NCBI GenBank assembly: GCA_012728015.1
Contig: JAAYFY010000037.1
Span: 124,001 to 188,000, forward strand
DNA from: Clostridiaceae bacterium
GTDB taxonomy: Bacteria > Bacillota > Clostridia > DSM-8532
DNA length: 64,000 bases
Direction: 5' to 3'
The position numbers and the translations under genes are program-made. The notes below the pieces were generated by a model, which saw only the letters and a program-made list of their open reading frames with translations, was not told where the DNA came from and did no database searches. Each line of letters starts with the position of its first letter. The stretch's first letter is position 1. Positions 1 to 64,000 of this stretch are shown here, piece after piece.

Positions 1-347
1 AGGGAGTTTAAGGATTCATCCTCCTCAGGTTCTCTGTCCGGAAGCAGAAACTCCGGGATATCAGGATGGAAAGCAACAGGCTGGGGATGCCTGCGCTTAT
101 GGCTCAGAGCCATACCGGTTGCCACCTTATAGAACCAGGTGGAAAATGCCCACCGGTCATTGTACCGGTACAGGCTGCGGTATACATTAAGAAAGATCTC
201 ATGTGCAAGATCCCGGGACTGGGAAGCGGGAATTCCCATTTTTATCAGGAACCCGTAAAGCCCGGGATAGTAAGATGTTATAAGTTCTCTGAAGGCCTCG
301 GTTTCACCCTCAAGTACCTTTTTTGCAAGCAGCCTGTCATTGATCAT
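1..347 (-). CDS. ECF-type sigma-70 family RNA polymerase sigma factor (5' part only)
   Basis: The minus strand reads open from an ATG at 347 down to base 1, giving about 115 residues before the window ends. The N-terminus (MINDRLLAKKVLEGETEAFR), then LYGFLIKMG, RDLAHEIFLNVYRSL and FSTWFYKVATGMALSHKRR, follows the sigma region 2 pattern (core binding and -10 recognition) of ECF sigma factors. The acidic stretch after it is the usual linker to region 4, which lies outside the window. A GGGGAG Shine-Dalgarno sits 9 nt before the ATG. Such factors direct RNA polymerase to a small regulon and are often paired with an anti-sigma gene downstream. The family call is firm; regulon and partner are not visible. 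Confidence 0.85.
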   Translation of the reverse strand, partial: MINDRLLAKKVLEGETEAFRELITSYYPGLYGFLIKMGIPASQSRDLAHEIFLNVYRSLYRYNDRWAFSTWFYKVATGMALSHKRRHPQPVAFHPDIPEFLLPDREPEEDESLNS

Positions 348-515
348 TCTATCATACTCCCCATTTCTGTTGGTGGTTGCAGCTTCTGCCGAACCGGGAG
401 CAATACCGCCTGGTGTATTGTTCCCATGCAAGTCCAGGCATTCAGGCAAGGATGCGAAACAAAGAAATGTTTAACAGGCCTTGACGCCGTTTTCTGAATT
501 TATTGCCGCAATTCC
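348..515. other. 5' leader of the sigma gene, no gene seen
   Basis: About 165 bases lie between the predicted sigma promoter and its start codon. I see no convincing gene or RNA family here. A short minus-strand frame ends in a TGA that overlaps the sigma ATG, but it has no Shine-Dalgarno. Confidence 0.4.
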
Positions 516-545
516 ATTATAATATTCATTGGGAGCCCCAGACAA
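516..545 (-). promoter_or_regulatory. Predicted promoter of the ECF sigma gene
   Basis: On the minus strand TTGTCT (540-545) is followed after 18 nt by a perfect TATAAT (516-521). Transcription would start near 510 and leave a leader of about 160 nt. Confidence 0.5.
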
Positions 546-581
546 GGCGTATAATGGATTTGTGCGACATTGTCCTGTGCC

Positions 582-610
582 TTGCCTTTTTCGGTAAGAT
601 ACTGTATCAT
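582..610 (+). promoter_or_regulatory. Possible promoter of the radical SAM/RNase G operon
   Basis: TTGCCT (582-587) is followed after 17 nt by TATCAT (605-610), ahead of the leader ORF at 660. The boxes deviate from consensus, so this is tentative. Confidence 0.35.
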
Positions 611-659
611 AAAAGTGTTCTGCGGAAACAATAAATGGTAAATTATTCGGAGGAAGGGG

Positions 660-686
660 ATGCGTAGCCGCATCCTTTATAAATGA
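660..686 (+). CDS. Eight-codon leader ORF coupled to the radical SAM gene
   Basis: A strong GGAGG (649-653) lies 6 nt before an ATG that encodes MRSRILYK and stops at TGA 684-686. The stop overlaps the ATG (683) of the 631-residue radical SAM protein as ATGA. The large gene has no Shine-Dalgarno of its own at a usable distance, so ribosomes probably load on the leader ORF and re-initiate. A hairpin (GGATGCG 658-664 with CGCATCC 669-675) covers the leader start codon and could gate loading. The arrangement is seen directly; its role is inferred. Confidence 0.55.
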   Translation: MRSRILYK

Positions 687-2578
687 TGAGGGTTAAACTT
701 GACGACGCACTGCTTTTGCAGGTTGAAAAACCTGCCAAATATATAGGCAACGAATGGAATATGGTAAAAAAGAACCCCGAAAGCGTGGCGGTTCGTTTTG
801 CTTTTGCCTTTCCTGATGATTATGAGATCGGCATGTCCCATATGGGTATGAAAATCCTCTATCACATCCTCAACAAAAGGGAGGACACCTACTGCGAAAG
901 GGTTTTCGCGCCGTGGGTCGATATGGAGCGACTCATGCGGGGAAAAGGCCTGCCCCTTTATACCCTTGAAACCTACACTCCCATTTCCGAGTTTGATATT
1001 ATAGGCTTTACCCTGCAGTACGAAATGAGCTATACAAATATCCTCAACATGCTGGACCTGGGCGGGGTTCCGGTTCTGGCAAAGGACAGGGAGAAAAGCC
1101 ACCCGTTTGTCTGCGCGGGCGGACCATGCGCGGTCAATCCCGAACCCCTTGCCGATTTTATTGATTTCTTTGTCATAGGCGAAGGTGAAGAAGTGATCCA
1201 GGAGATCATTGACGGGTACAAGGCCTGGAAAGCCTCAGGGCAGGACAGGACCGCATTTCTGGAACGTGTCGCCGCCATAGAAGGGGTATATGTTCCTTCC
1301 TTGTATGAAGTCTTATACTATGAGGATGGAACCATCATGGACATCATGCCGAAATCCGGGAATGTTCCTGACACAGTTAGAAGGCGCATTGTCGCCGACC
1401 TGGACAAGGCGAGTTTCCCGGATGATATCATTGTTCCCTACGTCGAAACCGTTCACGACAGGATTATGCTGGAACTGTTCCGCGGCTGCATCCGGGGCTG
1501 CAGGTTTTGCCAGGCCGGTTTTATCTACAGGCCTGTCAGGGAAAGGTCTCCGGAAAAGCTCAATGAGCTGGCCAGAAGTTCGGTCAGGAAAACGGGCTAT
1601 GATGAGATATCACTGGTTTCGCTGAGTTCCAGCGATTACTCAGCCCTGCCCGAATTCTGCGAGAAATTACTCGAGTTTTCCGAGAAAGAGCGTGTAAACC
1701 TGTCCCTGCCGTCCCTAAGGGTGGACAATTTCTCCCTGGGTCTTATGGAACGGGCTTCCAAAGTCCGCAAAAGCGGACTTACCTTTGCGCCGGAAGCAGG
1801 GACTCAAAGGCTCAGGGATGTCATCAACAAAGGCATAACCGACGAGGACCTGAAAGCATCGGTACAGCTGGCTGTTGCGGGCGGATGGAATTCTGTAAAG
1901 CTTTATTTCATGATTGGCCTTCCCACAGAAACCATGGAGGATGTGGAAGGAATCGCCGATTTGGGGTTCAGCCTGATCGAATCATGCAGGGGCATTGCCG
2001 ACAGGCATGGGGGCAGGGGGCTCAATATCACCTTGAGTACGTCTAACTTCGTACCCAAGCCATTTACGCCCTTCCAATGGGAACCCATGGACCATATATC
2101 GGTCCTTACAGAAAAGCAGTACCATCTTAAGGATCTCATCCGAAAAAGGACGCGCAGGATCAGGTACCAATACCATGACCCCAAGATCAGTCATATGGAG
2201 GCGGTGTTGTCCAGGGGCGACAGGAGGCTGGGCAAGGTAATCCACACAGCATGGAAACTGGGGGCCAGGTTTGACGGATGGGACGAGCATTTCTCCTTCG
2301 AGCGCTGGCGGCGGGCCTTTGAGGAGAACGGCCTTGACCCGGCTTTTTACGCCAATAGGAAGCGCGACTTCTCGGAGGTTATGCCATGGGACCATATCGA
2401 TATTGGGGTGAGCAAGGGATTCCTGGTACGGGAATGCAAAAAGGCCTACGAAGGGGATTTGACCCGTAATTGCGCCAACGGCTGCTCAAATTGCGGCGCT
2501 TCGGTGTATAAGACCGGGATATGCCTCGCAAAAGAAAAGAACAACAGCCAGGAGGTTGACAAATGGCCAGGGCACTGA
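683..2578 (+). CDS. B12-binding-domain radical SAM protein (TIGR03960-like, YgiQ relative)
   Basis: A 631-residue protein. An N-terminal cobalamin-binding-like Rossmann region (about 1-200) precedes a radical SAM core with the [4Fe-4S] motif CIRGCRFC (Cys 269, 273, 276). A Cys-rich tail (CANGCSNCGAS) near residue 600 may hold another cluster. It matches the family that in Firmicutes always precedes a DUF2344 protein and a ribonuclease G-type gene, as here; the next gene overlaps by 16 bases. The family is predicted to modify RNA or protein with S-adenosylmethionine, but the substrate is not established to my knowledge. The start at 683 is set by coupling to the leader ORF; an ATG at 686 is an alternative. 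Confidence 0.9.
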   Translation: MMRVKLDDALLLQVEKPAKYIGNEWNMVKKNPESVAVRFAFAFPDDYEIGMSHMGMKILYHILNKREDTYCERVFAPWVDMERLMRGKGLPLYTLETYTPISEFDIIGFTLQYEMSYTNILNMLDLGGVPVLAKDREKSHPFVCAGGPCAVNPEPLADFIDFFVIGEGEEVIQEIIDGYKAWKASGQDRTAFLERVAAIEGVYVPSLYEVLYYEDGTIMDIMPKSGNVPDTVRRRIVADLDKASFPDDIIVPYVETVHDRIMLELFRGCIRGCRFCQAGFIYRPVRERSPEKLNELARSSVRKTGYDEISLVSLSSSDYSALPEFCEKLLEFSEKERVNLSLPSLRVDNFSLGLMERASKVRKSGLTFAPEAGTQRLRDVINKGITDEDLKASVQLAVAGGWNSVKLYFMIGLPTETMEDVEGIADLGFSLIESCRGIADRHGGRGLNITLSTSNFVPKPFTPFQWEPMDHISVLTEKQYHLKDLIRKRTRRIRYQYHDPKISHMEAVLSRGDRRLGKVIHTAWKLGARFDGWDEHFSFERWRRAFEENGLDPAFYANRKRDFSEVMPWDHIDIGVSKGFLVRECKKAYEGDLTRNCANGCSNCGASVYKTGICLAKEKNNSQEVDKWPGH

Positions 2579-3267
2579 GGTTCAGGTTCTTCAGGGATGA
2601 AAGGCTGAAATATCTTGCGCATCTGGATGTACTGCGGCTGTTTGAGCGCGCTCTGAAGCGCTCCGGGCTGCCCGTAGCCTATACCCAGGGATTCAACCCC
2701 CGCCAGAAAATTGTCTTCGGTCTTCCCATGGCAGTGGGCCTTACCAGCTCTGCAGAATACGCCGACATTGAGTTTGCCGGGGATTTGGCCCCTGAAGCAT
2801 TCATATCCCGCCTTAACCAGGTCCTGCCCGATGGTATTAAGGTGCTGGATGCCATGCCATTATTGAAAAAGGGCAGCATCATGAGCCAGATTACATCTGC
2901 CAAATACGAAATAGAATTCGCTGTGCCGCGACATATGGATTATGATGAAATAAACGGCATCGTGATCGACTTTCTGGGCAATGAAGACATCACGGTGATG
3001 AAGAAAGGCAAGAAGGGTTCAAAACCCGTCAATATCAGGCCGCTGATTTATTCCCTTTCGGTCCGGAAACCGGATAATGATGGCTATATCCTGGACGCTT
3101 TCCTGAGCGCCGGGGCAAAGAACAATTTGAGGCCGGATTTGCTTATGAAGGCATTAAACCTTATAACAGGCCTTGATCTTGCCGTAGGATCCATTCACCG
3201 CAAGGCAATGTACACGTCCGCCTTCAATGAATGGAAGGACCCCTTCGAGGTGGCCAATGATGACTAA
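2563..3267 (+). CDS. TIGR03936 / DUF2344 radical-SAM-associated protein
   Basis: A 234-residue protein starting at ATG 2563 behind AGGAGG, inside the end of the upstream radical SAM gene. The N-terminus (RFRFFRDERLKYLAHLDVLR) and the GFNPRQKIVFGLPMAVG segment are hallmarks of the DUF2344 family. In many bacteria it is fused to the C-terminus of the upstream radical SAM enzyme, so the two presumably form one enzyme, with this part perhaps binding the substrate. No catalytic residues are known. It overlaps the start of the ribonuclease gene by 11 bases, so all three are translationally linked. Confidence 0.85.
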   Translation: MARALRFRFFRDERLKYLAHLDVLRLFERALKRSGLPVAYTQGFNPRQKIVFGLPMAVGLTSSAEYADIEFAGDLAPEAFISRLNQVLPDGIKVLDAMPLLKKGSIMSQITSAKYEIEFAVPRHMDYDEINGIVIDFLGNEDITVMKKGKKGSKPVNIRPLIYSLSVRKPDNDGYILDAFLSAGAKNNLRPDLLMKALNLITGLDLAVGSIHRKAMYTSAFNEWKDPFEVANDD

Positions 3268-4735
3268 GGATGTTCTGATGGACGCAGGTCTGGGAGAAAT
3301 CCGGCTGGCAGTACTGCAAAATGGGGAACTGGCGGAATTCTACATCGAGAAGGGTGATGATGAAATTTCGCTGGGCAACATCTACCGTGGCAGGGTTGAA
3401 AGGGTGCTGCCGGGAATGCAGTCTGCATTCATCGATATAGGAATTTCAAAAAACGCGTTTCTACATATCAAGGATTTATTGCCTGAAGGATATAAAGATA
3501 ATCATGCTTTGGCGCGTCGGTCCGATGGGCACCAGCAAATCGGGAATCTTCTGAAAGCGGGACAGGAGCTAACTGTCCAGGTTATTAAGGAGATGTCCGG
3601 GCAAAAGGGGCCGCGGGTTACCACCCGCATATCGCTGCCCGGGCGGTTTACAGTGCTGCTTCCTGGTCGGAATACGGCAGGAATATCCAGGCGCATGGAG
3701 GACAGCGAGGAAAGGAAACGGCTGAAGGAACTGGCCCGATCACTGAAACCTGAGGGTTTCGGGATTATCATCAGGACTGCTGCCAGGAATGTTCCCGCCG
3801 AATGGCTGAGGGATGAGATAAAAGAACTGACCGAAAAGTGGGAGATGATACTGAAGCAGCAGGCGGGAGGGCCTGTTCCCCGCTGCCTGTACAGTGAGCC
3901 CGATTTTGTAAGCCATATGGTTAGGGAGCATCTTACGCCTGATCTTAACCGGTTCATCGTCAACGACAGGGATATATGGGAAAGGATCAACCGACTCCTG
4001 GATTCGGCTTCTCCGGGCTTTCGCCCGAGGGTGGAATTCTTTGACAAGGACTATGACCTGTTTGAGTATTACCATGTGGAGAGCGCCGTAAGCCAGGCCC
4101 TTTCCCGTAAGGTTTTTTTGAAAAGCGGTGGCTATCTTATCTTTGACATGACTGAGGCCCTTACGGTCATCGATGTCAACAGCGGCAGGTATACAGGTCG
4201 CAGCAGCCTTGAAGAAACGGCCCTGAAAATTAACATGGAAGCGGCGGAGATGATTGCCAGGCAGGTGCGGCTCAGGGATATTGGCGGAATTATCATCATT
4301 GACTTTATTGATATGCGGAATGAGTCCCATCGGGAAGAAGTAGTGGCCGCCCTGAGGGAGGCTGTAAGAAGGGACAGGACCCAAACTGTCGTGGTAGGCA
4401 TGACCAATCTCGGGCTTGTGGAGATGACCCGGAAAAAGGTAAGACAGCCCCTTGCCAGTTACATGACGGTTGATTGCAAATACTGCGGCGGCTCAGGCAG
4501 GCGCCTGTCCCCGGAGACAGCTGCCAGGAGAGTTGAAAAGAGAATCATAAGCTATATCACCCAAAGCCAGGCTGGTTCCCTGGAAATACTTGTCCATCCC
4601 GATGTCCACAGAGTGCTGACAGGGCAGGAAAAAGAGAACCTGGAGAGAATCGGCGAGTTGCATTCTTGCAGGATCCAGGTGCTGTCAAGCCCGGATGTGG
4701 CTTACGGGGATATGCGCATAAAGGCGGCACAGTAA
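3257..4735 (+). CDS. rng: Ribonuclease G/E family endoribonuclease
   Basis: About 492 residues. An N-terminal S1-type RNA-binding domain (GNIYRGRVERVLPGMQSAFI) is followed by the RNase H-like/DNase I-like catalytic part. The metal-binding acidic segments VIDVNSGRYTG and IIIIDFIDM are intact, and a CKYCGG zinc-link motif near the C-terminus matches RNase E/G dimerisation. The length fits RNase G rather than full RNase E. It probably cleaves single-stranded AU-rich sites in rRNA precursors and mRNA. The start at 3257 (MMTKDV) is chosen for a GAGG six bases upstream; 3260 is possible. It ends the three-gene operon. Confidence 0.9.
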   Translation: MMTKDVLMDAGLGEIRLAVLQNGELAEFYIEKGDDEISLGNIYRGRVERVLPGMQSAFIDIGISKNAFLHIKDLLPEGYKDNHALARRSDGHQQIGNLLKAGQELTVQVIKEMSGQKGPRVTTRISLPGRFTVLLPGRNTAGISRRMEDSEERKRLKELARSLKPEGFGIIIRTAARNVPAEWLRDEIKELTEKWEMILKQQAGGPVPRCLYSEPDFVSHMVREHLTPDLNRFIVNDRDIWERINRLLDSASPGFRPRVEFFDKDYDLFEYYHVESAVSQALSRKVFLKSGGYLIFDMTEALTVIDVNSGRYTGRSSLEETALKINMEAAEMIARQVRLRDIGGIIIIDFIDMRNESHREEVVAALREAVRRDRTQTVVVGMTNLGLVEMTRKKVRQPLASYMTVDCKYCGGSGRRLSPETAARRVEKRIISYITQSQAGSLEILVHPDVHRVLTGQEKENLERIGELHSCRIQVLSSPDVAYGDMRIKAAQ

Positions 4736-4776
4736 TAGCGGGCGGTTTTAAGCGGCTGCACAAACAGTATTTCGGC

Positions 4777-4805
4777 TTGACAAACAGGTGCCCGGGAAGT
4801 ATAAT
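4777..4805 (+). promoter_or_regulatory. Promoter of the tyrS T-box transcript
   Basis: TTGACA (4777-4782), a 17-nt spacer and TATAAT (4800-4805): a consensus sigma-A promoter. Transcription should start near 4812, just before the T-box leader. Confidence 0.85.
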
Positions 4806-4811
4806 CTTTCA

Positions 4812-5122
4812 CAAACCCTACCGAATACTGTAAATAAAGGCTATGACAAGAAGGAGTAGGATGCGTCCAGGGTTCCTAAAGAGAGTTCCCGGCTGGTGAG
4901 AGGGGCAGGAAACGGGCATCCGAATACAACTTTGAGCCGCGCACCAAACGCCTGGTTTGGCCAGTAGGCTGCGCCGGATGCACCCGTTAGCGTGCCGGAG
5001 TATAAGCATGGATTTACCATGCCGTACTCGCTGAGGCCTTTTCCCGCGAGGGAAAGGGTGAACTGGGGTGGTAACGCGAAGTTGAAGGCTTTCGTCCTCA
5101 TGGAAGGATGATGGCCTTTTTT
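4812..5122 (+). promoter_or_regulatory. T-box leader (tyrosine) with terminator
   Basis: The leader carries the T-box CTGGGGTGGTAACGCG (about 5063-5078), which pairs with the uncharged tRNA 3' end. The specifier region GAATACAAC (about 4921-4929) offers UAC, a tyrosine codon, which matches the downstream tyrS. A terminator hairpin (5085-5118) ends in TTTTTT. When tRNA-Tyr is uncharged the antiterminator forms and tyrS is transcribed. About 110 nt of the 3' half are nearly identical to the metG T-box at 14.9-15.1 kb on the other strand. Confidence 0.92.
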
Positions 5123-5238
5123 ATTTCGCAATTTGCCTGACTACCATGTTCGGGCGGACTGTCCTGTTGGCCGGGCGCTTGTTAAAGCCTTTTTACAGGC
5201 ATTCTGTGTGGGATTAATGTAGCAAGGAGTTGTTTGAA

Positions 5239-6453
5239 ATGTTGCCTGTTGATGAACAAATACAGATCATAGCCAAGGGAGCGGCAGAGATTATCGATCC
5301 GGAAGAGCTTAAGAAGAAGCTGCTCGTTTCCAAAGATAAGGGGAAGCCACTTATAGTAAAGCTTGGCCTTGATCCTACCGCCCCCGACCTCCACCTGGGC
5401 CATGCGGTGGTGTTAAGAAAGATCAGGCAGATACAGGAACTGGGCCATCGGGCAGTTATCATCCTGGGTGATTTCACAGCCATGATCGGTGACCCGTCGG
5501 GGAGATCGAAAACCAGGAAACCTCTGACCCACGGGGAGACCCTGGAAAACGCCGCAACATATAAGGACCAGCTTTTCAGGATACTGATGCCCGAGAGGAC
5601 CGAGATACGCTTTAACAGCCAATGGCTTTCCAAAATGGACCTTGCCTCATTGTTGGAGCTTGCCGGAAAAACAACCGTCGCAAGGATCCTGGAGCGCGAT
5701 GACTTCAAGTCAAGACTTGATTCAAACCTGACCATAGGGCTGCACGAACTCTTTTATCCGCTCATGCAGGCTTATGATTCAGTGGCAATCAGGGCTGATA
5801 TCGAGATAGGCGGAACCGACCAGAGGTTTAATATACTGATGGGACGGGATATCCAGAAGCATTACGGTCTGGAGAGCCAGGTTGCGCTGTTCATGCCCAT
5901 CCTGGAGGGAACAGACGGTGTTGAGAAGATGAGCAAAAGCCTTGGAAACAGCATCGGCATCGATGAGGAGCCAAATACCATGTTTGAAAAGGTCATGACC
6001 ATCCCGGATAATTTGATCATACGGTATTTCCAACTGTGTACCGATCTTCATCCGGATGAAGTGGATCAATACAGGGAGAGGCTGGATAGGGGAGAAAACC
6101 CGAGGGATATAAAGGCTTGCCTCGCCCATGAGATCGTAAGGCTGTACCATGGCGGGGATGCTGCTGACAGCGCCATGGACCATTTCAATACCGTCTTCCG
6201 CGACAGGCAATATCCCAGGGATATGATGAGTCTGGATACAGCCCCGTTCACCGATGACCAGGGGAATACCGACCTGGTAAGGGTTCTTGTGCAAGCTGGA
6301 TTCACGTCCAGTTCCAGCGAGGCAAGACGCCTTATCCTTCAGGACGGCGTAAGGCTGAACTCTGAAAGGGTGGATCGATTCAGGATACCTGTCAGGGACG
6401 GGGATGTGATCCAGGCTGGGAAAAAGCATTTTGTCAGGCTAAACAAGGCATAG
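5239..6453 (+). CDS. tyrS: Tyrosyl-tRNA synthetase
   Basis: A class I aminoacyl-tRNA synthetase of 404 residues that charges tRNA-Tyr in the cytosol. It shows the HIGH-type motif HLGH (52-55), GDPSGRS in the nucleotide-binding fold, the tyrosine-site segment DQRFNILMGRD, and KMSKS (230-234). The KMSKS form resembles the TyrZ clade more than the KFGKT type. A C-terminal S4-like RNA-binding domain (about 340-404) contains SSSEARRLILQDGVRLN. The start at ATG 5239 sits 9 nt after AAGGAG; a TTG at 5230 would be too close. Expression is governed by the T-box upstream. Confidence 0.95.
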   Translation: MLPVDEQIQIIAKGAAEIIDPEELKKKLLVSKDKGKPLIVKLGLDPTAPDLHLGHAVVLRKIRQIQELGHRAVIILGDFTAMIGDPSGRSKTRKPLTHGETLENAATYKDQLFRILMPERTEIRFNSQWLSKMDLASLLELAGKTTVARILERDDFKSRLDSNLTIGLHELFYPLMQAYDSVAIRADIEIGGTDQRFNILMGRDIQKHYGLESQVALFMPILEGTDGVEKMSKSLGNSIGIDEEPNTMFEKVMTIPDNLIIRYFQLCTDLHPDEVDQYRERLDRGENPRDIKACLAHEIVRLYHGGDAADSAMDHFNTVFRDRQYPRDMMSLDTAPFTDDQGNTDLVRVLVQAGFTSSSSEARRLILQDGVRLNSERVDRFRIPVRDGDVIQAGKKHFVRLNKA

Positions 6454-6474
6454 TGTTCAGCCTGTTCAGCCTGG

Positions 6475-6663
6475 TCATCTGCTGCGCGTATAATCCCTGT
6501 AGAGATTCTCAACCGACCGGTCATAGGTCCTTTCGCCTTCTTTGGAGAAGAAGCAGCCGGGAATCTCGCCGTGTCTCCTGTGGTAAGCCACACATTCGCA
6601 GCATTTCCCATGTCTTGAGCAAGGATATGTACATGTGCATGTGTTGCGGTTGCCGCAATCCAT
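6475..6663 (-). CDS. Small Cys-rich DUF6485-type protein
   Basis: A 62-residue protein starting [20 protein letters not shown]. Pattern [31 protein letters not shown] matches a conserved clostridial family annotated DUF6485. Nine cysteines in the first 40 residues suggest metal or Fe-S binding; the function is unknown. I place the start at 6663 because AAGGAG (6671-6676) is 7 nt upstream; the ATG at 6669 would leave only 1 nt. It is convergent with tyrS and overlaps no other gene. Confidence 0.8.
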
Positions 6664-6739
6664 AGGCATACTCCTTAAATTATTATTTCCTCAGCATAGT
6701 ATAACAGGAAGACCGAGGGATTTCAAACAACCATGATTA

Positions 6740-8260
6740 CTATAACAGCCCCAGCTTTTTTGCCTGGGCAATGGCCTTGGCGCGCCTACTGACATGTAGT
6801 TTGCTTAAGATGCTGCTGACATGACATTTGGTGGTCCCAATCCCGACACCCAGTCGGTCTGCTATCTGCCTGTCGGACAGACCCTGCGCCATAAGGGACA
6901 GGATTTCCTGCTCTTTGGGGGTCAATACAACCGAGGTCGGCTTAAGATCCTGCCTGGATTTCACCATGTTGTACAAGTCCCTGTTGATTTCCTTGAGAAG
7001 GTTCAGGCATTCGGCCTTCTCAGTTAAAAAACGTGCCGAAAGCCTGAAGTTGGTATATATGGCGACCGCCTTCTCCAGGTATTCCCGGCAATAGGTCATC
7101 TCCCTCATTCTATAATAGTATTCGGCAGTAAGAATGGCCGCTGTCTGGGCAAAGGGAACATTTTTTACCGTATCGGGCGTCTCCTGCCATGCTATCAGAT
7201 CGTTCATGCTGAAGCTGTCCATATCCCCGTTCAGCATTAACCTGGCAAGAATCAGCAAGGTACCGATGGGGGTGCTTTTCCCACCGGTCAGGTAATCAGC
7301 CTCCAGAAGCCGTTTATCGGAGTTTGAAACGGGTACGCCTTCAAGAAGGTTGATATGGGCACGCAGGGCGGCACAGAATGTGCTGATGTTTTCAAAGTTC
7401 AGCCTTGAAAGCCTGCCCGACAGTTCGTCTATCAGGGCATATGCCCGTCTGTATAGTCCGCTGATGCCATAGGCATATACCAGGTACATTTCAAGTACGC
7501 CATACATATGGACAAAATCCATTTGATACATTAACTCCTTGACGCTTTCCAGGTATTTAACGGCCATATTCTGCCTGTTCATCTCAAAGTACGCGATGCC
7601 CAGGGGCAGTTTCAGCAGCTGGAACGCGCTGTCATAACGGCTGCAGGCGGTCAGTTCATTTCTTAACAGGGTAACCACATCGGCTATCTCGCCCAGCGCG
7701 TGTTTCTTTATACCGTAATTGACCAGGGATGCCACGGCTGGCAGGTAGCTTTTATGCTTCTTGAAAATGCGGTATGCGGCGAAGAACTCGTGAGCTGCCT
7801 TCCGGTGGTCCCCAACGCTGGAAAGGAGTTGGCCGTAGGTCAGCCTGGCACTGGCCGCGTAGAAACTGTTCGGCTCCTTTTCCATGAGTTCAACCGAAAG
7901 CCGTGCGCAGCCAAGGGCTTCCTCCCGATTGCACATGAATGTTGAAACAGCTTTAAGCGAGTAGAATATGGATTTTTCCACGGCGGGACCAAAACGTTCG
8001 GGTACCAGCCCGGCCAGTATCCTGTTCATGCGCCCGCTGTCCGCGCACAGAAAACAGGTCCAACAAAGTATCAGCTTCTGGAGCGGGGTTTTGAACCGGT
8101 CTTCCGGGATATCTCCTATTAGCGCAATAACAGGCTTGACATCCCGGTAAGAGAAAAGGACTGCCGCGTTTTCTTCAATCAGGGTAAGGGCTTTGTCATA
8201 TTCCCTATTCACAACAGCGTTTTCAATTTTCAACAGGATTATATCCGGTTTCTTCTTCAT
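6740..8260 (-). CDS. TPR-containing LuxR-family transcriptional regulator
   Basis: A 506-residue protein. Residues about 1-430 are alpha-helical and TPR-like. The C-terminus is a LuxR/FixJ helix-turn-helix with LTPKEQEILSLMAQGLSDRQ followed by IADRLGVGIGTTKCHVSSI. It resembles the C-terminal half of MalT/LAL regulators without their N-terminal ATPase: no P-loop is visible. The TPR part may bind a ligand or protein. It stands alone between a convergent small gene and an ABC operon on the same strand. Start ATG 8260 follows GGAGAGG. The target is unknown. Confidence 0.82.
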   Translation of the reverse strand: MKKKPDIILLKIENAVVNREYDKALTLIEENAAVLFSYRDVKPVIALIGDIPEDRFKTPLQKLILCWTCFLCADSGRMNRILAGLVPERFGPAVEKSIFYSLKAVSTFMCNREEALGCARLSVELMEKEPNSFYAASARLTYGQLLSSVGDHRKAAHEFFAAYRIFKKHKSYLPAVASLVNYGIKKHALGEIADVVTLLRNELTACSRYDSAFQLLKLPLGIAYFEMNRQNMAVKYLESVKELMYQMDFVHMYGVLEMYLVYAYGISGLYRRAYALIDELSGRLSRLNFENISTFCAALRAHINLLEGVPVSNSDKRLLEADYLTGGKSTPIGTLLILARLMLNGDMDSFSMNDLIAWQETPDTVKNVPFAQTAAILTAEYYYRMREMTYCREYLEKAVAIYTNFRLSARFLTEKAECLNLLKEINRDLYNMVKSRQDLKPTSVVLTPKEQEILSLMAQGLSDRQIADRLGVGIGTTKCHVSSILSKLHVSRRAKAIAQAKKLGLL

Positions 8261-8332
8261 AAAACCTCTCCAATGGCTGAAACGCCTCCGGCGTTAATAT
8301 TAAATATATAATATTGTGTTTTTCGTGGCAAG

Positions 8333-8362
8333 AAAAAGGGGACTGCCCCTCACAGGCAGTCC
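8333..8362 (-). terminator. Intrinsic terminator of the gntR-ABC operon
   Basis: On the minus strand GGACTGCC (8362-8355) pairs with GGCAGTCC (8347-8340) around a 7-nt loop, followed by a CCTTTTT tract. It lies just after the permease stop codon. Confidence 0.8.
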
Positions 8363-8395
8363 GGCGCATATAAAAGGGTTCAAGGATACACAGAA

Positions 8396-10333
8396 TTACC
8401 AGTCAACCGCTATCTTTTGCCACAATTCGGTATCCATGTCCAATTGCGACTCCAAGTACAGGAGGGTATTCTCGTAATCGGACCAGAGCCGGATGGTCAG
8501 GGTCCTTCCTGATATGTGGAGGGTTCCGCCATCCTGGAAAACGAGGGCTTTGTCCGCCTTAAAGTAGAAGGTGATCTCGATGCTGGTGGTGTTGCCCTCC
8601 TTGTAATTTATGAACAGGTTAAACGGGTCGGTATTCAGGATATCCTGCCTTAATGCCTCCAGAAACCCTGCCTTTTCCTCAGGTGCCGCAAGGTTTAAAG
8701 CAGTGTTGTTCTCGTCATGGAACAGAACCTGGATGATATTCAGGTCTTCAGCCTTAACGGTCAGCAAGGGGCTGGACTTTTCCATAAACTCCGCAGATGT
8801 TAAAAGTTCATGAAAAGCGGTTTCCAGTTCCCCACCGTTTATAACCTTATAGGGAAGGAAATAGGCCCTTTGCACGGTTCTGCCGTTTTTAAGCCGGTAG
8901 GTAAAGGTAAGGTTGAAATAACGCACGACGGGGCTCTCATAGTAATACGGTTCAGATCCAAAACCAGGTCTGCTCAGGGATGAGGCATTCGCTGCAATAA
9001 CCCTGTGGAAGGCCACGGCTCTTTCTATGGTTTCGGGGTTTTCCAGCACGCCGCGCCTTTGCCTGAGCAACCGGATCATGTTTTCGTCCAGCCTGGCAGG
9101 GGGATGGTCCCTGTAATCGCTGTCCCATAAAAGGTATCTGTGCCTGTCGGGGTCATAGGTGTCAGGATCAAGAGCGATTTTTGCATATTCATCCGGGTAG
9201 TTTCCCACATACATGATCTCCACGTCCGAAGCATCGGGGACATAGGTTTCATATCCGAAGAAATCAAAATTTATTGATGACAGGAGAAACACGATGACCA
9301 GGGCGAAGATTAGGAATCCCTTTATGTGCCTGAAAACACCGAAGGTTTTTTTAAGCAGCATTTCGGCGGCAAAGTAGCCGATAAATCCGCCGATGAGGTA
9401 GCTGATCAAAAATACCGGGAAATCCCTTCCGAAATTCATTAAGCTTACTATAATGCTGCCCAAAAGCGCAGAGGAACAGAATGCCACGCTGTATTTAAAT
9501 ACAGGCTTCATGACCTTAAGGCTGATGACATCGCCGGCTGTTTCCATGTGACGTTTCCTGTAGACAGCACGTGCCCCCAGGACGAAAGCCAACCCGGCAG
9601 CCAGGTAGCAGACAAGAACCAGGTAGTTTCCCTTGCCAATCGAGAAGCCCGAGAAAAACTCCTCAAGATAGACGATGGGCGAGAAGGGATCAACCAGACT
9701 GTAGCTCGAGCTGGCATAGCCATAGAGCAGCGACATTAAAACCGTTCTTATAACATCTTTCAAAAACACTGCAAGGAAGTTGAATATGAAGAAGAACAGG
9801 GCATGGGCCGCCAGATGCCCGGTGAACATACCCACAAATACAGCAAAGGAATACAGAAGGAACAGAATAACGGCTGAAACGAGCATCCACAACAGAGACC
9901 CTGCGATATGGGTGATGCCCATCAGAAGTTCACCCACGATGAGAATGGCCCCGGATACTGCCAGCGGCAGCAGGACAAGGGTCAGGCCTGACAGGTAATG
10001 GGTTGTAAATAGGCCTTTCCTGTCTATGGGCAGCGCATGGATCATGGCAGTGTTTTTCTGAAAATGGATATGGGAAAAGACCGCCAGTGCCGATATCAGG
10101 CTGAAAAAGGGGAACAGAAAGGTTACCAGGATATCGCTGTACCTGAAGATCTCCAGGGCGACCTCACCCGGCTCAAAGACCGAATAGCTCCCAAAGGTAT
10201 TGGCAGATACATAGCGCAGAAAGTTAAGTATGTTCAAGGTTAGCAGGAAGGCAAATGAAAACGCTGTAAGCCAGAAACGCTTAAGGTTAAAGAAATATAT
10301 ACCCTTATTAAAGGATGATGTTTTTAACCGCAT
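8396..10333 (-). CDS. ABC-2-type transporter permease with large extracytoplasmic part (DUF6449-like)
   Basis: A 645-residue membrane protein. Six or more hydrophobic segments lie in residues 1-270 (e.g. AFSFAFLLTLNILNFL) and two more near 280-350 (e.g. GFLIFALVIVFLL). A soluble C-terminal domain of about 290 residues follows. The arrangement fits the clostridial permeases that accompany YtrA-type regulators. Its ATPase is encoded directly upstream with a 26-base overlap, so the two form an exporter or sensor whose substrate (perhaps lipid-targeting antibiotics, by analogy to ytr loci) is not shown. GGGAGG lies 8 nt before the ATG. Confidence 0.8.
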   Translation of the reverse strand: MRLKTSSFNKGIYFFNLKRFWLTAFSFAFLLTLNILNFLRYVSANTFGSYSVFEPGEVALEIFRYSDILVTFLFPFFSLISALAVFSHIHFQKNTAMIHALPIDRKGLFTTHYLSGLTLVLLPLAVSGAILIVGELLMGITHIAGSLLWMLVSAVILFLLYSFAVFVGMFTGHLAAHALFFFIFNFLAVFLKDVIRTVLMSLLYGYASSSYSLVDPFSPIVYLEEFFSGFSIGKGNYLVLVCYLAAGLAFVLGARAVYRKRHMETAGDVISLKVMKPVFKYSVAFCSSALLGSIIVSLMNFGRDFPVFLISYLIGGFIGYFAAEMLLKKTFGVFRHIKGFLIFALVIVFLLSSINFDFFGYETYVPDASDVEIMYVGNYPDEYAKIALDPDTYDPDRHRYLLWDSDYRDHPPARLDENMIRLLRQRRGVLENPETIERAVAFHRVIAANASSLSRPGFGSEPYYYESPVVRYFNLTFTYRLKNGRTVQRAYFLPYKVINGGELETAFHELLTSAEFMEKSSPLLTVKAEDLNIIQVLFHDENNTALNLAAPEEKAGFLEALRQDILNTDPFNLFINYKEGNTTSIEITFYFKADKALVFQDGGTLHISGRTLTIRLWSDYENTLLYLESQLDMDTELWQKIAVDW

Positions 10334-11204
10334 AATTCATACCTCCCAGCTCGTAAATAAAGATTTCTTCCAGGGAAAGGGGAAGGGCATCAATAATGAT
10401 CGGCCGGAGCTTGCTGACGTGGCTGAGTATTTCGTCCCTGTCCCCGCGGACAATCAGGACCCAAACGCGTCCGCTGGACTGCCTGTTAAGAATATTAAGT
10501 TCATTCATTTCCTCAGGCAGCGGTCCGTCAAAGGCCACCTGGAGCTTCATGATATTGTTCTGGATCTCCGACAGGTTTCTTTCAAGGATTATCCTGCCCT
10601 CATGCATTATTCCCACATGGTCGCAGACATCCTCCAGTTCCCGAAGGTTATGGGATGAAACGAATACTGTCATATTCCTTTCGGCAACATCCTGCAGAAG
10701 GACGCTCCAGACCTTCCTGCGCATAACCGGATCAAGCCCGTCCACCGGCTCATCCAGGAGCATAAGGTCGGGTTTCAGGCATATGCCCAGCCAGAAAGCC
10801 GCCTGTTTTTTCATGCCCCTGGACAGTCTCCTTAAACTCTTCCTCGGATCGAACGGAAACACCTCGTAGAGCTTGTTGAAACGCTCTTCGTCAAAGACCG
10901 GATAGACCGATTGGTAGAATTTCTTCATGTCCAGAAGGTTTGCCTGGGGGAAGAAATATATATCATCGGGAATATAGGCGGTTCTGGCCTTTACCGCAAT
11001 GTTTTCAAAGCTGGGCTGCCCGTCTATTTTTATGGTTCCGCTGTCGGGGATGAATACTCCGGCCAGGTGCTTGATCAGGGTAGTCTTTCCTGCTCCGTTG
11101 GGACCAACCAGCCCGTAGACAGACCCCCTGCTGACCGTGATGTCCACGCCGTTCAAAGCCCAGAAACCATCGAATGATTTTCTGAGTCCTCTTACTTCAA
11201 TCAT
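10308..11204 (-). CDS. ABC transporter ATP-binding protein (YtrB-like)
   Basis: A 298-residue ABC ATPase with Walker A GPNGAGKT (34-41), signature LSRGMKKQ, Walker B LMLLDEPVDGLDP and the H-loop in VSSHNLREL. It energises the permease encoded next. Start ATG 11204 (MIEVRGLRKSF) follows GAGGAGGG by 8 nt and overlaps the end of the regulator gene by 8 bases, so all three genes are translationally coupled. Single ATPase plus single large permease suggests a homodimeric ABC-2 complex. Confidence 0.9.
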   Translation of the reverse strand: MIEVRGLRKSFDGFWALNGVDITVSRGSVYGLVGPNGAGKTTLIKHLAGVFIPDSGTIKIDGQPSFENIAVKARTAYIPDDIYFFPQANLLDMKKFYQSVYPVFDEERFNKLYEVFPFDPRKSLRRLSRGMKKQAAFWLGICLKPDLMLLDEPVDGLDPVMRRKVWSVLLQDVAERNMTVFVSSHNLRELEDVCDHVGIMHEGRIILERNLSEIQNNIMKLQVAFDGPLPEEMNELNILNRQSSGRVWVLIVRGDRDEILSHVSKLRPIIIDALPLSLEEIFIYELGGMNYAVKNIIL

Positions 11205-11586
11205 GGGTTTTACCCTCCTCATCAGCTATTATGGATTTATCGATCAACTTTAGGATCTCATGCCTGGTCATGCCAAGGTAACTCAACTCCCTTACCTCGG
11301 ATTTTATGGAGGATATGAGCGATTCTATACGCTCAGGGTCCTTCTTTTCCGGCGGAGCGGCAACAAAACTGCCCCTTCCCGGCACCGAGTAGATAAATCC
11401 GTCGGACTCCAGGTCCTTGTACGCCTTTTGAATGGTGTTGGGATTGATGGAGGTGGTTTGTGCCAGTTCCCGGACCGAGGGCAGCTTTTCATCCTCGGAA
11501 AGGGCCCCGGTGACGATGAGTTGCTTTATATTGTCCTTTATCTGTTCGTATAAGGGTTTTGGGCTCCTTAAATCAATGATGATAAT
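11197..11586 (-). CDS. GntR-family (YtrA subfamily) repressor, ATT start codon
   Basis: A 129-residue winged-helix regulator. The N-terminus reads IIIDLRSPKPLYEQI and the recognition region SVRELAQTTSINPNTIQKA is typical of YtrA-type GntR proteins, as is the short helical C-terminus (about 75-129). No ATG, GTG or TTG exists in frame ahead of the DNA-binding domain. The perfect AAGGAGG (11594-11600) is 7 nt from an ATT at 11584-11586, and an in-frame TGA lies upstream, so ATT is the likely start. The first gene of an operon with the ABC ATPase and permease, it probably represses its own promoter through the palindrome at 11642-11680. Confidence 0.85.
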   Translation of the reverse strand: MIIIDLRSPKPLYEQIKDNIKQLIVTGALSEDEKLPSVRELAQTTSINPNTIQKAYKDLESDGFIYSVPGRGSFVAAPPEKKDPERIESLISSIKSEVRELSYLGMTRHEILKLIDKSIIADEEGKTHD

Positions 11587-11630
11587 GTTAATCCCTCCTT
11601 CCGCTCACGGCAGGCGTGTAAAGCCTTAAG

Positions 11631-11680
11631 AGTGTACTAAGTATAATAAGTGTACTATAACAGATAGTACACTTATTATA
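11631..11680. promoter_or_regulatory. Palindromic operator of the gntR-ABC operon
   Basis: A perfect 17-bp inverted repeat (11642-11658 and 11664-11680, spacer AACAG) has the core AGTGTACTAT/ATAGTACACT. A further half-site AGTGTACTA lies at 11631-11639. The upstream arm contains the -10 box of the promoter, so binding should block RNA polymerase. YtrA-type regulators are known to bind such AGTGTACTA-like repeats; the assignment to this regulator is inferred from position. Confidence 0.8.
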
Positions 11681-11704
11681 CCCCGCATATGCAAATACTG
11701 TCAA
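11675..11704 (-). promoter_or_regulatory. Promoter of the gntR-ABC operon
   Basis: TTGACA (11699-11704) and TATAAT (11675-11680) on the minus strand, spacer 18 nt. The -10 box lies inside the operator palindrome. Confidence 0.82.
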
Positions 11705-11753
11705 GAAAAAACCGGGCAGGCAGAACCCGGATTGCAGCGGTCTGCCTGCCCGG
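11705..11753 (-). terminator. Intrinsic terminator of the lipoprotein gene
   Basis: A 13-bp GC-rich stem (11712-11724 with 11741-11753) is followed on the minus strand by TTTTTT. It abuts the -35 box of the gntR operon promoter, so it insulates that promoter from read-through. Confidence 0.88.
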
Positions 11754-11780
11754 CCTTGCCAGGCTCGCAAGTGATCCCGG

Positions 11781-12665
11781 TCAGAAAGGTATTGCCTTCT
11801 CCACAATTATCTCTTCGTATGACGGTGCGGATTTTTCATAATACTTTTCCCTTGTACGCAGGAATTTTGAGCCAATTTTTGCATATTCCCAGTCCATATA
11901 CTCTGTTTGGATCCCCGTGGTAACATACTCTACAGGCCTGGACAGTGTGTAACAGGTGACAGTAACATTGCCGAAGCCAAAATCCTTGGTTTCCTGCTTT
12001 TTATCTTCAAGCTCCCATCTTCCCATTTTTATTGTGTCGGGTATTTCATCCTCGTGACGTATGGAAAAGTAACCGTTGTCAAATTCATACAGCGCTTCTT
12101 CCAGGTAAATCGCAGAGCAGTCATAGGGATTGCTGAACAACTCGCCATTCTCCTGAGCCTGGATGATCTCAAGGTCTTCATTTATCCATACCTCGAACTC
12201 ACAGTCCTTATTATATTCTGGATAATCGGGGTGACGTTCATAATATGTACATGCGAAGCGCTTCGTATTTTGCCCGTCAACCGTCTCATCACCGATAAAC
12301 CTGTAAGACAGGCCTATTTCTGAACCGGAAACATGCACAGAGGTAAATGCCACTTCTTTAAAAATGGACATCATGTCTAAGTTAGCAATTAAGCCAAGAT
12401 CGTAAAAATCCCCGCCGCTCGTTCTTTTTCCGGGCCGGTCTTCTTCCCCGCCTTCACCATAATCCCAGGATTCTCCCCAAAACGCTTCGGGATCTTCCTC
12501 GAATTCAGGATCATCCAGGAGGTCGAAAAGACCATCATCGGTTTTTTCCCCGGAGTCCTCCCGCCGGCCTGCGCGATCATCCCTGTCGTCGTCTGCCTCT
12601 CTGCCGCAGCCAACCGCAGTCACGGCAAGTATAAATACCATTGCCAGCGCCATCAGTTTTCTCAT
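11781..12665 (-). CDS. Lipoprotein of unknown function
   Basis: A 294-residue protein with a lipoprotein signal peptide MRKLMALAMVFILAVTAVGC; Cys20 would be lipidated. A strongly acidic, low-complexity region (about 21-75, rich in D, E, R, G) is followed by a probably beta-rich domain (about 80-294) with no motif I recognise. The start at 12665 is preferred because GGAGG is 7 nt upstream and it begins the signal peptide; frames further upstream lack a signal. It is a single-gene unit with its own terminator and should be anchored on the outer face of the cytoplasmic membrane. Confidence 0.7.
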   Translation of the reverse strand: MRKLMALAMVFILAVTAVGCGREADDDRDDRAGRREDSGEKTDDGLFDLLDDPEFEEDPEAFWGESWDYGEGGEEDRPGKRTSGGDFYDLGLIANLDMMSIFKEVAFTSVHVSGSEIGLSYRFIGDETVDGQNTKRFACTYYERHPDYPEYNKDCEFEVWINEDLEIIQAQENGELFSNPYDCSAIYLEEALYEFDNGYFSIRHEDEIPDTIKMGRWELEDKKQETKDFGFGNVTVTCYTLSRPVEYVTTGIQTEYMDWEYAKIGSKFLRTREKYYEKSAPSYEEIIVEKAIPF

Positions 12666-12803
12666 AACGATACCTCCACAAATAATAATGGAATTCATGA
12701 ATTGCTTCAGTATGGCCGGATTATATCAGATTCTTTTTATGGGAGTCAGTCCGGTTATTATTATTAAAGGTAATAATGTTGTCATTTTGCCAGGCATTAT
12801 ACA

Positions 12804-12870
12804 TGTCATTGCAAGCGTGGCATTCCCCGGACTGTCATTGCGAGCTGAGCGTAAACGAAGCAAGGCAATC
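12804..12870 (+). repeat. Copies of the TGTCATTGC-type intergenic repeat
   Basis: TGTCATTGCAAG (12804-12815) and TGTCATTGCGAG (12833-12844), the second followed by ACGAAGCAAGGCAATCTC, belong to a small dispersed family. Related copies lie at 13018-13085, 15251-15300 and, inverted, 40358-40384. Confidence 0.65.
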
Positions 12871-12905
12871 TCTGCTGTGATTCGCCAGTTATTGCGTGTT
12901 ATAGC

Positions 12906-12977
12906 CGTGCTGTTCAGGCTTTCCTTCAGTCCTCGTAAATAGAAAGCATGCGGAGTCAGTCGAGGCTGAACAGCACG
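12906..12977. repeat. Imperfect hairpin element with 12-bp inverted ends
   Basis: CGTGCTGTTCAG (12906-12917) is the exact reverse complement of CTGAACAGCACG (12966-12977), with smaller nested complementarity inside. It lies between two TGTCATTGC-type repeats and could be part of a mosaic of small non-autonomous elements. No coding potential. Confidence 0.55.
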
Positions 12978-13017
12978 TCTCCCTGTAAGCCCATGCGGAC
13001 CTTTATATGTATTATTA

Positions 13018-13085
13018 GTGTCATTGCGAGGAGGCGGAGCCGACGAAGCAATCTCGCGCCCACTGTGTTTCATTCGCAATGACAC
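13018..13085. repeat. MITE-like 68-bp element with 12-bp terminal inverted repeats
   Basis: GTGTCATTGCGA (13018-13029) and TCGCAATGACAC (13074-13085) are exact inverted repeats around GACGAAGCAATCTC. It resembles short intergenic palindromic repeats common in Clostridia and other phyla. It sits 21 bases after metG and its hairpin might also help end that transcript, although no T-tract follows. Confidence 0.7.
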
Positions 13086-13106
13086 CAGGGCCTGCTCACA
13101 ATGGTA

Positions 13107-14744
13107 TCAGGAAATGCCCTTCAGTCTTTGTACTTCCTCTTCCGCCGCCTTCCTGTCGAGACGCTGAAACAGTATCACGGGCTCGCCCAGCCTGCGCCCG
13201 GATTCAATGGATACAGGCTTCCACTGGTGCTTATCAATCACACCAAGCATATTCCTGATCTGTTCGCAGGAGAACGGTACGAACGGCTCCATAAGAATGC
13301 TGAGACAGGCAATAATCTGAACCAGGTTGAACATGGTTTTCGCGCAGTCTTCGGGGTTCTCATGGATTGTGATCCAGGCTTTTTTATCATCAAAGTATTT
13401 ATTGGCGGACCGGACCAGTGAAAAGGCGTCCTGCAGCGCGTCCCGGAATGCCCCTTCCTCAATGTGCTTTCCACAAAGGCTGAAGGCTTCTTCGATGGAA
13501 GTCCTGATACGGTCCTCAAGGTAACCCGCGGGCACCCTTGATCCATAGTTTTTCCTTATGAATACGAGGGTCCTGTTGACCAGGTTGCCAAACTGCCCTG
13601 CCAGATCCGCATTATGTGTGCTGACAAACTCCTGCCAGGAGAAGTCTGAGTCCTTCTTTTCGGGTCCGTTGGCGATGAAGAAATAACGGATGGAGTCGGG
13701 CTGGTAACGTTCCAACAGGTAAGGAATCCATACTGCCCAGTTGCTGCTGGTGGATATCTTTCTGCCCTCCAGCGTTTCATACTCAGCCGACACAATCCTG
13801 TCGGGAAGCCTCAGGCCGCCATGGGCCAGCAGCAGGGCGGGCAGGATAACCGTATAAAAAGGGATGTTGTCCTTTCCGTGGACATAATAGTGGCGTACAT
13901 CGCCGCTTTCCGGATCCCAGAATGCTTCAAAGCTGTTCCCGGTCTTTTCGCACCACTGCCTGCATCCTGAAAGATACCCCAAAACAGCCTCCAGCCAAAC
14001 GTAAATCTTCTTATTCTCAAAACCCGGAAGCGGCACATCGATGCCCCAGTCAATGTCACGGGTGGCAGCCCGGTCCCGGAGCCCTTCATCCAGGTACCTT
14101 CCAGTCATTCCGATGGCGTTCGCCCGCCAATACTCTGCCCTGTCCAGGTAATCCCGGATGTCCTTTTCAAACCTGCCCAGCGGTATAAACAAATGGGTGG
14201 AAGTCTTGAAATCGGGTTCGCTGCCGCAGATCCCGCATCTTCTCTCTTCCAGCTGGAAGGGGTCCAAAAGGCTTCCGCAATGGTCGCACTGGTCGCCCTT
14301 GGCACCCTTCCCGCATCCGGGGCATTTCCCAACCACAAAGCGGTCGGGGAGGAACTGGTCGCAGCGGCCACAAAAGACCTGTTCGACGTCTTTCTCGTAA
14401 AGAAAACCTTTTTTGTAAAGGGTTGAGAAAAACTCTCGGACAAATGCCTTATGGTATGGGGAGGTGGTTCTCCCGTAGCTGTCGTAGGTAAAACCCAGCT
14501 TCCTGAATGAATCCTCGAATTCCCTGTGATAATGGTCCGCAATGGCAGACGGGTGCACCCCTTCGGTTCTCGCCTTGATTTTAATAGGCGTGCCATGGCA
14601 GTCACTGCCTGAAACATAGCATACCGTATCACCCTTGAGCCTGTGATATCTTGCCAGTACATCTCCGCCGATCAGGGAGGAGAGATGTCCGATATGAAGC
14701 GATCCGTTGGCATAAGGCCACGCGCATCCTATTAATATCTTCAT
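13107..14744 (-). CDS. metG: Methionyl-tRNA synthetase
   Basis: A class I synthetase of 545 residues charging tRNA-Met. HIGH motif HIGH (17-20) after WPYANGSL. A double zinc-knuckle insert has four CxxC-type pairs (CGRC, CPGC, CDHC, CGIC). The KMSKS equivalent is KISTS in EGRKISTSSNW, as in the four-cysteine archaeal/E. coli-like class. There is no C-terminal tRNA-binding Trbp111 domain, so this is a short form. The start at 14744 (MKILIGCAWP) follows AGGAAGGA; longer frames add a non-conserved extension. Controlled by a methionine T-box upstream. Confidence 0.93.
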   Translation of the reverse strand: MKILIGCAWPYANGSLHIGHLSSLIGGDVLARYHRLKGDTVCYVSGSDCHGTPIKIKARTEGVHPSAIADHYHREFEDSFRKLGFTYDSYGRTTSPYHKAFVREFFSTLYKKGFLYEKDVEQVFCGRCDQFLPDRFVVGKCPGCGKGAKGDQCDHCGSLLDPFQLEERRCGICGSEPDFKTSTHLFIPLGRFEKDIRDYLDRAEYWRANAIGMTGRYLDEGLRDRAATRDIDWGIDVPLPGFENKKIYVWLEAVLGYLSGCRQWCEKTGNSFEAFWDPESGDVRHYYVHGKDNIPFYTVILPALLLAHGGLRLPDRIVSAEYETLEGRKISTSSNWAVWIPYLLERYQPDSIRYFFIANGPEKKDSDFSWQEFVSTHNADLAGQFGNLVNRTLVFIRKNYGSRVPAGYLEDRIRTSIEEAFSLCGKHIEEGAFRDALQDAFSLVRSANKYFDDKKAWITIHENPEDCAKTMFNLVQIIACLSILMEPFVPFSCEQIRNMLGVIDKHQWKPVSIESGRRLGEPVILFQRLDRKAAEEEVQRLKGIS

Positions 14745-14884
14745 AAGAATCCTTCCTTTCCTTGTTATTGGGTTGTTGGCACCATGAAGCAGGAGCAAGG
14801 CGCCACCTGCCGGAAAGCATTATCCCGGCCGGTCGGTATCGGCTGATACAATAATCCGCGGTCGACAAACCGTTATCATCGCAA

Positions 14885-15205
14885 CAAAAAAGCTCTCCAC
14901 CCTCAAGTATCATACTCGGGGACGAGAGCTTGATGCTTCGTGGTACCACCCCTGTTTACCCTTTCCCTCGGGGGAAATGGCCTCGGCGAGTACGGCATGA
15001 AAGAATCATGCTTATACTCCGGCACGATAACGGGTGCATCCGTCGCAGCCTAAGGCTTGATCAGCGTTCGGTGCGCAGCTCCAGGGCCATGTTCGGTAAA
15101 GGCTTTCCCCGTCCTTTCTCACCAACCGGACTCTCTGACTGGGGATGATGCCATCCCCAAGGGTATTTCCAATACCTACTCTCCCTTTCATGGCCTTTTG
15201 GTATT
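14885..15205 (-). promoter_or_regulatory. T-box leader (methionine) with terminator
   Basis: On the minus strand the T-box AGGGGTGGTACCACG lies at about 14939-14953. The specifier region CGAACATGGCCC presents AUG when aligned with the tyrS leader, matching metG. A terminator stem AGCTCTC/GAGAGCT is followed by TTTTTT (about 14885-14932). The segment around GCCGGAGTATAAGCATG and CATGCCGTACTCG is shared almost word for word with the tyrS leader. Confidence 0.9.
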
Positions 15206-15211
15206 GGCAGT

Positions 15212-15240
15212 ATTATACGATGTGTAATAATATTTGTAAA
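15212..15240 (-). promoter_or_regulatory. Promoter of the metG T-box transcript
   Basis: TTTACA (15235-15240), 17-nt spacer, TATAAT (15212-15217) on the minus strand. The start would be near 15205. Confidence 0.75.
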
Positions 15241-15250
15241 CCATCACAAC

Positions 15251-15300
15251 TGTCATTGTGATCCCTATTAACTGTCACTGCGAGCCCGGGCAAAGCCGGG
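15251..15300 (+). repeat. Degenerate TGTCATTGC-type repeat copies
   Basis: TGTCATTGTG (15251-15260) and TGTCACTGCGAG (15273-15284) followed by a short GCCCGG/CCGGGC hairpin. They are decayed members of the dispersed family seen near 13.0 kb. The remaining bases up to 15431 show nothing clear. Confidence 0.5.
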
Positions 15301-15431
15301 CGGGGAAATCGCATAACTTTAACCTCCAACTTATTACATCCATAAAGCAAACATTCCCTTTGCAGAACAGCCGTATATTGGTAGAATATTGATTAAGCAG
15401 TCAACGGAGCGGTGAACGGGGGAGGTAATTA

Positions 15432-16001
15432 GTGAAGTATTTCAGCAAGATTGAGGGGGAACGAGTGTTTCTCTCACCTATAAGCATGGATGATTTGGAA
15501 CAATACACGGTCTGGATGAACGATCTTTCCATGACCATGAATCTTGGCCAGGCGCAGGCCGCTATTAGCCTGGCCGCTGAAAAGGAATTCCTGGATAAGC
15601 TGATCAAAGAAGGACATAACTACGCTATTGTGCTTAAAACAAATGAAACGCTGATCGGAAACTGTTCGCTCTTCAATATCAATCATATTCATCGGACAGC
15701 CGAAACGGGCATATTTATCGGCGATGAAAAGTACAGGGGGAAGGGTTATGGCACAGAGGCCATGCTGTTGCTGCTGGCCTATGGCTTTAAGATTCTGAAT
15801 CTTAACAACGTTATGCTCAAGGTATTCTCATTCAACCAACGGGCGATAAGATCATATGAGAAAGCGGGGTTCCGGGTTTTTGGCCGGCGCTCTCAGGCAT
15901 ATTGCGTGAATGGAAAGTATTATGATGAAGTCTTTATGGAAGCCCTGGCCCGGGATTTCAGCACAACCCTTCTGGATGACGTACTGCCTGAAAAGCCATA
16001 A
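15432..16001 (+). CDS. GNAT-family N-acetyltransferase (RimJ/RimL-like)
   Basis: 189 residues. The acetyl-CoA-binding motif A is visible as GIFIGDEKYRGKGYGTEAM (about 95-113), followed by the conserved NLNNVMLKVFSFNQRAIRSY segment ending in YEKAGF. These features fit acetyltransferases that modify protein N-termini or small amines. The start is GTG 15432 behind GGGGGAGG. Monocistronic by position; the substrate is unknown. Confidence 0.85.
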   Translation: MKYFSKIEGERVFLSPISMDDLEQYTVWMNDLSMTMNLGQAQAAISLAAEKEFLDKLIKEGHNYAIVLKTNETLIGNCSLFNINHIHRTAETGIFIGDEKYRGKGYGTEAMLLLLAYGFKILNLNNVMLKVFSFNQRAIRSYEKAGFRVFGRRSQAYCVNGKYYDEVFMEALARDFSTTLLDDVLPEKP

Positions 16002-16075
16002 GTAAATTTATGGGTACTTTTTTAATGTTGTATTGGCAGGCTTTTCAACTGTATAATAAACCTTGGATGTGATTG

Positions 16076-16939
16076 ATGTTGAAAAAAGTGGGAGTTGTGG
16101 TTAACAGGGAGAGGGATCTCGGTTATAACCACACTAAAACCATTGTTGAGGCTCTTTATAAAAAAGGATTTACACCCATCGTGTCTCCGGAGGTCAGCCA
16201 ATATGCCGGACCTCACGCGGTTGCCTCCAACACCATTTATGAGGATGCTGACTTCATAATCTGCGTTGGCGGTGATGGTACATTCTTAAACACTGCCCGA
16301 GCGGCCTATGATTACCGGATACCGGTCCTGGGAATCAACAGGGGTTCTGTGGGCTTCCTTGCCGAGGTTGAAACCCGAGACATCCATCGGGCTGTTGAAA
16401 AGATGGCCCAAGGGGAAGTCAGGATCCAATCCCGGATGGTACTGGATGCCCGCGTTATAAGGGATGGAGATGTAATCTTCAGGGATATAGCCATCAACGA
16501 TGCGGTCGTTTCGCGAGTTGCGGTTTCACGGATATTGAGGCTAAGGGTGAACCTGGATGAGAAATATGTGGATTCATTTCCCGGCGACGGCATCATAGTG
16601 TCCACGCCTACCGGCTCCACGGCATACTCGCTTTCAGCGGGAGGTCCCATAGCGCAGCCTGACATGCGTCTTATGGTCATTACGCCCATATGTCCGCACA
16701 TCCTGTATTCCAGGTCGTTCATAACGGCCGAGGACAGGGTTGTTCGCATCACCCTGGATGATAACGGTGTAACTCAGGCCATGCTTACCATGGATGGCCA
16801 AACGCACTCGGAACTATACCCGGGAGACCTTGTGGAGGTTAGGGCGGCGGCCCAGGATGCTTTTTTTGCGTCTGTCAGCAATGTCAATTTTTACGACGTG
16901 CTTCGGGCAAAAATACATGGATGCCAGCCATTTTTATAG
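16076..16939 (+). CDS. nadK: NAD kinase
   Basis: 287 residues. It phosphorylates NAD to NADP. It carries GGDGTF (65-70) with the catalytic Asp, the GINRGSVGFLAE segment and SFPGDGIIVSTPTGSTAYSL-type substrate loop, all diagnostic of the PpnK family. Start ATG 16076 (MLKKVGVVVN) has a weak Shine-Dalgarno (GGATGTGA); TTG 16073 is an alternative. It heads the Clostridia-type run nadK-argR-recN, with 18 bases before argR. Confidence 0.94.
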   Translation: MLKKVGVVVNRERDLGYNHTKTIVEALYKKGFTPIVSPEVSQYAGPHAVASNTIYEDADFIICVGGDGTFLNTARAAYDYRIPVLGINRGSVGFLAEVETRDIHRAVEKMAQGEVRIQSRMVLDARVIRDGDVIFRDIAINDAVVSRVAVSRILRLRVNLDEKYVDSFPGDGIIVSTPTGSTAYSLSAGGPIAQPDMRLMVITPICPHILYSRSFITAEDRVVRITLDDNGVTQAMLTMDGQTHSELYPGDLVEVRAAAQDAFFASVSNVNFYDVLRAKIHGCQPFL

Positions 16940-16957
16940 TAGGGGAGGATATTTAAG

Positions 16958-17413
16958 GTGAAGTATAACAGGCATGCAAAGATCCTCGACATTATCGATA
17001 AATACGAGATTGAAACACAGGACGAACTCGCTGAGAAGCTCAGGGAAATCGGTATGGATGTGACCCAGGCAACTATATCGCGCGATATCAAGGAACTTCG
17101 TCTGGTTAAGGTCCTATCTTCAAGCGGCAAGTACCGATACTCATCCATGAACCGTGAATCGTCCAACACCGGCGAAAGGCTGATGGTTATTCTGAAAGAA
17201 GCCTTTGTGTCATGCGATTATGCCAACAACATCCTGGTAGTCAAGACGCTTCCGGGGATGGCCCAGGCAGTGGGCGAGATCGTTGATTCCCTGGGCTGGG
17301 AAGATGTGGTGGGCACCATAGCCGGTGATAATACCCTGATGATCGTATGCCGCGCAGAAAAGATAGCCGAGGACCTGATGGAGAAATTCACGCGCATGGT
17401 GAGGGGAGTGTAG
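16958..17413 (+). CDS. argR: Arginine repressor
   Basis: 151 residues. The N-terminal winged helix has QATISRDIKELRLVKV (recognition helix). The C-terminal hexamerisation and arginine-binding domain has VVGTIAGDNTLMIVC, whose GDNT loop binds arginine in this family. It represses arginine biosynthesis or activates catabolism; ARG boxes are not obvious nearby. GTG start at 16958 behind GGGGAGG. Its linkage to recN is common in Firmicutes. Confidence 0.95.
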   Translation: MKYNRHAKILDIIDKYEIETQDELAEKLREIGMDVTQATISRDIKELRLVKVLSSSGKYRYSSMNRESSNTGERLMVILKEAFVSCDYANNILVVKTLPGMAQAVGEIVDSLGWEDVVGTIAGDNTLMIVCRAEKIAEDLMEKFTRMVRGV

Positions 17414-17419
17414 TAAACC

Positions 17420-19102
17420 ATGCTGCTCCAGCTGGAGATTGAAAACATTGCCATTATCGAGTGCCTGAACATTGCGTTGGAGCCCGGCTTCAATGTTCTT
17501 ACAGGAGAAACCGGCGCCGGTAAATCCATTTTAATTGATGCCATCAACGCCCTTCTGGGTTCCAGGGTGTCAAGGGAACTCATCCGTTCCGGCGCAGAAA
17601 AAGCCACCGTCCAGGGGCTTTTTTCTAAACCTCCCGGACTCGACCCCATCCTGAGGGAATACGGCTTTGAAACCGGAGATGACGATACCCTGCTCATTTC
17701 CCGTACTATAACCGATTCCGGGAAGAACATATGCAGGATCAACGGAACCCTCGCCACCGTGGCTATGCTAAAAGAAATCGGACAGCGCCTCATCGATATC
17801 CATGGGCAGCATGACAACCAATCCCTCTTGAGGGTCGATACCCATATCCGGCTTCTGGATCTCTTTGCCGGCGACAGGCTCTTTGCCGTGAAATCCGCGT
17901 ATCAGAAGGAACTTGAGGACTTAAAGGCGCACCAGGCAAGGCTCAGGGCTCTCATGGGCGAGGGCAGGGAGCGTGAACGGCTTATGGATTCCCTGAGATA
18001 CCAGGTGGAGGAGATCAGCCAGGCCGCCCTGTATGATGGTGAGGACGAGGAACTGGAAAGGCAGAGCAAAATCCTGGCCCATGCGGAGGATATCATTAAC
18101 GCTTTCAGCATGGCATATGAGGCCATAAGAGGAGAGGACGACCATAAAGCCGGAGCCCTGGACATGGTGCAATCGGCGCTGGAACCCTTAAGACGGGTTG
18201 AAAGCGTAGATAAGTCATATGCCGCCATCTGTTCCGCCCTTGAGGATATCAGCGAGAGGCTGGGTGACATTTCGTGGGATATACGCCGTATCAGGGACAA
18301 TACTGAGTATGACCCTGCGCTCCACAAGGCTACCGAGGAAAGGATCAGCCTGATACAGGGGCTTAAGAGGAAGTATGGCGAAACCATACCCGAGATACTG
18401 CGTTATGCGGAAGACGCCGCAAAAAGGCTTGATGAGCTTGAGCATAATGAAGAACTGATTGAATCCCTCAAAGCCAGGATTAAAGACATTGAGGCCAGCC
18501 TGAACGAAAAAAGCCGTGAGATGAACGGCCTGAGAGTCCAGGCTGCTGAACGGCTTGCCAAAGGCATCATGAAAGAGCTTGCCGAGCTGGAAATGCCAAA
18601 AACCATTTTCAAGGTCGCCGTCAACAGCGTGCCCGAGCTTGGATATACAACCGATGGAACAGACCAGGTGGAGTTCCTGATCTCGCCTAACCCTGGCGAA
18701 CCCCTGAAGCCCCTTTCCAGGATTGCCTCGGGAGGGGAGATGTCCAGGGTCATGCTTGCTGTTAAGGTAATGCTGGCTGACATGGACAGCATCCCTACCC
18801 TGATCTTTGACGAGATTGATTCGGGTGTCAGCGGAAAAGCCGCCTCCAGCGTAGGAGAGAAGCTCAGGGCGCTGGCCGGGAAGCACCAGGTGCTTTGCGT
18901 CACGCACCATGCCCAGATAGCAAGCCTTGCCCATCATCATATCCTCATTGCCAAGGATATTAAGGGCGAGAAAACCGTCACCATGGTTCGTCAGCTCAAA
19001 GGGCAGGAAAGGGAGGACGAGATATCAAGGCTGCTTTCAGGTGAGCATGCCACCGATACGTCGAAAAAATTGGCGCGGGAATTGCTTAAACTGCAACAAT
19101 AA
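17420..19102 (+). CDS. recN: DNA repair protein RecN
   Basis: 560 residues. SMC-like ATPase of double-strand break repair. Walker A GETGAGKS (29-36) at the N-terminus, two coiled-coil arms in the middle (about 155-360), and at the C-terminus the signature RIASGGEMSRVMLA and Walker B LIFDEIDSGVSGKAA. Length and order match RecN. The start ATG 17420 comes 6 bases after argR. Confidence 0.95.
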   Translation: MLLQLEIENIAIIECLNIALEPGFNVLTGETGAGKSILIDAINALLGSRVSRELIRSGAEKATVQGLFSKPPGLDPILREYGFETGDDDTLLISRTITDSGKNICRINGTLATVAMLKEIGQRLIDIHGQHDNQSLLRVDTHIRLLDLFAGDRLFAVKSAYQKELEDLKAHQARLRALMGEGRERERLMDSLRYQVEEISQAALYDGEDEELERQSKILAHAEDIINAFSMAYEAIRGEDDHKAGALDMVQSALEPLRRVESVDKSYAAICSALEDISERLGDISWDIRRIRDNTEYDPALHKATEERISLIQGLKRKYGETIPEILRYAEDAAKRLDELEHNEELIESLKARIKDIEASLNEKSREMNGLRVQAAERLAKGIMKELAELEMPKTIFKVAVNSVPELGYTTDGTDQVEFLISPNPGEPLKPLSRIASGGEMSRVMLAVKVMLADMDSIPTLIFDEIDSGVSGKAASSVGEKLRALAGKHQVLCVTHHAQIASLAHHHILIAKDIKGEKTVTMVRQLKGQEREDEISRLLSGEHATDTSKKLARELLKLQQ

Positions 19103-19125
19103 AAAGGGAAAAAGAGGATTATCAG

Positions 19126-19713
19126 ATGATCATAAAGAAGGCGGAACATGTTATCAGCGCTGTACAGCCGTCCCAGTACCCCAACACCATGTTTCCGGAG
19201 ATTGCGTTGGCTGGCCGGTCCAATGTGGGAAAATCATCCCTTGTAAATGCTCTGGTTAACCGGAAAAATCTTGCCCGGGTTGGGAACACACCCGGGAAGA
19301 CCCGAGTCATAAACTTTTACAATATCAATGATTCCATTATGGTCTCGGACCTGCCGGGTTATGGCTATGCAAGGGTTTCAAAGGCTGAGAGGGAAAGCTG
19401 GGGAATACTTTGCGAAACCTATCTGAAGACCAGGAAACAGCTTAAAGCCATCATAATGCTGGTTGATATCAGGCATGAGCCCACTCCGGACGATCAGATC
19501 ATGGTCGGGTATATCAGGAGATTGGGCAGAAAACTCATAGTAGTTGCCAACAAGGCGGACAAGATCGGAAGATCCGGGATGAAAGAGCGAATTGACCTCA
19601 TCAGAACAGCGCTGGACCTGGACGAAGGCACCGAGATTCTCCCTTTTTCAGCGCTTAAGAAGACAGGGGTTGAGGCTCTGTGGCAGAAGATCGAAGAAGC
19701 ACTGTGGTCGTAA
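19126..19713 (+). CDS. engB: Ribosome biogenesis GTPase YihA/YsxC/EngB
   Basis: 195 residues. GTPase motifs G1 GRSNVGKSS (30-38), G2 around GKTRVINFY, G3 DLPGYGYA and G4 NKADK are intact. The family assists late 50S subunit assembly and is essential in several bacteria. Start ATG 19126 has GAGG upstream. It lies 23 bases after recN, in the same transcription direction. Confidence 0.95.
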   Translation: MIIKKAEHVISAVQPSQYPNTMFPEIALAGRSNVGKSSLVNALVNRKNLARVGNTPGKTRVINFYNINDSIMVSDLPGYGYARVSKAERESWGILCETYLKTRKQLKAIIMLVDIRHEPTPDDQIMVGYIRRLGRKLIVVANKADKIGRSGMKERIDLIRTALDLDEGTEILPFSALKKTGVEALWQKIEEALWS

Positions 19714-19767
19714 GCCAGCCTGGCTCTTCATTTTTTATATTCCTTACCGGAAGGCAGAGGGATCTGG

Positions 19768-21006
19768 ATGAACGCGGAAATTATAGCAGTCGGAACCGAA
19801 CTCTTAATGGGGCAGATCGCCAATACCAACGCCCAGTACCTGTCAGCGCGCCTCGCTGATCTGGGCATCAATGTATATTTCCACAGCGTTGTAGGGGATA
19901 ACCCCGGACGCTTAAGGGCCTGCCTCAAACAAGCGCTGGAAAGATCGGATATAGTGATTACCACAGGCGGGCTTGGCCCCACAAAGGATGACCTGACAAA
20001 GGAGACCATAGCCGGGGCTTTGGGATTGCCTCTGGTCCTCCACCAGGAATCCCTGGATTACATCAGGGACTTTTTCGAGAGGCTGAGCCGCCGCATGTGC
20101 GAGAACAATGTCAAGCAGGCCTACCTCCCGGCCGGGTGCATGGTTATCCCCAACCGTAACGGTACCGCGCCGGGCTGTATCATCGAGCGGGAAAAGAAGA
20201 CTGTGGTAATGCTTCCCGGTCCTCCCAAAGAGTTGATCCCCATGTTTGAAGATATGGTTTTCCCGTATTTCGAGGGCAAGACCCATCAGATTATAGGATC
20301 AAGGATGCTTAAAGTTTTCGGTATCGGCGAATCCGAGATGGAAACGAGGATCATGGACCTGGTGGAGCGGCAGTCCAACCCCACCATTGCCCCATATGCG
20401 GATATGGGAGAGATCAGCCTGCGGGTAACAGCCAGGGGCCATGACCGGGACGAGATCGAATCATTGATTGCCCCTGTGGTTGAAAAGATCCGGGAAAGGC
20501 TGCACCCGCATGTGTATTCCGATGCGGGAGAAACCATGGAGGAGGTTGTACTCAAGCTTTTGGCCGAAAGGGGATGGATGCTTTCCACGGCCGAATCCTG
20601 CACCGGCGGCATGCTGGCCTCAAGGCTTATCAGTATCCCGGGCGCGTCACGGGTATTTGACCGCGGATTTGTGACCTATTCCAACGAGTCTAAAATCCAG
20701 GAATTGGGGGTAAACCGGGAAACTTTGGATACATGTGGCGCTGTCAGCAGGGAAACAGCCGAAGAGATGGCAAAAGGGCTGGCGGAAAGGACAAGAACCA
20801 CGGCGGCTCTTGCCATTACCGGGATAGCCGGGCCGGACGGCGGAACACCCGAAAAACCTGTAGGTCTTGTATACGTCGCCGCCTTCCTCAACCGAAGGAT
20901 GGAATCCCTGAAACTGAACCTGCGCGGTGACCGGCAAAGGATACGTTCGGTTTCATGCCTCCATGCCCTTGACCTGTTGAGAAAAATGCTTTTCGGTATG
21001 GTATAA
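19768..21006 (+). CDS. cinA: CinA-like competence/damage-inducible protein A
   Basis: 412 residues with two domains. The N-terminal MoCF/COG1058 part (1-170) shows GTELLMGQIANTNAQYLS and TGGLGPTKDD. The C-terminal CinA/PncC domain (about 255-412) shows STAESCTGGMLASRL and ITGIAGPDGGTPEKPVG, typical of NMN deamidase. Such proteins are linked to NAD recycling (NMN deamidation, ADP-ribose pyrophosphatase) and, in streptococci, to competence. Here it precedes murJ and recA, and the cinA-recA neighbourhood is conserved in Firmicutes. Confidence 0.93.
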   Translation: MNAEIIAVGTELLMGQIANTNAQYLSARLADLGINVYFHSVVGDNPGRLRACLKQALERSDIVITTGGLGPTKDDLTKETIAGALGLPLVLHQESLDYIRDFFERLSRRMCENNVKQAYLPAGCMVIPNRNGTAPGCIIEREKKTVVMLPGPPKELIPMFEDMVFPYFEGKTHQIIGSRMLKVFGIGESEMETRIMDLVERQSNPTIAPYADMGEISLRVTARGHDRDEIESLIAPVVEKIRERLHPHVYSDAGETMEEVVLKLLAERGWMLSTAESCTGGMLASRLISIPGASRVFDRGFVTYSNESKIQELGVNRETLDTCGAVSRETAEEMAKGLAERTRTTAALAITGIAGPDGGTPEKPVGLVYVAAFLNRRMESLKLNLRGDRQRIRSVSCLHALDLLRKMLFGMV

Positions 21007-21076
21007 AAATGGTATAGTGGATAAAGACCAGCATAATTCAGTTTTCATTTACCTGTGAAAACACCGGGAGACACTT

Positions 21077-22681
21077 ATGGATCAGTTGGAGAGAAACAGA
21101 AGGCTGACGGGCGCCACGGCAATCGTCATGGTTGCCACCTTCATAAGCCGGGTAACCGGTTTTTTACGGACGCTTCTAATCTATACCAAGATGCGGCCCG
21201 GAGGCTATTCCGATGAATTTCTCATGGCCTTCACCCTCCCTGACATCGTTTATGACCTTTTGGCAGGGGGAGCCATTGCCGCTGCCCTGATACCGGTCTT
21301 TTCCGCTTATATCACCAAAGGAAAGGAACATATCGGGTGGAGGGCCGTAAGCACCTTCATGAACTTAACCATTATATTGATGGTGGTTCTTGAGATCATA
21401 TTCTTTATCTGGACCGACGAACTGCTGAGCGTGCTCGCGGCCGGGTACAATGAGGGAAGCAGCGGTGATAAGGCGCTTTTGGTCAGCCTTACCAGAATTC
21501 TTCTGCTATCGGCGCCGTTCATGATGCTGGCCGGGCAATGCAACGGCATACTAAACTCTTACAAAAGGTTTACAGTCGCAGCCTTTGGCCCGGTTGTCTA
21601 CAATATCTGCACCATTATTAGCATCGCGATATTCGGCTCAGTGAGCCCGCAGCTCACCGCGTGGGGCGTGGTGATAAGCGCCGCATTGTTCTTTGGCATT
21701 CAGATGATGGCCACCGTCAGGCATTTCAGCCTTTACCAGCCGCGTTTGTTTTTAAACAGCAAAGCCTTCAGGAAACTGCTGCACCTGGCTATTCCTTCGC
21801 TTCTGTCATCCCTGATCCTGGAACTGAATCTTATTATATCCAAAGGATATGCCACATTTTTTGATAAAGGCATGCTCACCTTGCTGAACAATGCCAACCG
21901 GACCTGGCAGCTTCCTTTGGGGATATTTGCCCAAAGCATCGGGATAGCGATGTTGCCCACCCTGTCCGAGCATTATGCGACAAATAACGGCAGCGAGTAC
22001 GGGAAGGTCCTGAATAAAGGGATCCGTGTCGTTTTCCTGCTTTCGCTACCTACAGCGCTCTTCATGATGGTTTTAAGCCAGGATATCATGAGGGTTCTAT
22101 TTAAGTGGGGGAGCCTTTCAGAAAGTGACGTGATTTTTGGCGGAGCGTGTCTTCTGGCCTATGCGGCAGCCCTGATCTTTGCTTCCATGACCGCTCTATT
22201 AAACCGGGCTTTTTATTCCATCCAGGACAGCAAAACCCCGCTTATCGGCGGCATTATAGGGATAGCTGCCAACTTTGCGTTCAACTGGTTTTTCAGGAAC
22301 TATACCACAATAGATGTGGCTGGTACGGCCCTGTCCTATTCCCTGGCATCGGTGGTTAATACGGGCATTTTGGTATTTGCCTTCTACAGGAAGACAGGCA
22401 TACATATCATCTATGACAATGGACGTTACGTCCTGCGCTCATTATTTGCCGCCGTTCCTTCAGGGCTTGCGGTATTTCTGCTGTCCCTGCTGATAAGACC
22501 CGATATCGGGTCAAAACTGAGCCAGATCGTATGCCTTGCGTTACCCCTGGCGGCAGGCCTCTTCATTTTCTGGTATCTTTGCATGAAGATCAGGATCCCG
22601 GAAATAGACACGGTGAACAAGCTGGTTCTGTCGGGTCTTAACCGGGTGAAATCCATGGTTGCCAGGAATAAAAACGGCTGA
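21077..22681 (+). CDS. murJ: Lipid II flippase MurJ (MviN family)
   Basis: 534 residues, with about 14 predicted transmembrane helices of the MOP superfamily. N-terminal TGATAIVMVATFISRVTGFL with conserved Arg residues, and the GGAIAAALIPVFSAY segment, match MviN/MurJ, which flips the peptidoglycan precursor lipid II to the outer face of the membrane. GGGAG lies ahead of ATG 21077. It could also be one of several MurJ/SpoVB-like paralogues, but the N-terminus favours MurJ. Confidence 0.9.
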   Translation: MDQLERNRRLTGATAIVMVATFISRVTGFLRTLLIYTKMRPGGYSDEFLMAFTLPDIVYDLLAGGAIAAALIPVFSAYITKGKEHIGWRAVSTFMNLTIILMVVLEIIFFIWTDELLSVLAAGYNEGSSGDKALLVSLTRILLLSAPFMMLAGQCNGILNSYKRFTVAAFGPVVYNICTIISIAIFGSVSPQLTAWGVVISAALFFGIQMMATVRHFSLYQPRLFLNSKAFRKLLHLAIPSLLSSLILELNLIISKGYATFFDKGMLTLLNNANRTWQLPLGIFAQSIGIAMLPTLSEHYATNNGSEYGKVLNKGIRVVFLLSLPTALFMMVLSQDIMRVLFKWGSLSESDVIFGGACLLAYAAALIFASMTALLNRAFYSIQDSKTPLIGGIIGIAANFAFNWFFRNYTTIDVAGTALSYSLASVVNTGILVFAFYRKTGIHIIYDNGRYVLRSLFAAVPSGLAVFLLSLLIRPDIGSKLSQIVCLALPLAAGLFIFWYLCMKIRIPEIDTVNKLVLSGLNRVKSMVARNKNG

Positions 22682-22725
22682 TGCCATATATTGATATTTC
22701 AGTTTAAAAATGTGACAATTAGGTA

Positions 22726-22754
22726 TTGACTTGTACGTTTCAATAGCATATAAT
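22726..22754 (+). promoter_or_regulatory. recA promoter
   Basis: TTGACT (22726-22731), 17-nt spacer, TATAAT (22749-22754). Confidence 0.85.
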
Positions 22755-22755
22755 G

Positions 22756-22769
22756 AGAACAAATGTTCG
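22756..22769 (+). promoter_or_regulatory. LexA (SOS) box of recA
   Basis: AGAACAAATGTTCG contains GAAC-N4-GTTC, the Gram-positive LexA/DinR consensus core. It sits directly after the -10 box and just before the recA ribosome binding site, so LexA should block initiation. Confidence 0.85.
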
Positions 22770-22787
22770 GCAAAGGAGGCAGGATCC

Positions 22788-23816
22788 ATGGATGAGAAAA
22801 AAAAGGCGTTAGAACTCGTAATGAACCAGATAGAAAGGCAGTTTGGCAAGGGTGCCATCATGAAACTGGGAGAGGTTTCACATGTAAACACCGATGCCAT
22901 ACCCACCGGGGCGCTGTCACTGGATATAGCCCTTGGGGTTGGCGGGCTCCCCAGAGGAAGGATCATCGAGATCTTTGGACCCGAGTCGTCGGGTAAAACA
23001 ACCGTGGCGCTTCATGCGGTGGCGGAGGCACAGAAAGCAGGAGGGGAAGCCGCCTTCATCGATGCCGAGCATGCTTTGGATCCTGTTTATGCCAGGAATT
23101 TGGGTGTGGACATCGATAATCTGATCGTATCCCAGCCCGATACAGGCGAGCAGGCACTGGAGATCACCGAGGCGCTGGTAAGAAGCGGTGCCATTGATGT
23201 AATCGTCATTGACTCGGTTGCCGCGCTGGTTCCAAAGGCTGAAATCGACGGAGAGATGGGAGACCAATTCGTGGGGCTTCAGGCACGCCTGATGTCGCAG
23301 GCCATGAGAAAGCTGTCGGGAGTGGTCAGCAAATCCAAGACCGTTGCCATCTTCATCAATCAGCTCCGTGAAAAGGTCGGTATCATGTTCGGAAACCCGG
23401 AAACTACGCCCGGAGGCCGCGCCCTGAAGTTTTACTCGTCGGTGCGCCTGGATGTCAGAAGGATTGAAACATTGAAGGACAACGGTGAACCCATAGGGAA
23501 CAGGACCAGGGTAAAGGTTGTGAAGAATAAGGTAGCGCCCCCCTTCAAGGAAGCCGAGTTTGATATCATCTATGGACAGGGAATCTCCAAGGAGGGATGT
23601 GTCCTTGATGTGGGAACATCTTTGGATATCGTAAAGAAAAGCGGCGCCTGGTTCTCCTATGGCGATCAGAGGATTGGCCAGGGTAGGGAGAACGTGAAAA
23701 GGTTCCTGCGCGACAACCCGGAAATCATGAAGGAGATAGAGGAAAAGATCAAAGCCGAGTACGAGAAGGCTTTTCTGAGCAGCATGGAACCCCATGCTGC
23801 CGATGTGGAAACCTGA
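22788..23816 (+). CDS. recA: Recombinase RecA
   Basis: 342 residues. Strand-exchange ATPase and LexA co-protease. Walker A GPESSGKT (64-71), Walker [12 protein letters not shown]2 loop around [19 protein letters not shown]. The ATG at 22788 ([14 protein letters not shown]) follows AAAGGAGG and fits the family's usual N-terminus. It has its own SOS-regulated promoter and is followed by recX, its modulator. Confidence 0.98.
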
Positions 23817-23837
23817 TAATTCTGAGGTTTGCAATGA

Positions 23838-23890
23838 GAGGACGCTCTGTTTGGCGCTTCGGCAAAAGAAAGCGCGAATGGAGCGTCCTC
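23838..23890. terminator. Terminator-like nested hairpin after recA
   Basis: GAGGACGCTC (23838-23847) pairs perfectly with GAGCGTCCTC (23881-23890), with an inner GCGCTT/AAGCGC stem. No T-tract follows, so partial termination, processing or mRNA stabilisation before recX is as likely as full termination. Confidence 0.5.
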
Positions 23891-23971
23891 TTGCTGATAT
23901 AAAACCCCATGTCCTGTGTACATGATTTATGCTATTATTATCGGTAGAATCCAGGAAAGGCAGGTGTTCCG

Positions 23972-24595
23972 ATGAAAGTCACAGCACGGATAAAATCGAA
24001 GAATGGACGTATGGTAAGGATATACCTGGATGGGCGGTATGCCTTTAGTATACCCACGAGTGTATATATGGCGAATCATCTCTATGAAAAGGATGAACTG
24101 ACCGAGGAGGAGGCATCCCATATCAGGCAGACCGTCCTGGTCCAGAGCGCAAGGGAACGGGCAGTTGGCATTCTGATGGCCAGGGACAGGAGCAGGCATG
24201 AAGTCAAAGTCAGGCTGAAGAAGATGGGGTTCGATGGGGATATTGCGGAGAAGGTCGTGGAGGACCTGAAGACCATTGGATATATCGACGACAGCCGGTT
24301 CGTCCTGAAATACGCTTCGGATAGAGTCAGATCCAAAGCCCTTTCGAAAAAGGCCCTCAGATATGAGTTGGAACAAAAAGGCATCGACAGGGATTTGATC
24401 GTAGATGTCCTGAAGGAGTTTGAGCAGGACGAGGAAGAGATTGCCTTCCGGGCGGCAAAGAAGAAATTCGGCAAGTATGATCTGTGTGATAAGTCGGTTA
24501 GGGAAAAAGCCCTCAGGTTTCTGATGCACCGGGGCTTCCCATATGAAATGTCCAGCGCTGTGATCAGGCGTTTACAGGACAGGATGGCCGATTAA
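23972..24595 (+). CDS. recX: Regulatory protein RecX
   Basis: 207 residues, all helical, made of repeated three-helix units such as RSRHEVKVRLKKMGFDGDIA and SKKALRYELEQKGIDRDLI. RecX binds RecA filaments and caps or blocks them. Start ATG 23972 with GGAAAGGCAGG upstream. The position after recA supports the call. Confidence 0.92.
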   Translation: MKVTARIKSKNGRMVRIYLDGRYAFSIPTSVYMANHLYEKDELTEEEASHIRQTVLVQSARERAVGILMARDRSRHEVKVRLKKMGFDGDIAEKVVEDLKTIGYIDDSRFVLKYASDRVRSKALSKKALRYELEQKGIDRDLIVDVLKEFEQDEEEIAFRAAKKKFGKYDLCDKSVREKALRFLMHRGFPYEMSSAVIRRLQDRMAD

Positions 24596-24637
24596 AGCAC
24601 CCGTTGTTTAAATGGTAAAATCCCGCCCCACTTCAAG

Positions 24638-24666
24638 TTGACACTAATAAAATTAAATATTATAAT
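24638..24666 (+). promoter_or_regulatory. Promoter of the Flp-type pilin gene
   Basis: TTGACA (24638-24643), 17-nt spacer, TATAAT (24661-24666): a perfect consensus sigma-A promoter in an AT-rich gap, implying strong expression. Confidence 0.85.
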
Positions 24667-24728
24667 TATTGCATAATAATAACATGTAATTTTAAGGAAT
24701 GTATTCCATATAAAGAAGGGGTGGCGGA

Positions 24729-24938
24729 ATGATGAGGTTGAAATATTTCCTTTTGGGAAGAAGGGGCTTGAATACGGTTGAGGTGATTGTTATCCTGGCG
24801 GTTATCCTGGGAATAGCGCTATTATTCAGAAATGAGATTGTGGGTTTTGTCAATGATTTAATTCAATCCATATTCAAACAGGAATATAAACAACCATTTG
24901 ATCCCTCAAATATAGCAGCGACACCCACAACCACATGA
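24729..24938 (+). CDS. Flp1-family type IVb pilin-like protein
   Basis: 69 residues. A short basic leader (MMRLKYFLLGRRG) ends at a G before LNTVEVIVILAVILGIALLF, the E5-containing hydrophobic helix typical of type IV pilins. A short polar tail (to residue 69) completes a Flp-sized subunit. No prepilin peptidase, ATPase or tad genes are near, so assembly genes must be elsewhere. It has its own near-perfect promoter and a hairpin after it, so it is an independent, possibly abundant, transcript. Confidence 0.8.
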   Translation: MMRLKYFLLGRRGLNTVEVIVILAVILGIALLFRNEIVGFVNDLIQSIFKQEYKQPFDPSNIAATPTTT

Positions 24939-24984
24939 GGCAAATGAAAGGTTTTTCCTGGCTTTATTATAAGCGAAGCTGAGC

Positions 24985-25019
24985 ATGGGATACCGGACCA
25001 TGAAAGTACGGTATCCCAT
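24985..25019 (+). terminator. Hairpin after the pilin gene, probable terminator
   Basis: ATGGGATACCG (24985-24995) pairs perfectly with CGGTATCCCAT (25009-25019), followed by ATATTTCATT. The U-tract is weak. Confidence 0.6.
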
Positions 25020-25138
25020 ATTTCATTAATGTGAGAAACCGATCTGTATGCCTGATGTCGCGCCTTTGCGCATGCGAAGGCGGGAAAGGTTTAAGAGCGC
25101 ATTCCATGGGGAACCATATACCAGATAAAAACATGGTA

Positions 25139-25167
25139 TTGCAACCCAGTCGAAAATCATATATACT
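25139..25167 (+). promoter_or_regulatory. Promoter of the fapR-fab operon
   Basis: TTGCAA (25139-25144), 17-nt spacer, TATACT (25162-25167). The transcription start near 25174 falls next to the candidate FapR operator. Confidence 0.65.
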
Positions 25168-25178
25168 ATCAATAGAAA

Positions 25179-25195
25179 TTATTATCTGGTAATAA
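25179..25195 (+). promoter_or_regulatory. Candidate FapR operator
   Basis: TTATTATCTGGTAATAA is an inverted repeat (TTATTA...TAATAA) of the same 17-bp length as the Bacillus FapR site, agreeing at about 13 of 17 positions. It lies at the transcription start of fapR itself, where autoregulation is expected. Confidence 0.6.
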
Positions 25196-25214
25196 TAATG
25201 ACAGGTGAGCGATT

Positions 25215-25775
25215 TTGAGCAGAGATTCAAGAGCAAAACAGGAAAGACACGCCCGTTTGACAGCAACCCTCAGGGAGGATCCTTTTCTGACCGATGAAGA
25301 GATAGCCGAGATATTGAAAGTCAGCGTTCCCACGGTAAGGCTGGACCGCCTGGAACTGGGTGTTCCCGAACTCAGGCAGCGCATCAGGGAAATGGCATCC
25401 AGGAACCATAATAAAGTGCGTTCCCTTCACGCCGATGACATTATCGGGGAGATAGTGGAGCTGAATCTCGGTGAAAGCGCCATTTCGGTCCTGGACACCA
25501 CCGAGCAGATGGTCTTTGCCCATTCCAAGATTGTCAGAGGACATTATATCTATTCAATGGCCGAATCCATCGCCATTTCGGTTATCGATGCCGATGTGGC
25601 CCTTGTGGGCGTTGCAAATATCAAGTATAAAAAACCGGTCTATGCTGGAAGCAAGCTGGTGGCAAAAGTCACGGTCAAGGAAAAGCGGGACAGGGACAGA
25701 TATATCGTTTGGGTAATGATTTATAACAAACAGGTCGAAGTCTTCCGCGGCAAATTTATTCTGGTGGCAATTTGA
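25215..25775 (+). CDS. fapR: Fatty acid/phospholipid biosynthesis repressor FapR
   Basis: 186 residues. An N-terminal helix-turn-helix (TDEEIAEILKVSVPTVRLDR) is joined to a hot-dog-fold effector domain (about 75-186) that in Bacillus binds malonyl-CoA, releasing DNA. The start is TTG 25215 behind AGGTGAG. It heads the fatty-acid cluster and probably represses it through the palindrome at 25179-25195 when malonyl-CoA is scarce. Confidence 0.93.
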   Translation: MSRDSRAKQERHARLTATLREDPFLTDEEIAEILKVSVPTVRLDRLELGVPELRQRIREMASRNHNKVRSLHADDIIGEIVELNLGESAISVLDTTEQMVFAHSKIVRGHYIYSMAESIAISVIDADVALVGVANIKYKKPVYAGSKLVAKVTVKEKRDRDRYIVWVMIYNKQVEVFRGKFILVAI

Positions 25776-25846
25776 AAAAAATCGGGTAATATGGAAACAA
25801 TGAATTCATAGAAATACAGCATAACCGAGTTAAGGAGTTGACAGTC

Positions 25847-26869
25847 TTGAGAATCATTGTGGATGCCATGGGAGGGGACAATGCTCCGGAAGAAGTGGTA
25901 AAAGGTTGTCTGGAAGCATTGAGCATCAATAAGACAGTCGAGATTGAACTGATAGGTGACAGGAAGAAGATTGAGAAATGCCTGAAGAATCGATCCTATG
26001 ACTCCTCCAGGCTTTTTATCACCGATGCCAGGGAAGAGATTACAAATAACGACATACCCACCGAAGCCATCAAGAAGAAGAAAAATTCCTCTATTGTCAT
26101 AGGTCTTAACAAAATGAAGGCCAACGAGGGCGATGCCTTCATTTCCGCGGGGAGCACCGGAGCCCTCCTTGCCGGTTCGCTTCTGATCACAGGCCGCATG
26201 AGGGGCGTCCACAGGCCTGCCCTGGCTCCCGTTGTGCCCTCGGAGAGCGGAAACACCATGGTCATTGACGCCGGAATGAATACCCAGGTAAAGCCCATAA
26301 ACTACATGCAGTTCGGGGTTATGGGATCTGAGTACATGAAGAAAATGTTCGGCGTGGAAAGCCCAAGGGTTGGTCTTGTGAACGTGGGAACAGAGGAGAA
26401 GAAGGGCAACAATAACCTCAAACAGGCCTATCAGCTTCTTAAAAATTCCAATCTCAATTTTATAGGTAATGTTGAAGGAAGGGATATCACCGAGGGTAAG
26501 GTCGATGTCGCGGTATGCGACGGCCTTACAGGCAATGCCATGCTTAAGATCATGGAAGGCACGGGAAGGTTTTTTATGGACTACCTCAAGAAGATATACT
26601 CCATGAGCCTTGCCTCAAAGATCAGCTTCCTGATGATCAGGCATGAGTTGAAGAAGCTGAAAAAGCAAATAGACCCTGAAGAAGTGGGCGGGACCCCAAT
26701 CCTGGGAGTCAACGGTATCATCTACAAGTGCCACGGGAATTCCAGGTCAAATGCCTTTAAGAATACCATTATCAAAGCATGCAGCTCGGCATGTGTTTCG
26801 GTCCTTGAGCAGATACGCAGCATATTCTCCAAAATGGATGTCGGAGGTGCGTATGACGAAGCTTTATAA
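25847..26869 (+). CDS. plsX: Phosphate acyltransferase PlsX
   Basis: 340 residues. Converts acyl-ACP to acyl-phosphate, the first step of PlsX/PlsY phospholipid synthesis. N-terminal IIVDAMGGDNAPEEVVKG and AFISAGSTGALLAG-type loop are family signatures. I choose TTG 25847 (MRIIVDAMGG) because AAGGAG lies 9 nt upstream; TTG 25838 directly abuts that site. The end overlaps fabH by 17 bases. Confidence 0.94.
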   Translation: MRIIVDAMGGDNAPEEVVKGCLEALSINKTVEIELIGDRKKIEKCLKNRSYDSSRLFITDAREEITNNDIPTEAIKKKKNSSIVIGLNKMKANEGDAFISAGSTGALLAGSLLITGRMRGVHRPALAPVVPSESGNTMVIDAGMNTQVKPINYMQFGVMGSEYMKKMFGVESPRVGLVNVGTEEKKGNNNLKQAYQLLKNSNLNFIGNVEGRDITEGKVDVAVCDGLTGNAMLKIMEGTGRFFMDYLKKIYSMSLASKISFLMIRHELKKLKKQIDPEEVGGTPILGVNGIIYKCHGNSRSNAFKNTIIKACSSACVSVLEQIRSIFSKMDVGGAYDEAL

Positions 26870-27848
26870 AGCCGGCATCCTGGGTACGGGAAGCTGCCTT
26901 CCGCAACGGAAGCTGACCAATGCTGAACTGGAAGATATTGTCGAAACTTCCGATGAATGGATCGTAAAGAGAACCGGTATACGGGAACGAAGGATCATAG
27001 ATAATGACATGCCCCTTGCAAAGCTTGCTGTCAGGGCTGCGGAAAACGCCATCCATGATGCGGGTATTCCAAGGGAAGAGATTGAGCTGATTATAGGAGC
27101 CACCCTGACGCCCGATTATCTGTGCCCCACCCTGGCCTGCAGCGTGCAGAAAGAGCTCGGGCTTAAAGGAGTGCCGGCGTTTGATATGAACGCGGCCTGC
27201 ACCGGATTCGTATATGCCCTGAATACTGCTCAACAGTACATCGAAAACGGGGCTTACAAATATATACTCATTGTAGCGGCGGAAGCCCTGAGCAGGGTGA
27301 CCGACTACCAGGACAGGAAGACCTGTGTCCTGTTTGGGGATGGGGCAGGTGCCGCTGTTGTGGGCAGGGTTGAAGATGGTACGGGAATTATGGGCTATGT
27401 CACCGGCGCACATGGCGAGCTTGGTCATAACCTGACCATACCGTGCCTGTATTCCACCGAAGAAGACCTGGCAAAGCGAAATGAGGGCAAGAAACAGGTG
27501 GTCTGGATGGACGGCAGTGAGGTATTTACCTTCGCTGCGCGGATCATGGCTGAGGCGACCCTCAGGGTGGTAACCGACGCCCGGCTTTCTGTGGGGGACC
27601 TGGACTATATTTTCCCGCACCAGGCCAACGCCAGGATAATACAGAACGCTGTAAAAAGGATGCGGTATCCAATAGAAAAGGTGTATTCCAACCTGGAGCG
27701 GACAGGCAACATATCTGCCGCCAGCATTCCTGTGTGCCTTGATGAGGCGTCGAAGGCAGGCATGCTGAAAAAGGGAGACAGGATCGTGCTTGTGGCTTTC
27801 GGAGGCGGACTGACCTATGGCGCCCTGCTTCTCTGCTGGTCCAGGTAA
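26853..27848 (+). CDS. fabH: 3-oxoacyl-ACP synthase III (FabH)
   Basis: 331 residues. Starts fatty-acid synthesis by condensing acetyl-CoA (or branched acyl-CoA) with malonyl-ACP. The catalytic triad is intact: Cys116 in NAACTGFVYAL, His in IFPHQANARI, and Asn in SNLERTGNISAAS. ATG 26853 (MTKLYKAGILGTG) follows CGGAGG; a longer upstream frame is only a reading through plsX. Confidence 0.95.
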   Translation: MTKLYKAGILGTGSCLPQRKLTNAELEDIVETSDEWIVKRTGIRERRIIDNDMPLAKLAVRAAENAIHDAGIPREEIELIIGATLTPDYLCPTLACSVQKELGLKGVPAFDMNAACTGFVYALNTAQQYIENGAYKYILIVAAEALSRVTDYQDRKTCVLFGDGAGAAVVGRVEDGTGIMGYVTGAHGELGHNLTIPCLYSTEEDLAKRNEGKKQVVWMDGSEVFTFAARIMAEATLRVVTDARLSVGDLDYIFPHQANARIIQNAVKRMRYPIEKVYSNLERTGNISAASIPVCLDEASKAGMLKKGDRIVLVAFGGGLTYGALLLCWSR

Positions 27849-27877
27849 AACCACGATAGCTGAAGGGAGGAAGAGTT

Positions 27878-28813
27878 TTGGGCAAGATAGCTTTCATTTT
27901 TCCCGGGCAGGGTGCCCAATACATAGGGATGGGTAAGGAGATCTCAGAGCTGTACCCTTCGGCGGCCGATGTTTTCGAGCGCGCCAACAACGCCCTGGGA
28001 TTTGATATAAGGGAAATGATCTTTAATGGTGATGAGGAAACCCTTACAATCACCGAGAACACCCAGCCCGCCATACTTACGGCCAGCATGGCATGTCTTA
28101 TGCCCCTTCTGGAAACCGGCATCAGGCCCGATTATACGGCTGGGCTGAGCCTTGGCGAGTACGGGGCGCATGTTTTGTCCGGTACATTCTCCTTTGAGGA
28201 TGCGGTAAGAGTAGTCAGAAAACGTGGCAGATTCATGCAGGACGCCGTTCCTGCAGGGCTTGGGGCCATGGCGGCCATATTGGGCCTGGACCGCGAGGAA
28301 GTTATCGATATCTGTGAAATAGCCCAGAGCGCTGGTGTAATCGGCCCCGCCAATTTCAACTGCCCGGGGCAGATAGTTGTGGCGGGAGAAACAGCGGCCG
28401 TTGACGAAGCCATAAGAATCGCGACCGAAAAGGGCGCGAAGCGGGCGGTGCTGCTTAATGTAAGCGCTCCCTTCCACTGTGTCATGCTGGAACCTGCCGG
28501 CGAGAAGCTGAAAAAAGTGCTGGAAGGCGTTGAGGTTCATCCCATGACCATTCCCGTCGTGGCCAATGTGACAGGAAAGGTCATACCCTCGGAAGACCAG
28601 GTGAAAGATCTCCTGGTGCAACAGGTGAGCAAATCGGTATTCTGGGAGGACAGCATCCGCGCCATGATGGAAGCGGGAGTGGATACGTTTGTTGAGATTG
28701 GTCCGGGCAAGGTCCTGAGCGGTTTTGTGAAAAAGATTGACAGAGGACTCAGGGCTTTGAATGTGGAAAACAAGCAGTCCCTGGACAAGACCCTGGAAGC
28801 TTTGAAAGGATAG
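27878..28813 (+). CDS. fabD: Malonyl-CoA:ACP transacylase
   Basis: 311 residues. Transfers malonyl groups from CoA to ACP. N-terminal FIFPGQGAQY, nucleophile Ser91 in GLSLGEYGA, and the partner His in SAPFHCVML are present. The TTG start at 27878 is preceded by GGGAGG. It lies between fabH and fabG in a tight operon. Confidence 0.95.
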   Translation: MGKIAFIFPGQGAQYIGMGKEISELYPSAADVFERANNALGFDIREMIFNGDEETLTITENTQPAILTASMACLMPLLETGIRPDYTAGLSLGEYGAHVLSGTFSFEDAVRVVRKRGRFMQDAVPAGLGAMAAILGLDREEVIDICEIAQSAGVIGPANFNCPGQIVVAGETAAVDEAIRIATEKGAKRAVLLNVSAPFHCVMLEPAGEKLKKVLEGVEVHPMTIPVVANVTGKVIPSEDQVKDLLVQQVSKSVFWEDSIRAMMEAGVDTFVEIGPGKVLSGFVKKIDRGLRALNVENKQSLDKTLEALKG

Positions 28814-28819
28814 TGTTTT

Positions 28820-29563
28820 GTGGTTATGGATTTTTCAGGAAAGACGGTAATTGTCACAGGATCCACCAGAGGGATTGGAAAGGCTGTTGCCGCAAGGTTT
28901 GCGGAACTGGGTGCCAATGTCATGATTTGCGGGACCACCAACAGGGTGCATGATGTTGTAGATGAGCTGAAAAGTAAGGGCTGCAGCGCCGCAGGCTTTG
29001 TAGGTGACCTGGCCGCGCCCGAAAATGCGCAGGCTCTTGTCCATCAGGCCGTTGAAACCTTTGGAGGTCTGGATGTTCTGGTGAACAATGCCGGGGTAAC
29101 CCGTGACAAGCTGCTCATCAGGATGGAGGATGAGGACTGGGATACTGTTATGAATATCAATTTAAAAAGTGCCTTTCTCCTGACCAGGGCGGCCGTAAAG
29201 GTTATGATGAAGAAGAAAAAGGGCGCCATAATCAATGTAACTTCAGTGGTCGGGATAACTGGTAATTCCAGCCAGGCCAACTATGCCGCTTCAAAAGCCG
29301 GGCTGATTGGTTTCACCAAATCAGTGGCCAAGGAATACGCCCGCAGGGGAATTACCTGTAACGCCATCGCGCCTGGCTTTATAGAAACAGAGATGACAGG
29401 TTCACTCCCTGAGGAGGTTAAAGAAAACTACATAAGGAGCATCCCGCTCGGAAGACCCGGGACGACTTCCGATGTGGCTGATCTGGCTGTGTTTCTTGCC
29501 TCCGACGGGGCTCAATATATTACCGGACAGGTAATTAATATTGACGGTGGACTCTGCATGTAA
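28820..29563 (+). CDS. fabG: 3-oxoacyl-ACP reductase
   Basis: 247 residues. Short-chain dehydrogenase that reduces 3-oxoacyl-ACP with NADPH. Motifs [10 protein letters not shown] (cofactor), NNAG, catalytic Ser in NVTSVVG and YAASK are all there. GTG 28820 is 8 nt after AAAGGA; ATG 28826 is possible. Only 6 bases separate it from fabD. Confidence 0.94.
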
Positions 29564-29628
29564 TATTATTTCTAAAGATAGCGATAATATTGGTACGGCC
29601 AATTCCTGTCTGGAAGGGGGTGAACAGT

Positions 29629-29856
29629 GTGGTATTTAACAAGGTGAAGGACATCATTATTGAACAGCTTGGTGTTGATGAAAGCGAAGTAAAGCCGGAA
29701 GCTTCTTTTATCAATGATCTTGGCGCGGATTCACTTGATATTGTTGAGCTGATCATGGCCCTTGAAGAGGAGTTTGAGTTGGAAATACCAGACAAGGATG
29801 CAGAGAAAATAGTAACCGTCGGTGACGCGGTTGAATACATTAAGGCTCATCAATGA
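29629..29856 (+). CDS. acpP: Acyl carrier protein
   Basis: 75 residues, acidic. Ser35 in [19 protein letters not shown] is the phosphopantetheine attachment site. The GTG at 29629 ([11 protein letters not shown]) lies 7 nt after AGGGGG. The protein shuttles acyl chains among the Fab enzymes. A strong terminator follows directly, so fabF is probably expressed partly from a separate or read-through transcript. Confidence 0.95.
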
Positions 29857-29874
29857 TTCGCAAGCGAATAAAAG

Positions 29875-29908
29875 GAGTCCCAACTCTGGTTCGGTTGGGA
29901 CTCTTTTT
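29875..29908 (+). terminator. Intrinsic terminator after acpP
   Basis: GAGTCCCAAC (29875-29884) pairs perfectly with GTTGGGACTC (29894-29903), followed by TTTTT. Confidence 0.88.
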
Positions 29909-30066
29909 ATCCCGGTATGGCTTTGCTTTTGCCGGCAATCGTCCCATTCAGTATTCCAGTGAATAAAATGACCGTAACTCTTATATTTCTCGTGCGGTGG
30001 CGGCAGGACAATGGCTGTATCCTTATTGTCCGCGCCGCTGCAGGATTATCAGGAGGTCAATTAACC
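29909..30066 (+). promoter_or_regulatory. fabF leader with a long imperfect hairpin
   Basis: Between the acpP terminator and fabF, GCGGCAGGACAAT (about 30000-30012) can pair with ATTGTCCGCGCCGC (about 30025-30038). No T-tract or known riboswitch is apparent, and I see no FapR-like site. The hairpin could affect fabF expression; this is tentative. Confidence 0.3.
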
Positions 30067-31305
30067 ATGAAAAGACGGGTAGTTATAACAGGGATGGGTG
30101 TTGTCCATTCACTGGGAAAGGATATAGATACCTTTTGGAATTCAATCAAGGAAGGCAAGAACGGCATCAGTACCGTAACCAAGTTTGACACTTCCGGGTT
30201 CAGCACAAAGGTTGCCGCCCAGATCGTTGATTTTGACTCCAGTTCCCATATTGATAAAAAAGAGGCCAAGAGGATGGACCTGTTTTCCCAATATGCCGTT
30301 GTTGCCTCCCAGCAGGCTATAGATATGGCAGGCCTTGACGCGATGAAAATTGATCCTTTCCGGGCAGGTGTCCTGATAGGGTCCGGCATAGGCGGAATAG
30401 AAACCCTGGAAGAGAACTGCAGGGTACTGTTTGAAAAGGGGCCCAAGAGGGTAAGTCCGTTCTTTGTGCCGATGATGATTGCTAATATGGCGTCGGGCCA
30501 TGTGGCCATGCGCTTTGGGCTCAAGGGATACAACGCGTGTGTGGTGACAGCTTGTGCCACCGCCAACCATTCCATTGGCGATGCCATGCGTGTCATACAA
30601 AACGGTTATGCGGATGTGATGGTAACGGGCGGAACCGAGGCTTCCATAACTCCCCTGGGATTTGTGGGCTTCTGTGCCGCCAAGGCCATGACCGAGAATG
30701 AAGACCCCAACACGGCCTGCAGGCCTTTTGACAAAGACCGGGACGGATTTGTCATGGGAGAGGGCGCGGGAATACTGGTCCTCGAGGAATATGAGTATGC
30801 CAGGAGGCGGGGAGCTAATATACTTGCGGAATTGGTAGGCTATGGATGCACATGCGACGCATACCATATCACGGCGCCGTCTCCCGATGGCGAAGCGGGA
30901 GCCCGGTGCATGCAGATGGCTATGGAGGACGCCGGAATAGCGCCGGAACAACTTGGCTACATTAACGCCCATGGCACCAGCACCCCGCTTAACGATCCCA
31001 TGGAGTCGGCCGTTATCAGAAAGGTGTTGGGCAAACACGCAGATAACGTGCCTGTCAGCTCCACCAAATCAATGACGGGACATCTTTTGGGCGCGGCGGG
31101 CGGTATAGAGGCAGTCATCACGGTTATGGCCATTAATGAAGGTTTCCTTCCCCCCACCATCAACCTGAAAAACCAGGACCCTGAATGCGATCTTGACTAC
31201 ATCCCGAATGTGGGGCGCAAAAAACAGGTTGAATACGCCCTTTCCAATGCCCTTGGCTTCGGTGGGCATAACGGCGTCCTGATCTTCAGAAGGTATGAGA
31301 ATTAG
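30067..31305 (+). CDS. fabF: 3-oxoacyl-ACP synthase II (FabF)
   Basis: 412 residues. Elongating condensing enzyme. Cys163 in VVTACATANHSI, His in NAHGTSTPLND and His in KSMTGHLLGAAGG form the CHH active site. The ATG at 30067 (MKRRVVITGMGVV) follows AGGAGG; a longer frame from 29917 is not conserved. A terminator follows at 31363. Confidence 0.96.
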   Translation: MKRRVVITGMGVVHSLGKDIDTFWNSIKEGKNGISTVTKFDTSGFSTKVAAQIVDFDSSSHIDKKEAKRMDLFSQYAVVASQQAIDMAGLDAMKIDPFRAGVLIGSGIGGIETLEENCRVLFEKGPKRVSPFFVPMMIANMASGHVAMRFGLKGYNACVVTACATANHSIGDAMRVIQNGYADVMVTGGTEASITPLGFVGFCAAKAMTENEDPNTACRPFDKDRDGFVMGEGAGILVLEEYEYARRRGANILAELVGYGCTCDAYHITAPSPDGEAGARCMQMAMEDAGIAPEQLGYINAHGTSTPLNDPMESAVIRKVLGKHADNVPVSSTKSMTGHLLGAAGGIEAVITVMAINEGFLPPTINLKNQDPECDLDYIPNVGRKKQVEYALSNALGFGGHNGVLIFRRYEN

Positions 31306-31362
31306 GCGCGTTTCCCGGGGTCTGACAGGATTGGAATTGCCGCGACAGTTATGATAGAATAA

Positions 31363-31399
31363 TGGATACAATACCAATGCTGGTATTGTATCCATTTTT
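31363..31399 (+). terminator. Intrinsic terminator after fabF
   Basis: A perfect 14-bp stem, TGGATACAATACCA (31363-31376) with TGGTATTGTATCCA (31381-31394), loop ATGC, then TTTTT. Confidence 0.93.
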
Positions 31400-31462
31400 C
31401 ATTACCAGGCTGTCATGCGCGTTTTGACGCATCCGCGGCGAGAAGTTTTTCGGGAGGTCAAA

Positions 31463-32179
31463 TTGCCGGATCAGGAACAACTCTATATACAGGTACAAAA
31501 GCTTGAAGAAAGAATAGGCTATTGTTTCAGGAACAGGGATTATGCACTGAATGCCCTGATCCACAGCTCCTTTGTCAACGAGAACCATCTGGATCCCAAG
31601 CTGAAAAACAACGAACGGCTTGAGTTTCTGGGGGATGCCATCCTGGACTTTGTTATGGGAATGATGCTGTATAACAACCACCCGGAGATGTCCGAGGGTG
31701 AAATGAGTAAAGTCCGGGCGCTGATCGTATGCGAGGCATCCCTGGCAGAGAGGGCGCGTTTCCTTGGTTTGGGGGAACTTATGTTCCTCGGAAAAGGCGA
31801 GGACGCCAACGGCGGGAGGAACAGGCCTTCCATCCTCTCAGACTGCCTTGAGGCTTTGATCGGCAGCATCTATCTTGACGGCGGAATGGACGAGGCAGAA
31901 GGCTTCATCATGTTCCTGTTGGGGGATACCTACCAGAAAGCTGTCAAGGGCGAACTTTTCATGGACTACAAGACCCGTCTCCAGGAAGAGATCCAGAAAT
32001 CCGGCGACATGAAGATCCAGTACAAACTGGTTGAGGCTACTGGTCCGGATCACGACAAATGGTTCAAGATGTCGGTGTATGCTGATAACCGCCTCCTGGG
32101 AACAGGCGCCGGCAAATCCAAGAAGGAAGCGGAGCAGGAAGCTGCCAAACAGGCACTTGAGAGCATGAAAAGGCCATAA
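31463..32179 (+). CDS. rnc: Ribonuclease III
   Basis: 238 residues. Double-strand-specific RNase for rRNA and mRNA processing. The catalytic signature NERLEFLGDAILDFVMG is at about 39-55; a C-terminal dsRNA-binding domain (about 160-236) ends in GKSKKEAEQEAAKQAL. The TTG at 31463 (MPDQEQLYIQVQK) has GGGAGG five or six bases upstream and is preferred to a longer frame from 31415. It follows fatty-acid genes, as in many Firmicutes. Confidence 0.95.
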   Translation: MPDQEQLYIQVQKLEERIGYCFRNRDYALNALIHSSFVNENHLDPKLKNNERLEFLGDAILDFVMGMMLYNNHPEMSEGEMSKVRALIVCEASLAERARFLGLGELMFLGKGEDANGGRNRPSILSDCLEALIGSIYLDGGMDEAEGFIMFLLGDTYQKAVKGELFMDYKTRLQEEIQKSGDMKIQYKLVEATGPDHDKWFKMSVYADNRLLGTGAGKSKKEAEQEAAKQALESMKRP

Positions 32180-32199
32180 ATTATGGAGAACAGGAAAGC

Positions 32200-33246
32200 A
32201 TGAGCCGTCACAATGCCGGGGGCCGGCATATCAACATCCCCATCTTCGTCCCCCATATGGGCTGCCCTAACACCTGCGTGTTCTGCGACCAGCGCAGGAT
32301 CAGCGGAACCATCGCCCCTGTTTCGGTTGAAGACGTAAGGGAAACCATTGAGAAATACCTGGCAGCATCATCCGGCGAAGATCATGCCGAGATAGCCTTC
32401 TTCGGAGGCAGCTTTACAGGTATACCGGAATGCCAGATGACCGGTTACCTCGGTGTGGCCAGGGAATACCTGGACATGGGCCTTGTGGACGGTATCAGGA
32501 TTTCCACGCGCCCCGATTATATAGACCATGAGATCCTGGACATCCTGAAGGAGCACGGCGTGAGGATTATCGAGCTCGGTGTCCAGAGCATGGACGATAA
32601 TGTATTGGCCAGGAGCAAGCGCGGCCATACGGCTGAAGATGTTGTACGGGCCGTTGGACAGATAAGGGGCTTTGGATTTGAGTTAGGCATCCAGATTATG
32701 CCTGGGCTTCCCGGTGATACCCTTGAAAAAACCCTGGAAACCGCAAGAAAAGTGGTGGGTCTTGCGCCCAGCCAGGTCCGGATCTACCCGGCCATTGTGC
32801 TTAAGGGTACAGAGATGGAGGAAATGTACCAGAATGGTTCCTACACGCCCCTCACCCTTGAAGAGGCGGTGGAGTGGTGCGCAATGATGGTACCCATGTT
32901 CAGGGAAGCCGGCATCAGGGTCATCCGCCTGGGGCTCCATTATTCGGAACTCCTTGAAGATGCGGTCGTTGCCGGGCCGTTCCATCCGGCCTTTGGCGAG
33001 TTGGTGGAGACGCGTGTTATCCTGGACATGATTACCGGCATTATTGAGGAAAAAGGCTTTGCAGGCTGCGCCGGAATTGAAATCCATACCTGGAAGGGCG
33101 CCCTGTCAAAAACAATAGGACATAACAAGGCGAATATAAAGGCGTTGAAGGACAGGTACGGGTACGCAAGGATCCGGGTGGGGGAAAAGGATTGGCCTCC
33201 GGGCCAGGTCCGGGTATCAGCTATTTACAGGGGAGATGAAGCATGA
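32200..33246 (+). CDS. Elp3-like radical SAM protein without acetyltransferase domain
   Basis: 348 residues. Radical SAM motif CPNTCVFC near the N-terminus, then FFGGSFTGIP and the GIRISTRPDYID and GVQSMDDNVL segments characteristic of the Elp3/YhcC group. The C-terminal histone-acetyltransferase-like domain of true Elp3 is absent. Orthologues are regularly found between rnc and smc in Clostridia; here fumarase alpha follows instead. A tRNA-modification role is likely but unproven. It ends in a 4-base ATGA overlap with the next gene. Confidence 0.85.
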   Translation: MSRHNAGGRHINIPIFVPHMGCPNTCVFCDQRRISGTIAPVSVEDVRETIEKYLAASSGEDHAEIAFFGGSFTGIPECQMTGYLGVAREYLDMGLVDGIRISTRPDYIDHEILDILKEHGVRIIELGVQSMDDNVLARSKRGHTAEDVVRAVGQIRGFGFELGIQIMPGLPGDTLEKTLETARKVVGLAPSQVRIYPAIVLKGTEMEEMYQNGSYTPLTLEEAVEWCAMMVPMFREAGIRVIRLGLHYSELLEDAVVAGPFHPAFGELVETRVILDMITGIIEEKGFAGCAGIEIHTWKGALSKTIGHNKANIKALKDRYGYARIRVGEKDWPPGQVRVSAIYRGDEA

Positions 33247-34085
33247 AAGAGATAAGCGCCCTGCAGATCATCGATGTGGTCAGGAAACTGTGTATCGATT
33301 CCAACATCTACCTGAATGACGATATCAGGGAATCCCTGGCAAAAGCGCAGGAACTTGAGGAATCCGAAAGCGGGAAATCGATCCTGCAAAGCCTTTTGAA
33401 AAACGCTGAGATTGCCGCGGAAGAAGGTATGGCCATATGCCAGGATACTGGTATGGCCATCGTCTTTGTCAGGATAGGCCAGGATGTCAGAATAACCGGT
33501 GGAAGCCTTACAGATGCTATCAATGAAGGCGTCAAGCGGGGATACAGTGAGGGGTATCTTCGCTGTTCAATAGTTGATGACCCTATAACCAGGAAGAATA
33601 CGGGCGATAATACCCCGGCGGTAATACACTACGACATAGTTGAGGGGGATGAGCTGAGGATTGATGTGGTGCCCAAGGGCTTTGGCAGCGAGAACATGAG
33701 CGCCCTGAAAATGCTGAAGCCGTCGGACGGTGTTGAAGGTATAAAGCGGTTTGTCATGGAAGCCATCAGCAATGCCGGTCCAAATCCCTGCCCCCCGATC
33801 ATTGTAGGTATAGGGATAGGCGGTAGCATGGAGAAATGTGCCCTTCTGGCCAAAAAGGCCCTGCTAAGAGAGGTGGGCTCAAGGAACCAGGAAAAGCACC
33901 TGGCTGACCTGGAGGAACAACTGCTGGAGGAGATCAACCAACTTGGGATCGGCCCGGCAGGCCTGGGTGGAAGGATAACGGCTCTTGGTGTTATGATTGA
34001 GGCCTGGCCTACTCATATAGCCGGGCTTCCCGTGGCCGTAAACATCAGCTGCCACGCGACGAGGCACCGCTCGGCTGTCCTGTAA
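33243..34085 (+). CDS. Fumarate hydratase class I, alpha subunit (orphan)
   Basis: 280 residues. Family signature AICQDTGMAIVFVRIG (about 60-75) and NPCPPIIVGIGIGGSMEKC (about 180-198) provide the cluster cysteines of the Fe-S hydratase. It matches the alpha half of two-subunit class I fumarases (or L-tartrate dehydratase alpha). The beta half, which usually follows directly, is absent: rsmI is next after 150 empty bases. It starts by ATGA overlap with the radical SAM gene. Confidence 0.88.
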   Translation: MKEISALQIIDVVRKLCIDSNIYLNDDIRESLAKAQELEESESGKSILQSLLKNAEIAAEEGMAICQDTGMAIVFVRIGQDVRITGGSLTDAINEGVKRGYSEGYLRCSIVDDPITRKNTGDNTPAVIHYDIVEGDELRIDVVPKGFGSENMSALKMLKPSDGVEGIKRFVMEAISNAGPNPCPPIIVGIGIGGSMEKCALLAKKALLREVGSRNQEKHLADLEEQLLEEINQLGIGPAGLGGRITALGVMIEAWPTHIAGLPVAVNISCHATRHRSAVL

Positions 34086-34237
34086 GCCATGGGGACGGTT
34101 CTTCTGGTTTAGTCATGCGCAAAAGCCCTATTTCCTTTATTCAAAGAGACTGAAAAACACTGTTAGCTTTTTGCGGACGACCTGGGATGGGAATAGCCTG
34201 TATAGATTTCACGTAATTAACAGGGATTGAATGAGCT

Positions 34238-35080
34238 ATGGATAGGGAATATGGAACTCTTTACCTTGTGGCAACACCTATTGGAAATCTGGAAGACATC
34301 ACTTACCGGGCCGTAAGGATACTGTCCGAAGCGGATCTTGTCGCGGCCGAGGATACCCGCCGCACATTGAAGCTCCTGAACCACCTTAAGATAAAAAAGC
34401 CCCTTGTCAGCTATCACGACAATAACAGGCTGTCCCGGGCAGACGAGCTGGTTGAAAGGCTTAAACAGGGAGAGAATATCGCCCTTGTCAGCGATGCCGG
34501 GATGCCGGCCATCTCCGACCCCGGCGAAGAGCTTGTGAGGATTTGTATCCGGGAAGGCGTTCCGGTAACGGTTATCCCGGGCTGTACGGCAGCCCTGTCA
34601 GCTCTCGTGGTATCCGGGCTTCCCACTAGGCGGTTTGCCTTTGAGGGCTTTCTGCCCCATAAACGCAATGAGAGGGTAAAGCGCCTTAAAGAGCTGGCAG
34701 AGGAAGAAAGGACCCTGATCTTTTACGAGGCTCCCCATCGCATCAGCCACACGCTGGCCGATATGCTCCAGGTGTTGGGAGAACGGCAATGCGCCCTGGC
34801 CAGGGAACTTACCAAGCTGCATGAGGAAATCCTTCGGGGAAGTCTGCGGGAACTTCTCTCCAGGCTGGAAGCCGAGCCTCCCAGGGGTGAGTTCGTCGTC
34901 ATCCTTTCAGGAGCAGAGACCGAAAACAAAAAAGAAAACCCCCATCGGTCCGGACAGGACATGGAGGCGCTGGTTCGTCATTATGAGGAGCAAGGCCTCA
35001 GCCGCATGGATGCTATGAAGCAAGCCGCAAGGGACCTTGGGGTATCCAAAAGGGACGTCTACCGGTCGCTGAACCGCTGA
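34238..35080 (+). CDS. rsmI: 16S rRNA (cytidine-1402-2'-O)-methyltransferase
   Basis: 280 residues. Tetrapyrrole-methylase-fold protein: LYLVATPIGNLEDITYRAV at the N-terminus, AAEDTRRT, LVSDAGMPAISDPG and GCTAALSALVVSGLP. It 2'-O-methylates C1402 of 16S rRNA using SAM. A helical tail (residues about 230-280) is usual. The Shine-Dalgarno is weak (GGGATTGA). Confidence 0.94.
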   Translation: MDREYGTLYLVATPIGNLEDITYRAVRILSEADLVAAEDTRRTLKLLNHLKIKKPLVSYHDNNRLSRADELVERLKQGENIALVSDAGMPAISDPGEELVRICIREGVPVTVIPGCTAALSALVVSGLPTRRFAFEGFLPHKRNERVKRLKELAEEERTLIFYEAPHRISHTLADMLQVLGERQCALARELTKLHEEILRGSLRELLSRLEAEPPRGEFVVILSGAETENKKENPHRSGQDMEALVRHYEEQGLSRMDAMKQAARDLGVSKRDVYRSLNR

Positions 35081-35117
35081 GTGATTGCTTTGGCCGGTTT
35101 TTGTGAGACCGCGCCGC

Positions 35118-35519
35118 TCAGTGTGATTTGACCTGCTCCATGGCCACGACCTGGATTTCTATCTTGCTGTCCTTTAACAATGCATGGAGTCTTTTGGCAA
35201 ACTCGTCGGATTTGCCTTCGGCGGTTTCTCCGATAACGATCAGATCGATCTGGTAATGCTGGGCAAACTGGGCAATGGTTTCCGGGACGCGGTCCGAGTT
35301 GAGCACGGTCAGATCGGCGCCGTAGGACTTGGATACCGAGAAAAGATACTCCATCGCTTCTCCGTCTTTTGCGTTGTCAAAAAAGTTCCACTTTTGTTTT
35401 GATACATGGATTACAAAGAGTGATCCGTTTTCGGATTTTAAGGTCGCAGCTTTATGTATAAGCCTCTCGCACGATTTTTGCTGTGTAACGCAGGCCAGTA
35501 CATTGTTATATCTATTCAA
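35118..35519 (-). CDS. Universal stress protein (UspA) family protein
   Basis: 133 residues with the alternating beta-alpha pattern of the Usp fold: NVLACVTQQKSCERLIHKAA at the N-terminus and IDLIVIGETAEGKSDEFAKR toward the end. The canonical ATP-binding G-2x-G-9x-G(S/T) loop is altered (GETAEGKS), so nucleotide binding is uncertain. It resembles the Usp segment of KdpD-type proteins. The start is TTG 35519 behind GGAG. Convergent with rsmI; isolated. Confidence 0.75.
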   Translation of the reverse strand: MNRYNNVLACVTQQKSCERLIHKAATLKSENGSLFVIHVSKQKWNFFDNAKDGEAMEYLFSVSKSYGADLTVLNSDRVPETIAQFAQHYQIDLIVIGETAEGKSDEFAKRLHALLKDSKIEIQVVAMEQVKSH

Positions 35520-35680
35520 TCATATCAACTCCAGATTATTATCGGAATGGTACGTTCTCTATTACATTATACCAAAATGACGGTTAAAAGTCTTTACAAA
35601 TAGAATACAGATTTCTTTTCCGGCAGGGCGAAACAGTGCCTGCTACCTGCATGCAGTGCTGTTTGGAAGCCTTTTCTCCT
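35520..35680. other. Intergenic stretch, nothing recognised
   Basis: AT-rich upstream region of the minus-strand usp gene. I see no ORF with a Shine-Dalgarno, no RNA motif and no repeat. Confidence 0.4.
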
Positions 35681-35710
35681 TTGACATCCCGGAAGACCGA
35701 CGGGTATAAT
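35681..35710 (+). promoter_or_regulatory. Promoter of the HAD/threonine aldolase operon
   Basis: TTGACA (35681-35686), 18-nt spacer, TATAAT (35705-35710). A leader of about 100 nt with no visible motif follows. Confidence 0.78.
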
Positions 35711-35819
35711 ATCCTTCATGGGAATCATGGCGCCACCGCGGATTTACCCTGCATAAGCCCATGAATTCCTGCCGGATTGAATCAACAGTAATGGATTAAT
35801 TCCAGAAACGGAGAAACCC

Positions 35820-36476
35820 ATGAAGTACCAACATATCATCTGGGACTGGAACGGCACCCTGCTGAATGATGCGATCGCCACCGTAAAGGCGGTGAACAGC
35901 ATGCTGCAAAACCGGAACCTTGGATCAATTACCCCGGAAGAGTATCGGGAGCGTATTACCTACCCTGTCATCCAGCTCTATTATGAGGCGGGTTTTGACC
36001 TTATTAATGAGAACTATGAGGATATGTGCGAGGAGTACGCCAGGTATTACCAGGAGAATGCCCCGGACATATCGCTGCATGAAGATGCCCAGGCAATTCT
36101 TGCCTGGTTCAGGGATAAGGGCATTCGCCAGCATATCGTTTCGGCGTCGGAATATGGAATCCTTGTTGAACAGATCGCCGGGTACGGGATCATGGACTAT
36201 TTTGACACCGTTTACGGGCAGAGGGACAAAAGGGGCGACAGCAAGGAGCACCTGGCAAGAAGCCTTATGGCCGAACTGAAGGCTGATCCGGCAAAGGTGC
36301 TGTTCATAGGTGATACTCTACATGATTTTGAGATAGCAAACAATATCGGGGCTCAATGCTTTCTGGTTTCCAACGGGCATTGCAGTACGGGAAGGCTGCA
36401 AAGGACCGGTGCGCCGGTGTACCCAAGCCTGAAAGCCATCTTAAATGATTTGAAGCCGGAGAGAACAGGTTTATGA
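35820..36476 (+). CDS. HAD-superfamily phosphatase
   Basis: 218 residues. Motif I is DWNGT (Asp9, with Asn in the place of the second Asp), followed by a helical cap domain, motif II VSASE and motif III/IV VLFIGDTLHDFEIA. It resembles phosphoglycolate-phosphatase-like HAD enzymes. The second motif I Asp normally acts as acid/base, so the Asn is notable, though DWNGT is also seen in a subgroup of this family. The stop overlaps the next ATG (ATGA). Confidence 0.85.
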   Translation: MKYQHIIWDWNGTLLNDAIATVKAVNSMLQNRNLGSITPEEYRERITYPVIQLYYEAGFDLINENYEDMCEEYARYYQENAPDISLHEDAQAILAWFRDKGIRQHIVSASEYGILVEQIAGYGIMDYFDTVYGQRDKRGDSKEHLARSLMAELKADPAKVLFIGDTLHDFEIANNIGAQCFLVSNGHCSTGRLQRTGAPVYPSLKAILNDLKPERTGL

Positions 36477-37492
36477 AAAACATCGATTTGAGAAGCGATA
36501 CCGTTACCTGGCCGACTGAAGAAATGCGTCAGGCCATGGCCAGGGCTGAGGTGGGCGATGATGGGTACGGGGATGACCCAACCGTAAACCGGCTGGAGAA
36601 AATGGCTGCCGAAAGGCTGGGAAAAGAGGCCGCCCTGTTCCTTCCCAGCGGGACCATGGGAAACCAGTTGGCCATCTTCACCCATATCAATAGGGGCGAG
36701 GAGGTTATAACCGCTGAGGACAACCATATTGTCCAGCATGAAGCAGGAGCTGCAGCCATCATAGCAGGAGCGCATCTTCGCTGCCTCAGGGCCGTGAAAG
36801 GCCGGGTGGACCCTGGTGATCTTGAAAGGACCATAAGAAGGCCACACGAGGTTCCAAAAACAGGACTGATATGCCTCGAAAACGCCCACTCCACAGGTGT
36901 GGTACATGATCTGGACTATATGGGAAAGGTGAGGGAGATAGCCGACAGATACAGGATTCCCGTACACCTTGACGGGGCGCGGATCTTCAACGCGGCGGCA
37001 TATTTGAAGGTGGATTCGGCAAAGATTGCGGAATACGCAGATTCAGTCATGTTCTGCCTTTCCAAGGGACTCTGCGCTCCTGTGGGCTCAATCCTGGCAG
37101 GCAACGCGGATTTTATAAAACGGGCAAGGGTAAAGAGAAAGACAATGGGTGGAAGCATGCGCCAGGCAGGTATCCTGGCCGCCGCCGGAATTATCGCCCT
37201 GGAGAAGATGACGCCCAGGCTGCATGAGGACCATGAAAGAGCCCTGCAACTGGCAACCCTGCTCGGTCAGATCCCGGGCGTAAGAGTGACGATGGAGGAT
37301 GTCCATATCAACATGGTTTTCATCCAGTTCCAACGTCCCGTAAATACCGATGAACTGATGGCTAAGCTCGGGTCCGAAGGCATTCTTGCCAATCCACCCG
37401 AGGACGGGGTTATGCGCCTGGTAACCCACTACTACATCGATCGGGAGATGGTAAAAAAGGCGGCGGACGCATTCAGAAGGATATTGGCATAA
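36473..37492 (+). CDS. ltaE: Low-specificity L-threonine aldolase
   Basis: 339 residues. PLP-dependent fold-type I enzyme: DLRSDTVTWPTEEMRQAM and GDDGYGDDPTVNRLE at the N-terminus, HLDGARIFNAA, and the PLP lysine in FCLSKGLCAPVGS. It cleaves threonine or allo-threonine to glycine and acetaldehyde. Co-translated with the HAD phosphatase. The stop codon is followed directly by an antitoxin fragment in another frame. Confidence 0.93.
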   Translation: MKNIDLRSDTVTWPTEEMRQAMARAEVGDDGYGDDPTVNRLEKMAAERLGKEAALFLPSGTMGNQLAIFTHINRGEEVITAEDNHIVQHEAGAAAIIAGAHLRCLRAVKGRVDPGDLERTIRRPHEVPKTGLICLENAHSTGVVHDLDYMGKVREIADRYRIPVHLDGARIFNAAAYLKVDSAKIAEYADSVMFCLSKGLCAPVGSILAGNADFIKRARVKRKTMGGSMRQAGILAAAGIIALEKMTPRLHEDHERALQLATLLGQIPGVRVTMEDVHINMVFIQFQRPVNTDELMAKLGSEGILANPPEDGVMRLVTHYYIDREMVKKAADAFRRILA

Positions 37493-37505
37493 CAACAAAC
37501 CTGAA

Positions 37506-37664
37506 ATGGTTTTGTGTTCATTGGACTACTTTAGCGAACTTATGAAACTGGAAGAATACCTTGAGTATTATGAAATCTGCAGAGAAGTGGAAAAGGCTCG
37601 AAAAGAGCCAGTTGAGGACCGTATTCCAGCGGATTTGCTGTTTGATGAGCTTGGAATAAAGTAA
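37506..37664 (+). pseudogene. C-terminal fragment of a Phd/YefM-like antitoxin
   Basis: The frame reads NNKPEMVLCSLDYFSELMKL and then a charged helix ending in ADLLFDELGIK. NNKPxxVL(x)SxxxYxxL is the typical centre of Phd/YefM antitoxins, which normally have about 35 more N-terminal residues that bind DNA. Those are missing because the frame runs straight into the 3' end of ltaE. The ATG at 37506 has no Shine-Dalgarno. No toxin gene follows. I read this as a remnant of a toxin-antitoxin locus. Confidence 0.55.
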
Positions 37665-37920
37665 TATATATATCTCATGTTTTTTTCTAAGAATGCAGCT
37701 TAAGGGCTGCATTTTTCTTGTTTGTACGGGGTATGACATACGACCTTCACAGTAAAAAGTGGTTACTGAAACTGGCATTATCAACCGCTGTCTGAACTCT
37801 CCGCCGGATGGTTATTCATGAAATGCAGCTCTAATGGTTTTTCTAAGAAAAACATATACATGTAATCAATCTGTGGTATAATTAAAAAGAACATATGTTT
37901 GGCTGTCTGGAGGCAGGATA
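37665..37920. other. Intergenic stretch with terminator and promoter-like sequence
   Basis: Holds a terminator (AATGCAGC 37692-37699 with GCTGCATT 37706-37713, then TTTT) and a TATAAT at 37877-37882 about 40 nt before the radical SAM gene, without a clear -35 box. TCTAAGAA and ATGCAGCT each occur twice. No gene is visible. Confidence 0.5.
37692..37716 (+). terminator. Intrinsic terminator after the antitoxin fragment
   Basis: AATGCAGC pairs with GCTGCATT around a 6-nt loop, followed by TTTTCTT. Confidence 0.75.
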
Positions 37921-39162
37921 ATGAAACTGCTGGACAAGCTGCAGATACTGGCCGATTCGGCAAAATACGATGTTTCGTGCTCCTCCAGCGGAAGCAGCAG
38001 GAGCAACCGCCCGGGAGGTGTTGGCAACGCGTCCCTTCCCGGGATTTGCCATAGCTGGGCCGACGACGGCCGCTGTATCTCCCTGCTCAAGGTCCTTTTC
38101 ACCAATGTGTGCATCTACGATTGCAAATATTGTGTCAACCGCAGTTCCAACGATATAAGGCGCGCAAGCTTCACGCCCGACGAGCTCTGCGAGCTGATCA
38201 TCCAGTTCTACAGGCGCAACTATATAGAGGGTCTTTTCTTAAGCTCTGCGGTCATCAGAAATCCGGATTATACCATGGAGCTTATGATAAAGGCATTGAG
38301 AAAGCTGCGCCATGAATACCGTTTCAACAGCTACATCCACATAAAATCCATACCCGGCGCAGACATGAGGCTGGTCCATGAGGCAGGGCTCCTTGCCGAC
38401 AGGATGAGCATAAATATTGAGCTGCCGTCGGTGTCGGGCCTTAAGCTTCTGGCTCCCCAGAAAGATCCGGGTTCCATCCTTGAGCCCATGGGCTATGTCA
38501 GGGAGCGGATCATGGAATCCAGGGAACTTGTACTTTATAAAAAGCCGCAGTCATTCGTTCCTGCCGGCCAGTCAACCCAGCTTATTATCGGGGCAACTCC
38601 CGACAGCGACCTGAAAATCCTGACCCTCACCGAGCGCCTGTACCGGAATTACCAGCTAAAGAGGGTCTATTATTCGGCCTATGTTCCGGTAAACAGCGAC
38701 GAGAACCTTCCATCCATATATACCAGCCCGCCCCTTCTGAGAGAACATCGCATCTATCAGGCAGACTGGCTTTTGCGTTTCTATGGCTTTAGAGCCGGTG
38801 AACTTCTGGATGAGAATCATCCAAACTTTGATATCCACCTGGATCCCAAATGCGACTGGGCTTTAAGGCATCTCGACCAGTTTCCCGTTGAGATTAACAA
38901 GGCCCCGCTGGAAATGCTGCTCAGGGTTCCGGGGATCGGCTACAGGATGGCCGCGAAAATCATCAGGGCGAGAAGGATAGGCCCTTTGGGTTTTGAAGAC
39001 CTCAAGCGCATGAGGGTTGTACTGAAACGCGCCCGTTATTTTATAACCTGCAGTGGCAGGTATTACGGCGGAATTGATCCGGACTCAGGGCTGCTCTACC
39101 AGTTGCTTTCCAACAAGGCAGACAACAAGGTGATGGCAGGGCAGATTTCCATGTTTGGATGA
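37921..39162 (+). CDS. Putative DNA modification/repair radical SAM protein (TIGR03916-like)
   Basis: 413 residues. The radical SAM motif is CIYDCKYC (Cys 64, 68, 71). A characteristic Ser/Gly-rich CSSSGSS stretch and GICHSWADDGRC precede it (extra Cys 20, 43, 52). At the C-terminus a helix-hairpin-helix (PGIGYRMAAKIIRARRIG, about 339-356) implies nucleic-acid binding. The family is linked in many genomes to a DUF4130 protein, here the next gene, and to uracil-DNA-glycosylase-like proteins. The reaction is unknown to me. ATG 37921 follows TGGAGG. Confidence 0.9.
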   Translation: MKLLDKLQILADSAKYDVSCSSSGSSRSNRPGGVGNASLPGICHSWADDGRCISLLKVLFTNVCIYDCKYCVNRSSNDIRRASFTPDELCELIIQFYRRNYIEGLFLSSAVIRNPDYTMELMIKALRKLRHEYRFNSYIHIKSIPGADMRLVHEAGLLADRMSINIELPSVSGLKLLAPQKDPGSILEPMGYVRERIMESRELVLYKKPQSFVPAGQSTQLIIGATPDSDLKILTLTERLYRNYQLKRVYYSAYVPVNSDENLPSIYTSPPLLREHRIYQADWLLRFYGFRAGELLDENHPNFDIHLDPKCDWALRHLDQFPVEINKAPLEMLLRVPGIGYRMAAKIIRARRIGPLGFEDLKRMRVVLKRARYFITCSGRYYGGIDPDSGLLYQLLSNKADNKVMAGQISMFG

Positions 39163-39199
39163 CAAGATAGAATATGTATTACGGCAGAGGGATGATCAT

Positions 39200-39931
39200 A
39201 TGATATATGTTACCGACGGAAGCTTTGAAGGTATTCTTGCAGCTGTATTCGAGGCCTTCAGGAACAGGGAGGATCCCGAGGAAATAACACTGGGCGGAGA
39301 TTTTCAGCTTTCCATTGCCGCCGGGATAAGGGAAATTCCCACCGACACCGGGAAGTCAGACAGGGTCTGGCGCGGCGTGCAGAACAGAATCTCGGAGAAA
39401 TCCCTTGAGGATTTATATCTGGCATATTTAAGTGAACATCCCCGGGTTGGGCTGTACATCTACCGCTATATCAAGCTTGGCCTTAAACTCGGCCATAAAG
39501 TCGAGGAGTACCTGCAACACCCGGATGTTCAGGCAATTTACGATCTTAGCCGCAGGGTGTCAAAGGAAGTCCACCTGTTCCTTGGCATCCTGAGGTTCAA
39601 GAAGCTGAAGAATGGCGTTTTCTATGCCTGTTATGAGCCCGATAACAATATTACCCAACTGATCACCGAGCATTTTGCCAGTCGCCTTTCAGACCAGGCC
39701 TGGATCATCCACGACAGGAAAAGGGATGTATTTGCCCTCCACAACGGGGAGGAGGTTGTCTTCACAACAGGTCTTTCAGGCATTGTCCATGAAGATTGCG
39801 AAGAGGAGTACGAAGAGCTCTGGAGAAGGTACTTTACCACCATCGCCATAGAAAGCCGTAAAAACCTTAAGCTTCAGAGGTCCTTCATGCCCCGCCGGTA
39901 CTGGAAGCACCTGACAGAAAAGCAGTTGTAG
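39200..39931 (+). CDS. TIGR03915/DUF4130 putative DNA repair protein
   Basis: 243 residues. MIYVTDGSFEGILAAVFEAF at the N-terminus and RYWKHLTEKQL at the C-terminus are typical of DUF4130. The central segment EKSLEDLYLAYLSEHPRVGL is also conserved. In other bacteria this domain is fused to a uracil-DNA-glycosylase domain and paired with the preceding radical SAM protein; here it stands alone without the UDG part. The ATG at 39200 has GAGGG 8 nt upstream; a TTG at 39155 would overlap the upstream gene. It probably works with the radical SAM enzyme on damaged or modified DNA. Confidence 0.87.
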   Translation: MIYVTDGSFEGILAAVFEAFRNREDPEEITLGGDFQLSIAAGIREIPTDTGKSDRVWRGVQNRISEKSLEDLYLAYLSEHPRVGLYIYRYIKLGLKLGHKVEEYLQHPDVQAIYDLSRRVSKEVHLFLGILRFKKLKNGVFYACYEPDNNITQLITEHFASRLSDQAWIIHDRKRDVFALHNGEEVVFTTGLSGIVHEDCEEEYEELWRRYFTTIAIESRKNLKLQRSFMPRRYWKHLTEKQL

Positions 39932-40061
39932 GTTTTATGTGTCGATGTTAATCGGGTAAGGGATCGACTTAATAGCATCCGACGCAGGGGGCTGCAGGCC
40001 AAAACGGCTCCAAAAATGCATTTAATGGTGATTATGTCGGTTTTTTAGCAGTATTAACATG
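39932..40061. other. Intergenic stretch before the ncRNA promoter
   Basis: About 130 bases with no ORF, RNA motif or clear terminator that I can recognise. A TTTTTT run at 40041-40046 follows only weak dyad symmetry. Confidence 0.4.
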
Positions 40062-40090
40062 TTGAGAGGCCTTTTTGGTTATGATATAAT
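40062..40090 (+). promoter_or_regulatory. Promoter of the 40.1-kb ncRNA
   Basis: TTGAGA (40062-40067), 17-nt spacer, TATAAT (40085-40090) with an extended TGA just before the -10 box. The start is expected near 40097. Confidence 0.85.
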
Positions 40091-40096
40091 ATGCGT

Positions 40097-40332
40097 AGAA
40101 TCCTGAGGTGTACGTGATACCTGTAAAATTGAACCTGCTATAATTGACACGGGAGCTGGAAGTTTAGCCACGTAGTACGGGCCGCAAGCTAATTCCGTCA
40201 CGAAAGTGACGGCGGCGGAAGTACCAAATGGTTAACAGGCGCCCACCTGGTTGAGTACCAGGTGTCAATATACAGGAAACGGCACCTTGGGAGTTATTTG
40301 TTTTAGGCTGTTCCTTGCGAACAGCCTTTTTT
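40097..40332 (+). ncRNA. Structured non-coding RNA candidate, about 235 nt, family unassigned
   Basis: The transcript has its own promoter and terminator and no plausible ORF. Predicted helices: AGGT/ACCT near the 5' end (40106-40121); a long-range pairing ATTGACAC (40143-40150) with GTGTCAAT (40262-40269); a perfect hairpin CCGTCAC-GAAA-GTGACGG (40195-40212); and CACCTGGT (40244-40251) with ACCAGGTG (40257-40264). GTAC/GTAC flanks and GCCGC/GCGGC around the GAAA hairpin suggest a multi-branched fold. It is not a tRNA, tmRNA, SRP RNA, RNase P RNA or T-box. The raiA motif RNA of Clostridia is a possible family, 6S RNA a less likely one; neither can be confirmed by eye. Confidence 0.7.
40305..40332 (+). 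terminator. Intrinsic terminator of the ncRNA
   Basis: AGGCTGTT (40305-40312) pairs with AACAGCCT (40320-40327), followed by TTTTTT. Confidence 0.92.
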
Positions 40333-40357
40333 ATTGTTGGTGAGAGGTTGGAGGTGA

Positions 40358-40384
40358 GATTGCCACGCTTCGCTTGCAATGACA
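40358..40384 (-). repeat. Inverted copy of the TGTCATTGC-type repeat
   Basis: On the minus strand TGTCATTGCAAGCGAAGCG is followed by TGGCAATC, close to the copies at 12.8-13.1 kb. It lies between the ncRNA terminator and a convergent gene. Confidence 0.65.
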
Positions 40385-40419
40385 GCCTGGGTATTGCTTT
40401 GCGATGGGTTTTGACGAGA

Positions 40420-41406
40420 TCAGCGAATGGACCTGATCATGCTGTCGATATGGGTGGCAATGCTCTTTGGATCTTCCATATGGATGGGCTCAGCGCCGTC
40501 CTGCAGTTCCACCATCCGGACCCCGGGGGCCAGATAGAGGTTGTCCATGGACAGAGCCCGGTAGATGCGCGCGGCTTGCCGCGCCGTATAGTCGGAATTG
40601 CCGTTTCTCACCCAGTGCCGGGTAATTGCTTCCTCACTGGAAAACAGTATGGTGAGCGGTACGTTGGGGAAACCGCCGGATTCCCGAATTTCCGCCAGGC
40701 TTTTCTCCATCATCGAGTGTTCAACAGTCGAAGCGGCATACACCGCCGGAGAATTATGGAATTCCGCAATGAGCTTTCCATATTTATATTGTCCCAGCTG
40801 GCGTTTATAGGGCGAAAGAGACCGGAAAAGGCCGGTTTTTGCAAGGGTCATACGCCTCTTAGCGGTTTTTTCAGGGAATTTAAAATCTTTCAATTCGGTA
40901 AGGGAAGCGATCCAATGCTTGTAATCCACCGGAACGGGGTTGAACAGAACAACGCCGGCAACCAGGTGGGGTCTGGTGCAGGTATAGTGGTGGGCGTATA
41001 CCGAAGCACAGCCGTCAGCGACAAGTATGATGGGCTTTTTAATGCGTTCAAACTTGATTATGGTATCAATGATCCCGGAAATATCAGAGGCGGATCCGGA
41101 GGCCTGGGATCCTGAACTCCAGCCGTAGCCGGGTCTTTCAAAAGTGATAACCCGGGCATTCTGTATCTCGTTCTGGACCAGCCACCACTCCATGGATGAG
41201 CTTCCGCAGTTATGGAGTATGATTACCGCAGGATCTCCGCCTTTGCCTTTTGCCCGGTAGAAAAGCTTCATTCCGCTGCTGTCCAGGAATTTTCCTTCAT
41301 CGGAGGGCTGTTTGTGCCACCTTTTATTGATCACCCTGCTGATGACCATATAGGCGGCCAGGACAATCAGAATTCCGCCGGAACAAATCAAAACAACCAG
41401 TCCCAT
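40420..41406 (-). CDS. Membrane-anchored alpha/beta-hydrolase-fold protein lacking the nucleophile
   Basis: 328 residues. An N-terminal transmembrane segment (GLVVLICSGGILIVLAAYMV) precedes an alpha/beta-hydrolase domain: VIILHNCGSSSMEWW for the oxyanion strand, FERPGYGWSSG, and LVADGCASVYAHH at the nucleophile elbow. Aligned to the usual LVGHSMGG, the catalytic Ser position is Gly132, with Cys133 next to it. The HG dipeptide is also changed to HN. It may be a non-catalytic or unusual hydrolase. ATG 41406 follows AGAGGAG; monocistronic. Confidence 0.8.
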   Translation of the reverse strand: MGLVVLICSGGILIVLAAYMVISRVINKRWHKQPSDEGKFLDSSGMKLFYRAKGKGGDPAVIILHNCGSSSMEWWLVQNEIQNARVITFERPGYGWSSGSQASGSASDISGIIDTIIKFERIKKPIILVADGCASVYAHHYTCTRPHLVAGVVLFNPVPVDYKHWIASLTELKDFKFPEKTAKRRMTLAKTGLFRSLSPYKRQLGQYKYGKLIAEFHNSPAVYAASTVEHSMMEKSLAEIRESGGFPNVPLTILFSSEEAITRHWVRNGNSDYTARQAARIYRALSMDNLYLAPGVRMVELQDGAEPIHMEDPKSIATHIDSMIRSIR

Positions 41407-41520
41407 AAACGCTGCTCCTCTGTCAGAAATACAATTTTTCTTCTTCCTTATTATGCTAACATACTGATCTGGTGTCATCAAGCACAGTGTCGAAAAATGA
41501 CAGCAAAGAGACTATGTTGT

Positions 41521-42639
41521 CTAAGGGCGGAGTATCTCGCGGAGCGTGTTTTCGAGGAACTCAACGCGCCCTTCAAGTTCTTTGATGCGGCTCTGGAGCA
41601 GATCCTTCTCATCAACGGGTTTCTCGAATCTGCCGCCGGCATAGGTCCTCCAGTCGAAAGGGAAACGCAGGCCGCTGCCGAAAATTATTGGCAGGTATGC
41701 GCAGGCAAAATTGATATCGTCCTTGCAATTGGAAATATACCTGCACCTTATGGGAGGGTTGGCCGCAGTCAGGTCAAACCGCGTTTCGGCAACCACCGCA
41801 GACGCATCAATATTCACCCGTGCCAGCAGCATATGGTTTTTGCAGGTCCTTACCACAGATGGGTAGTTATCCACCATAATCAGGCAGTCAAATCCCCTGG
41901 GTGAAGAAGGGCTGAAGATTTCCAGCCCCATTGAATACCTGTTGGCATTCGGATCAAACCTGTACAGGTAAGTGCTTTCATTGTCCTCCTCGCCGGACAA
42001 AAGCACGTAGACGAACCTTCCTTTTCCTGTTACGGCCTGCAGCCTTTTTGAAACTTTATGGGGAAACGGGGTGCTGGTCGGCTTCATGGTCTTTCCTTCC
42101 GAGGTGATGCGCCGGTGGACGAGGAGGCTTACATCCTGTATTTCGGTAAGGAAGAAGAGATGGGTTGAAGAGCCATCTGAACATACCGCATAGTCCTTGC
42201 AGCCCCTTGCTATGATCCCTTCCACCTCGGGCATGGTAAAACTTCCGTTCTCTATCCGCTGACAGGTAAGAAGCTGCTTGCGGTTATGGCTGACGATATA
42301 AAAAACATTTACGGCATTCTTTGATTCCGTGAGTGTAACCCCGTATGGCGCGCTGCCTGCAATTCGGCTTTCCAGGAGGACAATGGGCTCTTTCCGTTCC
42401 TCGCAGGCCCGTATGAAGAGCAGCCTTCCGGCATAGTCAACAAAGGATGCCCGTATGGTGTCGTCCGTGCTCATGGATATGGAAAAATCGGGGGCAGCGT
42501 TTTCTGAGAGCAAAAATGGCGGTCCCCAGTGGTTGTCGCTTTCCAACATGCTCATGAAAAGACCGTTCTTATACCATATGCAGTATGTAACACCCATACT
42601 GTTTTTTGCGACATGGCGCAGACTATCAATACACGGCAC
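41521..42639 (-). CDS. Unrecognised protein with beta-propeller-like repeats and C-terminal coiled coil
   Basis: About 372 residues; I do not recognise the family. Repeated short beta-strand patterns separated by turns (for example FSISMSTDDTIRASFVDYAG and HLFFLTEIQDVSLLVHRRI) suggest a propeller-like fold with no signal peptide. The last 35 residues (LLQSRIKELEGRVEFLENTL) form a heptad coiled coil, so it may oligomerise. I favour GTG 42639 because GAGGGG lies 9 nt before it; TTG 42648 directly abuts the site. It is divergent from the Cys-rich protein gene at 42800. Confidence 0.6.
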   Translation of the reverse strand: MPCIDSLRHVAKNSMGVTYCIWYKNGLFMSMLESDNHWGPPFLLSENAAPDFSISMSTDDTIRASFVDYAGRLLFIRACEERKEPIVLLESRIAGSAPYGVTLTESKNAVNVFYIVSHNRKQLLTCQRIENGSFTMPEVEGIIARGCKDYAVCSDGSSTHLFFLTEIQDVSLLVHRRITSEGKTMKPTSTPFPHKVSKRLQAVTGKGRFVYVLLSGEEDNESTYLYRFDPNANRYSMGLEIFSPSSPRGFDCLIMVDNYPSVVRTCKNHMLLARVNIDASAVVAETRFDLTAANPPIRCRYISNCKDDINFACAYLPIIFGSGLRFPFDWRTYAGGRFEKPVDEKDLLQSRIKELEGRVEFLENTLREILRP

Positions 42640-42799
42640 ATTGGACAACCCCTCAAGGATTTATTAGGCTGGTTTCCTCATATACTTATATGAATATTTA
42701 TTTATGTCCCCGGCTGAATATACCCTGCTGTAACCAAAACAACCCAAAGGCATATTATGTCAGTGTGAAGGCTAATATTTCGAATGGAGGACCGATGCA

Positions 42800-43663
42800 A
42801 TGAGTTGCAAAGATCAAATCGTTCCCGGACTTATCTGCGGCGAAGACATATGCAAGCTCCGTGAAGCCGTTTGCGTCCAAGTGGAAAAGGTATATGACAA
42901 TTGCCGCGAGAAAGACTGTATTGAGGATGCGGTTGTAGATTTTAACGAAAATGTCCAGGACCTCATCAATAATGCGGTAAAGGTAAAAACAAAGGATGCG
43001 GAGGTAGTGGCTGTATTTGCTGACCTGGAGCCCGTGCCGTTCAAAAGGGGATTCTTCACGGTGAATGTACGTTATCAGATCAAGGTAATGGTGGAATTCT
43101 GTTACAAGGATATGAACGGCAACCTGGTTTCCTCGTGCCCCAAGGTAGGGTTTGTAGGGTTTGAAAAAACGGTTATCCTCTTTGGCTCCGAGGGTAAGGT
43201 CAAGATCTTCAAGAGCATGGAACCCGCGCCCAATACGCCCCTTTATGGTGATTCCTGCAATGAGGCCTGCGGCGGCTCACTTGTGGAGCAGGATAACCTG
43301 CCCAATGTCAAGGTTGAGGTCGCGGAACCCCTGGTTTTGAACACGAGGGTCAAGAGGGTACATCATCACCGTCACCGCGTCTGCGATGAGGAAGACAATA
43401 ATGCCGAAAGCATTATTGTCCCGCAGAGAAGGGTTGTTGTCACGCTAGGCTTATTCTCCATAATCAAGCTTGTACGCCTGGTGCAGCTCCTTATCCCGGC
43501 GTTCAATTTCTGCTATCCTAACAAGGAATGCATAGCTTCCACCAACGAGGAGCCCTGCGAGATTTTTGACACCATTGAATTCCCTCTTGATCAGTTCTTC
43601 CCGCCGCAGAAGTTCGATTTTCCGGCAGAAGATGAATTGTGCGAAGATGTCAAGAAACGGTAA
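42800..43663 (+). CDS. Cys-rich protein of unknown function, possibly spore-coat-like
   Basis: 287 residues with about 16 cysteines, many spaced in the first 40 residues (MSCKDQIVPGLICGEDICKL, then VCVQVEKVYDNC and REKDC). A beta-rich middle (FFTVNVRYQIKVMVEFCY) is followed by a His-rich RVHHHRHRVC stretch, a hydrophobic segment (RRVVVTLGLFSIIKLVRLVQ) and an acidic tail. I recall similar proteins only as uncharacterised clostridial proteins; cysteine and VYDxC patterns recall spore coat or exosporium proteins, but that is a guess. Start ATG 42800 follows GGAGG. Monocistronic, with a terminator after it. Confidence 0.6.
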   Translation: MSCKDQIVPGLICGEDICKLREAVCVQVEKVYDNCREKDCIEDAVVDFNENVQDLINNAVKVKTKDAEVVAVFADLEPVPFKRGFFTVNVRYQIKVMVEFCYKDMNGNLVSSCPKVGFVGFEKTVILFGSEGKVKIFKSMEPAPNTPLYGDSCNEACGGSLVEQDNLPNVKVEVAEPLVLNTRVKRVHHHRHRVCDEEDNNAESIIVPQRRVVVTLGLFSIIKLVRLVQLLIPAFNFCYPNKECIASTNEEPCEIFDTIEFPLDQFFPPQKFDFPAEDELCEDVKKR

Positions 43664-43715
43664 GGGGGACTGAAAACGTCCTCCTTTTTGTCACAAAAGA
43701 GGCAAGGCTCCCGTG

Positions 43716-43758
43716 ACCCCGCTTGCAATCCGTGATTGCCCCGCGGGGTGGTTTTTTT
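43716..43758 (+). terminator. Intrinsic terminator after the Cys-rich gene
   Basis: ACCCCGC (43716-43722) pairs with GCGGGGT (43743-43749), with inner complementarity, then TTTTTTT (43752-43758). Confidence 0.8.
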
Positions 43759-43895
43759 AATGAATCACCGCGGGTGATGGCAGATACGGTATAATGTATA
43801 ATTGATGGCGGGGTTCTTTTTTTTTAAGAAAAGAACGATATAAATAATAAAGGATTATACCGCTTCTATTTGTTAAAGCTGAACAGGTACCAAGG

Positions 43896-45119
43896 ATGAG
43901 TATGGATCTTTCCATAGAGAGGAACGGCGAGTGCATGAGAAAGCTGACGACGGGGCTGATCCCCTTTGCGGTCATTCTGCTTGCATGGTTCACAGCTTCA
44001 AAGGCTGCGTCATTTAATGACGCCGTCAACTCGGTCATGCTTATCCTTCCCTTTGTGATAGCTGTTCTTGCCCTGTTCATGAGCATATGGTATAAAAACA
44101 GCCGGTTCTTCTTCCTTACGGTCTTTATGCTGATTTCCTACATCGTTCTTAAAATCGCTGCCGCAAAGGAAGCCATGCTGATGGAGGCAGTAACAGCGAT
44201 CAGTATATTGATCCCCATTAACCTGGTCTGGCTTGCGTTCATCAGCGAACGGGGAATCATCACCGGTTATGGGGCAAATAAAGCTATACTGATTGGCATA
44301 CAGCTTGCCTGGGTCCTGGTCAGCGTCCTCGGAAAGTCCGAAGATCCGGCCGCCGGCATGCTGAGCCCTGATCAGGCCATGAGCATCCCGGCCCCTGCCA
44401 TCATCCTCTATATACTTGCTATCGCCTTTCTGCTGATAAATTACATCTTGAAGGGCCAGTACATATTTGTGGTATTCATCTCAATTCTGATAACCACATA
44501 CATTTCCCTTCATTTTGCCCATAGACCTGTCATACTTGCCATATTTACGAATTCGGTGTTTATTATGGTCGTCTCGGCATTATTTGAGGTCTCGTATTCT
44601 CTGGCATTTTATGATACACTTACTGGAGTACTCTCCAGAAGGGCATTTGAGCAGGAACTGGATAAACTGGGGAAACAATACTGCATCGCCATGGTTGACA
44701 TTGACCATTTCAAGAGAGTCAACGATTTATACGGCCATGATATCGGGGATGAGGTACTGAAAATGGTGGCTTCAATCCTTAACAGGATATCATACAAGGC
44801 CAGGACTTTTCGTTACGGCGGCGAAGAGTTCGCCATCATCTTCCAGGGACAAAGGATATCCGACGTCATGACCGTACTTGAGCGTGTGAGAGCAGAGGTA
44901 GAGCAGCGTCCCTTCGTTATCAGGTCCGAAAACCGCCCGCAGGAGAAACCGGAGAATATAACAGGCTCCAGCAAAGGCAGGGGCCGGATAAATATTACTG
45001 TCAGCATTGGGGTCGCCCAGAAGACCGAGAGTCTGAAAACCCCGCCGGATGTGATCAAAAGAGCCGATGAGGCGCTGTACAGGGCCAAGAGCAGCGGGAG
45101 GAACCGTGTTTCAAAATAG
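43896..45119 (+). CDS. Membrane-bound diguanylate cyclase (GGDEF)
   Basis: 407 residues. About eight hydrophobic segments (residues 15-235) form a membrane sensor of unknown ligand. The C-terminal GGDEF domain (about 240-407) has the metal-binding MVDIDHFKRVND and the active-site RYGGEEF, so it should make cyclic di-GMP. The inhibitory I-site RxxD, expected 5 residues before GG, is SYKA instead, so product inhibition is probably lost. The start may be ATG 43896 or ATG 43935 (MRKLTTGLIPF). A TATAAT lies at 43790. Confidence 0.88.
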   Translation: MSMDLSIERNGECMRKLTTGLIPFAVILLAWFTASKAASFNDAVNSVMLILPFVIAVLALFMSIWYKNSRFFFLTVFMLISYIVLKIAAAKEAMLMEAVTAISILIPINLVWLAFISERGIITGYGANKAILIGIQLAWVLVSVLGKSEDPAAGMLSPDQAMSIPAPAIILYILAIAFLLINYILKGQYIFVVFISILITTYISLHFAHRPVILAIFTNSVFIMVVSALFEVSYSLAFYDTLTGVLSRRAFEQELDKLGKQYCIAMVDIDHFKRVNDLYGHDIGDEVLKMVASILNRISYKARTFRYGGEEFAIIFQGQRISDVMTVLERVRAEVEQRPFVIRSENRPQEKPENITGSSKGRGRINITVSIGVAQKTESLKTPPDVIKRADEALYRAKSSGRNRVSK

Positions 45120-45168
45120 GTTTTACAGGGTAAATCATAAAGAATGAAAAATCGAGGAAGTGACTGGC

Positions 45169-45495
45169 TTGTCTGAAGCAATTTTGAACCAAATCATTGA
45201 AGCTGAGCAGGAAGCTGCGCGAATCGAAGAGAACTCCAGGACAGAGGCCCGTGAACTTGTAGCCAAAGCCAGGCAGGAAGCCGCGGCCATCCTTGAAAAG
45301 GGAAGGGCCGAAGGTGAGGCCCAGAGAGCCGAAATACTGAAGAGCGCCCGCCAGGAGCTGGAGATGGAGGCAAAGGCCAGGGAAGAGGCTGTGGAAAAGG
45401 CAGCCCTTGAACTCTCGCGCGGCGCTGAACAAAAACTGGATTCGGCAGTTCAATTTATTCTGGGAAGGATTGTGGACTCAAGTGGCAGTCGTTAG
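45169..45495 (+). CDS. ntpF: V/A-type ATP synthase subunit H (NtpF-like stalk subunit)
   Basis: 108 residues, almost entirely heptad coiled coil rich in Glu, Ala and Arg (for example NQIIEAEQEAARIEENSRT). This is the small peripheral-stalk subunit that pairs with subunit E. The TTG at 45169 (LSEAILNQ) has GAGGAAG at good distance; GTG 45160 would be too close. First gene of the nine-gene operon; its end overlaps the subunit I gene by 14 bases. Confidence 0.82.
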   Translation: MSEAILNQIIEAEQEAARIEENSRTEARELVAKARQEAAAILEKGRAEGEAQRAEILKSARQELEMEAKAREEAVEKAALELSRGAEQKLDSAVQFILGRIVDSSGSR

Positions 45496-47461
45496 GATGA
45501 ACAAGATTACAATACTGGGACTTGGGAAGGAACGGACCCGGTTGATGGAATCACTGATGGCGGCAGGTGTGGTCCAGATCAGTGAGAGCACGGTTGATGA
45601 GGATACCCCGGGAATTGCCGCGCCAAAAAACCAATCTGATCTTGCCAGGCTGGACAGCATGCTAAGTGAAGTATCGGCCTCGCTGGATACTTTGAGGCGT
45701 TATGTCCCGGCAAAGAAACCCCTGTTTTCGGCAAGGAGGGTTATCAGCCGTGAAGAATTCCAATCGGTACTGGCATCCTCGGATGCCGTCATGGAAACGG
45801 TAAAGAAGATAAATGCCTGTGAAAGCCGTATCGCCGCGCTGAAGAGCGAGGAAAACCGCCAGCGTGTCCTTCTTGCGTCACTTGATGTATGGATGGATCT
45901 TGATTTTCCATTGGATATTAATAATACCCGGACCACGGCAATAGCCATGGGCACGCTTCCCCTGGGCGTTGATCCGGATGAACTGGAGAAGACGCTTGCC
46001 AATGAGGTTGGCGAAGCATCCCTGGTACGGTCGGGCAGCGACAGGAGCCTTCATTATATCCTGCTGGTCGTACATAAGGCAAGGGAGAAGGAGGCGCTTA
46101 CGCTTCTAAAGGATACAGGTTTCAACCGGATCGACTTCAAGGATATGCAGGGAACCCCGCGCCAGAACCGGGTAAGGATACTGAGGAACCTGGAAGAGCT
46201 GGCCAAAGAGCGTGAGGATTACGTGGGCAGGATCATCCAGATGGCGGACAGCAGGGAAAGGATTGAGACGCTGTATGATGCCGTCCTGATGGAGAGGGAA
46301 CGGGCTGAAGCCGCCGGAAAGCTGCTTGCCACACGCTCTGTATTTCTTTTAGAAGGGTGGCTTCCCGCCGATATTTCCGATAAGCTTAAAGACTGGCTTG
46401 AGAAGAACTTCCTGTGCTCGGTGCAGATTACAGAGCCGGGACCCGACGAAGAAACGCCGGTTCTGTTGCGGAACGGACCTGTTACAGAGTCCATCAAACC
46501 TGTTATTAACATGTATGGTGTGCCGAGCAGCAGAGAGACAGACCCCAGCGTGACCACCATGTTCTTCTTCATATTCTTCTTTGGGATGATTGTGGCCGAT
46601 GCTGGGTACGGCCTGATCCTGGCCCTCATCGGCGGGCTTGCCGTAAAGCTCTTCAGGATGGAGGAAGGCACAAAGCGTTTTATGAAGCTGGTTTTTTTCA
46701 GCGGCCTGGCCACCACCTTCTGGGGCATTATGTTCGGCGGATATTTCGGCATAGAAGCCCTGTCAAAGTATGCCCTGTGGTTCAGCCCCAGTGAGGAAGG
46801 CGCTACCGAGAAGCTGATGGCATACTGCCTGCTCTTCGGCGTTATTCACCTGTACACGGGGCATGCCATGAAGGCGTATAACCTGATACGGCACAAGCAA
46901 TACCTGGACGCGGTTATGGATGTCTTATTCCCGGTGATCATGTATACCGGGTTTGGCATGGCCATCCTGCCAAATGTGCCTGGAATTGACCCAAATGCGG
47001 CTGCGAAGATTTCATCCTACGGCGTATATGTCCTGCTGGCGGGCGTCATACTCACGGTCTCTTCTGCCGGGAGAAACAGCCGCAATGCTTTTGGAAAGAT
47101 TTTTGGCGGCCTTCCCAAGTTATACGACATCATCGGTTTTTTAGGCGATGTTCTTTCATATATGCGCCTGATGGCGCTGAGCCTTTCAGGAGGCATACTT
47201 GCCGGTCTGATCAACGGCATGGCCGGTGGAGGAAGCATCATATTCAGGCTCACCGGAGGCCTGGTACTGCTGGGTATCGGTCACGCTGTAAACTTTGCCA
47301 TGTCAATACTGGGCGGGTTTGTACATTCATGCCGCCTCCAGTACCTGGAATACTTCTCGAAGTTCCTTGAGGGTGGGGGAGAACCCTTCCATCCTTTCAG
47401 AGCAAAAACACGATATATTTTGGTCAAACAGGAGGATGAAGCACTATGGAAACAAATATGA
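45482..47461 (+). CDS. ntpI: V-type ATP synthase subunit I (a subunit)
   Basis: 659 residues. The soluble N-terminal half has coiled coils and binds the peripheral stalk. The C-terminal half has about eight transmembrane helices, beginning with DPSVTTMFFFIFFFGMIVAD. The helix DVLSYMRLMALSLSGGILAG carries the Arg that faces the rotor carboxylate. It forms the ion half-channels. GTG 45482 (MAVVRMNKITI) matches the family's usual N-terminus. Its end overlaps the K gene by 16 bases. Confidence 0.92.
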   Translation: MAVVRMNKITILGLGKERTRLMESLMAAGVVQISESTVDEDTPGIAAPKNQSDLARLDSMLSEVSASLDTLRRYVPAKKPLFSARRVISREEFQSVLASSDAVMETVKKINACESRIAALKSEENRQRVLLASLDVWMDLDFPLDINNTRTTAIAMGTLPLGVDPDELEKTLANEVGEASLVRSGSDRSLHYILLVVHKAREKEALTLLKDTGFNRIDFKDMQGTPRQNRVRILRNLEELAKEREDYVGRIIQMADSRERIETLYDAVLMERERAEAAGKLLATRSVFLLEGWLPADISDKLKDWLEKNFLCSVQITEPGPDEETPVLLRNGPVTESIKPVINMYGVPSSRETDPSVTTMFFFIFFFGMIVADAGYGLILALIGGLAVKLFRMEEGTKRFMKLVFFSGLATTFWGIMFGGYFGIEALSKYALWFSPSEEGATEKLMAYCLLFGVIHLYTGHAMKAYNLIRHKQYLDAVMDVLFPVIMYTGFGMAILPNVPGIDPNAAAKISSYGVYVLLAGVILTVSSAGRNSRNAFGKIFGGLPKLYDIIGFLGDVLSYMRLMALSLSGGILAGLINGMAGGGSIIFRLTGGLVLLGIGHAVNFAMSILGGFVHSCRLQYLEYFSKFLEGGGEPFHPFRAKTRYILVKQEDEALWKQI

Positions 47462-47922
47462 CCCTGTTCTTTTCCCCGACTGCATATGCCTTGCTGGGCG
47501 CGGCAATCGCCTTTTTCGTCGCGGCGCTTGGTTCTTCCAAAGGTGTGGGTATCGCCGGTCAGGCAGCAGCAGGCCTGGTAGCAGAAGATCCGGGCAAGTT
47601 CGTCTACTCCATGATCTTGCAGGCCCTTCCAAGCACACAGGCAATTTATGGCCTGGTTATCGCCATATTGATACTTGGCAGGGTTACACCGGGCATTACC
47701 CTTGAGCAGGCAACCATGCTGTTCATGGCAGGCCTCCCCGTCGGGTTTGTTGGTTTTCTTTCGGGTGTTTATCAGGGCAAGGTGGCTGCCGCTGGCATCA
47801 ACCTTATAGCAAAGCGTCCGGAATCGTTCGGCCATGCCATGATTTTCGCCATCAACGTCGAACTGTTCGCCATCTTCAGCTTTGCGGCATCCTTCTTCAT
47901 TCTCGGGAAAGTGCCGGCATAA
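47446..47922 (+). CDS. ntpK: V-type ATPase rotor subunit K, predicted Na+-specific
   Basis: 158 residues: four transmembrane helices, i.e. two fused c-type hairpins. The Na+ ligands described for Enterococcus hirae NtpK are all present at the very same residue numbers: Leu61, Thr64 and Gln65 (LPSTQAIYG), Gln110 (YQGKVAAAG) and Glu139 (NVELFAIF). The first hairpin has Gln instead of a carboxylate, as in NtpK. I infer a Na+-translocating rotor ring. Start ATG 47446 inside the end of the I gene. Confidence 0.93.
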   Translation: METNMTLFFSPTAYALLGAAIAFFVAALGSSKGVGIAGQAAAGLVAEDPGKFVYSMILQALPSTQAIYGLVIAILILGRVTPGITLEQATMLFMAGLPVGFVGFLSGVYQGKVAAAGINLIAKRPESFGHAMIFAINVELFAIFSFAASFFILGKVPA

Positions 47923-48014
47923 GCTGCGGCCGCGGGAATGCGCCGGCCGGAAAACCGGCGGATTCAATCAGACGCCTGGAAAATGGACTGGGCAGTTGAC
48001 AAAGGGGAATTCAG

Positions 48015-48617
48015 ATGACTGGAATCGACAGGATAAAAACCAAAATCCTTGATGACGCGAAGGAAATCGCCGAAGAGAACCTTAACAGGGCGAGGCAGGA
48101 AGCTGAAAGAATTATTGCCGAGGCGCGGGGAAAAGCCCGTGAGGAAGCTGGAAAGGCCAGGCAGGCCGCCAAGGCTGAAGCCGCGAATCTGAAAAAAACA
48201 ATGGACGCGGTATCCAGCCTGGAAGAAAGAAAACGCATGCTCAAGGTCCGGCAGGACATGGTAGACGCGGCATTCAGGGCCGCCTTTGAAAGAACTCTTA
48301 AACTACCGGCCGAAGAGTATGGCAGCTTTATCAGGCGTTTCATCCTTGAATCGGTCCGTGATGGAGAGGGTGAGATCCTTTTCAATGAAGCCGACAGGTC
48401 AAGGCTGGGAGAGAAGTACGTGGAGGAAATAAACCGGACCCTCAAAGCGGAAGGCAAAACCTCGGTATTAAGGCTTTCCGGGCATACAATCCCCAACCGG
48501 GGCGGGTTTGTATTGAGATACGGGGAGATGGAGATCAACTGCACCCTTGAAATCATTTTCAGTCTGTTAAGGCCGCGGTTGGAGGCCGAGGTCGCTTCGA
48601 TCCTGTTCGAAGCGTGA
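48015..48617 (+). CDS. ntpE: V-type ATP synthase subunit E
   Basis: 200 residues. A long N-terminal coiled coil (NRARQEAERIIAEARGKARE, to about residue 80) and a globular C-terminal domain (GGFVLRYGEMEINCTLE) match the peripheral-stalk subunit E that binds the A3B3 head. AAGGGG precedes ATG 48015. Sits between K and C as in the E. hirae order. Confidence 0.9.
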   Translation: MTGIDRIKTKILDDAKEIAEENLNRARQEAERIIAEARGKAREEAGKARQAAKAEAANLKKTMDAVSSLEERKRMLKVRQDMVDAAFRAAFERTLKLPAEEYGSFIRRFILESVRDGEGEILFNEADRSRLGEKYVEEINRTLKAEGKTSVLRLSGHTIPNRGGFVLRYGEMEINCTLEIIFSLLRPRLEAEVASILFEA

Positions 48618-48640
48618 ACCACATTGATAAGGAGCAAGGT

Positions 48641-49654
48641 ATGGCACGGATTTTGGATGAGGACTACGCATATGCCACGGCGCGGATACGCGCCCTGGAG
48701 AATAAACTGATCACTCCCCAGCAATACCAGCGGATGCTGGATGCGGCAAGCGCTGAGGACATCGTGAAGATGTTGGTGGAGCTGGGATATGGAGCGGGAG
48801 ATACTGATACATCCCAGCCGGCTGTCCGTACATCGGAGAAGCTGCTTTCGGATGAGATGAAGAAGGCCTATGCCCTGGTGAGGAATTTGGTACCCCACCC
48901 TGAGGTGATCAGCCTGTTCATGCGCCGAAACGATTACCTCAACGCAAAACTGATACTGAAAGCCAGTTTTCTGGGCAGCGGCGATCCCGGGGTTTATGCC
49001 GGTTCGGGCACCGTTGATCCTGCCGAACTTCACGGCATGATCCGGGACAGAAATCTTTCAGAGCTTCCCGGGGTTTTCGGAAAGGCCATCCTGGAATGCA
49101 TTGATTCATACAGCCGTTCCGGAGATCCGCAAATGGTTGACTTCATCCTTGACAGGGCAATGTATGAAAACATGGAGCAGGACGCGGAAGAGATCAGTGT
49201 TCCTTATATCAGCGAACTTGTGGGATTACTCCATGACCAGGCAAACATCAGGATTTTTATTCGCGCGAAGCTGCTTAATAAGTCCAGGGATTTTCTGCAG
49301 CGGGCTCTTCTTGAGGGAAGCAGGGTACAGAAAAGGTTCTACCTGGACCTTTCCGACAAGCCGCTGGACCAGTTTTTTGAAGCAATGCGTTTTACCGCCC
49401 TGTCGGATCTTGCCTTAATGCTGTCGGAGGTATTCAAAAACCGGGACGGGGTCACCGGCATGGAAAAAATCCTGGACGAGCACTTTATCAACTTTATAAA
49501 CAGGACAAGATACATGGCCATGGGTGTAGAGCCTGTTATTGCCTGGCTGTTTTACAGAGAAGCGGAGATCAGGAATGTCAGGCTTATACTCACCAGCAAG
49601 ATCAATGGCATTCCCAATAATATTATTGGAGAGAGGCTGAGGGCATATGCGTAA
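48641..49654 (+). CDS. ntpC: V-type ATP synthase subunit C (d-type)
   Basis: 337 residues, helical. ATARIRALENKLITPQQYQR at the N-terminus and EAEIRNVRLILTSKINGIP near the C-terminus are typical of the funnel-shaped subunit that couples the central shaft to the rotor ring. ATG 48641 follows AAGGAG; GTG 48614 would overlap the E gene and lacks a site. Ends in an 8-base overlap with the next gene. Confidence 0.9.
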   Translation: MARILDEDYAYATARIRALENKLITPQQYQRMLDAASAEDIVKMLVELGYGAGDTDTSQPAVRTSEKLLSDEMKKAYALVRNLVPHPEVISLFMRRNDYLNAKLILKASFLGSGDPGVYAGSGTVDPAELHGMIRDRNLSELPGVFGKAILECIDSYSRSGDPQMVDFILDRAMYENMEQDAEEISVPYISELVGLLHDQANIRIFIRAKLLNKSRDFLQRALLEGSRVQKRFYLDLSDKPLDQFFEAMRFTALSDLALMLSEVFKNRDGVTGMEKILDEHFINFINRTRYMAMGVEPVIAWLFYREAEIRNVRLILTSKINGIPNNIIGERLRAYA

Positions 49655-49964
49655 GGTTGGAGTGATGGGAGAAAGGGACAGCGTTTTGGGGTTCAAGGCT
49701 GTAGGGTTTGATGTATATCCGGTGGTATCCCGCGAAGAAGCTTCCGAAAGACTGACCCAACTGGCCGATGATGGATATGCCGTGATATATGTAACAGAAC
49801 AGATCGCGTCAATGATAGCTGAGGATATCGAGCGTTACCGGTTCAGCCGTTTCCCGGCAATCGTGCCCATTCCCGGAAGCTCGGGCTCTTTGGGAATCGG
49901 TATGAATTCGGTCAAAAAGAGTGTGGAAAAGGCTGTCGGCGCGGATATCCTTTTCAACCATTAA
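49647..49964 (+). CDS. ntpG: V-type ATP synthase subunit F (NtpG-like)
   Basis: 105 residues. KVGVMGERDSVLGFKAVGF at the N-terminus and VIYVTEQIA in the middle identify the small central-stalk subunit that binds subunit D. Short Rossmann-like fold, no catalytic role. Overlaps the end of the C subunit gene. Confidence 0.9.
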   Translation: MRKVGVMGERDSVLGFKAVGFDVYPVVSREEASERLTQLADDGYAVIYVTEQIASMIAEDIERYRFSRFPAIVPIPGSSGSLGIGMNSVKKSVEKAVGADILFNH

Positions 49965-50050
49965 TAACTGTGGTATTCGCCGGACAGCAGCCGGGCAGAT
50001 GGTCCCTGGCACCGGCAAGGGACGAAAGGTATTGAAAGCGAGGGATAGCA

Positions 50051-51829
50051 TTGAGCGAGGGCAGAATAGTGAAGGTTTCAGGGCCGCTGGTAATAGCAGA
50101 GGGCATGCGGGACTGCAATATGTTCGATGTGGTGCGTGTCGGAAATGAGAATCTTATCGGCGAGATCCTGGAAATTCATGAAGACAGGGCTTCCATCCAG
50201 GTTTACGAGGAAACATCGGGCCTGGGACCCGGTGCTCCCGTGGTTTCCACCATGGCGCCTCTCAGTGTGGAATTGGGCCCGGGCCTTATTGAAAATCTCT
50301 TTGACGGTATTCAAAGGCCTCTTGAGGCGATGAGGCAGAAAACCGGGGGCAATATCACGAGGGGTATTTCCATTCAGGCGCTGGACCGGGACAGGAAGTG
50401 GCACTTCGAACCCCGGGCAAAGGCAGGAGACCATGTGAAGGCCGGCGACATTATCGGTGTTGTCTGGGAGAACGAGGTGTTCGAGCACAGGATCATGGTC
50501 CCCATTGGGATAGAAGGCACCCTGATCGATATATTTGAAAGCGAGTATACCGTCGAGGAAACAGTAGCCCGCGTTGAAACAAAGACCGGATCAGGAACCA
50601 GGGTCCTTGACCTCACCATGATGCAGAAATGGCCGGTGCGCCAGGGACGTCCATTTAAGGAAAAGCTGGCTCCCGACGAACCCCTGATAACCGGGCAGCG
50701 CATTATCGATACCCTCTTCCCCATAGCCCTGGGCGGCGTTGCCGCGATACCCGGTCCCTTCGGGAGCGGAAAGACCGTTGTGCAGCACCAGCTCGCAAAA
50801 TGGGCCGATGCTGACATAGTGGTCTATATCGGCTGCGGTGAGCGCGGTAACGAGATGACCGATGTTCTGATGGAGTTCCCGGAGCTTAAGGACCCCCGGA
50901 CTGGCAAATCCCTCATGAAGAGGACGGTCCTCATAGCCAATACCTCGGACATGCCGGTTGCCGCCCGTGAGGCGTCCATCTACACGGGTATTACCATAGC
51001 CGAGTATTTCAGGGATATGGGATATAGTGTTGCCTTGATGGCCGACTCAACCTCACGCTGGGCGGAAGCCCTCCGCGAGATGTCGGGACGCCTGGAGGAA
51101 ATGCCCGGTGAGGAAGGCTATCCGGCATACCTTTCCACCCGCCTGGCCCAATTCTATGAAAGGGCAGGAAAAGTAAAGGCATTATGTTCCGGGGAGCGTA
51201 TAGGCTCACTGAGTGCCATCGGCGCGGTTTCCCCGCCGGGCGGCGATCTTTCGGAGCCTGTCGCCCAGGCAACCCTGAGAATTGTAAAGGTCTTCTGGGG
51301 ACTTGACTACAACCTGTCTTACAGGAGGCATTTCCCAGCTATCAACTGGCTTATCAGCTACTCCCTCTATGAAGAAAAGTTGAGGGATTGGTACACAGAA
51401 AATGTATCCAGGGATTGGGTGAAGCTTACCGGCGATATGATGCGCATCCTGCAGGAGGAAGCGGAGCTCCAGGAAATTGTCCAGCTTGTGGGCGTGGATG
51501 CCCTTTCGCCCATGGACAGGGTAACCCTTGAGGCTGCCAGGTCCATAAGGGAGGACTATCTGCAACAGGATGCCTTCAACGAGATCGATACATATTCAAA
51601 TTTGAACAAGCAGTACCGCATGCTAAGACTGATCATGAGCTTCTATTACAAGGCTCAGGACGCGGTCAGGGCTGGCGCGGAAATTGATGATATATTCAGC
51701 ATTCCCGTCAGGGAGAGGATAGGCAGGGCCAAATTCGTTCCTGAAGACAAGGTCAGCCAGGTTTACGACGAGATGGAGAAGGACCTGGATGCCCAGATGG
51801 ATGCGCTTACGGCAAAGGAGGATAGCTGA
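50051..51829 (+). CDS. ntpA: V-type ATP synthase catalytic subunit A
   Basis: 592 residues. Catalytic ATPase subunit. The P-loop GPFGSGKT is at 235-242, and the non-homologous insert typical of V/A-type A subunits lies at about 110-190. [20 protein letters not shown] and [19 protein letters not shown] are canonical active-site segments. TTG 50051 ([12 protein letters not shown]) follows GAGGG. It alternates with subunit B in the head. Confidence 0.96.
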
Positions 51830-51830
51830 T

Positions 51831-53228
51831 ATGCTTAGAGAATATCGTTCCATTGCGGAGGTTGCCGGCCCCCTGATGCTGGTAAGAAATGTTGAGGGCG
51901 TCACCTACAACGAACTGGGGGAAATAGAACTGGCAAACGGGGAGATCAGGCGCTGCAGGGTGCTGGAAGTGGACGGCAGCAATGCGCTGGTCCAACTTTT
52001 TGAGAGCGCTGCCGGCATCAATGTGGCCACCAGCAAGGTGCGCTTTTTGGGCAGGAACCTTGAGCTTCCGGTATCCCCTGATATCCTGGGACGCGTTTTT
52101 GACGGGCTGGGCAATCCCATTGACGGCGGTCCTCCGATTATTCCCGAAAAGAGGCTTGACATCAATGGCCTGCCCATGAACCCGGCAGCCCGTGACTATC
52201 CCAATGAGTTCATCCAGACAGGCGTTTCGGCCATAGACGGCCTGAACACCCTGGTAAGGGGCCAGAAGCTGCCCATATTCTCGGGATCGGGGCTTCCCCA
52301 TGCCCAGCTGGCAGCCCAGATCGCTCGCCAGGCCAGGGTTTTGGGTGCCGATGAAAAATTTGCCGTTGTCTTTGCTGCAGTGGGCATAACCTTTGAGGAG
52401 GCCGACTTTTTCATCACTGACTTCAGAAAGACCGGTGCCATCGACCGCGCGGTCCTGTTCATGAACCTGGCCAACGACCCGGCCGTGGAACGCATCGCAA
52501 CGCCGAGAATGGCCCTTACGGCCGCCGAGTATCTGGCCTTTGACCTTGATATGCATGTGCTGGTGATCATCACCGACATCACCAACTACGCCGAGGCCCT
52601 GCGTGAGGTGTCGGCTGCCCGAAAGGAAGTGCCTGGACGCCGGGGGTATCCGGGCTATCTTTACACCGACCTGGCAACCCTTTACGAGAGGGCAGGCCGG
52701 AAGCGGGGCAAGACGGGCTCCATCACCCTTATTCCCATCCTGACCATGCCTGAGGACGACAAGACCCATCCTATTCCCGACCTTACCGGGTACATAACCG
52801 AGGGTCAGATCATCCTCAGCCGTGAACTGCATAAAAAGGGTACTACCCCGCCCATCGACGTCCTTCCGTCCCTGTCCCGCCTGAAGGATAAGGGCATCGG
52901 AGCCGGAAGAACCCGGGAGGATCATGCCAACACCATGAACCAGCTGTTTGCCGCGTATGCCCGCGGTAAGGAGTGTAAAGAACTGGCCTCCATCCTGGGT
53001 GAAGCCGCCCTGACCGACGTTGATAAACTATACGCGAAGTTTGCTGATGAATTTGAGAAGCGGTACGTTTCACAAGGATATAACACCGACAGGTCCATCA
53101 TCGAAACCCTGGACCTTGGATGGGAACTTCTCGACATCCTTCCTGTTTCAGAGCTGAAGCGCATAAAGACCGAATATATCAAGAAGTATCATCCCAGGAA
53201 GGATGAGTTGCAGGATATGGAGTGGTAG
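51831..53228 (+). CDS. ntpB: V-type ATP synthase subunit B
   Basis: 465 residues. Nucleotide-binding but non-catalytic: the P-loop is degenerate ([12 protein letters not shown]). [18 protein letters not shown] and the Arg-finger region match the B subunit. The ATG at 51831 ([14 protein letters not shown]) follows AAAGGAGG and lies one base after the A stop, so A and B are coupled for equal output. Confidence 0.95.
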
Positions 53229-53232
53229 GCAA

Positions 53233-53898
53233 ATGGCCAGACTTAATGTGAATCCCACCCGTATGGTGCTTACGGGTCTGAAAAGAAGGCTAAGAACCGC
53301 CAGGCGCGGACATAAGCTCTTAAAGGACAAGCGGGACGAGCTTATGAAGAAGTTCCTGGAGATTGTCCGGGAGAACCGGAAGGAACGGGAGATAGTTGAA
53401 AAGCTATTGATGGATGTACATTCCCGGTTCATAATGGCCCGCGCGCTGATGAGCAGCGAGATGCTGGAAGAAGCCCTCATGTTCCCCAAGCGGAAGGTAT
53501 CGCTGGGAACCTCGACACGGAACATCATGAGCGTGCATGTTCCGGTGCTTGAGTTCACCACTGAGGAAGCCGGGGAGGGGGACATCTTTCCCTATGGATT
53601 CGCCAATACGTCGGGCGAACTGGACGGGGCCATCCAGGCCCTGTCGGAAGTGCTGCCCCACATGCTCAGGCTGGCGGAACTTGAGAAGTCCGCCCAGCTT
53701 CTGTCCGATGAAATAGAGAAGACCAGGCGCCGTGTCAATGCCCTGGAATATGTGCTGATACCCAACCTCGAAGAAACCATCAGGTATATTGTCATGAAGC
53801 TTGACGAGAATGAGCGGGGCAACCTGACGCGGCTGATGAAGGTCAAGGATATGATGCTGGAACAGGCCCATCATTACAAGGAAAGATATAACAACTGA
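53233..53898 (+). CDS. ntpD: V-type ATP synthase subunit D
   Basis: 221 residues. Two long helices, at the N-terminus (NPTRMVLTGLKRRLRTARRG) and the C-terminus (NALEYVLIPNLEETIRYI), form the rotating central shaft, like gamma of F-type enzymes. ATG 53233 lies 4 bases after the B stop, with GGAGTGG upstream. Last gene of the operon; a terminator follows. Confidence 0.94.
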   Translation: MARLNVNPTRMVLTGLKRRLRTARRGHKLLKDKRDELMKKFLEIVRENRKEREIVEKLLMDVHSRFIMARALMSSEMLEEALMFPKRKVSLGTSTRNIMSVHVPVLEFTTEEAGEGDIFPYGFANTSGELDGAIQALSEVLPHMLRLAELEKSAQLLSDEIEKTRRRVNALEYVLIPNLEETIRYIVMKLDENERGNLTRLMKVKDMMLEQAHHYKERYNN

Positions 53899-53900
53899 TA

Positions 53901-53936
53901 AAGCCCCGGATGCCATGACGGCGTTCCGGGGCTTTT
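53901..53936. terminator. Bidirectional terminator between ntpD and the deoR-type gene
   Basis: AAGCCCCGGA (53901-53910) pairs perfectly with TCCGGGGCTT (53925-53934), with T-runs on both strands. It serves the convergent V-ATPase operon and regulator gene. Confidence 0.88.
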
Positions 53937-53954
53937 GGCTAATATATTATTTCT

Positions 53955-54710
53955 TCATAAATCGCTTGGAGCTACCAGGAGTTCCACATTGTTGGCTTTC
54001 AGTGAGGCCTCCATTTCAGGATCATCCAGGGGCTCATCCACGATAATGGTGTCTAACTGGTCAAAACTTGCAAAGAGCCGGACTGAATCTATTGAGAACT
54101 TGTATTTCTCAGTAAGAAGGATTACCTTTTCCGATGATTCTATCAACGCCGCCTTCAAATTGGCCTGCTCGGCAGTGACGCAGGCAAGACCATAGTTTGG
54201 CCTTATTCCCGTGGTTGAAAGGAAGAGCATGGGAAAACGGTGCTGACGGACAAAGTGCTCGGTGTCGGATCCCACCAGCGCCTCCTGCCGGCCTTCCAGC
54301 ATGCCGCATGCAAGATATGTAACGACCTTGGAGAATGCCAGCACGTTGGCGACCGAGATGGAATTGGTATAGACACAGATATCATCCCGGCTGGTGATCT
54401 CCATTGCAAGTGCTTTTGTGGAAATACCGGAATCCAGGAAGATGGTCGCGTTTTTGGGGATAAGGGTTGCGGCTGTCTTGGCCACGCGTCTCTTCCCGTC
54501 GGAGATTTCCAGGTTCTTTACGATCGCCGGCGGAATGTATTTTGCATATCCATGGCTGCGCTCTATGTAGCCGTTTTTCTCAAGGAAAGCCAGATCGCGC
54601 CTGATGGTGGCAGGCGACTGACCGATCATGCTGATCAGTTTCGATACCGGTACGATGTTTTCGCCCATTAAGTAGTTGATAATAAACTGCCGTCGTTCAT
54701 ATTTGCTCAT
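53955..54710 (-). CDS. DeoR/GlpR-family transcriptional regulator
   Basis: 251 residues. N-terminal DeoR-type helix-turn-helix (MSKYERRQFIINYLMGENIV, then PVSKLISMIGQSPATIRRDL). The C-terminal sugar-phosphate-sensing domain has IFLDSGISTKALAME and LTEKYKFSIDSVRLF. It most likely controls the divergent carbohydrate operon and responds to a phosphorylated intermediate. Start choice is open: ATG 54710 matches the family N-terminus but has a poor site, while ATG 54773 sits 3 nt after AAAGGAG and would add a 21-residue extension with PCGSCGKKS. Confidence 0.88.
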   Translation of the reverse strand: MSKYERRQFIINYLMGENIVPVSKLISMIGQSPATIRRDLAFLEKNGYIERSHGYAKYIPPAIVKNLEISDGKRRVAKTAATLIPKNATIFLDSGISTKALAMEITSRDDICVYTNSISVANVLAFSKVVTYLACGMLEGRQEALVGSDTEHFVRQHRFPMLFLSTTGIRPNYGLACVTAEQANLKAALIESSEKVILLTEKYKFSIDSVRLFASFDQLDTIIVDEPLDDPEMEASLKANNVELLVAPSDL

Positions 54711-54830
54711 GCTCTTCTTCCCGCATGATCCACACGGCGGCACAACCATGGGCCATGCCCCCTGCGCAATCATGTTCTCCTTTCCTGTATTATTTATATC
54801 AGCCGCAGCTGCGTCTGTGCAATCAAATAT

Positions 54831-54868
54831 TCTAATATCAAGTATCAATACTTGATTATAATATTAGA
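54831..54868 (-). promoter_or_regulatory. Palindromic operator at the deoR-type gene promoter
   Basis: Nested inverted repeats: ATCAAGTAT (54837-54845) with ATACTTGAT (54848-54856), and outer TCTAATAT (54831-54838) with ATATTAGA (54861-54868). On the minus strand TTGACT (54883-54888) and TAATAT/TATAAT (54855-54866) boxes overlap it, so the regulator may repress itself here. Confidence 0.6.
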
Positions 54869-54888
54869 TTAATAAATAAAAAAGTCAA

Positions 54889-55616
54889 TGCGTAATGATT
54901 TTCAAGTGGAATTTATCACTTCTTTCGTAAAGGCATTTCCCCATCCCGCCGGTCCTGATAACCCGGCATTTCTGAAATGAATTGCTTAAGCATGTTTGAA
55001 GTGCCATAACCTTCAAAGGGCCCGCATCATCTCCGGTGAGGTTTTACCGATCTGCCATATTCCGTGCAGGAAGTAAAGCCTACTAATGCCATTATATCAT
55101 AATTTGATCATTTTACAATCATTTGAATCATATTATGCTCAGGTTATGAGGCGCATACCGGGATTCCCCGCAGCCAATTGCGGAGCGGGGACATGCGGGA
55201 AGATCCGGAACCTGGATGGATGCAGCCGGTTAGTCCGCAACCGGGATGGTTTATGTCGAACCCGGGTATTATATGCACAGCACAGGATGCATGGCCAGCT
55301 CCGGCATGTGGACCGGAGACCGGCTTCAGTAGCGGCATTGAGCTGCAATGCGAAGGGATGGTTTTATGGCTGGCGCCGGGCTGCTTTAAGCCGAGTCGGC
55401 CTGTTGGGTGATGCCCAGGTTGCAGTGCCGGTGTCCTGGATAAAGCAGGGATTCCAGCCTCTGGATTTCCTGTGGGTTAGTGTTTTATAACTCCGATTTT
55501 CTGGGAGACAACAACATAAAATCTGTATAAAATGCATGTTACTGATTGTTTATTATAATATATAATCATAATATGCTCGATATACACATACTAATGCGCA
55601 AAATATGATAATTTAG
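54889..55616. other. Long intergenic region with a GC-richer block
   Basis: About 730 bases without a supportable gene. A hairpin TTTGAAG/CTTCAAA lies near 55000. From about 55140 to 55490 the sequence turns clearly GC-richer than its AT-rich flanks. Short open frames there (for example a TTG-started one at 55178-55411, encoding PEPGWMQP and PQPGWFM) have no Shine-Dalgarno. TTTGAATCAT occurs at 55122 and again at 55625 inside the operon promoter. It may hold decayed coding sequence or an RNA. Confidence 0.4.
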
Positions 55617-55645
55617 TTGACTAATTTGAATCATCGGAGTATAAT
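55617..55645 (+). promoter_or_regulatory. Promoter of the carbohydrate operon
   Basis: TTGACT (55617-55622), 17-nt spacer, TATAAT (55640-55645). The spacer contains TTTGAATCAT, which also occurs at 55122-55131 and may be a regulator half-site. Transcription start near 55652 gives a 235-nt leader. Confidence 0.78.
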
Positions 55646-55694
55646 GGATTCAACGAACCGTTGAGTTTCAGCAAACCGAAAGGGAAAAATACCC

Positions 55695-55820
55695 ATGGTA
55701 AAAATGTTTGTAAAACTCTTGAAATTCCCTATATTCCACAGTCTTATCGAGTTTGGCTCAAAAATGGATGCTCCGCATCAAGTGATTTTGACAGCAATGG
55801 GCGCGGGTTGCAAGATGTGA
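55695..55820 (+). CDS. 41-codon small ORF in the operon leader
   Basis: ATG 55695 to TGA 55818-55820. It has a hydrophobic, basic N-terminus (MVKMFVKLLKFPIFHSLIEF) and a C-terminus DAPHQVILTAMGAGCKM with one Cys. AAAGGG lies about 10 nt upstream. The peptide looks like an amphipathic helix. It lies between the promoter and the first dehydrogenase gene and could be a leader peptide or a small membrane-associated protein; a fortuitous ORF is not excluded. Confidence 0.45.
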   Translation: MVKMFVKLLKFPIFHSLIEFGSKMDAPHQVILTAMGAGCKM

Positions 55821-55886
55821 GCGATCATGCACAAATATGATTAATATATTATCATTAATTGATTATTTAATCGGGAGGTATAATCT

Positions 55887-56960
55887 ATGCGCATGATGAA
55901 AGCACTGGTACATGAAAAGGCAGGGCGCCCGAATGCAAGCATAAAGATGGTTCCTTATCCAACCTGCGGAGACGATGAGGTAATTATAAAGGTTATGGCT
56001 TGCGGCATATGCAAATGGGCAGAAATCAGCCATGATACCGTCGGAGGAGGGGGGACTCTGGCCAGGTATCCTGTGATCACCGGGCATGAGTTTTCGGGCA
56101 TCATCGAAGAGGTAGGCAGGAATGTTAAGGATCTCAAGCCCGGTGATCGGGTCACAGCCGACAACGCGATCCCATGCGGATACTGCTGGTACTGTAAAAA
56201 CGGGAAACCTCTCTGCTGCGAAAACTTCGGGTCCCACGGTCATAACAAGAACGGCGGTTTTGCACAATACATGAGCATTATTGCAAAAAACGTAGTAAAG
56301 ATACCCGATAACCTGTCCTTTGATGAAGCGACCCTTGCCGAACCGGTGGCGTGCGCCGTGGAAGCGCTTGACCGTGCGGATGTCAAGCCTGGCGAAGAAG
56401 TGATAGTCAGCGGCATGGGCCCGCATGGAATAATACTTGCGCAACTTTTCCACCACTCAAACGCACAGCGCAGCGTTGCTATCGGACTTGTTGAATCACG
56501 TCTCAGAAAACTTGAAAGCTACGGCATCACCACAATTCTCGCAGAACGCAACGATTGCTCAGTCCACGAAGCACAGCTGGAAAAGATGTTCCCCAACGGA
56601 GTGGATATCATCGTAGATACCTCGGGCTCATGGCCGATGGTACAAAGCCTTATGAAATTCCTTCGCAAGGGTGGCCGTTTCATTCAGTATGGAAGCTATC
56701 ATTCACAGATACATATCGAAAATCCGGCAAAATTCCTGAACGATCTCCACTACAACAACCAGCAATATGTCGGTGTAAGTTGCCAGGTGAACAATTTCCC
56801 GCGTGCCGTCGAGTATATGAGGACCGGGAAATGCAAGGTTGACATGCTGGTCACACACACCTTTGACCTTGACGATTACTTCCTGGCTCTTGACACCAAC
56901 AAAACCGACAAATCCACGTTGAAGGTCGTTATCCATCCTAATGGCAAACCTGAGGGCTGA
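55887..56960 (+). CDS. Zinc-dependent medium-chain alcohol/polyol dehydrogenase (first)
   Basis: 357 residues. MDR superfamily. Catalytic zinc ligands Cys in ACGICKWAE and His-Glu in TGHEFSG; structural zinc motif CGYCWYCKNGKPLCC (about 97-111). The Rossmann part is unusual: VIVSGMGPHGIILAQLF with GMGPHG instead of GAGPIG. It probably oxidises a polyol or reduces a ketose with NAD(P). Start ATG 55887 after GGGAGG. First large gene of the operon. Confidence 0.87.
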   Translation: MRMMKALVHEKAGRPNASIKMVPYPTCGDDEVIIKVMACGICKWAEISHDTVGGGGTLARYPVITGHEFSGIIEEVGRNVKDLKPGDRVTADNAIPCGYCWYCKNGKPLCCENFGSHGHNKNGGFAQYMSIIAKNVVKIPDNLSFDEATLAEPVACAVEALDRADVKPGEEVIVSGMGPHGIILAQLFHHSNAQRSVAIGLVESRLRKLESYGITTILAERNDCSVHEAQLEKMFPNGVDIIVDTSGSWPMVQSLMKFLRKGGRFIQYGSYHSQIHIENPAKFLNDLHYNNQQYVGVSCQVNNFPRAVEYMRTGKCKVDMLVTHTFDLDDYFLALDTNKTDKSTLKVVIHPNGKPEG

Positions 56961-57031
56961 TTGCCGGGTATGGCCGGCAGGGCCTGTTAATGTGTCATCA
57001 ATTGCCATTATGAGGCGTAAGGAGGTTCATT

Positions 57032-57508
57032 ATGAAAATAGCATTTGGTGTTGATCCGGGCGGATTCAGCCTGAGAGAAGGTGTATTGGCCTACCTGAAG
57101 GAAAAGGGCCATGAGGTGTTGGATCTGGGTACCCAGAACATGGATAATCCCATACCATACATGATCGTTGGCAGAAATGTCGCTGAAGCGGTTACCAGCG
57201 GCAAAGCCGATTTCGGTGTTGTCATGTGTGGTACCGGCATGGGCATAAGCATCGCCACCAACAAGGTCAAGGGGGCTCGCTGCGCCATGGTTGAGAGCTA
57301 TTATGCCGCGCGCGAGAGCCGCATCATTAATGACGCAAACATTATTGCACTGGGCGGAACCACAACCAGCCTGCGCATGGCATGCGAGATGATTGACGTA
57401 TTCCTGGAAACCAAGTGGGGGCAAGGGCTGCCGGATTTCCGAGTACAGAGGATCAAGGACGGGGCAAAGAAACTTGCGGAATATGAGGATGAACAATTCG
57501 GCAAATAA
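57032..57508 (+). CDS. RpiB/LacAB-family sugar-phosphate isomerase, atypical
   Basis: 158 residues. The core VVMCGTGMGISIATNK keeps the catalytic Cys66 and phosphate-binding loop. However, DHAG of RpiB is DPGG here (Pro9 for His), and the SRxHN motif is SRIIND (Ile for the ring-opening His). LacB-type proteins also diverge at the latter site. So it probably isomerises something other than ribose 5-phosphate, for example a tetrose or deoxy-sugar phosphate. Followed by a 38-bp palindrome before the transketolase genes. Confidence 0.85.
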   Translation: MKIAFGVDPGGFSLREGVLAYLKEKGHEVLDLGTQNMDNPIPYMIVGRNVAEAVTSGKADFGVVMCGTGMGISIATNKVKGARCAMVESYYAARESRIINDANIIALGGTTTSLRMACEMIDVFLETKWGQGLPDFRVQRIKDGAKKLAEYEDEQFGK

Positions 57509-57531
57509 TCTTATTGGTTGGCTGCCGGGGG

Positions 57532-57569
57532 TGCCAGTTCCCGCGGAACCGGTTCCGCGGGAACTGGCA
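57532..57569. repeat. Perfect 38-bp intercistronic palindrome
   Basis: The sequence from 57532 to 57550 is exactly reverse-complemented by 57551-57569 (centre GGAACC/GGTTCC), with no loop. It lies 23 bases after the isomerase stop and 29 bases before the transketolase start. No T-tract follows, so it may protect or process the mRNA, or bind a protein. Confidence 0.85.
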
Positions 57570-57598
57570 GGCAGATCAATTAAGGGAGGGGTTTTGCA

Positions 57599-58441
57599 AT
57601 GAAAACAGATGACATAAGAGAACTGGAGAGGATAGCTGCCAGGTGCCGCCAGAACGTCCTGAGGATGGTCAGGGCAAATGGCAGCGGTCACCTTGGTCCT
57701 GCCTATTCATGCATCGACATCGTGACGGCATTGTATTTTCATGCCATGAATATTGATCCCCAAAATCCGAAAAAGGAAGACCGGGACATTTTCATTCTGT
57801 CGGCAGGGCACAAGGGTATGGCCCAGTATGCTGTATTGGCCGAGGCAGGATTTTTTGACAAGAGTCTGCTTGATACTTTCGGCCATTTCAAAAGCCCGCT
57901 TCCCGGCCATCCGGACATGCACAAACTTCCGGGGATTGAAGCCAGCACAGGATCATTGGGCCATGGCATGAATATAGCCTGCGGCGTTGCCCTGGGCAAA
58001 CGGCAGGACGGCCTTGGTTCAAGAGTATTCGTCATCGTGGGTGACGGGGAACTGGCGGAAGGCTCCAACTGGGAAGCCGCCGCTATTGCGGCCCATTACA
58101 GGCTGGACAACCTGGTGCTGTTTCTTGACCACAACGGCCTGCAAATCAGTGGGAAAACCAAAGATGTCATGAGCTTTGAACCTATAGCTAAGCACTTTGA
58201 AGGATTCGGTTGGGCAGCGAGGGAGATTGATGGCAATAACATGGCCGAAATCGTCGCAGCCATCGATTCTGTTCCCTTTGAAAAAGGCAAGCCCAGCCTG
58301 ATTGTTGCAAACACCATAAAAGGAAAAGGCTTCTCCAGGGCAGAAAACCAGGTGGGCTATCATTACTGGAATCCTTCGGCGGAAGAGATGGCCCTTGCTG
58401 AAAAGGAACTTGAAGACTTGTTAATGGGGATGAGGACATGA
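57599..58441 (+). CDS. Transketolase, N-terminal (ThDP-binding) subunit, copy 1
   Basis: 280 residues. The thiamine diphosphate motif is GDGELAEGSNWEAA...N (GDG to DHN), with conserved His in GSGHLGPAYS and AGHKGMAQY. Matches the N-terminal half of split transketolases. Needs the next gene's product (Pyr and C domains) to form the enzyme; the two overlap by ATGA. It transfers a two-carbon ketol unit between sugars. Confidence 0.93.
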   Translation: MKTDDIRELERIAARCRQNVLRMVRANGSGHLGPAYSCIDIVTALYFHAMNIDPQNPKKEDRDIFILSAGHKGMAQYAVLAEAGFFDKSLLDTFGHFKSPLPGHPDMHKLPGIEASTGSLGHGMNIACGVALGKRQDGLGSRVFVIVGDGELAEGSNWEAAAIAAHYRLDNLVLFLDHNGLQISGKTKDVMSFEPIAKHFEGFGWAAREIDGNNMAEIVAAIDSVPFEKGKPSLIVANTIKGKGFSRAENQVGYHYWNPSAEEMALAEKELEDLLMGMRT

Positions 58442-59376
58442 ATTACGAGATGTTTGACGCTAAAAAAATAATTGGAGAAGTCACTGCCGCTGAAGCCGAT
58501 CTGAATCCAGGCATAGTGGTGGTTTCCACCGACAGCGCACCCAGGACGGGCATGGGCGAGTTCATCGCCAAGTATCCGGATCGCTACTATGAAGTTGGCA
58601 TTATGGAACAGGCGGGCGCAGGCGTTTCGGCAGGACTGGCCACAACGAGCAAAACACCTGTGTTTTGCGCTCCGGCGCCATTCACGACCGCGCGTCCCTT
58701 TGAAATGTTCAAGATAGATATTGGCTACATGCGCCAGAATGTAAAGGTAATCGGAAGAAACTGCGGTTTTAACTATTCGGATCTTGGTCCAACCCACTTC
58801 GGCCTTGAGGATATGGCCCTCGTCCGTCTTATCCCTGGTGTTGTTATACTCGCGCCGATGGACGCGTCCCAGCTCAGGGGCGCCATGCGCGCCATGCTGC
58901 GCTGTGAGGGACCGGTTTATCTGCGAATAGGAACAGCGCCCATACCAAAGATTTTCGATGACGGGGATTTTGAGATCGGAAAGGGCTTTGTGGTCCGTGA
59001 GGGCAGCGATGTGGCTATAATCACAACTGGCGAGATTTCACGCAATGTCTTCGAAGCTGCGGAGAAACTGGCCGCGGAAGGGATTAACGTCATGGTTGTC
59101 GCGATGCCTACGGTTTCCCCGATTGATGAGGAGCTTGTAATTAGGGCGGCCAGGCAGACAGGACGGATAATAACGGTTGAAGAGCATTTTGTCGTCGGCG
59201 GGCTTGGCTCTGCCGTATGTGAAGTGTGCGCGGAGTCATCGCCGGTACCCGTAAAGCGTTTGGGCGTGCCCATGGAGTTCCTGAGCGCGGGCCAGTACAC
59301 GGACCTGGTTAAGCACTGCAAGCTGGATGCTGACGGGATAGCCGAAACGGTTAAGGCTTTTATAAATAACCCGTGA
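58438..59376 (+). CDS. Transketolase, C-terminal (pyrimidine-binding) subunit, copy 1
   Basis: 312 residues. The conserved Glu lies in YYEVGIMEQAGAGVSAGLA (cofactor activation). A transketolase C-terminal domain (about 185-312) includes TVEEHFVVGGLGSAV. Pairs with the upstream subunit, sharing the ATGA junction. Confidence 0.93.
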   Translation: MNYEMFDAKKIIGEVTAAEADLNPGIVVVSTDSAPRTGMGEFIAKYPDRYYEVGIMEQAGAGVSAGLATTSKTPVFCAPAPFTTARPFEMFKIDIGYMRQNVKVIGRNCGFNYSDLGPTHFGLEDMALVRLIPGVVILAPMDASQLRGAMRAMLRCEGPVYLRIGTAPIPKIFDDGDFEIGKGFVVREGSDVAIITTGEISRNVFEAAEKLAAEGINVMVVAMPTVSPIDEELVIRAARQTGRIITVEEHFVVGGLGSAVCEVCAESSPVPVKRLGVPMEFLSAGQYTDLVKHCKLDADGIAETVKAFINNP

Positions 59377-59437
59377 CGGTGGAATGGCATGGCGCCATTC
59401 TCCTGCCAGGGGTAATTCAGCGGGGAGTGAAAAGATC

Positions 59438-60475
59438 ATGAAAAATGTTGCGGCGGTTATGACTGACATTCGCAAATTTGAGTTTAAAGAAGTGCCCATG
59501 CCTGTCGTGAAAGAGGGAGAGGTGGGCATTGCAATAAAGGATGTCGGGATATGCGGATCAGATCTGCACTTCTTCAACGGTGACGCGCAGAAGATTTTCC
59601 CAAACGCCCTTCCCTTTATTCTCGGCCATGAATGCGGCGGCGTGATATACGAAGTCGGAAAAGGCGTTGAAGATTTGAAAGAAGGAGACCAGGTAGCGAT
59701 TGAGCCCGGTGTTCCATGCGGCAGATGCGAGTTCTGCCGGTCGGGAAGGTACAACCTTTGCGAGAAGGTGCGCTTCATGGCTGTACCGCCATATAACGGC
59801 GGACTGCAGAAATACATATCCTATCCGGCATACATGGTGTACAAGCTTCCGGAAGGCATGTCAACGATGGAAGGCGCGCTTTTGGAGCCGCTGTCGGTGG
59901 GCCTGCACGCCGCGGCCCGCGGTGAGGTGACATTGGGCAGTTCGGTTGCCATCCTCGGCGCCGGCTGCATAGGCATGTGCACGCTCCTGGCGGCGAAGGC
60001 ACAGGGCGCGTCGCGTATTATCGTGACTGATATCGTGGACAGCCACCTGGAAAGGGCGCTCGAACTGGGCGCGACCGACGCGGTGAATTCCAGGACAGAA
60101 GACGTATTGGCGCGTATAAAAGAGCTTACAGACCGAAAGGGCACCGATGTTGTCTTTGAGACAGCCGGTATTGCCGCCACAGCCGTTCAAACCGGCCATA
60201 TAGTAAAACGCGGCGGTACTATCGTAATGGTCGGCAACATCTTCGGGGATGTGCCCTTCAGTTTCAGGAACATATACGTTAAAGAAGCCCAGGTAAGGGG
60301 CGTGTTCAGATACCATTCGACATATCCCGCGGCGATAGAGGCCGTCGCGTCAGGACGTATAGATATCAAGCGGATTGTTACCGGTGTGTATCCATTCGAC
60401 GATGCGGAGAAGGCCTTTAATGACGCTCTGGATAACAAGGAGCAGTGCATAAAGAATGTTATCCGCATTGATTAG
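59438..60475 (+). CDS. Zinc-dependent sorbitol/xylitol-type dehydrogenase (second)
   Basis: 345 residues. Closer to canonical sorbitol dehydrogenase: GICGSDLHFF, LGHECGGVIYEVG, structural zinc CGRCEFCRSGRYNLC, Rossmann GAGCIGMCTLLAAK. Expected to interconvert a polyol and ketose with NAD. The ATG at 59438 (MKNVAAVMTDI) follows GGGGAG; a longer frame from 59384 is not conserved. It sits between the two transketolase pairs. Confidence 0.9.
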   Translation: MKNVAAVMTDIRKFEFKEVPMPVVKEGEVGIAIKDVGICGSDLHFFNGDAQKIFPNALPFILGHECGGVIYEVGKGVEDLKEGDQVAIEPGVPCGRCEFCRSGRYNLCEKVRFMAVPPYNGGLQKYISYPAYMVYKLPEGMSTMEGALLEPLSVGLHAAARGEVTLGSSVAILGAGCIGMCTLLAAKAQGASRIIVTDIVDSHLERALELGATDAVNSRTEDVLARIKELTDRKGTDVVFETAGIAATAVQTGHIVKRGGTIVMVGNIFGDVPFSFRNIYVKEAQVRGVFRYHSTYPAAIEAVASGRIDIKRIVTGVYPFDDAEKAFNDALDNKEQCIKNVIRID

Positions 60476-60508
60476 CCACAAAAATTGTGAATCAGGAGGT
60501 CGAAGACG

Positions 60509-61333
60509 TTGGACGAACTAAAGAAGTTTGCGCTTGAAATCAGGATTGAAACCCTGAATATGCTCTCAAAGCATGGGTTCGGTCATGTAGGCGGATCGCT
60601 TTCAATAGCGGACGCCCTTGCGGTGCTATATGGAAAGCACATGAAGTATGATCCCAAAAACCCAAAATGGGAAGGCAGGGATTACCTGGTGCTTTCCAAG
60701 GGACACTGCGGCCCGGCCCTGTACTCGACGCTGGCCATTAAGGGTTTCTTCCCCAGGGAAGAGCTCTTAACCATCAACAAGCTCGGAACACGGCTTCCAA
60801 GCCATACCGATAAGAACCTCACACCAGGCATCGATATGACCACCGGCGCCCTTGGACAGGGTGTATCCTGCGCGCTTGGCATGGCGCTGGGGCTAAAGCT
60901 CCAGGGCAAGAAAAACATAGTATATTCCATTATCGGCGACGGGGAAGCCCAGGAGGGACAGGTTTGGGAAACCATGCTGATCGCCCCCAATAAAGGTCTT
61001 AGTAATTTCATTGTAATATTGGATAACAACAGGCAGCAGTTGGATGGATTTACTGATGACATTTCTTCCCTTGGCGATGTCTGCAGGAAGGCCGAAGCTT
61101 TCGGGTGGTTCGCGGTTGATGTGGACGGGCATGACTTGGCTGCCATAGACCAGGCCATCGAGGAATGCAAGCGCTCCGAAAAGCCAGGTTTCATTAATCT
61201 GAAGACCATTAAGGGCAAAGGATGGCCGGCAAAAGAAGCTGTTCTTGGAAACCATGCCCTGAGGGGTGCTGCTTTCGAAGGTGTTGATGAGGTACTTGCG
61301 GATCTCCGCAGGCAGCTCGAGGCAATGCAATAA
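60509..61333 (+). CDS. Transketolase, N-terminal subunit, copy 2
   Basis: 274 residues. ThDP motif GDGEAQEGQVWETM...DNN, His in GFGHVGGSLS and KGHCGPALY. It is clearly diverged from copy 1 in the same operon, so the two are not a recent duplication. TTG 60509 follows AGGAGG. Partner encoded 24 bases downstream. Confidence 0.93.
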   Translation: MDELKKFALEIRIETLNMLSKHGFGHVGGSLSIADALAVLYGKHMKYDPKNPKWEGRDYLVLSKGHCGPALYSTLAIKGFFPREELLTINKLGTRLPSHTDKNLTPGIDMTTGALGQGVSCALGMALGLKLQGKKNIVYSIIGDGEAQEGQVWETMLIAPNKGLSNFIVILDNNRQQLDGFTDDISSLGDVCRKAEAFGWFAVDVDGHDLAAIDQAIEECKRSEKPGFINLKTIKGKGWPAKEAVLGNHALRGAAFEGVDEVLADLRRQLEAMQ

Positions 61334-61357
61334 ATACGCGAGGGGGAGATTGGAATT

Positions 61358-62338
61358 ATGGTTAAGTTAGTAAAAGGCACAATTGAAGATATTGAACTGA
61401 CCAGAGCCTATAATCAGCAGCTCATCGCATTGGCAGAAGAAGACCCGAGAATAGTGGATGTGGAGGCGGATGTGGGCAACTGCATATTCGGACCCGAGTT
61501 CCAGAAAGTATTCCCTGACCGGTATGTCAATCTGGGTGTCTGCGAGCAGTCCCTGTCCAGCGTTTCCGCCGGATTGTCCGCCGTCGGGCTGATCCCGTTC
61601 TGTCATGCTTTCGCGGCGTTTGCGTCAAGAAGAATGTGCGACCAGAACTACATATCGGTTGCTTACGCCAAAAACAATGTCAAGATTATCGCATCAGCGC
61701 CCGGGATATCCTCCGGTGAGAATGGCGGAACCCATCATGCCTGCGAGGATATCGCACTTGTCCGGCCAATCCCGAACATCGTCATAATGGATCCCGCCGA
61801 CAGCACGGCTATGCGTTGGGCTGTCAGAAAAGCCGCGGAGACTTTCGGCGTATTTTATATCCGCGCCGAGAGACTGAATGGATACAGGGTATATGAAGAG
61901 GATTCAGAGTTTGAGCTTGGGAAGGCCAATGTCATCAGAAACGGGAATGATGTGACGCTGATTGCTGAAGGAAGCCTGATTCTCAACAACTGCCTGAAGG
62001 CGGCGGAAATTCTCGGGAAGAAAGGCATTTCCGCAAGGGTAGTGGACATCTTTACTATTAAACCCATAGACGTTGATACCATCATCAGGTGTGCCAGGGA
62101 AACCGGGGCAATCGTTACTGCCGAGAACCACTCCATAACAGGCGGTCTGGGAAGCGCGGTTGCCGAGGTCCTTTGTGATAACTGCTGTGTGGTTCCCATG
62201 AAACGCATCGGCATACCCAACCGTTTCGGCGAGGTAGGGCAGCCCGCTGAACTTATGGAGATCATGCACATGACAGACAAGGACATCGCTGAAGCTGCAT
62301 TAACTGCGATCGCGGAGAAAAGGCGCAATGAGAAATAA
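61358..62338 (+). CDS. Transketolase, C-terminal subunit, copy 2
   Basis: 326 residues. Conserved Glu in YVNLGVCEQSLSSVSAGLS, then GENGGTHHACEDIALVRPIP and a C-terminal domain with TAENHSITGGLGSAVAEV. Together with the preceding gene it makes a second full transketolase. The last 11 bases overlap the transporter gene. Confidence 0.93.
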   Translation: MVKLVKGTIEDIELTRAYNQQLIALAEEDPRIVDVEADVGNCIFGPEFQKVFPDRYVNLGVCEQSLSSVSAGLSAVGLIPFCHAFAAFASRRMCDQNYISVAYAKNNVKIIASAPGISSGENGGTHHACEDIALVRPIPNIVIMDPADSTAMRWAVRKAAETFGVFYIRAERLNGYRVYEEDSEFELGKANVIRNGNDVTLIAEGSLILNNCLKAAEILGKKGISARVVDIFTIKPIDVDTIIRCARETGAIVTAENHSITGGLGSAVAEVLCDNCCVVPMKRIGIPNRFGEVGQPAELMEIMHMTDKDIAEAALTAIAEKRRNEK

Positions 62339-63566
62339 GTATACTGTTTTGGCCGCATGCGCGGCAGCAATGCTTTCAACCGGCATGAATTATGTATGGA
62401 GCGTGTTACAGGTACCGGTGATGGGATACTACGCCGTCGATCCGGCCGCGGCGTCGAAGGTATTTTACCTGTTTGTCACGTTCAATGTTATTGGAATCTT
62501 CATCGGTGGAAGAGCTTTCGACCGCCTGGGTCCGAGAATCCCCGTGCTGATTGGTTCATGCCTCTATATTGCCGGGCTGTTCGCCAGCTCCTTTGTTCCC
62601 AAGGATAAATTCACACTCCTGTACATTACATACAGCGGGCTGTTGAGCTTTGGCGGCGGATTGGTTTATCCCTGCACTATTTCATGCGCCCAGCAATGGT
62701 GGCCGGACAAAAAAGGCTTTGCCAGCGGTTTCGTACTGAGCATGCTGGGAGCTTCCACACTGGTGCTTACGCCGGCCATCAACGCCATTATTGCCGGTGA
62801 TCCCGAAAGGGTGCCTTATGCCTTCAGTATCCTGGGAATGATTTTCAGCGTAGTGCTTATCGCCTCGTATCCATTTATACAATCGCCTGCCCAATTACCT
62901 GCCGCCGGTGCTGCTGGAGCTGAAGCGCCCGGGGGCACTGCCAAGAAGAGGGAAGCGGTTAAGGAAATCCTCAAAGGCAAGACATACTACATGCTGCTTT
63001 TCTGTATTACCGTCGGCCCTATAGGGTACTTCACGGTAAATCCATACGCAAAGATACTCGGCGCGGAACGGGGCTTAAGCGAATCGTTCATCGTATCCAT
63101 GATCATGGCAAGCGGCGCCGCTTCTGCCATGGGCCGGCTTGTGTTCGGGAAGCTATGCGATAACTTCGGCGCAAGAAACGCGGCTTCAATCCTTTACTGC
63201 ATCACGATAGGCGTTACTCTGGGGCTCTCACTGGCCGGCGGTTTTTGGTTCTTCATGCTTGTTATAATCCTGTCCTTTGCCTTCGGCGGATTTGCGGGCA
63301 TAACGCCTATGCTGGCGGTTGACTATTACGGCAGCAAATACATAGGAACGGTCATCAGCATGTTGTCCGTGGCCGTTCTGATTTCCAGCTTTGCTTCCCC
63401 GGTAATAGTGGATATGTTCTCTGCTCCCGAAGGAAACCTTACTACCTGGAACTTCATCATTTGCGCAGTCCTGGCCCTGGCGGGCCTGGTTGTGGCAAGG
63501 ATCAGCAGGGATAAAAGGGATGACAGGCCGGAAGATATAAAAATGGGCTCAGGCCCAGCTCTGTAA
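62328..63566 (+). CDS. MFS transporter, OFA (oxalate/formate antiporter)-like
   Basis: 412 residues, 12 predicted transmembrane helices with a central cytoplasmic loop (about 190-210). GGRAFDRLGPRIPVLIGS is the MFS A-type motif between helices 2 and 3, and GRLVFGKLCDNFGARNA the matching one between 8 and 9. The overall pattern resembles OFA-family organic-anion carriers. It may import the substrate or export an acid product. Translationally coupled to the second transketolase. Confidence 0.85.
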   Translation: MRNKYTVLAACAAAMLSTGMNYVWSVLQVPVMGYYAVDPAAASKVFYLFVTFNVIGIFIGGRAFDRLGPRIPVLIGSCLYIAGLFASSFVPKDKFTLLYITYSGLLSFGGGLVYPCTISCAQQWWPDKKGFASGFVLSMLGASTLVLTPAINAIIAGDPERVPYAFSILGMIFSVVLIASYPFIQSPAQLPAAGAAGAEAPGGTAKKREAVKEILKGKTYYMLLFCITVGPIGYFTVNPYAKILGAERGLSESFIVSMIMASGAASAMGRLVFGKLCDNFGARNAASILYCITIGVTLGLSLAGGFWFFMLVIILSFAFGGFAGITPMLAVDYYGSKYIGTVISMLSVAVLISSFASPVIVDMFSAPEGNLTTWNFIICAVLALAGLVVARISRDKRDDRPEDIKMGSGPAL

Positions 63567-63612
63567 GGTTTGGTAAGACTTAAAATCACATAAAAAGGAA
63601 TGGAGGTATACT

Positions 63613-64000
63613 ATGAAACTCGTAAAGAAAACACTTGCACTGCTCCTTGTTCTTGCTATGGCAATATCATTTGTTGCCTGCGGCCAGGGCGAGCAGCAAC
63701 CCACCAGCAGTCCGACCGCACAGCCTGACACGGCTGCTCCGGCAGATGAGGGCAAAGACCCGGGTACAGACAAGAAGGTCGATCCGCTGAAGATCCGTCT
63801 TTACAACCCGGTTCCGGGCCCGGTTATTGATAAGGTCCTGGCTGACTTCTCCAGCATCGTGTCTGAAAAGTCCGGCGGCGCAATTACATGCGAGATCACA
63901 CCTGCCGGAACCCTGGGAGCTGAGCGCGAGGCCACCCAGCTGATGTTAATGGGAGACCTCGACATGGCGGTCATGTCCATTGACGCTCTCGACTGGCTTG
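63613..64000 (+). CDS. TRAP-type (DctP-like) substrate-binding lipoprotein, 5' part
   Basis: 129 codons to the window end. Signal MKLVKKTLALLLVLAMAISF then VAC (lipobox, Cys23), a low-complexity linker (about 24-50), and a DctP start: LKIRLYNPVPGPVIDKVLAD followed by GGAITCEITPAGTLGAEREA and LMLMGDLDMAVMS. TRAP systems use ion gradients to take up organic or sugar acids, so DctQM genes are expected downstream. ATG 63613 after GGAGG. The binding-site Arg is outside the window. Confidence 0.82.
   Translation, partial: MKLVKKTLALLLVLAMAISFVACGQGEQQPTSSPTAQPDTAAPADEGKDPGTDKKVDPLKIRLYNPVPGPVIDKVLADFSSIVSEKSGGAITCEITPAGTLGAEREATQLMLMGDLDMAVMSIDALDWL

Follow-up and report, generated by a model that had tools for sequence, protein, structure and literature searches.

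The stretch of DNA analysed here (the window) comprises 64,000 nucleotides of a Clostridiaceae genome and carries, on its forward strand, a stand-alone RNA gene with its own control elements (Table 1). The promoter matches the sigma-A consensus at 11 of 12 positions, with a 17 nt spacer and an extended -10 element (TG at 40082–40083), and a strong terminator closes the gene; both agree with the description given in an earlier sequence-only reading of this DNA. Of the 28 other homologues examined, all but L008 have a promoter with the same spacing and 9–11 of 12 matches in a comparable position, and hairpin-plus-T terminators occupy the same place in most homologues of genera g1 and g2. The predicted promoter and terminator, the first of them conserved, point to an independent transcription unit. 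As had also been noted, there is no plausible ORF on the + strand across the RNA region. The downstream gene (40420–41481) lies on the - strand, convergent with the RNA gene, and the RNA is therefore a stand-alone gene, in line with the trans-acting role that had been preferred over a riboswitch. Directly upstream (37921–39931, +), two genes encode a putative DNA-repair pair, a radical SAM protein of the TIGR03916 family and its partner, TIGR03915/DUF4130.

Table 1. Features of the RNA gene and its control elements, in window coordinates
Feature	Position	Strand	Remark
Sigma-A-type promoter, TTGAGA (40062–40067), 17 nt, TATAAT (40085–40090)	40062–40090	+	
6S RNA (ssrS / bsrA type)	40097–40297	+	RF00013 and independent model; predicted 5' end about 40097
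Closing stem, 5' strand	40101–40114	+	Partner 40280–40292
P2 (downstream duplex), 5' strand	40120–40123	+	Partner CAGG 40273–40276
Predicted product-RNA template, 5' central bubble	40125–40138	+	Core GAACC the same in all 30 homologues
Distal 5' central bubble, ATTGACAC	40143–40150	+	5' strand of predicted collapse helix
Apical arm of 6S RNA	40151–40244	+	Helices 4–8, each with compensatory changes
GAAA-loop apical hairpin, CCGTCAC-GAAA-GTGACGG	40195–40212	+	Caps apical arm
3' central-bubble hairpin, ACCTGG...CCAGGT (helix 9)	40245–40263	+	B. subtilis-type
GTGTCAAT	40262–40269	+	Predicted switch: P2 extension (free RNA) or collapse helix (template occupied)
Closing stem, 3' strand	40280–40292	+	
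Intrinsic terminator	40305–40333	+	9-bp stem 40305–40327, then T-run

6S RNA is a well-known bacterial RNA that mimics an open promoter and keeps RNA polymerase in reserve under nutrient scarcity. The RNA gene of the window is an ordinary 6S RNA of the B. subtilis type and thus belongs to a known family. An Rfam 15 scan of the whole window gave a match to RF00013 at 40097–40297 (+) with 67.6 bits (gathering score 46.4; E 3.4e-11), covering the model end to end (positions 1–187 of 187). Only one other match in the window exceeded its gathering score, a T-box at 4834–5102. The 6S match starts at the 5' end predicted from the promoter, 7 nt past the -10 element, and it finishes just 5' of the terminator. 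An independent covariance model, for which the genus of the window was excluded and 23 homologues from other genera were used, scored the same locus with 167.8 bits and found it as the single locus genome-wide. With either model, no second, 6S-2-like paralogue was detected at E up to 10 in this genome, which is 99.87% complete. The sequence-only reading had left the family unassigned, with a new class as one option, and had named a confident 6S match beforehand as an outcome that would refute this view; the covariance-model search returned precisely that match, and the view is abandoned.

The fold and its conservation lead to the same family. The 201-nt body has a predicted energy of -76.9 kcal/mol (z = -4.9), and none of 200 dinucleotide shuffles was as stable. 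RF00013 homologues are present in 55 of 61 related genomes. The suggested alignment and covariation test was performed with 30 homologues and a consensus structure of 53 pairs derived from the same alignment: 97.4% of the pair cells hold standard pairs, and 23 of the 53 pairs show compensatory changes. The covariation score was 0.339; shuffles gave 0.163 and slid controls no more than 0.092, and none of 500 shuffles and no slid control was comparable to the real alignment. The slid control favours the structure because the latter came from the same alignment, a weakness of which the independent Rfam match is free. Covariation supports each of the main elements, namely the closing stem (13 pairs, 99.0% of cells paired, compensatory changes in 4 pairs), P2, the apical arm and the 3' central-bubble hairpin (7 pairs, 99.0% of cells paired, compensatory changes in 2 pairs). 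P2 is extended by pairing of TTGA 40129–40132 with TCAA 40265–40268. The last hairpin is known in B. subtilis 6S-1 RNA (PMC8876501) and in lactic acid bacteria (PMC8414754). It is one of the two perfect hairpins that had been read directly from the letters, the other being the GAAA-loop hairpin that caps the apical arm. Compared with sister genera, most of this genus has a shorter apical hairpin, reduced to a stem with a GAAA tetraloop.

The 5' strand of the central bubble holds the predicted template for the product RNA (pRNA). Its core, GAACC[TG][GA]C, is found in 30 of 30 homologues, and the predicted product RNA is GCAGGUUCAA or GUAGGUUCAA in all of them except L015. In the window, the product RNA is predicted to be 5'-GCAGGUUCAAUUUU, starting opposite C40138 and templated leftwards. 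The predicted start falls at nt 42, close to the position near nt 40 in B. subtilis 6S-1. The product RNA of the latter, 5'-GUUCGGUCAAAACUA, shares with the predicted one the initial G and AA at positions 9/10 (PMC12005410). In contrast to the GG at positions 5/6 in B. subtilis, the predicted product RNA has GG at 4/5, and therefore the exact predicted start could be one base off; GG at 4/5 has been reported for E. coli and A. aeolicus and is the position in other verified product RNAs (PMC8414754).

Gene order adds to the picture. The 6S gene lies directly 3' of the DUF4130 gene in three relatives located via the DUF4130 protein (L032–L034), and the reading of translations placed it directly downstream of the pair, as in the genus of the window, in at least one sister-genus genome as well (L023). 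In a member of another family of the same order (L008), it adjoins a gene for a RarA/MgsA-type AAA ATPase, which matches the PRK13341 and RarA models best, with scores under the curated cut-offs. The neighbourhood of 6S and rarA has been described for Firmicutes, including lactic acid bacteria and B. subtilis (PMC8414754).

6S RNAs in general share little sequence identity, and it is thus conceivable that a new class of structured RNA resembles 6S RNA by chance. We think that this is highly improbable for the present gene, since such a look-alike would have to reproduce an end-to-end Rfam match over the curated score together with covariation of the 6S helices, the conserved product-RNA template and the 3' central-bubble hairpin, and would also have to fit with the RarA-type synteny seen in a relative and with the presence of only one candidate locus in a nearly complete genome. 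The raiA motif (RF03072), which had been offered as one possible identity, has a still smaller chance of being correct. It shares with this gene general traits, namely structure, a length of about 200 nt and a stand-alone position in a Firmicute, but it belongs to a different structure family, and a full-length 6S match stands in its place at 40097–40297. No raiA match reached the gathering score in the window, and none appeared among the permissive matches in 39700–40700 at E up to 10; the genome search at E <= 0.001 was also negative, which is weak evidence since no control genome matched either. The raiA identity is consequently rejected in favour of the 6S assignment. RefA9 (20.6 bits against a cut-off of 49) and suhB (17.4 against 41) overlapped only the terminator region, far under their cut-offs. 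A cis-regulatory leader, riboswitch or attenuator, might be imagined, as a structured 5' region precedes a terminator, but the opposite orientation of the next gene rejects it, no leader family matched the locus in the Rfam scan, and its probability is as negligible as that of raiA.

This analysis establishes to which family the RNA belongs, its structure and conservation, and its promoter and terminator. Beyond that, the working of the 6S RNA would follow the known biology of its family as regards polymerase binding, product-RNA synthesis and release. An RNA of about 200 nt would be made from its own housekeeping promoter and would adopt a rod fold whose central bubble mimics an open promoter, so that the sigma-A RNA polymerase would be sequestered under nutrient limitation. 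When NTPs are back, the polymerase would copy the 5' bubble strand from opposite C40138 into the short product RNA. This synthesis would open the P2 region and free GUGUCAAU (40262–40269) for pairing with AUUGACAC (40143–40150), and the resulting collapse of the bubble may help to eject the RNA. Taken as a whole, we are nearly certain of this explanation, in which the genome's only 6S RNA gene would provide family-typical polymerase sequestration and release driven by pRNA.

The third structure pointed out in the sequence-only reading, a long-range pairing, deserves separate treatment. The complementarity of ATTGACAC to GTGTCAAT can be read directly from the sequence and it stands; what does not hold is its simultaneous formation with both hairpins, because the GTGTCAAT segment mostly pairs with 40129–40132 in the predicted free state. 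All three structures nevertheless fit the 6S plan. The 5' bubble contains TTGA twice, the first copy being located within the product-RNA template, and in the predicted free RNA the UCAA of GUGUCAAU is mostly paired with this first copy and not with AUUGACAC. Masking of the first 9 nucleotides of the template in silico, as a stand-in for bound product RNA, let the second TTGA copy take the partner strand and raised the probability of the collapse helix from 0.08 to 0.99, a change matched by none of 20 shuffles. A central bubble collapse helix rearrangement is known in B. subtilis 6S-1 RNA, which the predicted behaviour on template masking resembles (PMC8876501). The ATTGACAC/GTGTCAAT pairing is thus probably the central bubble collapse helix, formed after product-RNA synthesis according to the folding model. 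No compensatory changes were seen in this helix among the 30 homologues because its GUGUCA strand is almost invariant, and hence the argument for it draws on folding energies and on the control with shuffled sequences.

Collapse-helix behaviour is predicted to some degree in 21 of the 30 homologues and is absent in nine. The potential of 40139–40150 and of the homologous stretch (alignment columns 45–56) to form the helix varies between genera of one family: the genus of the window and a large sister genus are predicted to be able to do so, and most sequences of other genera to be unable, although the partner strand GUGUCA is nearly invariant. From these foldings one might suspect that the 6S release switch itself varies within one bacterial family. 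We consider this rather unlikely; if true, two release mechanisms would exist among close relatives.

In comparison with B. subtilis 6S-1 RNA (bsrA, RF00013), the rod, the closing stem, the central bubble, the hairpin in its 3' strand and the apical arm are all shared. Further differences are that one 6S gene is found here instead of two, and that it is flanked by the TIGR03916/TIGR03915 pair in place of rarA. The 6S RNA of Clostridium acetobutylicum (sCAC1377) is likewise clostridial, with a canonical bubble and its own promoter and terminator, the features on which the likeness was judged; its expression has been demonstrated by Northern in that species (PMC3879012). An apparent orphan RNA gene has now received its name, and that lead is closed. 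The gain is small, a concrete prediction, in an uncultured lineage of Clostridia, of the product-RNA sequence and the collapse helix, together with a family-wide set of 6S RNAs with varying collapse-helix potential.

Two proteins encoded nearby, at 41521–42648 (-) and 42800–43663 (+), have no Pfam or NCBIfam match; by eye, a protein resembling the first is encoded near the 6S gene in two relatives (L016 and L023). The T-box leader at 4834–5102 (+; RF00230, 95.6 bits, cut-off 93) lies upstream of tyrS (5230–6453) and is an ordinary tyrosyl-tRNA synthetase T-box.
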